Source of the DNA: a virus
DNA length: 30,394 nucleotides
Strand: one strand, 5' to 3'
Virus record (IMG/VR): IMGVR_UViG_3300042389_001683
Coordinates: 1-30,394 of that record
In this document: positions 1 through 30,394 of the stretch, one piece after another
Layout of the letters: each line of letters begins with the position of its first letter
Position numbering within the stretch: the stretch's first letter is position 1
Notes under the pieces: model-generated
What the model saw: the letters and a program-made list of their open reading frames with translations, nothing else
Told to the model about the DNA's origin: nothing
Databases searched by the model: none
Translations under genes and position numbers: made by a program

Positions 1-3000
1 GAAGTCCCCCAAAACTTCACCCCCATCTCCGCAGCCGCTCCTGCCCGGCCCGAAACTCTCAAAGGTCGCCCCACCTCCGAGAGTCTCACAGGTCCGGCCA
101 CCTCCGAGAGTTTAACTACCGGCCCCGCCCCCCGCACCCTCGGCCAAGTCCGCGCCCCGCAGATCGCCATCGACCAAGCCGCCCTCGACGAAACTTTCGG
201 CCCAGCCGCCATTCCCCCGAACACCTCTACGGCCCCAGCCGCCGCAAGTGGAGCGCCTGCATCAACAGGATCACCCGACCTGATCACCGGGGAGGGGGCA
301 TCTGTTTCCGTTGCGCCAATAAAGCAAGACCAATTTGACTTTGATCGCGCCTCCGCTTATTCAAAGTCAGTAGGAGTTACAAATCTCCAAGAAGCAACCA
401 ATGGAATATCCAGCGCCCTGGCACAAATACGAGATGAAAGACTGGCCTCGCCTTACCAAGGTGATTTCCAGACTCAACTCTTTGCGACGCAGGAAGGGGC
501 TTCCGGTGATTCTTTCAACGGAGCCACCTCAAACGAATTGTCTCAGCCCGGACCCGGTGAGGTATCTGAGCAAGATTACGACCGCCTCGTAGAAGAAGGT
601 CTTCGAGGGGATTGGCAATCCCTTGCTGGTGCCGTAGCCATGCGTGGCCGCGCGTCTTCAATTTTGCCAGACTTGGTAGATGGAAAGCTCCCCGTTTGGA
701 ATATCGCCGGAACTCAAATCCAGAGTCCCTCCGATTTAGCCGCCACGCTTTTGCCTTTGCGTTCACCTTACATGGAGAGCGTCAAAGTCGCCGTGCTTGA
801 TTCTAAAAATCGCGTTGTTACCAGCGAGGTTGTCAGCGTAGGCACAATTTCCGAAGCCGCGACTCATGCCCGCGAACTCACACGCTCCTTGGCTCGTATC
901 CGAAAAAGCACTGGTAAAAATTTTGGGAAAATTATTTTATCCCATAACCATCCAAGCGGCGACCCTGCCCCAAGCACTCAAGATATTCGTTTTACTCAAA
1001 ACTTGGATGCCGCTGCCAAAGCCATGGGCTTTGAGGTTGTTGACCACATTATTACAAACGGAAGTAAATTTTATTCGTTCCGAGATGATGGAATCATAAA
1101 CAGCAAATATGAGGGAGATGAGGTCATTGCTGATTTTGATCAAATCAAATCCCCTCCAAAGTTTATTGAAGCCAAAGCGAATTGGGAACGCGTTTTGCGC
1201 CGCGAGCTTCCATACATGGATTCGCCTGATAAAGCTGCCGCTCTTTTATCTGTTCTTAAACAAGGCGACTTAAACGCCGGTCACATTCTTTACCTCAATT
1301 CAAGACTTCGAATGACCGCCGTTGAGCGCATCCCTGACATTTATTCCTACGCGAATGACGCCGTAAAACTAAAGGACCTTAAAAGGAAAATCATGGAAAC
1401 GGCGTCCTTAGATGGCGCTTACGGCTTTATTTTTCAAACCCCAGAACAAGGAACAAAAGCCCTTGGTTTAATGCGCGAGTTGCGGGAGTTTTCCCGCCAG
1501 GCAAATTTGCCGCTTTTAGATTTTGCTGCGACTTCACCTGACGACCCCAATTTGTTCTTTAGTTACAAAAACGCGGGTTTTTTAGAACAAGCAGGTAACT
1601 ACCAAGCTGGCTCAATAGCAGAGCAAACTCCAGTTTTTGGCAAAACCTCGGAACCCAAGCCCCGCAAATTCGCCCAATCCGTTGACGCCGCCGAGGGCGT
1701 CGCCCCCGAAGTCAAATCCCGCATGACTTCGCTCGACTACGATCCCGTCTCAAACGCCGAAACCCTCGCCAACGCCCGCGCCCGCATCGACTCCGCAGGC
1801 AGCATCGACACCGCCTTCACAGACCTCATGGGCAAGCCCGCCATCGAAGGCTGGCAGCCCACCGCCGAGGATTACGCCACCGGCATGGAACTCATGGCGC
1901 AACTCCAAAACCGCAACCGCCATGCCGATGCCGCCTCCATCGCCAACATGATGGCCGCCCGCGCCACCGACCAAGGCCGCGCCATTCAAGCCCTCTCTAT
2001 GATCGGCCGCCTCGGGCCGCAAGGCATCGAGCTTTTCGCCCAGCAACAACTCCAAGCCGCCGCCACCAAGCCCGCCAAATCCGACAAGCAAAAGGCCGAC
2101 ATCCAAGCCAAGATCACCGAAGCTGGGCAACTGCAATCCGAAGTGGACCGCCTCCGCCGCGACTCCACCACCGCCGCCATCGTCGCCAACAAAGACCTCA
2201 TCAAATCCTCGCTCCCCGCCGGAGTCGATGCCGTCCAGGTCAACCTCGCCATCCGCGAAGCGATCCTCGGCGCACCCACGCCTCTCGCCGCTCAAGCCGC
2301 CACCTCCTCCATCCTCACCGGCCAAGGTCTCTCCGAGAAAGGAGCCGCCCGCATCTCCGGCAGCATCGTCCGCGACTTCCTCAAGACCACGCAAGACACC
2401 CGCGCCAAAGTCCTCCAAGACCTCCTCGCCACCGCCGACTCCGACCGCCGTCTCAACAAATCCAAACTCGGCGACCTCATCCGCCTCAACCGCGAAGGCC
2501 AGCTCACCGATCCCAAGCTCCACGCCGCCATGGCCAAGATGCTCGGCATCCCGCATTGGAGCGCCGAGCACAGCGCCAAAGTCCAGCGCATCCTCGCCCA
2601 GCGCGAGAAAGCCACCGATCCCCGCATCAAACTCGTCAAAGCCGCCGAAGCCCTCGATGTCGTTTACCGCGAATTCATGCCCCCGGGATTTCTCGACAAA
2701 GTGGACACCCTCCAAACCATCGCCATGCTCCTCAACCCAAAAACGGTTGGGCGAAATGTCATCGGCAACACCCTCATGTCCGCAGCCGACCTCGCCGCCG
2801 ATGCCGTCTCCGTGCCCATGGATGCTCTGGTTTCACTCGGCACCGGCCAGCGCACCCGCACTGGCCTTTCATTAGGTGAACGCCTCGTCGGCCTCGGAGC
2901 CGGAGTCAGCGACATCCGCGCAGGCTATCAATTCGCCCGCTCCGAAGGCCGTGGCCGCATCGCCAGCATTGCCGAAGGCGTCGATACCCTGGTCCGCCTC

Positions 3001-4635
3001 GGCCGTCTCCAATCCTCGGGCAAATACAACTCCTCCGACATCTCCGCCCTCAGCGGTCCCACCTTCACCGCGCCCGTCCTTCGCCAACTCGAATCCACCC
3101 TCGGCCTCGTCCTCTCCATTTCCGACCGTGGCTTCTACGAATCCGCCTTCCGCGCCAGCCTCGACACCCGCATGAAAGCTGCCGCAGCCAATGGCACCCC
3201 CATGCTCGCCCCCGATCCCGACATGGTCGCCGCCGCCCGCATGGATGCTGGCCGCGCCATTTACCAGGACGATAATGCCGCGAGCCGCACACTCGGCGGT
3301 CTCCGCCGCGTCCTAAATTTCAATCAACGCTGGGGCATCGGCTCCCTCCTGATGAAATTCACCCAAGTCCCCGGCTCGATCCTCACCCGCGCCGTGGAAT
3401 TTTCCCCGCTTGGATTCATCAACACCGCCTACCAAAGCCTCGCGCCGATGCTCTCCAGCTCCCGCGAGTTCGACCAGAAAGCCTTCACCGATTCCTTCTC
3501 CCGCGCCCTCGTCGGCACCACCGGCCTCGTCGCCACCGGCTACTGGCTCGCCCACCTGGGGATCATCTCCGCTGGCAGCGACGCCAAGGACGAAGACAAA
3601 CGAAACCTCAACCGCGCCACCGGATGGGGAGCCTACAAACTCAACACCAGCGCCCTCAAACGCGCCCTCATGACCGGCAATTTCTGGACCCCTCAGAAAC
3701 AACAGCGCGACGACATGGTGATCGGCTACGATTGGGCACAGCCCCTCTCCATCGGCGTCGCCATGGGAGCTTACTCCCGCGAGAATCAAGAGGCCATCAA
3801 GCAAGACATCCTCGCAGGCAAGAAGCAAAGCCTCGCCGCCAACGGCCTCAACTGGCTCGCCTACGCAGGCGGCGCCGCCACCGGAGCCATGAACTCCCTC
3901 GTCGAGCAGCCGCTTCTCACCGGCCTCAATCAATTCGCCCGCGATGTCGGCTACGACAACATCCCCGGCGCACTCCTCAAAACCGCCGCCGACGCCCCCG
4001 GCACCTTCATCCCCACCGCCGCCCGGCAATGGATGCAACTCACCGACAACTCCGTTCGTGAAACCCGCGACAGCTCACCCACGCGCCAATTCATCAACGA
4101 ACTCAAAGCCCAACTCCCCGGCCTCAGCAAAACCCTCCCGCAGAAATACGACATCGCCGGGCAACCCATCGACCGCTGGGCCAAGGACAGCAACACTCTT
4201 TTCAATGTCCTCTTCAATCCCTCGATGGTCTCCTATATCAAAGGCAGCCCAGCGCTCACCGAGATGAGCCAGGTTTACAAATACACCGCCGAGGCCGGAG
4301 CCATCCCCAACCAGGTCAAACCGGAGTTCACCCTCGAAGGCGTCAAGGTCCGCCTCAGCTCCGAAGAGATCAGCGCCATGCAGAAAGACATGGGAGCCCT
4401 CAGCATCGCCGCGCTGGAGAAGTTTGTCCTGTCCGATCCCCGCTACGACAAAGCCACATGGGACGCCAAAGCCCGCGCCATGACCCGCGCCCTGGAGAAA
4501 GCCGCCACCGCCGCCAAATACCGCATCCTCATGTCTCGCCCCGACCTCAAGACCCGCGCCAAGCAGGAATACGACGCCATCCAAGCCACCCGCGCCGCCA
4601 CCCAAGCCGACATGCTCGCCCCCGCCGGGCCGTAG
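1..4635 (+). CDS. Giant polyvalent phage protein with RadC-type JAMM domain (5' end cut by window edge)
   Basis: The frame is open from base 1 to the stop at 4633-4635 (1,544 codons), so the true start lies outside the left edge. A TTG at 538 is only an internal codon. The first ~90 codons are Pro/Ala/Ser/Thr-rich with two copies of a 9-codon repeat. Codons ~237-360 form a RadC-like JAB/MPN domain. Its metal-binding JAMM motif HxHx10D is H315, H317, D328 (HNHPSGDPAPSTQD), as in zinc isopeptidases. Further on are an Ala-rich helical region (codons ~560-900), a conserved block near 911-957 (LNPKTVGRNVIGNT) and a possible membrane helix near 1170-1194. This organisation is typical of large polyvalent phage proteins, inferred to be packaged and injected to act early in infection. 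The stop is 3 bp from the convergent integrase stop. The right edge of the window probably supplies the missing 12 N-terminal codons. Family assignment is firm; the substrate is unknown. Confidence 0.85.
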   Translation, partial: EVPQNFTPISAAAPARPETLKGRPTSESLTGPATSESLTTGPAPRTLGQVRAPQIAIDQAALDETFGPAAIPPNTSTAPAAASGAPASTGSPDLITGEGASVSVAPIKQDQFDFDRASAYSKSVGVTNLQEATNGISSALAQIRDERLASPYQGDFQTQLFATQEGASGDSFNGATSNELSQPGPGEVSEQDYDRLVEEGLRGDWQSLAGAVAMRGRASSILPDLVDGKLPVWNIAGTQIQSPSDLAATLLPLRSPYMESVKVAVLDSKNRVVTSEVVSVGTISEAATHARELTRSLARIRKSTGKNFGKIILSHNHPSGDPAPSTQDIRFTQNLDAAAKAMGFEVVDHIITNGSKFYSFRDDGIINSKYEGDEVIADFDQIKSPPKFIEAKANWERVLRRELPYMDSPDKAAALLSVLKQGDLNAGHILYLNSRLRMTAVERIPDIYSYANDAVKLKDLKRKIMETASLDGAYGFIFQTPEQGTKALGLMRELREFSRQANLPLLDFAATSPDDPNLFFSYKNAGFLEQAGNYQAGSIAEQTPVFGKTSEPKPRKFAQSVDAAEGVAPEVKSRMTSLDYDPVSNAETLANARARIDSAGSIDTAFTDLMGKPAIEGWQPTAEDYATGMELMAQLQNRNRHADAASIANMMAARATDQGRAIQALSMIGRLGPQGIELFAQQQLQAAATKPAKSDKQKADIQAKITEAGQLQSEVDRLRRDSTTAAIVANKDLIKSSLPAGVDAVQVNLAIREAILGAPTPLAAQAATSSILTGQGLSEKGAARISGSIVRDFLKTTQDTRAKVLQDLLATADSDRRLNKSKLGDLIRLNREGQLTDPKLHAAMAKMLGIPHWSAEHSAKVQRILAQREKATDPRIKLVKAAEALDVVYREFMPPGFLDKVDTLQTIAMLLNPKTVGRNVIGNTLMSAADLAADAVSVPMDALVSLGTGQRTRTGLSLGERLVGLGAGVSDIRAGYQFARSEGRGRIASIAEGVDTLVRLGRLQSSGKYNSSDISALSGPTFTAPVLRQLESTLGLVLSISDRGFYESAFRASLDTRMKAAAANGTPMLAPDPDMVAAARMDAGRAIYQDDNAASRTLGGLRRVLNFNQRWGIGSLLMKFTQVPGSILTRAVEFSPLGFINTAYQSLAPMLSSSREFDQKAFTDSFSRALVGTTGLVATGYWLAHLGIISAGSDAKDEDKRNLNRATGWGAYKLNTSALKRALMTGNFWTPQKQQRDDMVIGYDWAQPLSIGVAMGAYSRENQEAIKQDILAGKKQSLAANGLNWLAYAGGAATGAMNSLVEQPLLTGLNQFARDVGYDNIPGALLKTAADAPGTFIPTAARQWMQLTDNSVRETRDSSPTRQFINELKAQLPGLSKTLPQKYDIAGQPIDRWAKDSNTLFNVLFNPSMVSYIKGSPALTEMSQVYKYTAEAGAIPNQVKPEFTLEGVKVRLSSEEISAMQKDMGALSIAALEKFVLSDPRYDKATWDAKARAMTRALEKAATAAKYRILMSRPDLKTRAKQEYDAIQATRAATQADMLAPAGP

Positions 4636-4638
4636 TCC

Positions 4639-5790
4639 TCACAGCGGGTCCGGCTCGCTCACCAAATCATGGTAGTGCGCCCAGGTAGTCTGGAACGATC
4701 CATGCCGCAGCATGCGGCTCGCCACCTCCAATCCGCTCCGCATCGCAATCTCCGCGCCGAATTGCCCACGCAGAGCATAGCTCACTTTGTGCCCAGGCCG
4801 ATTCACCAGAAATTTCCGCGCCCATTCATTGATCGTCCGCTGATACAAATCCTCAGCATCCGTCTTGTGCTTGCGCGGAATCACAAACTCCCCATCACCC
4901 GGAAACGCCGCTCGCAACTGCTCCAATAATTCCCGCCGCACCGGCACCGCCCCATCCCGTCCCTTCGGCACATACATCGTTCCATCCGGCAGCTTCCGTT
5001 TCACGAAATCCAGCAACGGCCCCTTCGCTCCCTCGCGCACCCAATCCCAGCGCAGCTCCATCGTCTCATTGTTTCGCAGCCCGCACCACCGCATCAGCGC
5101 AAACACCGCCCAAATTCTCCGGTCCTCCTCCAGCTCGCTCGTCCGCAACTTCTCCGCCGCCTCCTCCATCGCCGCAAGCTGCCCTGGCTCGATCACCCGA
5201 AACGGCTCCGCCTTCCCCGCCTCCGCTCCACCCCGCCGCCGCGTCGAGAACCCCACCGCCCGGAACGCCGCCACATCCGGCAAATGCAAATCCTCGTAGT
5301 AGTGCATCACACCCGGCGCAAACATCGACTTGATCGAATTCACATCCGACCGAATCCCTGACGCCGCCCGCCCCGCCGCCACTTGCTTCTCCACCCATTT
5401 CCGAAACCGCTCCGCCCTTAGAACCTCATCAATCCGGCGTCCCCCCGCCGCCTCCGTCTCGAACTCCTCCTTCACATACCGCTCAAACCGCCCCGCCACC
5501 GCCCGCGCCGTCTTCGGCCCCTTCTCCTTCCACTTGTCCACCACCTCCTGCACGGTTGCAAACCCCGGACGCCTCGATACCTCCTCTTGCGTCTTCGTGT
5601 CCCCCGTCCGAATCGCCTCGGCCAGCCGCTTCGCCACCTTCAACGCCGTCGGCTTATCCGACTTCGTTCGGACATCCGTGGACCGCAGATACCGGCGTCC
5701 CCGATACTGGCAACGATAATACCAGACATGGCGGGATTCGTTCCAAACGACCGAAACCTCGCCCCATTTCCGCTGTGATTTTTCTTTCAT
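4639..5790 (-). CDS. int: Tyrosine-recombinase phage integrase
   Basis: This 383-residue site-specific recombinase would integrate the phage at a tRNA-Lys gene. The C-terminal catalytic domain has the arginine box (MRWCGLRNNETMEL), a lysine in the beta-hairpin (VPKGRDGAVPV), a YALR motif where most relatives have HxLR, LRHGSFQTT as the H/W box, and the tyrosine nucleophile in HYHD near the C-terminus. The N-terminal ~100 residues are basic and resemble an arm-binding plus SAM-like core-binding domain. An in-frame ATG at 5832 would add 14 residues. I prefer 5790 because the longer start would run through a repeat (5799-5816) that looks like an arm-type site, and the shorter protein starts MKEKSQRKWGEV as relatives often do. 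It is the last gene of the leftward group and is convergent with the polyvalent gene. The attachment core lies 121 bp upstream of its start. The His-to-Tyr change in the HxxR motif is tolerated in some integrases. Confidence 0.93.
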   Translation of the reverse strand: MKEKSQRKWGEVSVVWNESRHVWYYRCQYRGRRYLRSTDVRTKSDKPTALKVAKRLAEAIRTGDTKTQEEVSRRPGFATVQEVVDKWKEKGPKTARAVAGRFERYVKEEFETEAAGGRRIDEVLRAERFRKWVEKQVAAGRAASGIRSDVNSIKSMFAPGVMHYYEDLHLPDVAAFRAVGFSTRRRGGAEAGKAEPFRVIEPGQLAAMEEAAEKLRTSELEEDRRIWAVFALMRWCGLRNNETMELRWDWVREGAKGPLLDFVKRKLPDGTMYVPKGRDGAVPVRRELLEQLRAAFPGDGEFVIPRKHKTDAEDLYQRTINEWARKFLVNRPGHKVSYALRGQFGAEIAMRSGLEVASRMLRHGSFQTTWAHYHDLVSEPDPL

Positions 5791-5798
5791 AAAGAGTG

Positions 5799-5816
5799 GC
5801 CACTTCGCATGCCACT
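5799..5816 (+). repeat. Candidate integrase arm-type site, copy 1
   Basis: The sequence GCCACTTCGCATGCCACT matches 5998-6015 (GCCGCTTTGCATGCCACT) at 16 of 18 positions, in the same orientation. The two copies flank the tRNA-Lys attachment core on either side. This is the layout expected of arm-type integrase sites in an attP. The role is inferred from position only. Confidence 0.5.
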
Positions 5817-5910
5817 TTTTACTAAACCACAACCCTGCAAATTTTCCACAATTTCCAGAGCAACCAACGCAAAGCCCTGCAAATCAGCAATCCGATCAGC
5901 TATTAAGAAG

Positions 5911-5952
5911 TGCGCCCCCCGGGGCTCGAACCCGGAACCAATTGATTAAGAG
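5911..5952 (-). other. attP: attP core: 3' half of a tRNA-Lys(CUU) gene
   Basis: Read on the minus strand, this stretch is the 3' part of a tRNA. It has an anticodon loop CTCTTAA (anticodon CTT, lysine), the 3' anticodon strand TCAAT, a 5-nt variable loop, a T arm CCGGG-TTCGAGC-CCCGG, a 7-nt acceptor strand GGGGCGC and discriminator A at 5911. CCA is not encoded. The bases 5' of the anticodon loop do not pair with the anticodon stem, so this is not a functional tRNA gene. Phages that integrate into tRNA genes carry exactly such a 3' segment to restore the gene. It sits beside the integrase, so it is the crossover region of attP. It implies integration into a host tRNA-Lys(CUU) gene. Confidence 0.88.
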
Positions 5953-5997
5953 ACTAAGGTTTCTTTAATGATTTGGAATGGCTTATCAAAATTGCCT

Positions 5998-6015
5998 GCC
6001 GCTTTGCATGCCACT
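5998..6015 (+). repeat. Candidate integrase arm-type site, copy 2
   Basis: Direct repeat partner of 5799-5816 (16/18 identical) on the other side of the tRNA-derived core. It touches the stop codon of the small minus-strand gene at 6015. The two copies are 199 bp apart. Confidence 0.5.
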
Positions 6016-6185
6016 CAGTTTGGCTTTTCTGGCTCTTTTCCATCCACAAGGGCGGGTGGGAATTCGCGGTCTTCGGCAGCCAGGTTTTCATCGGTCGTCT
6101 GTTCAATGTCGAGCCGGTCGATGAGGTTTGCAAGGGCTTCAAGGGCCGCTTCGCTTTTGGGTGAGTGTGGGTTTGGCGTTTCCAT
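6015..6185 (-). CDS. Small acidic protein of unknown function (56 aa)
   Basis: This short minus-strand frame starts at ATG 6183-6185 and ends TGA at 6015-6017. It encodes an acidic peptide beginning METPNPHSPK, with an amphipathic helical stretch (ALEALANLIDRLDIEQ) and a charged tail. It overlaps the last 47 bases of the lipoprotein gene upstream in another frame, as expected for translational coupling in a compact phage operon. It lies between that gene and the attachment site. I recognise no family. The competing longer frame across the region (5954-6691) has no recognisable protein and disagrees with the lipoprotein frame. Confidence 0.5.
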   Translation of the reverse strand: METPNPHSPKSEAALEALANLIDRLDIEQTTDENLAAEDREFPPALVDGKEPEKPN

Positions 6186-6597
6186 ATTTCTGAGCCATGT
6201 ATTCCATGGCGTGCATGTAGCCAGTTCGAGGAACGACTATCGCGATGTTTTGCGGAATGGGTTCGTCGGAGTCGAACATCTCGTAATTCATGGAGCCGTC
6301 GGGCCAGCGGGCGCGGAATTTCTGGCTGAGGCGTCCGTTGTAGGGCCAGCGTGGATAGGTGTCCGCATAGGGCTGAACAGGGACGATGCTGATCGTTACG
6401 GGCGCGGCTCCCAGGACATCGCCATTCCAATCCACAATGCCGCCCGCCGGGCTGGTGTGGATGGTGATTTCTTGTGGCGGCAAGACAGGCCGCGTCGCGG
6501 AAAATTTTGGTGCCGGTTTGCTCGGGCCAGCGCATCCGCAAATTCCCAACACCGCCGCCAGAACGAGCATTGATGCGGGTCGCCGAAGGTTTTTCAC
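6139..6597 (-). CDS. Putative lipoprotein with PEGA-like segment
   Basis: A 152-residue protein starts at GTG 6595-6597. That codon overlaps the TGA of the preceding gene in a GTGA arrangement, which supports this start. The N-terminus is a lipoprotein signal: basic n-region (KNLRRP), hydrophobic core (MLVLAAVLG) and lipobox ICGC near residue 22, so the mature protein should be lipid-anchored. Residues ~45-70 (ITIHTSPAGGIVDWNGDVLGAAPVTI, a run over two strands) resemble the PEGA-type surface beta domain. It is expressed with a membrane protein and a ribbon-helix-helix regulator in the lysogeny-side operon. A role in altering the lysogen's envelope, such as superinfection exclusion, is an inference. 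Confidence 0.72.
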   Translation of the reverse strand: MKNLRRPASMLVLAAVLGICGCAGPSKPAPKFSATRPVLPPQEITIHTSPAGGIVDWNGDVLGAAPVTISIVPVQPYADTYPRWPYNGRLSQKFRARWPDGSMNYEMFDSDEPIPQNIAIVVPRTGYMHAMEYMAQKYGNAKPTLTQKRSGP

Positions 6598-6935
6598 TGC
6601 TCGTAAAATTTTTTAGGTGGATTGGAAAGCCACTTCTCAACCGCCGCCCGATCACCCCGCTCCCAATCTGCGATAAGCATGAGCAAATCATCTTTTGCCA
6701 TTGCGTTTTTCACACGATCAGGCGTTGCCGGGTTCACAAAAACCACAACCGCGCACATAGAAAACAAAACAAACCATGCAATAAACTTTGTGGGTTTTGA
6801 TTTGAAAATTTCCTTTGCAAGAAACCAGCAACCAACCCAGCAGCAAGCGGCCATCGCAAGGATACATAACATGTATGGCATCCCCCAAAACGGGCTGTTC
6901 AGAAGATTCGTTGCAGCGACTCCTGATGGGTCCAT
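6594..6935 (-). CDS. Two-helix membrane protein of unknown function (113 aa)
   Basis: I chose the ATG at 6933-6935 (MDPSGVAATN), which begins 4 bases after the upstream gene ends. An upstream ATG at 7046 would overlap that gene by more than 100 bases. Two strongly hydrophobic segments follow: residues ~18-38 (MPYMLCILAMAACCWVGCWF) and ~50-67 (FIAWFVLFSMCAVVVFV). After them comes a soluble, charged C-terminus ending KKFYEQ. This looks like an inner-membrane hairpin with a cytoplasmic tail. The last codons overlap the GTG start of the lipoprotein gene. No family is recognised. Base composition is more AT-rich than the late genes. Confidence 0.65.
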   Translation of the reverse strand: MDPSGVAATNLLNSPFWGMPYMLCILAMAACCWVGCWFLAKEIFKSKPTKFIAWFVLFSMCAVVVFVNPATPDRVKNAMAKDDLLMLIADWERGDRAAVEKWLSNPPKKFYEQ

Positions 6936-6939
6936 TTTT

Positions 6940-7290
6940 TTAATTCGATGATCTCCGCCTGGTGCCCTGCGGGTAGGCAGTCGATTTCTGGGCTGTTTTT
7001 GACCCACCATCGGGCGCGACGGATGGATCGTGCATCGAGTCCCCATGGTGCCCGGCAGGCTCCTCCTGCATCAGTGTTATTTCGGGAGCATGAAACATGT
7101 TTGCAGGCAAAACCTTTCTATCTTTTGCAAACTCGGTCGGGCTCACGATTCTTTTTTGCATGCCGAAAAACTGTTCAAGAGCCTGCACAATCACGGCGGA
7201 TCGTTTGATGCCCTGGGCCGCTGCATAACCATCCACCAACTCGAACAGAGCTTTCGGCATCCTGGTGTCGATCTTTCGGTGGTCTGACAT
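6940..7290 (-). CDS. Ribbon-helix-helix DNA-binding protein (leftward, lysogeny side)
   Basis: From ATG 7288-7290 the 116-residue product starts MSDHRKIDTRMPKALFELVD, followed by YAAAQGIKRSAVIVQALEQFF. This is the beta strand, helix, turn and helix of the CopG/MetJ-type ribbon-helix-helix fold (residues ~4-45). The rest is a polar tail without recognised motifs. A start at ATG 7363-7365 is open but would lie inside the operator-like palindrome, so the shorter form is preferred. It is the first gene of the leftward operon and diverges from a second ribbon-helix-helix gene across 95 bp. That arrangement fits a repressor controlling the switch region. Which of the two proteins is the lysogenic repressor cannot be told from sequence. 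Confidence 0.75.
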   Translation of the reverse strand: MSDHRKIDTRMPKALFELVDGYAAAQGIKRSAVIVQALEQFFGMQKRIVSPTEFAKDRKVLPANMFHAPEITLMQEEPAGHHGDSMHDPSVAPDGGSKTAQKSTAYPQGTRRRSSN

Positions 7291-7385
7291 GTTCCGACAA
7301 TCGCCACCGTCACCCCGGAGGGCAAATAAAATATTTTTATTTTTCCCTGTTGACTTGTCAGACACTTTCTGAAAATATCAGACAC
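7291..7385. promoter_or_regulatory. Divergent control region between two ribbon-helix-helix genes
   Basis: This 95-bp gap separates divergently transcribed regulator genes. Rightward, TTGACT at 7350-7355 and AAATAT at 7373-7378 are spaced by 17 bp and would start transcription almost at the ATG (7386). Leftward, an AT-rich run at 7326-7344 could supply a -10. The octamer TCAGACAC occurs at 7358-7365 and 7378-7385, exactly 20 bp (two helical turns) apart. Promoter calls are by eye. Confidence 0.6.
7356..7374. promoter_or_regulatory. Operator-like imperfect palindrome O1
   Basis: TGTCAGACACTTTCTGAAA matches the perfect palindrome at 7530-7548 in layout: TGTCAGA, three bases, TTTCTGA. It overlaps the spacer of the proposed rightward promoter, so a bound regulator would block it. 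This is the likely target of one or both flanking ribbon-helix-helix proteins. Confidence 0.6.
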
Positions 7386-7580
7386 ATGACAGATAAAACA
7401 ACGCACACCAGACTGTCAGCGCGGCTCCCAGAGCCGCTTTGCGGGCGGCTCCGCGAGGAAGCAGCCAGACGGATGTGCAGCGCGTCCGACATAGTTCGGA
7501 TGTCGCTGCTCAATTTTTTTGAAACAGAATGTCAGAAAGTTTCTGACAATCCTTCCCGCTCTCAGGAGTTGCCGGTATGA
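7386..7580 (+). CDS. Ribbon-helix-helix DNA-binding protein (rightward, first early gene)
   Basis: The 64-residue product starts MTDKTTHTRLSARLPEPLCG and continues with a helix-turn-helix pair (LREEAARRMCSASDIVRMSLLNFF). This is a typical Arc/CopG-like ribbon-helix-helix domain that fills most of the protein. ATG 7386 is chosen over 7350 because the longer form would start inside the operator and extend past the usual beta-strand start. It is the first gene of the rightward early operon and overlaps the next gene by ATGA. A perfect 19-bp palindrome (7530-7548) lies in its own 3' coding end, matching the one in its promoter, which suggests autoregulation or looping. A Cro-like role is inferred. 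Confidence 0.78.
   Translation: MTDKTTHTRLSARLPEPLCGRLREEAARRMCSASDIVRMSLLNFFETECQKVSDNPSRSQELPV
7530..7548. promoter_or_regulatory. Perfect operator-like palindrome O2 inside the regulator gene
   Basis: TGTCAGAAAGTTTCTGACA is a perfect 9+1+9 inverted repeat near the 3' end of the rightward regulator gene. It shares half-sites with 7356-7374, centre to centre 174 bp away. This is long enough for a looped repression complex. Confidence 0.6.
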
Positions 7581-7792
7581 GCGCCGCCACACTCCAGGCC
7601 GAGCCGCGCAGGCAGGCCATCACCGCGCCGCTCGTCGCCGCTCCGAAGCGCCGTCGCTACTATGTCACGGGACGGTGCCCGCTGACGGGCAAACGGCGGG
7701 ATTTTTTGTGGGCCGGAAGCGTCACTGAGGCTCGGGCGTCTTTTTACGACAAGCATGGGCTTTTGGCGTTGCACACGGAGGTGGACGAATGA
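7577..7792 (+). CDS. Small basic protein of unknown function (71 aa)
   Basis: Begins MSAATLQAEPRR and contains a segment YYVTGRCPLTGKRRDFLWAG with the spaced pattern of a small beta-sheet protein. One CPxTGK motif is present but there is no complete zinc site. The ATG overlaps the preceding stop (ATGA). It has a good Shine-Dalgarno, AGGAG, eight bases upstream, unlike the late genes. It lies in the early operon between the regulator and an excisionase-like gene. No family recognised. Confidence 0.65.
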   Translation: MSAATLQAEPRRQAITAPLVAAPKRRRYYVTGRCPLTGKRRDFLWAGSVTEARASFYDKHGLLALHTEVDE

Positions 7793-7896
7793 TCGCCGCC
7801 GACACTTTGCTCGCCGCCGGTTTTTTTGTGGAGGCCGTTTTCAAATTCGCCCCGCTTTTTTTGCTCGGGCTCTTCACATGGAGGCTGGCGCGATGA
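7789..7896 (+). CDS. 35-aa single-span membrane peptide
   Basis: The frame starts at ATG 7789, overlapping the stop of the previous gene, with GGAGGT seven bases upstream. It ends in an ATGA overlap with the next gene. The peptide (MIAADTLLAAGFFVEAVFKF, then APLFLLGLFTWRLAR) is hydrophobic over ~25 residues with a basic C-terminus, so it is a likely inner-membrane peptide. The overlaps on both sides and the strong ribosome site are what make it credible. Function unknown. Confidence 0.6.
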   Translation: MIAADTLLAAGFFVEAVFKFAPLFLLGLFTWRLAR

Positions 7897-8126
7897 TTGA
7901 GAAGCATTACTCCATGCGGGAACTCGGTCGTTTAATCGGCATCTCGCATGTCACCCTCTCGCACCGCATCGAGGAGGGTGATCTCCGCGCCGTCCGCATC
8001 GGCAAGCGGGTGCTGATTCCAGAATCCGCTGCCAGCGAATGGCTCGTCCGCCATACCGTCAACGCCTCCGTCGGTCTTCGCCGAGGCCGCATACCCCAGA
8101 TCGCCACTCTCACTGCCGCTGCCTAA
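7893..8126 (+). CDS. Excisionase-like helix-turn-helix protein (77 aa)
   Basis: From ATG 7893 (ATGA overlap, GGAGG eight bases upstream) the product reads MIEKHYSMRELGRLIGISHV. Next come a recognition helix (TLSHRIEEGDLRAVRIGKRV) and LIPESAASEWL. This is the MerR-like winged helix-turn-helix of the excisionase/HTH_17 family (residues ~6-55), where the wing carries the basic GKRV and the last helix ends the fold. Such proteins direct integrase towards excision or regulate promoters. Being the only full-length member and in the early operon of an integrase phage, it is a reasonable excisionase candidate. It could equally be a transcription factor. Confidence 0.72.
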   Translation: MIEKHYSMRELGRLIGISHVTLSHRIEEGDLRAVRIGKRVLIPESAASEWLVRHTVNASVGLRRGRIPQIATLTAAA

Positions 8127-8129
8127 TCC

Positions 8130-9116
8130 ATGCCCGAAGCCGCCGCTACCCCGGCTTTTTTTTGTGCCCAAAATCCAGATGGGGTGAATACCCCAGAGGG
8201 TAAGACCCCATTGACGCCGCCCGCCCCGGCATTTTTTTGTGCCCAAAACGGGGATGGGGTCATTACCCCATTGCAGGCCGCCGACGCCTCCGCCGCCGCC
8301 GCCCCTTTTTTATTTTTTGAGGAAGACCTGGGTGCGGAAAAGCTCGAAGCCACGGGAGAATTTACAGGAGAGCGCCTGCTGGCCCGCCGCCCGGATGTTT
8401 ACCGGGCTGTCGTCCGCATGGCTGCCGAGGGTCAGAGCATCAGCGCCACGGCCCGAGCCCTCTCGGTCAGCCGGAACACCGTTGCCGCCGTTCGAGAGCG
8501 CGAAGGGATTTCCATAGAGCAGGAGAAAAAGGAGTTGCTTCGGGATGTTCGCCGTGCGGCGCGCATGTCCGTCGAGCGCGCCATCGAGCTTGTGCCTTCC
8601 ATCAACTCGGCCAAGGACGCCGCCATCGTTGCCGCCGTGATGGTGGACAAGATGCAGTTGTTGAGCGGTGAGGCGACGACCCGCGTCGAGCGTGTCGAGG
8701 TTAACCAGGACAAGTTGTCGGAGATGCTGGCCGCATTGCCGGTCCTCGATGCCGAGGTGGTTCCAACCGGTTTAACGCCGAGCGCGCCGGAACAAAAGGC
8801 CGACCCCGCACCCGGCCTCCCCCACCCCGCCGACCCCGCCGAATCCCCAATTTCCTCAATCGAAAATCAACGACTTACGCAATTTAACGATTCCTCAAGT
8901 TATAAGTCGCTGGAAATCAACACCAGCGAACTATCAAGAATAGGTGTTATATCGGGTTATGAAACTTCCGACCAGGGGGGGGAGGGGGTCACGAATTTCG
9001 AGGGGGGGGCATCAGTATGCACTGGTCAGGGTCCACAGAAAATTTTTGGCAAAGGGGTCTCTACGCCAGCCCCAGAAGCCCCGCAAACCGCTTCCAACCC
9101 AACCACCGCACCATGA
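8130..9116 (+). CDS. Helix-turn-helix protein, possible small terminase or regulator
   Basis: This 328-residue frame has three parts. Residues 1-60 hold a duplicated PAFFCAQN-DGV-TP segment. Residues ~85-215 are a globular core with a resolvase/transposase-like helix-turn-helix (GQSISATARALSVSRNTVAA), a charged helix, and the stretch KDAAIVAAVMVDKMQLLSGE. That stretch resembles phage HTH proteins annotated as small terminases or DNA-binding regulators. Residues ~235-328 are low-complexity and read through an AT-rich block and G8 tracts, unlike the rest. The core is well supported. The two ends may be late additions or mainly DNA-level signals. It starts three bases after the upstream stop and ends in an ATGA overlap. 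No other small terminase was found, but its distance (5 kb) from the large subunit weakens that call. Confidence 0.6.
   Translation: MPEAAATPAFFCAQNPDGVNTPEGKTPLTPPAPAFFCAQNGDGVITPLQAADASAAAAPFLFFEEDLGAEKLEATGEFTGERLLARRPDVYRAVVRMAAEGQSISATARALSVSRNTVAAVREREGISIEQEKKELLRDVRRAARMSVERAIELVPSINSAKDAAIVAAVMVDKMQLLSGEATTRVERVEVNQDKLSEMLAALPVLDAEVVPTGLTPSAPEQKADPAPGLPHPADPAESPISSIENQRLTQFNDSSSYKSLEINTSELSRIGVISGYETSDQGGEGVTNFEGGASVCTGQGPQKIFGKGVSTPAPEAPQTASNPTTAP
8149..8194 (+). repeat. Direct repeat with hairpin, copy 1
   Basis: About 46 bp starting CCCCGGC, then a T8 run, GTGCCCAAAA and a hairpin GGGGT-GAAT-ACCCC (8181-8194). It recurs at 8224-8269. Both copies are translated in the same frame as PAFFCAQN..DGV.TP. 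Confidence 0.75.
8224..8269 (+). repeat. Direct repeat with hairpin, copy 2
   Basis: Second copy of the 8149 element, 75 bp downstream (25 codons). Its end, extended by two bases, forms the perfect palindrome ATGGGGTCATTACCCCAT (8254-8271) with a 4-base centre. The hairpin bases differ between copies while pairing is kept, which hints at selection on structure. Confidence 0.75.
8881..9010 (+). other. Composition anomaly: AT-rich block with hairpin and G8 tracts (possible origin)
   Basis: Inside the 3' part of the HTH gene, 8850-8970 is clearly AT-rich against a GC-rich background. It contains the hairpin CGCTGG (8908-8913) / CCAGCG (8923-8928). It is followed by G8 (8975-8982), G5 (8984-8988) and G8 (9002-9009). 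This resembles an unwinding element and possible G-quadruplex next to replication genes. No iterons or DnaA boxes were identified. Confidence 0.35.
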
Positions 9117-9373
9117 GCACCAAAAACCAAAAAAAACACGCCCCGCCCCAGCCAGCGCCGCCAGCGCCGCCAGCCGCACAAGCCGTAAAAGTCAAAGTCA
9201 TCAGCCGCGAGATCAACCCCGAATGGCACAAAATTTCCGTGCCAGGGGACATGGGGACCACGATGGCCCGCCTGCACACGCCCCGCCGGTTCGCCCGGGG
9301 CATCAAGATCAACTCCCTCATGCTCGCCACCAAACCAGACCACCTCGACTACTACACCCTCAGCAACCTATGA
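9113..9373 (+). CDS. Hypothetical protein (86 aa)
   Basis: Starts MSTKNQKKHAPPQPAPPAPP: a basic, proline/alanine-rich N-terminal tail (residues 1-24), then a compact domain with KVKVISREINPEWHKISVPG and a C-terminus ending YYTLSNL. The ATG overlaps the stop of the HTH gene and its own stop overlaps the next start, so it belongs to the early operon. An in-frame ATG at 9017 exists but would overlap the upstream gene heavily. No family recognised. Confidence 0.65.
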   Translation: MSTKNQKKHAPPQPAPPAPPAAQAVKVKVISREINPEWHKISVPGDMGTTMARLHTPRRFARGIKINSLMLATKPDHLDYYTLSNL

Positions 9374-9513
9374 AAAAAAACACGCCGGTCGTCCTTTACA
9401 CCACCGCCGCCGAATCCGCAGCCCTCTTCCGCCGCCACATCGCCCAGCAAGCCGCCCAGCGCGTCCTTGCCATCCTCCGCCACCGCCAACCCCGCACCCT
9501 CCGCCGCGCATGA
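9370..9513 (+). CDS. Small basic peptide (47 aa)
   Basis: ATG 9370 overlaps the preceding stop and the stop overlaps the DnaQ-like gene start (both ATGA). The peptide MKKNTPVVLYTTAAESAALF continues into an Arg-rich helix (RRHIAQQAAQRVLAILRHRQ). It is probably a helical, nucleic-acid-compatible peptide. Function unknown; support is from operon packing. Confidence 0.55.
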   Translation: MKKNTPVVLYTTAAESAALFRRHIAQQAAQRVLAILRHRQPRTLRRA

Positions 9514-10082
9514 AAAGCCGACTCATCGTCATAGACACCGAAACGGGCGGATTCGATCCCGACCGCCACGCCCTCCTGAGCGTCGCCGCCGTCGATTCCG
9601 GCGATGGAGAGGCATTTGTCGGAATCATCCGCCCGAATCCCGAGTGGATCATCGAGCCCGAAGCCTTGGCAAAGAACGGCTTCACCCGCGATTTTCTGGA
9701 AAAAAACGGACGCCCCGAGCGCGAAGTCATGCAAGACCTCGCCCTCTGGCTCCACGCCCGCCGGTTCGCCCTCCTCGCCGGGTGCAATGTCGCCTTCGAC
9801 CGCGACTTCCTCCGCTTGGCCTTTCGCCGCCACGGCCTCTGCTGGCCCATGGGAAAGACCATCGACCTCCAATCCGCCGCATGGTTCGCCTACGAGACCG
9901 GCCACCTCGACCTCCCCACAGGCAAAGACGAACTCCCCCGCCTCAACCTCGACCACATCGCCGCCGCGCTGGAGCATTTCCGCAAAAGCGAAATCCACAA
10001 CGCCCTGGAAGACACCCTTCTGACCGCCACTTGCCTCTCCAAGCTCATCCGCCTCGTTCGCCTCCCCTCCCCCACTACATGA
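9510..10082 (+). CDS. DnaQ-like 3'-5' exonuclease (DEDDh)
   Basis: This 190-residue protein carries all catalytic residues of the DEDDh exonuclease family (DNA polymerase III epsilon type). They are D9 and E11 in motif I (VIDTETGG), D97 in motif II (GCNVAFDRDF), and H163 and D168 in motif III (IHNALEDT). Two magnesium ions held by these residues would cleave single-stranded 3' ends. Length matches a bare exonuclease domain without a polymerase-binding tail. No phage polymerase is present, so it may proofread for the host enzyme, trim recombination ends, or degrade host nucleic acid. It is in the replication operon with ATGA overlaps on both sides. Confidence 0.9.
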   Translation: MKSRLIVIDTETGGFDPDRHALLSVAAVDSGDGEAFVGIIRPNPEWIIEPEALAKNGFTRDFLEKNGRPEREVMQDLALWLHARRFALLAGCNVAFDRDFLRLAFRRHGLCWPMGKTIDLQSAAWFAYETGHLDLPTGKDELPRLNLDHIAAALEHFRKSEIHNALEDTLLTATCLSKLIRLVRLPSPTT

Positions 10083-10252
10083 AAAAAAACGGCATGGAAT
10101 TCACCCAAAACCTCTCCCTCGACGATGCCCGCGTCGGCTGGCGCACCAGCACCCGCCGAGTCGGCTCCCGCGAAATCTGCCGAGCCCTCGATGCCTGGCT
10201 CGAAAAAAACGAACCTAAAACCAAAAAAAAACGCCCCTTCGGCAGATACTAA
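10079..10252 (+). CDS. Small basic protein (57 aa)
   Basis: ATG overlaps the exonuclease stop. The product has a short folded part (NLSLDDARVGWRTSTRRVGS, REICRALDAWLEKN) and a Lys-rich tail ending KKKRPFGRY. The next gene starts two bases after its stop. It is small and positively charged, so nucleic-acid contact is plausible, but no family is recognised. Confidence 0.6.
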   Translation: MKKNGMEFTQNLSLDDARVGWRTSTRRVGSREICRALDAWLEKNEPKTKKKRPFGRY

Positions 10253-10253
10253 A

Positions 10254-11171
10254 ATGAACGCAAAAATCGACAGCGAAATTTGGGACGACCCAGATTTTAT
10301 GGAACTCCACGACAGCGAAAAACTCGCCGTCTTCTGGATTCTCACCAAAGTCAACCTCCTCGGCTATGTCGAGATCACCCCTCGGAAGTTTTCGAGAGAC
10401 ATTGAAGCCCCTTTTGAAATTGTCGAAGGGGCTTGCAAGGGGCTTCCGAGGGGCTTCGTCCGCACCGAGCGCGGGGTCTGGTGCCGTAATTATATCCGTA
10501 AGCAATTTGGTTATGGACATGCACTTGAGCGGTCCCACATGGCTAAAAGCATCCGCAAGCAGTTGGAGAATGTTCCCGATCAAGTTCGGATTCTTGTCCT
10601 CGAAGAATACCCAGAAATTTCCCCAGACCCGAAGGGGCTTTGTAGCTCCTTGGAAGCTACAAGAGAAGGAGAAAGAGAAGGAGAAATAGAAATAGAAGAA
10701 GGGGGTGTGGGGGAAACACCGGCTTTGCCAAGTTTGCCACACCCTCCGCATCCCATCCTCGCTCGCCTCCGCGCCCTTTTCCGCATTCGCCCGGAAACGC
10801 GTCTTGACGCCACCACCCATAAAGCCTGGGAAAAAAATAAAAAAAGCGCCGCCGCGCTCACCGAATCCGATTTGTCGGTTCTCGAATGGGCTTACCGACA
10901 AAAAGAAGGCGACGCCGCGAAATACCGCCGCCGCGACCTCGCCACCCTGCTGAATAACCTCACCAGCGAAGTCACCCGCTCCTACCAATGGTCCCGCGCC
11001 GCCGGAGCCACCCCCGGCCCCGCCACCGAGCCCGACGGCTGGCGCGACATCGTCACGGCCGAATACCCCGAATGCATCCTCACTACTTGGACCGCCCTCC
11101 CCGAGAGCATGAAAGCCTTCGTGCATTTCCAGCTCCGCGCCGCCCAACCCGCCGCCCTGCCCGCCGCATGA
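10254..11171 (+). CDS. Replisome-organiser-like replication protein
   Basis: The 305-residue product starts MNAKIDSEIWDDPDFMELHD. Its first ~115 residues have the pattern of phage replisome organiser/DnaD-type winged-helix N-terminal domains (SEKLAVFWILTKVNLLGYVE, then RKFSRDIEAPFEIVEGACKG). Residues ~140-158 are a run of alternating Glu/Arg/Ile encoded by an almost pure purine tract (10655-10705). The C-terminal part (~170-290) is helical with WEKNKKSAAALTESDLSVLE and YRRRDLATLLNNLTSEVTRS. Directly ahead of a DnaB helicase (three small genes apart), it likely recognises the origin and/or loads helicase. Similarity is by pattern, not by alignment. An upstream ATG at 10125 would overlap the preceding gene. 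Confidence 0.65.
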   Translation: MNAKIDSEIWDDPDFMELHDSEKLAVFWILTKVNLLGYVEITPRKFSRDIEAPFEIVEGACKGLPRGFVRTERGVWCRNYIRKQFGYGHALERSHMAKSIRKQLENVPDQVRILVLEEYPEISPDPKGLCSSLEATREGEREGEIEIEEGGVGETPALPSLPHPPHPILARLRALFRIRPETRLDATTHKAWEKNKKSAAALTESDLSVLEWAYRQKEGDAAKYRRRDLATLLNNLTSEVTRSYQWSRAAGATPGPATEPDGWRDIVTAEYPECILTTWTALPESMKAFVHFQLRAAQPAALPAA

Positions 11172-11557
11172 AGCTCAAGAGCAACCCCATCGTCACCCAG
11201 CCCGAGTTCGATGCCGACCTCTACGCCACCGTCTCCAGCAAAAACTTTGTCCACTTCCGTTACCCGAAACAACAAAACCACATGCAAATAAAAAACACCA
11301 CACGCACCACAGTCCCCCTCATCGACCGCCACATGCCCGAAGCCGAGAACGACTTCCTCCGCTGGCAGTTCGGCATCCACACCCTCCGCATCATGGAACG
11401 CCCCGTCTATGCCGGGCGCGTCGTTGTCGGCACCGAGCCCATCCGGTCCTTCACCACCGTCTTCCACATCCTCGGCTACGGCACCACCAAAGCCCGCGCC
11501 CTCTCCATGGCCCGCGCCGCCCTCGAACGCCTCAACCTCGAATCCCAACCCGCCTGA
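11168..11557 (+). CDS. Hypothetical protein (129 aa)
   Basis: ATG overlaps the stop of the replication protein. The sequence MKLKSNPIVTQPEFDADLYA continues to a middle region of mixed beta strands and a C-terminal Ala/Arg-rich helix (TKARALSMARAALERLNLES). No catalytic motif or family is recognised. Position between the organiser and helicase genes suggests an accessory replication or recombination role. Confidence 0.65.
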   Translation: MKLKSNPIVTQPEFDADLYATVSSKNFVHFRYPKQQNHMQIKNTTRTTVPLIDRHMPEAENDFLRWQFGIHTLRIMERPVYAGRVVVGTEPIRSFTTVFHILGYGTTKARALSMARAALERLNLESQPA

Positions 11558-11560
11558 CCC

Positions 11561-11704
11561 ATGCCGCCCCGACCCGCCCACATCGTCGCCATCTTTGCCA
11601 TCGGCCTCCTCATCTTCGCCGCCTGGCTGAACCTCCGCGAATCCTCCGCCCCCGACTTCACCCGCTGCCCCCTCTGCAACGAAAAAATCACCGTCAAACT
11701 ATGA
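11561..11704 (+). CDS. Small membrane protein with CxxC motif (47 aa)
   Basis: Starts MPPRPAHIVAIFAIGLLIFA: one N-terminal transmembrane helix (residues ~7-22), then a short soluble tail with RCPLCNEKITVKL, a single CxxC as in half a zinc ribbon. It begins three bases after the preceding stop and overlaps the helicase start by ATGA. The tail could bind zinc as a dimer. Function unknown. Confidence 0.6.
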   Translation: MPPRPAHIVAIFAIGLLIFAAWLNLRESSAPDFTRCPLCNEKITVKL

Positions 11705-13056
11705 CCGAATCCTTCACCGCCGAGCGCGCCTGCATTGCCGCCGCCATGCAGAACGGCACCACCGCCGATTCCGTCCTCGAACTCCTCACCCCCGAGCAGT
11801 TCTTGAACCCGCCCCACCGCACCATCCTCGCCACCATCGCCGCCCTCCGCGAGACCGCCCACCCCATCGACCTCATCCTCCTCACCACCGAGATGGAGAA
11901 ACGCGGCACCCTCGCCGAAGTCGGCGGCGACCTCTACCTCACCGAACTCTTCACCGCCATCGCCGACGCCTCAAACTGGCGGCACTACGCCCGCGAAGTC
12001 CTCGACCGCTGGAAACGCCGCCAAATGCGCGCCGCAGCCCTCAAGATGGCCGAATCCGCCGCCGACCACGCCATACCCGTCGAAGACGCCCAAGAAGCCT
12101 GCGAGCAAACCCTCTACGCCCTCCGCGACCACACCACCCGCGAGAACCCCGTAGCCCACTGCCGCCAATCCGTCCTCGACGCCATCGAGCATATCGAAGC
12201 CGTTTACCACAATCGGGGAAAAACCACCGGCCTCGCCACCGGCATCCACGATCTCGACCGCTCCACAGGCGGCTTCCTCGGCGGCCAGATGATCGTCATC
12301 GCCGCCCGCCCCGCCTGCGGGAAAAGCGCCCTCGGCATGCAGATCGCCATCCACGCCGTCCAGCACCTCGCCGTCCCCACCCTCGTCTTCTCCGTCGAAA
12401 TGCCCGCCCGCGAACTCATGGTCCGCGCCATTTGCTCCCAGGCAGGGCTCGACCTCCAGCGCGTCCGCGACGGCTTCTTCAATCAAAACGCCCTCACCTC
12501 CGCCGCTAACGCCGCCCAACACCTCGTCAAAGCCCAGCTCTACCTCGACGAAACCCCCGCCCTCACCGTCGCCCAATTCCGCGCCCGCGCCCGCCGCGCC
12601 CGCGCCACCCATAAGATCGGCCTCATCGTCGTCGACTACCTCCAGTTCATGCATGGAACGACCGCCACCGCCAAGCAATCCCGCGCCCTCGAAGTCAGCG
12701 AGATCAGCAAAGCCATCAAGACCACCGCCAAGGAACTCGACATCCCCATCATCGCCCTCGCCCAGCTCAACCGCGACGCCGATTCCGAACACCTCAAGCC
12801 CAAGCTCTCCAACCTCCGCGAATCCGGCTCCATCGAGCAAGACGCCGATACCGTCCTCCTCATCCACCGCTTGGACAAAAACAAAAAGAAATCCGACGAC
12901 GACGAGCCCATGGACCACAACACCCTCCTCATCCTCGCCAAGCAACGCAACGGCCCCACCCCCGAAATCAAAATGAACTTCGTGGGCCAATTCACCCGCT
13001 TCGAGAATGTCACCACCGCCGCCTACTCCAACAACCCCGCCCACCGCCAAAAATAA
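11701..13056 (+). CDS. dnaB: DnaB-like replicative DNA helicase
   Basis: This 451-residue protein has the two-domain layout and length of DnaB. The N-terminal helical domain (~5-105, with AAMQNGTTADSVLELLTPEQ) interacts with primase. After a linker comes the RecA-like C-terminal ATPase: Walker A ARPACGKSAL (residues 202-211), SVEMPARELMVR (H1a), Walker B LIVVDYLQF (308-316), IIALAQLNRDAD, and the arginine finger region LRESGSIEQDAD. It unwinds DNA 5' to 3' as a hexamer at the fork. With no phage primase or polymerase in the window, it would recruit host DnaG and Pol III. The stop and the next start overlap as TAATG. Confidence 0.95.
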   Translation: MTESFTAERACIAAAMQNGTTADSVLELLTPEQFLNPPHRTILATIAALRETAHPIDLILLTTEMEKRGTLAEVGGDLYLTELFTAIADASNWRHYAREVLDRWKRRQMRAAALKMAESAADHAIPVEDAQEACEQTLYALRDHTTRENPVAHCRQSVLDAIEHIEAVYHNRGKTTGLATGIHDLDRSTGGFLGGQMIVIAARPACGKSALGMQIAIHAVQHLAVPTLVFSVEMPARELMVRAICSQAGLDLQRVRDGFFNQNALTSAANAAQHLVKAQLYLDETPALTVAQFRARARRARATHKIGLIVVDYLQFMHGTTATAKQSRALEVSEISKAIKTTAKELDIPIIALAQLNRDADSEHLKPKLSNLRESGSIEQDADTVLLIHRLDKNKKKSDDDEPMDHNTLLILAKQRNGPTPEIKMNFVGQFTRFENVTTAAYSNNPAHRQK

Positions 13057-13286
13057 TGACCTCCACCGAACTCTGGGAAGCCTACTCCACCCGCAACCCC
13101 TCCTTCGACGGCGACGGCCAAGTCACCATGTCCGCCGCCGGACTCCGCAAACTTTTCAACCAAACCTGGTCCATCGCCTATGACACCGGATACCGCACCG
13201 GCCTGCGCGAAGCCACCGCCCGCGCCAAGGCCACCCCCGCACCCCCGCCCGAAATCTTCCGCGACATCTTCGGAGTCACCCGATGA
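13056..13286 (+). CDS. Hypothetical protein (76 aa)
   Basis: Starts MTSTELWEAYSTRNPSFDGD, overlapping the helicase stop as TAATG and ending in an ATGA overlap. The middle (GLRKLFNQTWSIAYDTGYRT) is helical and aromatic-rich, followed by an Ala/Pro linker and a short hydrophobic C-terminus. Small phage proteins with this pattern are common downstream of replication genes, but I cannot name a family. Confidence 0.65.
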   Translation: MTSTELWEAYSTRNPSFDGDGQVTMSAAGLRKLFNQTWSIAYDTGYRTGLREATARAKATPAPPPEIFRDIFGVTR

Positions 13287-13528
13287 CCGCGCCAAAACCA
13301 CGCCGCCGCAAAAATGACAACATCCTGCCAAGAAAGGAACTGGATTCCATCATTGCCAGTCACGGACTTCCAGACCCCTTCGAGCCGGAAACCATCAAAT
13401 CCTATCGGGACCGGTGGAACTGGGAACGGGAAGTCAATCGTCAACTGCCCAGCAAAGAAGCACACAAGGTGATCGTGTCCTTCATGTTTTACGAAATCAA
13501 ACAAGCCATCGAAAAAATCCTCAAATGA
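13283..13528 (+). CDS. Hypothetical protein (81 aa)
   Basis: Begins MTAPKPRRRKNDNILPRKEL, a strongly basic N-terminus, then a charged helical region (ETIKSYRDRWNWEREVNRQL) and a C-terminal helix (FYEIKQAIEKILK). ATGA overlaps at both ends. Somewhat less GC-rich than its neighbours. Function unknown. Confidence 0.65.
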   Translation: MTAPKPRRRKNDNILPRKELDSIIASHGLPDPFEPETIKSYRDRWNWEREVNRQLPSKEAHKVIVSFMFYEIKQAIEKILK

Positions 13529-13704
13529 CCGCCCTCCGCGACTTCATCCGCCACCACCGGCTCGACGAGACCGCCACCCTCAACCTCCTCCAGGATCACG
13601 GCATCATCAGCGACCAATGCGTCACCGCCGAAGACTGCGGCGACGCAGGCCGCGCCGTCTCCTGGCTCCACGCCCGCCTCGCCACCCTCCCAAAAACCAA
13701 ATGA
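13525..13704 (+). CDS. Small hypothetical protein (59 aa)
   Basis: MTALRDFIRHHRLDETATLN reads as two helices, followed by LLQDHGIISDQCVTAEDCGD and a final amphipathic helix (AGRAVSWLHARLATL). The pattern of a short helical protein whose second part repeats 'dhgiisD..v..eD' is common among phage-encoded small proteins. No function is assigned. Both ends overlap neighbours by ATGA. Confidence 0.62.
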   Translation: MTALRDFIRHHRLDETATLNLLQDHGIISDQCVTAEDCGDAGRAVSWLHARLATLPKTK

Positions 13705-14000
13705 GCGACACACCAGAAACGGACTTTGTCAGAAAATCCAACGACTGCGATGCAGCAGGGTTTTGCAATATGATGGCACACGCCCGCCGCCTTGAGCGCG
13801 AGCGCGACGAGGCGCGGCAAAAGCTCGATTGCCCCCGTTGCGAAGCCGGTGACGACAATTTCGCTCGGCTGCTCCGCACCCGCGACACCCTCCTTGCCGA
13901 AAACCGCGACCTTCAAAAGCAACTCGCCGCCGTCAACGACCAGCTCCTTGAAGCCCAGGCCGTCATCCGCGCCCTTCGCAAGACTTTACGCGAGACATGA
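13701..14000 (+). CDS. Coiled-coil early protein with CPRC motif (99 aa)
   Basis: Starts MSDTPETDFVRKSNDCDAAG, a motif seen in a family of phage early proteins. It is followed by two coiled-coil stretches (ARRLERERDEARQKL and TLLAENRDLQKQLAAVNDQL) separated by a CPRCEAGDD loop that could bind metal. It is likely a dimeric or oligomeric cytoplasmic protein. Biochemical role unknown. ATGA overlaps at both ends. Confidence 0.65.
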   Translation: MSDTPETDFVRKSNDCDAAGFCNMMAHARRLERERDEARQKLDCPRCEAGDDNFARLLRTRDTLLAENRDLQKQLAAVNDQLLEAQAVIRALRKTLRET

Positions 14001-14176
14001 CCCGCACCGCCAAAGCCAAAATGTGCTTTAGCAAAACCCGCTACCCCTGCAAGGCCGATGCCGTTTACGCCTGCACATACCGGCTTCATCGCGACCGCCG
14101 CCGCAACAAACCCGACTTCCTCCGCATCTACCCGTGCCCCCTTTGCAACGGCTGGCACCTCACCCGCAAACGCTAA
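13997..14176 (+). CDS. Small zinc-finger-like protein (59 aa)
   Basis: ATG overlaps the previous stop, and its stop (14174-14176) abuts the terminase start. The very basic product has cysteines C10, C18, C26, C47 and C50, with the last pair in YPCPLCNGWHLT, and histidines H31 and H54. This is enough for one zinc site of the kind seen in small phage proteins where a CPxCxxWH motif ends the chain. DNA or RNA binding is inferred. Its place directly before the large terminase is notable. Confidence 0.6.
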   Translation: MTRTAKAKMCFSKTRYPCKADAVYACTYRLHRDRRRNKPDFLRIYPCPLCNGWHLTRKR

Positions 14177-15886
14177 ATGATCCCCCAGACTCCGCACCCC
14201 ATCCTCCCGCAGATCGTCATCGAGCATCGCCGCTCGGATGGCACTTTCAGCATCATCTATCAAAATCGGCGCTTCGCCGCTACCGAGGCCCAGCTCCTCG
14301 CCATCCACGCCGAGCGCGAAGAGCAAATCGCCCGCATGGCCGAAGACCCTTGGCGTTACGGTTGGGTCAACCCCGCCTGGGAACGCGCCGACCGCGCCTA
14401 CGCCGACCTCCGCGAGAAATTCCCCAAAGGCGTCACCGAACTCCTCATCCTCGGCGGCAACCGCTCCGGCAAATCCCGCTACTTCGCCCGCCGCGCCATG
14501 CAGCACCTCGTCGAGAAACCCGGGGCAAAAGTCTGGTGCCTGCAATCGACCGAATCCGCCAGCATTCAAAACCAGCAGCCCTACCTCTGGGAATATCTCC
14601 CCAAGGAATGGAAACCCACCGCCTCGGGCAAACTCAAAAAAGGCGCAGTCGCCAACATCACATACAGCCAGAAAGGCGGCTTCACCGAGAACTCCTTCGT
14701 CCTGCCGAATGGCTCCCAATGCTGGTTCAAATTTTACAGCATGGATGTCACCTCTATTGAAGGCTCCGAGTTGGATTTCGCCTGGGCAGACGAACTTTGC
14801 ACTCCACCCTGGCTTGAGGCTTTACGCTTCCGCCTCCTCACCCGCGATGGCGAACTCGGCGTCGGATTCACACCCATCGAAGGCTACACCAGCACGGTCA
14901 AAGAATACCTCGATGGCGCGAAGACCTTGGAGGAATCCGATGCCCCGCTCCTCCCCCGCTACCGCGCTGGCAAACTCGAAGGCGTCGAGCGCGTCCCCCG
15001 CATCCAGCAATGCACCCGCGAGAAAGCCCGCGTCGTCTATTTCCACACCTCAGACAACCCCTTCGGCAACCCCGAAGCCATGGAAACCGAACTTCGCGGC
15101 AGCAACCGCGAGCGCATCCTCATGCGCGCCTACGGCGTCCCCACCCGCGCCAAGCTCTCCATGTTCCCCAAATTCCGAGACGCCGTCCATGTCGTCCCCC
15201 ACGACAAAGTTCCCAAAGAGGGAACCGTCTATCATTTCGTGGACCCCGGCGAAGGCAAAGCCTGGGCCATGCTCTGGATTCGCTTCTCGCCCGATAACCG
15301 CTGCTGGATTTACCGCGAGTGGCCCAATCAACTCGAATACATCGAAGGCGTCGGCTACCCCGGCCCCTGGGCAGAAGCCGATGGCAAGCTCGAAGACGGA
15401 CGCCCCGGCCCCGCCCAAACCGCCTGCCGCTGGTTCGGCTTCAAAGAATACAAAGCCGTCATCGCCGCCGCCGAGAAAGCCGACGAAATCGCCAAGGTCG
15501 AAGAACGCTGGATGGACAGCCGCTACGGAAACACTCCCACCATGACCGAGGAAGGCGTCCGCACTTTGATCGAGCAATGCCACGACCGCATGGACCTCGA
15601 CTTCAAAGCCACCAGCGGCAAAGCCATCACCGAAGGCGTCGGCATCATTAACGACTGGCTCGCCTTCGACGAAGAAAAACCCCTCGGAGCCGACAACTCC
15701 CCCCGCCTCTACATCAGCGAGCGTTGCCAAAATCTCATCTACGCCCTCAAGACCTGGACCGGCAAAGACGGCAAACACGGCGCGACCAAAGATTTCATAG
15801 ATGTCCTCCGCTACATCGTTCTCGCCCGAGGCGTCGAATATGTGGACCCCGATTCCCTCCGCTCCCGAGGAGGAGGCTGCTACTAA
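14177..15886 (+). CDS. terL: Terminase large subunit
   Basis: The 569-residue packaging motor has an ATPase domain with Walker A GGNRSGKS (residues 93-100), a Walker B ending in DFAWADE (200-206, catalytic E206) and a following coupling region. The C-terminal RNase H-like nuclease has metal-binding aspartates at D356 (HFVDPGEGKAW), D447 (RWMDSRYG) and D542 (KDFIDVLRY). Length and order match DNA-packaging terminases that dock on the portal, pump DNA into the prohead and cut the concatemer. It begins immediately after the small zinc-finger gene. The start MIPQTPHPIL is chosen because it abuts the upstream stop. The ATP-grasping NRSGKS variant is usual in podovirus-like terminases. Confidence 0.95.
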   Translation: MIPQTPHPILPQIVIEHRRSDGTFSIIYQNRRFAATEAQLLAIHAEREEQIARMAEDPWRYGWVNPAWERADRAYADLREKFPKGVTELLILGGNRSGKSRYFARRAMQHLVEKPGAKVWCLQSTESASIQNQQPYLWEYLPKEWKPTASGKLKKGAVANITYSQKGGFTENSFVLPNGSQCWFKFYSMDVTSIEGSELDFAWADELCTPPWLEALRFRLLTRDGELGVGFTPIEGYTSTVKEYLDGAKTLEESDAPLLPRYRAGKLEGVERVPRIQQCTREKARVVYFHTSDNPFGNPEAMETELRGSNRERILMRAYGVPTRAKLSMFPKFRDAVHVVPHDKVPKEGTVYHFVDPGEGKAWAMLWIRFSPDNRCWIYREWPNQLEYIEGVGYPGPWAEADGKLEDGRPGPAQTACRWFGFKEYKAVIAAAEKADEIAKVEERWMDSRYGNTPTMTEEGVRTLIEQCHDRMDLDFKATSGKAITEGVGIINDWLAFDEEKPLGADNSPRLYISERCQNLIYALKTWTGKDGKHGATKDFIDVLRYIVLARGVEYVDPDSLRSRGGGCY

Positions 15887-15891
15887 ATCCT

Positions 15892-15926
15892 CCCTCCGTG
15901 TCCTCTGTGTTCTCTGTGGTTAATCC
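15892..15926 (+). repeat. 35-bp 9-bp-period intergenic repeat, copy A
   Basis: Three degenerate 9-bp units (CCTCCGTGT, CCTCTGTGT, TCTCTGTGG) followed by TTAATCC. It is 33/35 identical to 16798-16832. I recall such elements in intergenic DNA of Verrucomicrobiota and related bacteria, so it is probably host-derived. It lies just after the terminase stop. Confidence 0.75.
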
Positions 15927-15932
15927 CCTCCC

Positions 15933-15953
15933 TTGACACCCGCACCCTATAAT
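15933..15953 (+). promoter_or_regulatory. Promoter-like element with short spacer, copy 1
   Basis: TTGACA (15933-15938) and TATAAT (15948-15953) are perfect consensus boxes but separated by only 9 bp. An equivalent element, TTGACA-8-GATAAT, stands before the gene at 23820. The boxes end 9 bases before ATG 15963. If used as a -10, transcription would start at the start codon. Confidence 0.5.
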
Positions 15954-15962
15954 CAACCCCGC

Positions 15963-16112
15963 ATGAAACTTCTCCGCCGCCGCGATGTCATCGACGCCCT
16001 GGGAATCACCTCGAAACAGCTCACCAAACTCATCGAATCCGGTCTCATCCGCCCCATCCGCAAGCGCGGCTGCCGCGCATGGTTTCGTTTTGCAGACCTC
16101 GGCAAAATATGA
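15963..16112 (+). CDS. Mini excisionase/MerR-like helix-turn-helix protein (49 aa)
   Basis: The product MKLLRRRDVIDALGITSKQL continues TKLIESGLIRPIRKRG and ends AWFRFADLGKI. This matches the minimal winged helix-turn-helix of the excisionase/HTH_17 family: helix, turn, recognition helix, then a wing with basic residues. Only the DNA-binding unit is present. It starts an accessory operon after the terminase, preceded by a promoter-like element, with ATGA overlap to the next gene. It may regulate late genes or the island. It differs in sequence from the protein at 7893. Confidence 0.68.
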   Translation: MKLLRRRDVIDALGITSKQLTKLIESGLIRPIRKRGCRAWFRFADLGKI

Positions 16113-16366
16113 AACGCACCGACAACATCGGCTCCCTCGGCCGCAACAAAAAGAAAGAGAAATCCACGCACCCAGACCATCGCGGCCAGTGCGTCATCGA
16201 AGGCCGTCCTTTCTGGATTTCCGCCTATGTGAACACAAATCAAGAGACCGGCGAAAAGTTTTTCAAACTCTACTTCAAGCCCCGCGAGGCAGGTTCCACG
16301 CAACCCGATCCGACTGCCGAGCCGCCTCCCGCCTCGCTCGACGACGCTCCCGAAATTTCTTTCTAA
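16109..16366 (+). CDS. Small beta-rich phage protein (85 aa)
   Basis: Starts MKRTDNIGSLGRNKKKEKST. The GSLGRNKKKEK...HPDHRGQC segment, then IEGRPFWISAYVNTN and GEKFFKLYFKPRE, follows the pattern of a small phage/plasmid protein family predicted to be a single beta-barrel. A single-stranded nucleic-acid-binding role would fit but is inferred. The C-terminal tail is acidic and Pro-rich (PPPASLDDAPEISF), as in many single-stranded DNA-binding proteins that recruit partners by an acidic tip. ATGA overlap upstream, TAATG overlap downstream. Confidence 0.65.
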   Translation: MKRTDNIGSLGRNKKKEKSTHPDHRGQCVIEGRPFWISAYVNTNQETGEKFFKLYFKPREAGSTQPDPTAEPPPASLDDAPEISF

Positions 16367-16626
16367 TGTCCCCCGAAGAACAATCCGCCATCTGGTGCGT
16401 CACGCCCGAGGAGCCATGGTTCCTCGCCCTGCTCCGCAAATTGGACGACCACATCGAAGACGCCGCCGACATCGTGTGTATGCCGCAGACCGCACAGAAT
16501 CCCGGCCTCCTCGCCCACTCCGCAGGGAGCCTCGAATCCCTCCGCACCCTCCGCGAAGAAATCGAGCGCACCCGCGCCGAGGCATTCCAAAACAAATTTC
16601 GACAGGCAGACGAGAGACACGGATGA
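16366..16626 (+). CDS. Hypothetical protein (86 aa)
   Basis: Starts MSPEEQSAIWCVTPEEPWFL, then a helical hairpin with KLDDHIEDAADIVCMPQTAQ and a C-terminal charged coiled-coil-like helix (LRTLREEIERTRAEAFQNKF). It overlaps the previous stop as TAATG. No family recognised. It is the last clear gene of the small accessory group between terminase and scaffold. Confidence 0.62.
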   Translation: MSPEEQSAIWCVTPEEPWFLALLRKLDDHIEDAADIVCMPQTAQNPGLLAHSAGSLESLRTLREEIERTRAEAFQNKFRQADERHG

Positions 16627-16673
16627 CCTCTAATGCGGAGCGCAAAGCACTGCTTGCGCGTCAAAGCAAGTGA
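16623..16673 (+). CDS. Possible 16-aa peptide
   Basis: An ATGA-overlapping start after the preceding gene gives MTSNAERKALLARQSK and a stop. The overlap is like those of real neighbours, but the peptide is tiny and could be chance. Its DNA holds an imperfect hairpin (16640-16659). Confidence 0.2.
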   Translation: MTSNAERKALLARQSK

Positions 16674-16797
16674 GGCACATCGAGGTCGGGAGGCATATTG
16701 CCGAGTCACCGAGCCGCCGCATGGCGGGGTAGGCGGCGCAACCTTGGCAACCCGGCGTCTGAAAAGGTGGGGCCACACCGTTCCTGTCAAATTTTTC

Positions 16798-16832
16798 CCC
16801 TCCGTGTCCTCCGTGTCCTCTGTGGTTAATCC
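16798..16832 (+). repeat. 35-bp 9-bp-period intergenic repeat, copy B
   Basis: Same orientation as copy A (15892-15926), with 2 differences in 35. The two copies enclose 871 bp holding three small genes, so the block may have entered or been exchanged by recombination between repeats. Confidence 0.75.
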
Positions 16833-16840
16833 ATAATTTT

Positions 16841-16888
16841 TTGCCCCGTTTGGTCCCGTTTCGCCCCGTTTAGTCCCGTTACGCCCGC
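16841..16888 (+). repeat. Helically phased 10-bp repeats (about 4.5 copies)
   Basis: Consecutive decamers TTGCCCCGTT, TGGTCCCGTT, TCGCCCCGTT, TAGTCCCGTT, then a partial ACGCCCGC. The core YCCCGTT recurs every 10 bp, on one face of the helix. This resembles an iteron array or a multi-site protein-binding region. No protein partner is known. Confidence 0.7.
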
Positions 16889-16941
16889 GTCCTATTCCCT
16901 CGCCGCCTTTCCGAGCGCATTTCCGTGCTCAGGCGAGGACT

Positions 16942-16997
16942 GAACTGCTCGCCGCGACTTCGCGGAAACCGTGCGGAGTCGCACCAACCCTCAGTTC
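16942..16997 (+). ncRNA. Candidate structured RNA or cruciform upstream of the scaffold gene
   Basis: An outer stem GAACTG (16942-16947) / CAGTTC (16992-16997) encloses two perfect 5-bp hairpins with 4-base loops: CCGCG-ACTT-CGCGG (16952-16965) and GTGCG-GAGT-CGCAC (16971-16984). An alternative 6-bp stem GGCGAG (16932-16937) / CTCGCC (16948-16953) competes with the outer stem. The scaffold ATG follows 30 bases later. It could be a leader regulator, a packaging RNA or a DNA packaging signal. Confidence 0.4.
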
Positions 16998-17027
16998 TGA
17001 CCCCGCGACTTGGACGCACCACAAACC

Positions 17028-18074
17028 ATGGACCAGACAGAAGCAGCAGCATTCAGCATCGGCGAAGTCATCGACGCCCTTGGAGTCAAACTCCCAACCG
17101 TTGATGAAACCCCGGCGGCCCCCGAGGCCGAACAGGAGATAGACCCCGCCGCGCAAAGTGACACCACCCAAACCGACGAAACCGAATCCGAAGATTCCTC
17201 GGAAGATTCGACCGATTCGTCCGACCCGTCCGACGAATCCGAATCCACCGACGAAGACGCCGACGAAACCGAGGAGTCCGATCCCGACGCCGAAACCACC
17301 GAAGAGGCCGCGCCCACCGCCGTGAAGAAACTCACCAAGCGCGTGGACAAGCTCACCGCCCGCGCCAAAAGCGCCGAGGAGCAAGCCGCCACCCTCCAGG
17401 CCGAACTCGCCGCCGCCCGCGACGCCCTCACCAAAGCCCAGCCCATCGTGCTGCAAGACACCAGCGATCCGCTCGCCGATGTCACCACCGCCGAGGCCCT
17501 CGAAGGCCGCATCGCCGCCGCAAATACCGTCCTCGACAATGTGCCCGACCTCATTGCCAAGGCCGATATGGAAGGCGAAGTCGAAGTGCCCATGGGAGAC
17601 GGCAGCACCCGCAAGTTCACCAAAAACGAACTTCAGGACCGCCTCCGCGTCGCCCGTCAAATCCTCAAGGCCGAGCCCGCCCGTCGCCAATACCTCGCCC
17701 AGCGCGAGACCTATCAGCACGAAGCCCGCGCCGCCTACCCGGAATTGTTCCAAGAAGATTCGCAAGCCCGCCAGATGATGCTCGCCACGCTCCGTGCGTA
17801 TCCCGCCATCGCCAAGCTCCCGAATCTGGAACTCATCGTCGGAGACGCCATCCGAGGCCAAGCCGTGCGCTTCCAGCAAGCCGAGGCCACCGCCAAAGCC
17901 CGGGCCACCAAGCCCGCCGCCAAAGCCGCACCAGCCAAGCCCGCCGTCGCCCCCAAAGTTGTCAGCCCCAGCGCAGCGCCCAAAACCAAAACCAAAGCCG
18001 ACCCGCTCGAAGTGTTGAAGAAGTCCGGAAACCGTGATGCCGCCGAGAATTTCGTCGCCTCACTTTTCAACTAA
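17028..18074 (+). CDS. Putative capsid scaffolding protein
   Basis: The 348-residue protein sits directly before the major capsid gene. Residues ~30-95 are extremely acidic (runs of Glu, Asp, Ser and Thr). Residues ~98-140 form a coiled coil (KKLTKRVDKLTARAKSAEEQ, continuing LQAELAAARDALTKA). A helical middle follows (ARQILKAEPARRQYLAQRET), and the C-terminus is a Lys/Ala/Pro-rich tail and a short helix (DPLEVLKKSGNRDAAENFVA). An acidic, helical, coiled-coil protein with a basic C-terminus next to the capsid gene is the classic scaffold profile. The basic tail usually contacts the coat protein. ATG 17028 is preferred over an in-frame TTG at 17010. Confidence 0.75.
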   Translation: MDQTEAAAFSIGEVIDALGVKLPTVDETPAAPEAEQEIDPAAQSDTTQTDETESEDSSEDSTDSSDPSDESESTDEDADETEESDPDAETTEEAAPTAVKKLTKRVDKLTARAKSAEEQAATLQAELAAARDALTKAQPIVLQDTSDPLADVTTAEALEGRIAAANTVLDNVPDLIAKADMEGEVEVPMGDGSTRKFTKNELQDRLRVARQILKAEPARRQYLAQRETYQHEARAAYPELFQEDSQARQMMLATLRAYPAIAKLPNLELIVGDAIRGQAVRFQQAEATAKARATKPAAKAAPAKPAVAPKVVSPSAAPKTKTKADPLEVLKKSGNRDAAENFVASLFN

Positions 18075-18109
18075 CCCAACCCAAAACTTAAACCCCCAAA
18101 ACCACCACT

Positions 18110-19120
18110 ATGCCCGCAACCCCCATCACCACAGTCAAAGGCCAGCGCGAGGACTTGTCCGACGCGATGGTCCTCATCGAACCCGGCGACACGCCCCTCT
18201 TCTCGCTTTGCAAAAAATCGAAAGAGCCCGCGAATGTCCTCTTTTCCTGGCCCGCCGACCGCTACAACGACCCGCAAACCGCTGGCGTCCTCGCCAACGA
18301 TGATGTCACCAGCTTCGACGACCAGCACGCGAACCGCGAACTCCTCTCGGGCCGCATCCAAAAAGTGCGCCGGTCGTTCCAAGTTGACGATCTCGTTGAG
18401 AATGTCGCCGACCTCGCAGGCGTCGGCAAAAAGCAAGCCTTCAACAAGTCGGCTGCCAAAGCCCTTGTCGAACTCAAGATCGACATCGAGTCCGTCATGG
18501 GCTCCGACAACGACAGCCAGGTCCAATCCGGCTCGAACCCTTACCGCACCCGTGGTATCGGCGAGTGGATCAAAGCCACCGCGCAGGCAGATACAGCCAC
18601 AGCAGTTCCCGCCGCGTTCCGCACACCCGCAGCGTCGATCAACACCACGGCCACTGCCTCCCTCACCGAGAGCGGCGTGATCGACCTTATGGAATCCATG
18701 TTCCGCGTTCGTCGCGCCCGTCGCAACTACGACCTCGTTTGCGGCACCAGCCTCAAGCGTGCGTTCACCAACTTCATCCGCACCCAAGCGGGCTCGACGA
18801 ATGTCATGTCCTCCGTGCGCACCTTCAACAGCAATGTCGAAGACAAGAAAATCGTCAATACGATTGACCTGTATGAAGGAGATTTTGGAGTGCTCTCGTT
18901 GCATGTGTCCACCTACCTCGCGCACGGTGCGGCAGCAGCCGTCTCCGCCGCTCGCGGCTATGTCCTCGACATGGACCTCGTCTCCATCGGCTTCAACCGC
19001 AAGCCCCGCATGGAAGAACTCGAAGACCGTGGCGGTGGCCGCCGTGGCTTCTGCGACGCCATCTTCGGCGTAGCGGTGAGCAATCCCCAGGTTCTCGGCA
19101 AATTCGCCGCCACGACCTAA
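18110..19120 (+). CDS. Major capsid protein, DUF5309/SU10-like
   Basis: The 336-residue product starts MPATPITTVKGQREDLSDAM and VLIEPGDTPLFSLCKKSKEP, the N-terminal signature of SU10-type capsid proteins (DUF5309) with an HK97 fold. Further conserved-looking blocks are FSWPADRYNDPQTAGVLAND, the RKARR-like ESMFRVRRARRNYDLVCGTS and the C-terminal GYVLDMDLVSIGFNRKPRME. It would form the icosahedral shell. It follows the scaffold by 35 bases of G-free, A/C-rich leader without a Shine-Dalgarno site and is followed by a strong terminator, consistent with high expression. No protease gene is apparent. Confidence 0.87.
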   Translation: MPATPITTVKGQREDLSDAMVLIEPGDTPLFSLCKKSKEPANVLFSWPADRYNDPQTAGVLANDDVTSFDDQHANRELLSGRIQKVRRSFQVDDLVENVADLAGVGKKQAFNKSAAKALVELKIDIESVMGSDNDSQVQSGSNPYRTRGIGEWIKATAQADTATAVPAAFRTPAASINTTATASLTESGVIDLMESMFRVRRARRNYDLVCGTSLKRAFTNFIRTQAGSTNVMSSVRTFNSNVEDKKIVNTIDLYEGDFGVLSLHVSTYLAHGAAAAVSAARGYVLDMDLVSIGFNRKPRMEELEDRGGGRRGFCDAIFGVAVSNPQVLGKFAATT

Positions 19121-19131
19121 TCCCCGCCCCC

Positions 19132-19193
19132 CAGCCCTTGCCGGTGGTCCCGCGTCCAGGACAGACCACCGGCAATCGGGCGGGCCTCTTTTT
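19132..19193 (+). terminator. Rho-independent terminator after the capsid gene
   Basis: A perfect 12-bp stem, TTGCCGGTGGTC (19138-19149) with GACCACCGGCAA (19164-19175), is extended by GCCC/GGGC across a 2-base bulge. It is followed by CTCTTTTT (19186-19193). This is the strongest terminator in the window. It would partly separate capsid from portal expression. Confidence 0.8.
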
Positions 19194-19201
19194 AAGACTC
19201 A

Positions 19202-19549
19202 ATGGACGATCTCAAAGACATCCTGAGCGACATACCCGGCGACATCGCCGAGGGAGCCAAGGCCGAACTCCTCGACCAATGGAATTCCCGCGCCGTGCAG
19301 GCCGACGCCCGCCAGCACGACATCGCCGCCGACCACGCCAAGCAAGACCTCCGCTCCATCGAAGGCATCGGCTCTTTGACCCTCTCCGTTGACCCCCAAA
19401 TTTACCACTTCTGGAATTGGAAAGTCCCCGGCTGCTGGCGCGACTCCGATTTCATCGCCTGGTTCAAACGCAACTTCCCCCAATGCGTCGTGAAATGCGG
19501 CGGCACCGGGAAGTTCGCCATCCTCATGCCGGGCCTCCGAGCAGCATGA
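19202..19549 (+). CDS. Hypothetical protein between capsid and portal (115 aa)
   Basis: Starts MDDLKDILSDIPGDIAEGAK: an acidic N-terminal helix, then a second helical part (ADARQHDIAADHAKQDLRSI), and a compact C-terminal domain with several aromatic residues (VDPQIYHFWNWKVPGCWRDS and DFIAWFKRNFPQCVVKCGG). No family recognised. Located between the terminator and the portal gene, with an ATGA overlap into the portal, it may be a head-associated or portal-assembly factor. Confidence 0.65.
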   Translation: MDDLKDILSDIPGDIAEGAKAELLDQWNSRAVQADARQHDIAADHAKQDLRSIEGIGSLTLSVDPQIYHFWNWKVPGCWRDSDFIAWFKRNFPQCVVKCGGTGKFAILMPGLRAA

Positions 19550-21645
19550 CTGAAACCGACCAGCCAGACCGCGACACGAAATACTGGATCGGCCAGCTCA
19601 CCGAGGCCGCCACCGATGGCGGATGGTTTTCGACCCTACGCTCGCGGAACTACGACACCCGCATGGCCCTCTGGGATGGCCAATCCTCCGATGGCCGCAA
19701 GTGGGCCACCAACTACGGGCGGAATGTTTTCCCCTGGGAAGGATCGAGCGACAGCCGCATCCGCCTCGCCGATCTCGTCTGCAACCGCGAAGCCCAGCTC
19801 TGCCTCACCGCCACCTTTGCCGCCCGCCTGCAAATGATGCCGGTCGAATCCTCCGACGCCCTCTCGCGCACCGCCGCCGAGGCCGTTCTCAAGTGGATGC
19901 TTTTCACCCATTGCGCCAGCGACCTCCGGCGCGAACTCGAACTCGCCCTCAACATCCGCGCCACCTACGGCCTCGCGATCATGGGTGTGTTTTGGAAAAC
20001 CACGACGCGCATCGAAGAAAAATCCGTCACCCTCGAAGACCTCATCGCCATGGCCCAAGAGCAAGGCGATCCGAATTCGCCCCTCGCCATCCTCATCGGC
20101 GCCATCCTCGATCCGCTCCAAGAAGAGATCGCCATCGAACTCGCCGAGCAATTCGCCCCCGGCACCGGCACTGCCGCCAATATCCGCAAGCTCCGCGAAG
20201 GCGGCACCGTGGAATACACCGAGCCCTACATCTTCGAGAGCAAGCCCGAGTGGACCGCCCTCGAACCTTTCAACGACATCATTTTCCCCACCGCCACCTA
20301 CGACCTGCAACGCGCCCCCTGGATCGCCCGCCGCGAAATGGTCACTTGTGAGGAACTCGAGGAACGCACCATCACCGAAGGCTACCCCGAGGAATTCTAC
20401 GAGGAGGCCGAGAAATTCAAAGGCGCATCCCTCTGGCCCATCTACGCGCAGCAGAATACCAACCGCCGCGACAGCATCCTCTGGCAAGACCACCGCGACC
20501 TCGTGGAAATCTGGCATGTTTACAGCAAAGAGACCGACGAGAAGACCGGAGCCACAAAAGTCATGTGCCGGGTCATGCACCCGAATGTGGACATCTTCGC
20601 CAAGGAGGAAATCTCCCCCTACTCCCACGGCGAATATCCTTTCATCGAGCTACCCCGCGAGCGCGTCACCCGCTGCCTCATCGAGGCCCGAGGCATCCCC
20701 GAGCTCGTCAGCACCATGCAGGCCGAGATCAAGGCCCAGCGCGACTACCGCACTGATCGGGCCGGGATCGCCATTCTGCCCCCCATGCGCGTGCCCGCCA
20801 ATCGCGGAAAATTGGACATCATCCTTGGCCCCGCCGTCCAAATCCCCGAGCGCCGCCCCAACGAAATCGGCTGGATGCAACCGCCGCCCTTCGACCAAGG
20901 CACCATCGAAATCGAACGCGCCGTCCGCCGCGATGTGAACGAATACTTCGGCATGGCTGGAGAGGGCGTGGACCCGAACTACACCGCCCTCGTCCAGCAG
21001 CACACGGTGGACCGCTGGCTCCGCGATTTCAAAGCCATCATCACCCAGACCTACCAGCTCATGCAGCAATACATGCTGCCCGTCCAAATCCTCCGCGTCT
21101 CCGGCGGCCAAGTCCTCCCCTTCCAAGCCGACCGCGAATCCATCCAGGGCAAATTCGACCTCATCGTCGATTGGGACGCCAAGAACCTCGACGCCGAAGC
21201 CCTCGGCGTAAAGCTCGACTACATCTCCAAGGCCGTCGTCCCCATGGACACCGCCGGAGTCATCGACCGCGCCGGGCTCATCAAGTTCATCATGGCCGCC
21301 GTCGATCCCGTCCTCGCCGACCTCCTCGTCCGCGACCCCGGCCCCGCCGCCGCCATGGAAGCCAACGAAGAGCAACTCGCCTTTACAAAGATCGCCGCAG
21401 GCACCGAGCCCGAGTTGCCCGCCGAAGGGCAAAACCACCAGCTCCGCGCCCAAGTCCTCCAAGGCATCATCCAGGCGAACCCCGCCCTCCAGCAGCGCAT
21501 CCAGCAAGACGAGATTTTCCGCAACATGATCGAAGCCCGGTTAAAGGGTTTCAACTTCCAGCTCCAGCAGCAGCAAAACGCCCAGATCGGCCGCCAAGGC
21601 ACCCTGCCCGCGTTGCAATCCCCCCAACAACCCACCCCCCAATAA
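19546..21645 (+). CDS. Portal protein
   Basis: This 699-residue protein has the length and pattern of podovirus-like portals. The N-terminal part has DGGWFSTLRSRNYDTRMALW and GRNVFPWEGSSDSRIRLADL. The middle contains EPFNDIIFPTATYDLQRAPW and HRDLVEIWHVYSKETDEKTG, then the stem-region motif SPYSHGEYPFIELPRERVTR with RAGIAILPPMRVPANRGKLD. The C-terminal third is helical with a Gln-rich tail (FQLQQQQNAQ). It would form the dodecameric DNA gate to which terminase docks. It begins with ATGA overlap and sits downstream of the capsid gene, the reverse of the usual portal-capsid order. Confidence 0.85.
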   Translation: MTETDQPDRDTKYWIGQLTEAATDGGWFSTLRSRNYDTRMALWDGQSSDGRKWATNYGRNVFPWEGSSDSRIRLADLVCNREAQLCLTATFAARLQMMPVESSDALSRTAAEAVLKWMLFTHCASDLRRELELALNIRATYGLAIMGVFWKTTTRIEEKSVTLEDLIAMAQEQGDPNSPLAILIGAILDPLQEEIAIELAEQFAPGTGTAANIRKLREGGTVEYTEPYIFESKPEWTALEPFNDIIFPTATYDLQRAPWIARREMVTCEELEERTITEGYPEEFYEEAEKFKGASLWPIYAQQNTNRRDSILWQDHRDLVEIWHVYSKETDEKTGATKVMCRVMHPNVDIFAKEEISPYSHGEYPFIELPRERVTRCLIEARGIPELVSTMQAEIKAQRDYRTDRAGIAILPPMRVPANRGKLDIILGPAVQIPERRPNEIGWMQPPPFDQGTIEIERAVRRDVNEYFGMAGEGVDPNYTALVQQHTVDRWLRDFKAIITQTYQLMQQYMLPVQILRVSGGQVLPFQADRESIQGKFDLIVDWDAKNLDAEALGVKLDYISKAVVPMDTAGVIDRAGLIKFIMAAVDPVLADLLVRDPGPAAAMEANEEQLAFTKIAAGTEPELPAEGQNHQLRAQVLQGIIQANPALQQRIQQDEIFRNMIEARLKGFNFQLQQQQNAQIGRQGTLPALQSPQQPTPQ

Positions 21646-21651
21646 CCCATT

Positions 21652-22815
21652 ATGAGAGCCGTCACATTCCAATCCGTCCTCGACGGAGCCGCCGCTCGCA
21701 TCGGGCTCGACCCGACGCAGACCATCGCCGCATCCACCGCGAGCGCCCTCACCGAATACATCAACACGCGCACGCGCTTTGCGTGGGAAGCCTACAAATG
21801 GCCTGAACTTTCCACAGTAGAAGACCGCCGCTTCCGCGAAAATTACAGTGCCTCCGAGTTTTATCCCATCGGCTCCGAGGTGTGGTTCGATAACAACTAC
21901 TGGCGCAAAACCACCACCGCCGCCGCCGGAACCTCTCCCGACACCACATTTGCCTACACGGACCACAACCAAGCACAAGCCTATGTTGCTGGAGCCAAGG
22001 TTAAAAAAGACCAAGTTTACTACAACGCAAAAATTGCGGTTCCGATTAACACCGCCATCACCAGCACTACACATTGGGAAGTTTACACACTATCCCAAGG
22101 GTCTGAAGCCTGGTTTATCGCTACCTCACCGGACGAATCCACCTATCCGGTTTGGTCCTCCACGACCGCATATCAAAAAGGCACCGAAGTGCTTTACAAC
22201 GGCAAATTCTACCGTGCCCGGGAAAACATGGTGGCCGGTGTCATTCCCGGTGCCACCGGAGCAAACAACAAATGGGACAACATCAAAGTTTACTCCGACT
22301 TCATCCGCTCGGTCGATTTTGAACAGCAGTTCACCAAAACCAGCTCCTCGACCCCAGCCACACCCATCGGCGAAGTCATCCATGTCTATGCCCAAGACCC
22401 GCGAATCGCCCGCTACGCGGAGCGCGTGAATTTCTGGGTCACAGACGCCGGAATCATCTGCGGCTCGACCCAGTTCAGCAACCTCACGCCGGACAAAGTT
22501 TACATCGAATTCACGAAGCGTCCGACGCTTTACAACACCAACTCCGGCGACGCCGATTTCCCGCGCGTCATCTCCGAGTATGTCAAATTCTCCGCCGCCG
22601 CCGACGCGCTGCGCGAAGATGGTCAGTTCGACAAAGCCGCCTACATGGACGGCCTTGCCGCCGACGCCCTCCAAAAAGAGCTTGACATCATCGAGCTCAA
22701 GCAAGGGCAGACCCGCCTGCAAGGCAACCGCCGCGACCTGTTCCCGAGCACGCCGATGCAACGGGCGGCTTCCAGCCCTATCGCCAGCGCCCTCGACAGA
22801 GCCCCCCGCCAGTAA
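21652..22815 (+). CDS. Neck/adaptor protein with carbohydrate-binding-like repeats (paralogue 1)
   Basis: The 387-residue product opens with a helical adaptor-like region (TFQSVLDGAAARIGLDPTQT and LTEYINTRTRFAWEAYKWPE). It also carries the block ATPIGEVIHVYAQDPRIARY ... VYIEFTKRPTLY. Between them are three repeats of the pattern YxxGxxVxxxxxxYxA at residues ~71-90, ~111-128 and ~174-192, each followed by a loop and Trp. This is like the small chitin/cellulose-binding type 5/12 modules. The C-terminal ~80 residues are helical. Gene 22819 is a full-length relative with one such repeat. Position after the portal suggests head-tail joining, with extra carbohydrate contacts inserted. Confidence 0.65.
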   Translation: MRAVTFQSVLDGAAARIGLDPTQTIAASTASALTEYINTRTRFAWEAYKWPELSTVEDRRFRENYSASEFYPIGSEVWFDNNYWRKTTTAAAGTSPDTTFAYTDHNQAQAYVAGAKVKKDQVYYNAKIAVPINTAITSTTHWEVYTLSQGSEAWFIATSPDESTYPVWSSTTAYQKGTEVLYNGKFYRARENMVAGVIPGATGANNKWDNIKVYSDFIRSVDFEQQFTKTSSSTPATPIGEVIHVYAQDPRIARYAERVNFWVTDAGIICGSTQFSNLTPDKVYIEFTKRPTLYNTNSGDADFPRVISEYVKFSAAADALREDGQFDKAAYMDGLAADALQKELDIIELKQGQTRLQGNRRDLFPSTPMQRAASSPIASALDRAPRQ

Positions 22816-22818
22816 CGG

Positions 22819-23781
22819 ATGAAAACCATCCGCCTCCAGCAACTCATCGACAGCATCGTAGCCAGGGCGGGGATCGATCCCGCCCTGCCCGAGGCTGCCT
22901 CGAAAGTGCATGGCCGCCTCTCCAGCGGCCAAGCCATGCTGGTTGCGGATTACATCTCCTCGGCTCTTGATGACGCCTGGACATTCTTTGATTGGCCCGA
23001 AATCCACCTCGTCGAATCCCGCACGCCGCTCGGCGCGGGATTCGTCGAAGGCGGTTACACCTACGAAGCGGACTATGTAGGCACCATTTCCTACATTGGC
23101 CGCGCAATCGAAGGCTCCGCGCCAGAAGCGACCGTTTGGAGAATCAAACGAATCACGACCACGGAAAACGGTGTCGTCTTGAATATCGACACCGCCACCG
23201 ATGTCGCATGGACCCAGCGCCTCGATGTCTCCTATTTCGAAGATAGCGAGAACGACCCCGCCTCCGAGATTCCCTACATCTACCTTGCCAGTGCCGGAGC
23301 CACCCCCATCGGCGAAATCACCGCCGTCTGGTCTTCCGACCCCTCCGGCCTCGCCAACAAGCTCCGCTACACCCTCACCGCCGACCGCATCCTCATCACG
23401 GATACCGCCTACGCCTCCGGCCCCGTCTTTGTCGAATTTGCCCTGCCGCAGCCCGAATTTGCCCTGTCGGACTATGACAGCAACCGCACTTACCAACCTG
23501 GCACACTCGTTTATTCTGGAGAAAAAGGCGACTGCTACAAAGCCCTCATCGCGTCCCAAGGCGAGCCCCCCGGCACCTCAGCCTGGCAAAAGCAAGCCAT
23601 CCCCGCGTTCCTTGCCGATTTTGTAAAAGAAAAAGTCATCGGCGAACTCCTCCTTGCCGCCGACAAGCCCGACCGCGCCGGTTACCAATTTACCCGCGCC
23701 GAAGGCATCCTCCTCCGCGCCATGGACGACGCCTGGCTCCGCAAAGGCGAGATTCGCCGCTACTCCGCGCAGTTCCAATAA
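22819..23781 (+). CDS. Neck/adaptor protein (paralogue 2)
   Basis: The 320-residue product starts MKTIRLQQLIDSIVARAGID, parallel to the start of the previous gene, with a matching YISSALDDAWTFFDWPEI block. The signature ATPIGEITAVWSSDPSGLAN is followed by VFVEFALPQPEF. One carbohydrate-binding-like repeat (YQPGTLVYSGEKGDCYKALI, residues ~225-244, Trp 256) lies near the C-terminus, then a helical end (FVKEKVIGELLLAADKPDRA). It arose by tandem duplication with its upstream neighbour (stop and start three bases apart). It probably builds a second ring of the neck or tail hub. Confidence 0.65.
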   Translation: MKTIRLQQLIDSIVARAGIDPALPEAASKVHGRLSSGQAMLVADYISSALDDAWTFFDWPEIHLVESRTPLGAGFVEGGYTYEADYVGTISYIGRAIEGSAPEATVWRIKRITTTENGVVLNIDTATDVAWTQRLDVSYFEDSENDPASEIPYIYLASAGATPIGEITAVWSSDPSGLANKLRYTLTADRILITDTAYASGPVFVEFALPQPEFALSDYDSNRTYQPGTLVYSGEKGDCYKALIASQGEPPGTSAWQKQAIPAFLADFVKEKVIGELLLAADKPDRAGYQFTRAEGILLRAMDDAWLRKGEIRRYSAQFQ

Positions 23782-23787
23782 CCCCCC

Positions 23788-23807
23788 TTGACACCCCACC
23801 CGATAAT
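23788..23807 (+). promoter_or_regulatory. Promoter-like element with short spacer, copy 2
   Basis: TTGACA (23788-23793) and GATAAT (23802-23807), separated by 8 C-rich bases, as at 15933-15953 (9 bases). It ends 12 bases before ATG 23820 and opens the tail-fibre gene group. The recurrence of box pair, spacing and C-rich spacer suggests a specific phage or host element. Confidence 0.5.
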
Positions 23808-23819
23808 AAAAGTAACCCC

Positions 23820-24110
23820 ATGAGCAACCCCACCGTCCAAATCGCCGCCCGCTCCTCTGCTGGCATCGTGCAACCCGTCCAAGCCACTCCCGACGGCGCT
23901 CTCCGCGTCACCACCGGCATGGCCAACCCCCTCCACAACAAAGTCCGCTACGCCTACTTCCCCGGCACCCAGTTGGTCAAAGTCATCCGCTTTTTCCTCA
24001 ACGAAAACGAAGTCGCCCACATCCTCCACACCTATGTCGGCGGCATCCCCACTTCCAATAGCGCCTCCCTTCTCGAGCAAGAACTCGTCACCGGCCCCTT
24101 CACCGAATAA
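23820..24110 (+). CDS. Hypothetical structural protein (96 aa)
   Basis: Starts MSNPTVQIAARSSAGIVQPV and continues with TPDGALRVTTG, typical of small virion-associated proteins with short beta repeats. The central part has KVRYAYFPGTQLVKVIRFFL, and the C-terminus is polar (SASLLEQELVTGPFTE). No family recognised. It is first in the tail-fibre region, after the short-spacer promoter-like element, and ends three bases before the next start. Confidence 0.6.
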   Translation: MSNPTVQIAARSSAGIVQPVQATPDGALRVTTGMANPLHNKVRYAYFPGTQLVKVIRFFLNENEVAHILHTYVGGIPTSNSASLLEQELVTGPFTE

Positions 24111-24113
24111 CGC

Positions 24114-24998
24114 ATGTTCCAATACAACCCATTCACCGGCACGCTGGACCTCAACTCCGGCCCCGGGAGTTTCGCCGATGATGTCGTGGAATACGCCAGC
24201 AAGGCCGCGTTCCCAGTCCCCGGCGAGGCGGGCAAGCTGTATGTGGACCGCTCCAGCGACCGCGCCTACCGATGGCCAGAAGGCGGCACCACACTGGAAT
24301 CCTACCGCGAAGTTAGTCCCTCGGACCTTGCAAATGTCGCTACCGCCTACTTCGACCGTGCCACCGACGCCAACTCCCGCCCGCCCACACAAGGCCAAGC
24401 CCAGCACCAAGTAGTCCTCTCCAACGACTCCCGCCTGATCGACCCCCGCCGCGTCGCGTGGGTCCAGCCCCCCACCAGCCCATTCATCCCAGCGCCAACG
24501 CCCGCATCTGCACTTGTCGAAGGCGTCCAATACACCATCGCTGTTGTCGGCAACACCGATTGGATAGCCATCGGATTCCCCGCCACGGTCCTCAATGCCA
24601 CCGCCGCGAACAACTCAACCACCCTCACTATTCAAGGTTTTACACAAGCGTTGTATCCAGAAATGCGCGTGAGCGGTTCGGGCATCGCCACCGGCACCAC
24701 CATCTCCTCCATTGCTGGCGGCCCGTTCAACCCCGTTGTCACCCTCTCGCAGCCCACCACCGCTGCCATCAACGGCCCAATCAATTTTTCCCACACCATC
24801 GTTTCCGGCTCAGGCCCATTCACAAAAAACTCCGTCCCCGGCACAGGCACAGGCTCCGCGATTCCCTTGATCGGCAACCCCGCCCCGCCCGATATCGGCA
24901 CCATGGCCTACGACGGCAGCTTTCTCTACATCGTCGTCCAGACACCCGGAGGTCAATCCGTCCGCTGGGCCAGAACCCCACTCTCAATGACCTGGTAA
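24114..24998 (+). CDS. Putative tail fibre or receptor-binding protein (294 aa)
   Basis: Starts MFQYNPFTGTLDLNSGPGSF, the anchor motif seen at the start of tail-fibre-associated proteins, followed by VVEYASKAAFPVPGEAGKLY and VDRSSDRAYRWPEGG (a small beta module that recurs in phage fibres). The middle is Thr/Ser/Asn-rich beta sequence (NNSTTLTIQGF, GSGIATGTTISSI). The C-terminal part has GTMAYDGSFLYIVVQTPGGQ. Composition and pattern fit a trimeric fibre or baseplate component. No enzymatic motif. It is followed directly by the next fibre gene. Confidence 0.6.
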   Translation: MFQYNPFTGTLDLNSGPGSFADDVVEYASKAAFPVPGEAGKLYVDRSSDRAYRWPEGGTTLESYREVSPSDLANVATAYFDRATDANSRPPTQGQAQHQVVLSNDSRLIDPRRVAWVQPPTSPFIPAPTPASALVEGVQYTIAVVGNTDWIAIGFPATVLNATAANNSTTLTIQGFTQALYPEMRVSGSGIATGTTISSIAGGPFNPVVTLSQPTTAAINGPINFSHTIVSGSGPFTKNSVPGTGTGSAIPLIGNPAPPDIGTMAYDGSFLYIVVQTPGGQSVRWARTPLSMTW

Positions 24999-24999
24999 A

Positions 25000-25485
25000 A
25001 TGGCAACCACCGGCGACATTTTAGCACCACGGCTCCTCGCAGACGGCACTTTCGAGGAAGTGACGCTCACCCCCGCGTCCATCGGCGCGGCTCCTGCCGA
25101 CCCAGACCAACCTTTAAGTGCGTTTACCGCAAAATCTATATGGGACGGTGCCAATGGTCGTCCCGCTCTTGAGATCACAGACGATCGCGTTTTTCTCGGG
25201 GGCGTAGAGTCAGACTTTGGCGAGCTAAAGCAAAACTTCCGGCACGCCATCAGCGCCGCCTCCGCCCAAAACCTCGCCACCCTCGAATCCTCCTTAGGCA
25301 CCCTTGCCACCCAATCCGCCGAAGCCGTCGAAATCACCGGCGGCTCCGCCAACTTTGACACCCTTTCCGCAGGCACCGACCACGCCGCCGCTGACGGCTA
25401 CCTCACCGTAGCTGCCAATGGCGACCTCATCGGCTCCGGCGCAAACAAACTCCTCGGCTTCATCGCCGGAGGCGCAACCTACTAA
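25000..25485 (+). CDS. Short tail-fibre protein with shared C-terminal module (161 aa)
   Basis: Starts MATTGDILAPRLLADGTFEE. The middle includes EITDDRVFLGGVESDFGELK and an Ala/Ser-rich segment. The C-terminus has LGTLATQSAEAVEITGGSAN, then NGDLIGSGANKLLGFIAGGATY. This end is clearly related to that of the long fibre at 25960 (LGTLSTQDADDVAITGGTAV ... GSGTSVLTGFVIGGQTY). The two proteins therefore share a module that may trimerise or attach to the same partner. It starts one base after the previous stop. Confidence 0.65.
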   Translation: MATTGDILAPRLLADGTFEEVTLTPASIGAAPADPDQPLSAFTAKSIWDGANGRPALEITDDRVFLGGVESDFGELKQNFRHAISAASAQNLATLESSLGTLATQSAEAVEITGGSANFDTLSAGTDHAAADGYLTVAANGDLIGSGANKLLGFIAGGATY

Positions 25486-25512
25486 ACCACAACACACCAC
25501 TAAACCACCACC

Positions 25513-25905
25513 ATGATCCGCAAATCACTCGCCATCCTCACCCTCGCCGCCGCCGTGCTCGGCACCGCAGCAGCCCAGCAGCCCCTTCTCATCACCACCG
25601 CGCCCAACCTCCCCGATGTGCGCCTCGGCCAGCCCGTCTCCCTCGCCCTCACCGCGCGCGGCGGCGTCCCACCCTACACATGGAGCCTCGACAGCGGCAC
25701 CCTGAACGGCCTCAGCCTCACCCCAGCAGGCCAGATCGTCGGCTACGCCAACAAACGCGGCACCCTCACCATCAAAGCAGTCGCCACCGACAGTGCCGAT
25801 CCCACCCACCGCTCCACCGCCCGCATCTTCAAGCTCAACATCCTCCCCGCCTTGACCTCGAACTCCACCGGCAACTTCACCTCCAGCAACAACTCCACCA
25901 ACTAA
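25513..25905 (+). CDS. Secreted Ig-like (He_PIG) domain protein (130 aa)
   Basis: A classical signal peptide (MIRKSLAILTLAAAVLGTAA, cleavage after AAA near residue 21) precedes a single putative Ig domain (~residues 30-110). That domain has LPDVRLGQPVSLALTARGGV, PPYTWSLDSGTLNGLSLTPAGQI and GTLTIKAVATDS, the He_PIG pattern. The C-terminus is a Ser/Thr/Asn tail (TSNSTGNFTSSNNSTN). The leader is A/C-rich with no G. Being exported, it is not an ordinary virion fibre. It may coat the host envelope, help adhesion, or be host-derived cargo. Confidence 0.75.
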   Translation: MIRKSLAILTLAAAVLGTAAAQQPLLITTAPNLPDVRLGQPVSLALTARGGVPPYTWSLDSGTLNGLSLTPAGQIVGYANKRGTLTIKAVATDSADPTHRSTARIFKLNILPALTSNSTGNFTSSNNSTN

Positions 25906-25959
25906 TTTCCCACCAAGGAAAAACCAAACCACCACAACCAAATCACATCTAAAAATACC

Positions 25960-27744
25960 ATGGCACTCCCAACCGACCCAATCCGCTTCCGCCAACGCCA
26001 CCGCCTCAATGATGGCACCAACCAACCCGGCGCACCCGTTGACGGCCTCACCGCCGAACTCACCATCGACATGCCCGGAAATGTCATCTACGCCGGTTTC
26101 GGCGATGACGGCGATGGAAACGCCACCACTCAAATTCCCGTAGGCGGCGCAGGCCACTTCGCCACACGCGCCTACGCCGAATCCCTCGCCGGAGGCGTCC
26201 AAGACAACCTTGATACCGAAATCGCAGCCCGCGAATCGGCCATCGAAACCCTCACCGACCGCGTAGCCAATGTCGAATCCAACATCGACCCCGCCGCGCT
26301 CGACAGCCTCACAGAAATCGTCACCGCCTTCCAAGGGGCCGATCAAACGCTCAACGGAGCCATCACCTCTCTCGCCGCCTCCGCCTCCGCAGACCTCGCC
26401 GCAGAGACCACCGCCCGCGAGAATGCCGATAGCGACCTTCAAGACGCCATAGATTCCGAGGCCGCCACGCGCGCCGCTGCCGACACCACGCTCACCCAGA
26501 ACCTCGCCACCGAGGTCTCCGCTCGCCAGACAGCCGTCTCCGACGAATCCGCCGCACGCGCCGCCGCCGACCTCATCCTGGAGACAGCCATCTCCGCCGA
26601 GTCCACCGCACGCGCCGAAGAGATCGCCGAGGAGACATCCGCACGCGAAGCCGCCATCACCAGCCTCAGCGCCGATCTCGCCGATGAGGTCACCCGCGCC
26701 ACCGCCGCCGAGGAAACCTTGGACGCCAAGATCGACCAAGAGATCGTAGATCGCTCCGCAGCCGTCAGCGCCGAAGCCGCAGCCCGCGAAGCCGCCGATA
26801 CCGCAGAAGCAACCACCCGTGCTTCCGCCATCAGCGCCGAAGCCGCCACCCGCGCCTCTGCCGATACAGCCCTGCAAACCTCGATCACCAGCGAGGCCAG
26901 CACACGCGCCGCAGCCGATACATCACTCCAGACAGCCCTCACCGCCGAGGAGACCGCCCGCGTCGCCGCCGATGCAGCCATCAACACCCGCATCGACAAT
27001 GTGTTGAGCAATGTTGATGGAGCCGCGCTCGATTCGTTGACCGAGGTCGTCGCCGCCTTCCAGGCAGCTGATTCCAACCTCAATGGGGCCATCACCTCGC
27101 TCGCTTCCAGCGCCAGCAGCGCCCTCGCCACTGAGACCGCCGCCCGCACCGCAGCCGATACGGCCCTTCAGACCGCCATCGACTCCGAAGCCAGCACCCG
27201 CTCTTCAACCGATGCCAGCCTCGCCGCCGACATCGCCGCCGAGACCGCCGCGCGCTCCACAGCCGTAGCAGCCGTCGCCGCAGACCTCGCCACCGAGACT
27301 GCCGCCCGCGCCAGCGCCATCAGCTCGGTTGAGAGCAGCATCGCCAGCGAAGCCAGCACCCGCGCCAGCGCCATATCCTCCTTGGAATCCAGCCTTTCCA
27401 GCGAGACCTCGGCACGCCAGTCGGCTGATAACGCCCTCGATAGCCGTCTCGACAGCGCCGAGAGCACCATTACCGACCACGAGACCCGCTTGGATAGCGC
27501 CGAGCAGACCATCTCCGCCCTCGGCACCCTCAGCACGCAGGATGCCGATGATGTCGCGATCACCGGCGGCACAGCCGTCCTCGAATCCCTTGAAGTCGGC
27601 CAAGCCGACGCCGACGCGAACTCCAGCGCCACCATCAACGCCGATGGCAGCGCCTCGTTCACGAACCTCACCCTCTCCGGCAACCTCACCGGCTCCGGCA
27701 CCTCCGTGCTCACCGGCTTCGTCATCGGAGGACAAACCTACTGA
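25960..27744 (+). CDS. Long alanine-rich coiled-coil tail fibre (594 aa)
   Basis: Residues 1-85 form an N-terminal domain (MALPTDPIRFRQRHRLNDGT; later GAGHFATRAYAESLAGGVQD) that probably attaches to the tail. Residues ~90-510 are long coiled coil built of short units of the form (S/T)AEaa(A/S)RaaAd.aL, repeated dozens of times. Two related blocks, ALDSLTEIVTAFQGADQTLN and ALDSLTEVVAAFQAADSNLN, mark an internal duplication. The C-terminal ~80 residues carry LGTLSTQDADDVAITGGTAV and end GSGTSVLTGFVIGGQTY, shared with the fibre at 25000. It is likely a trimeric rod. Repeats make it prone to length change by recombination. Confidence 0.82.
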   Translation: MALPTDPIRFRQRHRLNDGTNQPGAPVDGLTAELTIDMPGNVIYAGFGDDGDGNATTQIPVGGAGHFATRAYAESLAGGVQDNLDTEIAARESAIETLTDRVANVESNIDPAALDSLTEIVTAFQGADQTLNGAITSLAASASADLAAETTARENADSDLQDAIDSEAATRAAADTTLTQNLATEVSARQTAVSDESAARAAADLILETAISAESTARAEEIAEETSAREAAITSLSADLADEVTRATAAEETLDAKIDQEIVDRSAAVSAEAAAREAADTAEATTRASAISAEAATRASADTALQTSITSEASTRAAADTSLQTALTAEETARVAADAAINTRIDNVLSNVDGAALDSLTEVVAAFQAADSNLNGAITSLASSASSALATETAARTAADTALQTAIDSEASTRSSTDASLAADIAAETAARSTAVAAVAADLATETAARASAISSVESSIASEASTRASAISSLESSLSSETSARQSADNALDSRLDSAESTITDHETRLDSAEQTISALGTLSTQDADDVAITGGTAVLESLEVGQADADANSSATINADGSASFTNLTLSGNLTGSGTSVLTGFVIGGQTY

Positions 27745-27761
27745 GAAATCCAAACCGCCAC

Positions 27762-27787
27762 GGGGGATCGGAAAAACCCGGTCCCCC
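27762..27787 (+). terminator. Hairpin after the long fibre gene
   Basis: Stem GGGGGATCGG (27762-27771) with CCGGTCCCCC (27778-27787), one T-G pair, loop AAAAAC. There is no T-run after it, so it may be a weak terminator, a processing or stability element, or rho-dependent. Confidence 0.45.
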
Positions 27788-27806
27788 AGGCACCACAAAA
27801 AACCAC

Positions 27807-27832
27807 TTAAAACTTAATCCTTAAAACTTAAT
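27807..27832 (+). repeat. 12-bp tandem repeat in the LamG gene leader
   Basis: TTAAAACTTAAT occurs at 27807-27818 and again at 27821-27832, just before ATG 27839. It is AT-rich and could be a promoter or operator for the lectin-like gene. A related AAAACTTAA lies in the capsid gene leader. Confidence 0.6.
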
Positions 27833-27838
27833 ACTCAT

Positions 27839-28534
27839 ATGCCAAACTACATCAAACTCGGAAACCTCCGCATCGAAATCCCCGAACCCGCCAACAACGG
27901 AGGTGGCGGCGGTGGAGGAGGAAGCTCCAGCCTTACTAACGGCCTCCTCGCCTTCTACAACCTTAGCGACCTCACCGACGCTTCTGGAAATGGAAACACT
28001 CTCACCAACAATGGAGATGTCACATTCTCTTCTGGAAAAATTGGAAATGCAGCTACTTTTAACGGAAATAATTATTTGAATAATAGTTTGTTTAATTATA
28101 ACGCATCAACAGATTGGACTATATCATTATGGTTAAATGTAAATCAACTTGGTGGCGCTCAGGTTTTTTCTTTAGCTAACGCCCTTGATATCTATATTGG
28201 AAATGCTGGCGGATATGGAATCGTAATTAACAACGCCCAAGCAGATAACTCTTCTTCAATTCGATTAGTTAATTTTGGAAGTTGGTATCACTATGTTGCA
28301 ACCAAATATAATGGGCTGACTAAGACATATCTTGATAATATATCAGCTACGCCCAGCACACAACAAAACTTTGGAATCGGAAGCAATTTAGGAATAGCAA
28401 CCTACGATAGCGGTCAAATCAATGGAATTGACGGTCAAATTGACGCGGTTGGTTTTTGGAATCGCGCTCTTTCCGACGCTGAGATCACCGAACTCTACAA
28501 CGCCGGAGCAGGCAAAGAGCATCCGTTCAGCTAA
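27839..28534 (+). CDS. LamG/concanavalin A-like lectin-domain receptor-binding protein (231 aa)
   Basis: Residues 1-20 (MPNYIKLGNLRIEIPEPANN) form an anchor. A poly-Gly linker (eight Gly) follows. Residues ~35-220 form a LamG-3/concanavalin A-like jelly roll: LLAFYNLSDLTDASGNGNTL, SSGKIGNAATFNGNNYL, DWTISLWLNVNQLGGAQVFS, and the closing DGQIDAVGFWNRALSDAEI with TELYNAG. Such domains bind glycans. From ~27990 to ~28440 the DNA is AT-rich with different codon use while both ends are GC-rich. The lectin core was probably acquired by recombination recently. It is likely the host-range determinant at the fibre tip. Confidence 0.8.
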   Translation: MPNYIKLGNLRIEIPEPANNGGGGGGGGSSSLTNGLLAFYNLSDLTDASGNGNTLTNNGDVTFSSGKIGNAATFNGNNYLNNSLFNYNASTDWTISLWLNVNQLGGAQVFSLANALDIYIGNAGGYGIVINNAQADNSSSIRLVNFGSWYHYVATKYNGLTKTYLDNISATPSTQQNFGIGSNLGIATYDSGQINGIDGQIDAVGFWNRALSDAEITELYNAGAGKEHPFS

Positions 28535-28536
28535 CC

Positions 28537-28764
28537 ATGGACCTCGGGCACATACTGCCCCTCACCAGCGCCGTCGCCGGGAGAACCCCGGCGGCGGACG
28601 ACTGGTATGAGAAAGAGATGGCGGTAAACACCGCCGACGGCTTCATTTTCCAAAAAATCGACGGCCAACCCCTCGTCATCTCCCGCCTTATCCCCGCCCC
28701 GCCCGAATCCGGCACCCACACCCTCAAATCCATCGAAGGAGTCATGCAATGGGTCGCCGACTAA
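28537..28764 (+). CDS. Hypothetical protein (75 aa)
   Basis: Starts MDLGHILPLTSAVAGRTPAA two bases after the lectin gene stop. It includes DDWYEKEMAVNTADGFIFQK, IDGQPLVISRLIPAPP and a C-terminal helix (LKSIEGVMQWVAD). No family recognised. Its last codons overlap the next gene's start, and the AAGGAG within them is the best Shine-Dalgarno site among late genes. Confidence 0.6.
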   Translation: MDLGHILPLTSAVAGRTPAADDWYEKEMAVNTADGFIFQKIDGQPLVISRLIPAPPESGTHTLKSIEGVMQWVAD

Positions 28765-29135
28765 TTTTCCCACTCCTCGCCGCAGCCGCCCTCCTCGCCG
28801 GATGCGCCCCGCGCAACCCCGAAAGCTGGATGGCCTTCGAGAAAAACGCCTGCCTCCCGACCGCCATCGCCATGCAGAGGGGCCTGGAACGCCAAGGCAT
28901 CCAAGCCCGCGTCGTCGTTTACAACTACCCCGACGCCGAGACCAAGCGCCTCACCGGCCACGCCATCACCGCCTATTTGTTCCCTCCCGGACAAAACCAA
29001 ATGTGGACCTACGACTACCTCGGCAGCTACCGCACCCGCGCCTATTGGGACGACGCCTACGGCATCGCCCAAGCCGCCGAGAACGCGCGAGGCCGACCAC
29101 AAAACCGCATCTTCCAATCACAATTCGAACAATGA
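28749..29135 (+). CDS. Lipoprotein with cysteine-peptidase-like Cys-His-Asp pattern (128 aa)
   Basis: The N-terminus has a lipoprotein signal: MGRRLIFPLLAAAALLAGC, lipobox LAGC with C19. The mature part shows NACLPTAIAMQRGL (C35), LTGHAITAYLFP (H71) and MWTYDYLGSY (D89). This order and spacing match transglutaminase-like/papain-like cysteine peptidases, in which C, H and D form the triad. It is small for such a domain (about 110 residues). It sits at the start of the lysis group, so envelope action during lysis or superinfection exclusion is possible. The start codon is preceded by GAAGGAG at a 7-base distance. The enzyme assignment is inferred. Confidence 0.6.
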   Translation: MGRRLIFPLLAAAALLAGCAPRNPESWMAFEKNACLPTAIAMQRGLERQGIQARVVVYNYPDAETKRLTGHAITAYLFPPGQNQMWTYDYLGSYRTRAYWDDAYGIAQAAENARGRPQNRIFQSQFEQ

Positions 29136-29185
29136 CACCAGAATCCGCACTCAAAATCGTGAACCACGCCGCCGCCCTCAGCTAA
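29132..29185 (+). CDS. Possible 17-aa peptide
   Basis: MTPESALKIVNHAAALS starts with an ATGA overlap and ends as TAATG with the next gene. The double overlap suggests translational coupling, but the peptide is too short to judge. It may be a remnant or a coupling device. Confidence 0.3.
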   Translation: MTPESALKIVNHAAALS

Positions 29186-29373
29186 TGGACCAGCACCTCG
29201 CCACCTTCAAAACCGCCCTCACCGGCCTCCTCGGCGCAGCCGCCGGGGTAGGCGGCGCGGTCGTCAGCACCCTCCCCGCCCTCGAAAGCGGCCTCCGAGT
29301 CGCCAGCGCCGGAGTCGGCCTCCTCGCCGCCCTCCTCGCCCTCCTCAAAGTCTGGCGCGACCTTAAAAAATGA
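29185..29373 (+). CDS. Holin candidate 1 (62 aa)
   Basis: MDQHLATFKTALTGLLGAAA continues with GVGGAVVSTLPALESGLRVA and SAGVGLLAALLALLKVWRDL. It has two hydrophobic helices (~13-30 and ~41-55), a short polar loop and a basic C-terminus, the layout of class II holins. Location beside an M15 endolysin and a second small membrane protein supports membrane permeabilisation for lysis. TAATG overlap upstream, ATGA downstream. Confidence 0.6.
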   Translation: MDQHLATFKTALTGLLGAAAGVGGAVVSTLPALESGLRVASAGVGLLAALLALLKVWRDLKK

Positions 29374-29594
29374 AACCCCTCGCCGCCCTCCTCGCACTCA
29401 CGCTCCTCCCCGGGTGCGTCACAGTCCCCATCCCCCCATGGGGCCAGCAGCGCGGCGAAATGGGCGACCTCAAAGTCAGCGTCGCCATCAACTACACCCC
29501 CCGAGTCAAAACCCAAACCCCCGCCACCGCCTCCCAGTCCCACGCCTGGGACCAATTCTTCGCCAGCAAACCCAAAACCCTCCACGACAAATGA
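29370..29594 (+). CDS. Small lipoprotein, spanin candidate (74 aa)
   Basis: The signal MKPLAALLALTLLPGCVTVP has a lipobox LPGC (C16). The mature protein is Pro/Gln-rich (PIPPWGQQRGEMGDLKVSVA), ending WDQFFASKPKTLHDK. A short, outer-membrane-directed lipoprotein in a lysis cassette resembles an o-spanin (Rz1-like). No matching i-spanin with an N-terminal membrane anchor and coiled coil was found, so the role is uncertain. Confidence 0.6.
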   Translation: MKPLAALLALTLLPGCVTVPIPPWGQQRGEMGDLKVSVAINYTPRVKTQTPATASQSHAWDQFFASKPKTLHDK

Positions 29595-29761
29595 AACTCC
29601 TCGACCCCCTCCTCCACCAACTCAGCCAAAACTCCACCTGGCGCGGTATCATCCTCCTCGCCACCAGTTGCGGCGTCGCCCTCACCCCCAGCCACCAAGA
29701 AGCCATCGTCGCCGCCGGACTCGCCCTCGTCGGCCTCATCAATGTCCTGAGAAAAGGCTAA
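29591..29761 (+). CDS. Holin candidate 2 (56 aa)
   Basis: MKLLDPLLHQLSQNSTWRGI continues with ILLATSCGVALTPSHQEAIV and AAGLALVGLINVLRKG. Two hydrophobic helices (~19-29 and ~38-52) are joined by the TPSHQEAIVAAG motif, as in small phage holins where 'LSPEQxEAIxAAGLALxGLIxxF' is common. The C-terminus is basic. It directly precedes the endolysin gene. It may be the true holin, with the 29185 product an antiholin, or the reverse. Confidence 0.68.
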   Translation: MKLLDPLLHQLSQNSTWRGIILLATSCGVALTPSHQEAIVAAGLALVGLINVLRKG

Positions 29762-29762
29762 A

Positions 29763-30362
29763 ATGATCCTACGCTGGCTCAGTCGAATCTTAGGCGCGCC
29801 GTCGTCCCCGACGGCCCCTCAGCCCCCCGCCCCCAAGCCGCCCGCGCCCGCCATAGGCGCGCCGTCGTCCCCGACGGCCCCCCAGCCCACCCCAGCCATT
29901 AGCTCCGCAGCCGCCCTCGACCCCCGCACCGAGCGCAACATCTCCACGCTCCACCCCCGCGTCCAGCCCCGCGCCCGCGAATTCATGGTCCTCGCCACCT
30001 CCATCGCACGCCAGCACGGCGTAGTGGTCAAAATCATCAGCGGCCTCCGCAGCTATTCCGAACAATCTGCACTCTACGCCAAAGGCCGCACCGCCCCCGG
30101 CCCCAAAGTCACCAACGCCCGCGCCGGATTTTCCAATCACAATTTCGGCACAGCCTGGGACATCGGCCTCTTCAAAGGCAAACGCTACCTCACCGACTCG
30201 CCCATCTACACCGAGATCGGCCAAGCCGCCCGCAGCCTCGGCATCGTGTGGGGCGGCGATTTCAAGAGCTTCAAAGACACCCCCCACTACGAACTCCCCA
30301 CCGGCCACACCCTCGCCCAAATGCGCCAGCGAGTCGCCGCAGGCAAAGACATCTTCGCATGA
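29763..30362 (+). CDS. M15-family peptidase endolysin
   Basis: The 199-residue protein has a hydrophobic N-terminus (MILRWLSRIL), then a Pro/Ala linker with a duplicated IGAPSSPTAPQP segment (residues ~11-45). The catalytic domain (~55-185) is a D-Ala-D-Ala/L-Ala-D-Glu peptidase: SGLRSYSEQSALYAKGR, the zinc-site block FSNHNFGTAWDIG (H126, D133) and TPHYEL (H175). It cleaves peptidoglycan stem peptides during lysis. The N-terminal segment could act as a signal-arrest or membrane anchor. The ATG follows the holin stop by one base with an AAAGG upstream. Its stop overlaps the polyvalent gene start (ATGA). Confidence 0.9.
   Translation: MILRWLSRILGAPSSPTAPQPPAPKPPAPAIGAPSSPTAPQPTPAISSAAALDPRTERNISTLHPRVQPRAREFMVLATSIARQHGVVVKIISGLRSYSEQSALYAKGRTAPGPKVTNARAGFSNHNFGTAWDIGLFKGKRYLTDSPIYTEIGQAARSLGIVWGGDFKSFKDTPHYELPTGHTLAQMRQRVAAGKDIFA
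29791..29881 (+). repeat. Two identical 28-bp repeats with internal hairpins in the endolysin linker
   Basis: 29791-29818 and 29854-29881 are identical 28-mers, 63 bp (21 codons) apart. Each starts TAGGCGCGCC and contains the palindrome GCCGTCGTCCCCGACGGC (7-bp stem, 4-base loop). They encode the repeated linker IGAPSSPTAP. Perfect nucleotide identity suggests recent duplication or a mobile palindromic element. Confidence 0.75.
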
Positions 30363-30394
30363 GCAAAAAGCCCAAAGCCCCCGCAGACCGCGAA
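30359..30394 (+). CDS. Start of the giant polyvalent protein gene (cut by right edge)
   Basis: ATG at 30359 overlaps the endolysin stop (ATGA) and encodes MSKKPKAPADRE before the window ends at a codon boundary. If the molecule is circular, the next codon is base 1, and the frame runs on in phase to 4635, giving a 1,556-residue protein. The basic, Pro-rich N-terminus suits the following low-complexity segment. Confidence 0.75.
   Translation, partial: MSKKPKAPADRE

Follow-up and report, generated by a model that had tools for sequence, protein, structure and literature searches.

Textbook phage switches are built on helix-turn-helix (HTH) repressors, and the known pair of ribbon-helix-helix (RHH) repressors, Mnt and Arc of phage P22, serves auxiliary control. 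What, then, is the role of a divergent pair of RHH genes found where a CI/Cro pair would be expected, i.e., flanked by an integrase side that is read leftward and an early operon that is read rightward? The window in which this question arises is an entire IMG/VR virus record of 30,394 bases, which covers about 30 of the about 42 kb of the phage. The original prediction described open reading frames at 6940-7290 on the minus strand and 7386-7580 on the plus strand, took them for an RHH pair that replaces the usual HTH repressor pair, and proposed an uncommon lysis/lysogeny switch with twin operators and looping. Both genes are as it described. The features needed for the argument are listed below.

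4639-5832, minus strand: tyrosine integrase (phrog_1 integrase, E=1.7e-20)
5910-5955, no strand assigned: tRNA-Leu 3'-end identity block, probable att core, adjoining the integrase
6940-7290, minus strand: leftward RHH gene, 116 aa, beginning MSDHRKIDTRMPKALFELVDGYAAAQGIKRSAVIVQALEQFFG, proposed lysogeny-side repressor
7281-7299, no strand assigned: third array, absent from the original prediction, two boxes with cores 7283-7287 and 7293-7297 (TCTGACATGTTCCGA), across the start codon of the leftward gene
7350-7355, plus strand: candidate -35 element of the rightward promoter, TTGACT, abutting box 1, with the ATG 36 nt downstream
7356-7384, no strand assigned: candidate operator of the rightward promoter, three boxes with cores 7358-7362, 7368-7372 and 7378-7382 at 10-bp spacing
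7386-7580, plus strand: rightward RHH gene, 64 aa, beginning MTDKTTHTRLSARLPEPL, ATG at 7386, proposed Cro-like first gene of the early operon
7530-7548, no strand assigned: intragenic array at the 3' end of the rightward gene, two boxes with cores 7532-7536 and 7542-7546, forming the perfect 19-bp palindrome TGTCAGAAAGTTTCTGACA
7890-8126, plus strand: excisionase-like HTH gene downstream of the switch (phrog_66 excisionase and transcriptional regulator, E=1.4e-4)

By its gene content the phage family appears to be temperate, because an integrase occurs in all 15 family virus records searched (16 of 17 records when the others are included) and the tRNA-Leu block lies beside it. This block has one mismatch in 46 nt against a predicted tRNA-Leu(caa) in L151 and a 44-nt match (97.7%) beside the integrase in the Verrucomicrobia MAG L158, and it adjoins the integrase in the window as well as in several relatives. 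On the other flank, the rightward RHH gene leads into the excisionase-like (xis-like) HTH gene and replication genes.

The RHH assignment would be weak from the two window proteins alone, the rightward one matching Pfam RHH_1 with E = 0.0097, under the cut-off, and the leftward one, also under the Pfam cut-off, matching repressor/Arc-like PHROGs with E = 4e-4 and 0.0025. Homology makes it firm, because homologues of both proteins (G008 and G013 for the left, G014 for the right) pass the RHH_1 cut-off. AlphaFold2 models, built from five-sequence alignments and of high confidence in the helices only, have an N-terminal extended segment or ribbon followed by helices 13-26 and 30-41 in the left protein, and an N-terminal extended segment followed by helices 18-28 and 33-54 in the right one. 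With an N-terminal ribbon, two helices and a profile match, both proteins are consistent with the RHH superfamily. The Foldseek neighbours of both are nearly all RHH proteins (mostly Arc and CopG at E>=0.4 for the left; mostly CopASO, CopG, Arc and AmrZ at E>=1 for the right), yet every E-value exceeds 0.1, as is to be expected of 40-residue folds. The ribbons of both proteins follow a basic-polar/acidic-arginine pattern, R9/S11/R13 in the right protein and K6/D8/R10 in the left, and we take the right-hand residues to occupy the positions of Arc Q9/N11/R13. Such patterns are compatible with both proteins reading one common box. A recent paralogous origin of the two was considered and rejected at a profile comparison probability of 2%; their ribbons still align in register. 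Searches of isolated phages with the right protein returned chance-level matches only, and a sequence search of solved structures had antitoxin Rv0298 as its top match (E=0.15).

RHH proteins also serve plasmids and toxin-antitoxin modules, and both settings have to be weighed here. Plasmid-like control of the copy number or partition of an extrachromosomal prophage, by CopG- or ParG-like proteins, is hinted at by CopG and ORF56 among the structural neighbours and by weak PHROG matches to entries named 'partition protein ATPase'. We nevertheless consider it very unlikely, given that the family has an integrase with its att-like tRNA-Leu block, a search of plasmids with the left protein gave no match, and no ParA-like gene is seen beside it. 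RHH folds are likewise common in antitoxins, which could have autoregulatory operators, and there are weak matches to antitoxin families. Against antitoxins stand the two divergent RHH proteins without a conserved toxin partner and the downstream genes, which are a lipoprotein-like/membrane pair and early phage genes, so that this reading retains a negligible probability.

The DNA around the two genes holds a regular pattern. As had been predicted, a perfect 19-bp palindrome at 7530-7548 is matched by an imperfect one, TGTCAGACACTTTCTGAAA, at 7356-7374, and repeats of TCAGACAC begin at 7358 and 7378. All of these are parts of arrays of TC-N-GA boxes with exact 10-bp spacing. TC-N-GA is a five-base pseudo-palindrome, and each 19-bp palindrome consists of two copies whose starts are exactly 10 bp apart; the imperfect one sits inside the three-box promoter array. 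The two TCAGACAC repeats are boxes 1 and 3 of that array, and they lie 20 bp apart because the promoter site has a third box. As a stand-alone motif TCAGACAC was rejected, the bare 8-mer not being enriched in the window. The twin operators of the original prediction accordingly have to be recast: the phylogenetic footprint described below agrees with the sites acting as operators, but there are three arrays, and the unit is the 10-bp-phased TCNGA box, not the 19-bp palindrome.

For the palindrome pattern 0.01 chance matches were expected, and two matches arose in none of 100 shuffles. The 30.4-kb record contains four 10-bp-spaced TCNGA pairs, every one in these arrays and within 265 bp, against a mean of 0.63 pairs in first-order Markov simulations; the largest cluster in 300 simulations was two pairs within 300 bp, compared with the four observed. 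The motif was defined after viewing this locus, and the independent support for it is its recurrence in relatives.

The layout of the rightward promoter is compact. A TTGAC-like element stands at the same place as TTGACT in most relatives; a consensus scan did not call TTGACT. The rightward transcript may be leaderless, a suggestion made because the start codon lies where transcription would begin. The middle promoter box and the intragenic array are 164-166 bp apart in the lineages measured, a constancy that the gene length of 63-64 aa forces.

Comparison with relatives is what ties the boxes to the proteins. The major head protein retrieved 80 related contigs of 4-43 kb, and the RHH proteins a handful; 26 loci were compared, i.e., the switch regions of 20 family records and six further loci, including two from Verrucomicrobia MAGs. 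Among terminase relatives, two are in Verrucomicrobia assemblies, one of them named Chthoniobacter flavus. The evidence for the host consists of two MAG contigs. The closest isolated phage by terminase is C75C1 (31.7% identity), whose annotation has neither integrase nor switch.

A divergent pair of RHH or RHH-like genes is present in 26 of 26 loci, with about 90-130 codons from the likely start in the leftward gene and about 48-64 in the rightward one. The pairs fall into three allelic types: type I, to which the window belongs, has the ribbons KIDTR/KIDVR and LSARLP, type II STSVD/STTVD and QTQVP-like, and type III FSVRLPE and FSIRLP. Members of all three pass the curated RHH_1 cut-off; those that fail it singly include both window proteins and the type IIa left protein. 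Genome-wide, RHH_1 matches at E<=0.1 lie at the switch locus, bar a few weak ones. The word 'uncommon' in the original prediction is thus fair among studied phages, where the known RHH pair is that of P22 immI; in the present family, by contrast, every locus examined has the arrangement.

The box sequence TGTCNGACA is present at the switch in all 10 type I loci and in none of the 16 type II/III loci; Fisher's test gives about 2e-7, a descriptive value since the loci are related, and the type I loci are partly non-independent, L096, L143 and L144 being near copies. Away from the switch, the 24 records searched hold one stray copy each in G009, G020 and G024. The window and L003 show the 10-bp array most clearly; in some type I relatives a single perfect box is recognisable at the promoter or the left start. 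In L003 all three promoter boxes are kept while the central base flips from A/T/A to T/A/T, so that the N position alone changes, and the intragenic palindrome is identical at 19 of 19 bases in a gene that is 86% identical.

That palindrome scores terminator-like on the minus strand and could on this ground be an RNA hairpin or terminator instead of an operator. It shares both unit and 10-bp phase with the promoter array, however, its boxes are kept in relatives with other spacers between them (L096, TCAGACAAAGTCTGA), and it is replaced along with the cassette described below; we regard the hairpin as highly improbable.

In the type II and III loci other repeats fill the same gap: CTTATAAGAATTCTTATAAG in L135, TTCTATACAGAATCTGTATAGAA in L142, TCTCACGAGAAACTCACGAGAAA in L147 and GGGTGTGTTTGAATCACAAACACACCC in L133. 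In L147 (G020), and also in L148 (G015), the TCTCACGAGAAACTCACGAGAAA direct-repeat array at the promoter recurs almost exactly inside the right RHH gene, in L147 at -61 and +17 relative to the right start codon. The segment encoded there departs from other type II proteins (ISREIHEKI vs VPAEVDLII). With L147 there is a second example of a promoter array that has a copy within the gene, unlike the window array in sequence, and this supports a function of the intragenic site. In type II, neither protein predicts the operator throughout: L149 and L142 have the right-protein ribbon in common and L147 and L135 much of the left ribbon, and in each pair the operators differ, giving conflicting hints as to whether the left or the right protein is the binder.

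Two further observations concern the type II loci. Just before the left start codon, L135-L138 and L145 carry three TTCAAAG-like repeats about 10 bp apart, whose sequence is unlike that of the right operator, and type II phages may have separate operators for the two genes. In L135-L138, L142, L145, L147 and L148 the leader of the right gene is longer and contains, close to the start codon, a conserved GGGGT...CCCC hairpin-like repeat that may serve translational control; in type I the leader appears to be absent.

Could the boxes belong instead to the excisionase-like HTH protein, in the manner of Apl in phage 186? The gene for the HTH protein (7890-8126) shares an operon with the rightward RHH gene, and there is a precedent, as the Apl sites are direct repeats between the early promoters and are one helix turn apart, like the boxes here (PMC7498355). 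Near-identical xis-like proteins nevertheless form three groups, each of which spans type I loci, which have the boxes, and type II/III loci, which lack them, and in 26 of 26 loci the boxes follow the RHH pair and not these groups. This strongly suggests that they belong with the RHH pair, the point on which the locus appears to differ from 186 CI/Apl, and ownership by the xis-like protein is largely refuted, with almost no probability left.

The genes and their sites also move together. In the clearest pairwise DNA comparison, the homology between L146 (type I) and L145 (type II) runs to 3391 and returns at 3949; the interval between, 3392-3948, holds the left gene, the operators and the right gene alone (the genes span 3410-3967). 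Homology thus ends at the outer ends of both genes, and genes and sites therefore move as one cassette. Between L143 and L150 and between L141 and L138, homology is lost across both genes and resumes within the final 10-20 bp of the right one; between L151 and L132 (type I vs III) it is lost across both genes with wider gaps. Near-identical phage backbones carry different switch types: G002, G006 and G007 (type III) and G001 (type I) have 94-96% MCP and 89-90% integrase identity to the window. By analogy, a difference of this kind is the way in which heteroimmune phages of one family differ, and the joint exchange of RHH proteins and matching sites suggests that the cassette sets the immunity of each phage.

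The strongest challenge to a primary role comes from P22 itself. Its mnt and arc genes are divergently transcribed. Mnt represses arc and ant, and Arc represses mnt (PMC11016777); this immI region lies within the late operon (PMC8022706). It is a secondary region that controls the anti-repressor Ant, with the main repressor, C2, at immC. An RHH pair running a side function (anti-repressor, excision or accessory genes) while the true lysogenic repressor sits elsewhere is hence a real, if unlikely, alternative, and it draws weight from the fact that Mnt/Arc, the sole well-studied phage RHH pair, is such a region (PMC11016777; PMC8022706). P22 immI is also the closest precedent, being likewise a pair of RHH repressors in a temperate phage, with Arc among the nearest solved folds. 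The window pair, however, heads an early operon with excisionase-like and replication genes and is not inside a late operon, no anti-repressor gene was recognised nearby, and the RHH cassette, allelic across the family, is itself the exchanged heteroimmunity-like block. Nor did another lysogenic repressor come to light, in line with the original prediction: in 20 family records, several of 40-43 kb, HTH_3 gave no match above the cut-off and Peptidase_S24 no match at all, in a search that covered incomplete records and that a repressor of another fold could escape. Weak HTH_3 matches fell on the xis-like gene and the next gene.

Taken together, divergent genes with candidate operators over both starts, at the head of an early operon and exchanged with those operators, make it rather likely that this locus serves a temperate family of Verrucomicrobia phages as its immunity (lysis/lysogeny) switch, with RHH proteins for both repressors. 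How such a switch might work, i.e., binding, cooperativity, repression, division of roles and the lysogeny function itself, we infer from the layout. Dimers of one or both proteins would insert a two-stranded ribbon into the major groove at each TC-N-GA box, and with boxes one helical turn (10 bp) apart, neighbouring dimers could stack on one DNA face and bind cooperatively. Occupation of the three-box array, which runs from TTGACT to the rightward start codon, would shut off the rightward early/lytic promoter; RNA polymerase would be excluded because boxes 1-3 take up the spacer and extend to the start codon. With the two boxes across the leftward start codon occupied, the leftward gene would be limited through autoregulation or cross-repression, and the intragenic two-box array could block elongating polymerase or stabilise the promoter complex via a short loop. 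By position and analogy, the leftward protein would be the keeper of lysogeny and the rightward one its Cro-like antagonist.

A wider hypothesis goes further: that the primary immunity of a whole tailed-phage family is run by two RHH repressors sharing one set of 10-bp-phased boxes, with the intragenic array looping to the promoter, with at least three heteroimmune types that are swapped as a single cassette of under 600 bp, with no HTH or S24-type self-cleaving repressor, and with induction by another signal. In this complete form we advance it tentatively and consider it possible, though doubtful.

Among known systems, the likeness to lambda CI/Cro lies in the divergent repressor genes, the shared-looking operators between them and over both starts, and the cassette exchange (heteroimmunity). 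Unlike in lambda, both proteins are RHH and not HTH, the operators are 10-bp-phased short boxes, and the combination of HTH_3 and S24 peptidase that marks a lambda-like CI gave no match above the cut-off in the 20 records. The locus is lambda CI/Cro-like in its working and not a member of that family. RecA-driven induction via S24 self-cleavage is unlikely because there is no S24 domain. Dimers of RHH proteins (MetJ, CopG, omega repressor, AmrZ and others) bind tandem short boxes in phase. These are single autoregulators, whereas the present locus has TC-N-GA boxes, a 10-bp phase and a second RHH partner. The regulators of TP901-1 (CI/MOR) and 186 (CI/Apl) are HTH-type proteins. Both pairs form compact two-regulator switches (PMC7250872). 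AvtR of an archaeal lipothrixvirus is a viral RHH regulator and a structural neighbour of the left protein, but it belongs to an archaeal virus and is a single regulator. No description of an RHH pair as a primary phage immunity switch was found in open-access papers, subscription journals being outside the scope of the search.

If the proposed role is true, the logic of CI/Cro has been rebuilt on another DNA-binding fold, in a family with RHH repressors alone at the immunity locus. The route of prophage induction becomes a concrete question, as no S24-type repressor was found. Moreover, the allelic series, in which proteins and matching sites are exchanged together, lends itself to the study of RHH specificity as a natural data set and yields predicted immunity groups among uncultured Verrucomicrobia phages.

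Several observations concern the surroundings of the switch. At 6139-6597 on the minus strand, downstream of the left RHH gene, lies a lipoprotein-like gene with a weak PEGA-domain match that occurs in nearly all relatives; its product is a candidate surface or superinfection-exclusion protein expressed by the prophage. Tandem repeats that encode GGWWLVAGGWWLVA in several reading frames lie close to the downstream end of the left gene in the relatives L096 (1-210), L145 (3200-3420), L149 (3265-3480) and L150 (1-290). Finally, a low-complexity element with the translations TTENTEDTEGG or LRVLCVLCG / SVSSVSSVVNP is present in two copies, at about 15880-15940 and 16780-16840, which flank the genes between about 15.9 and 16.8 kb.
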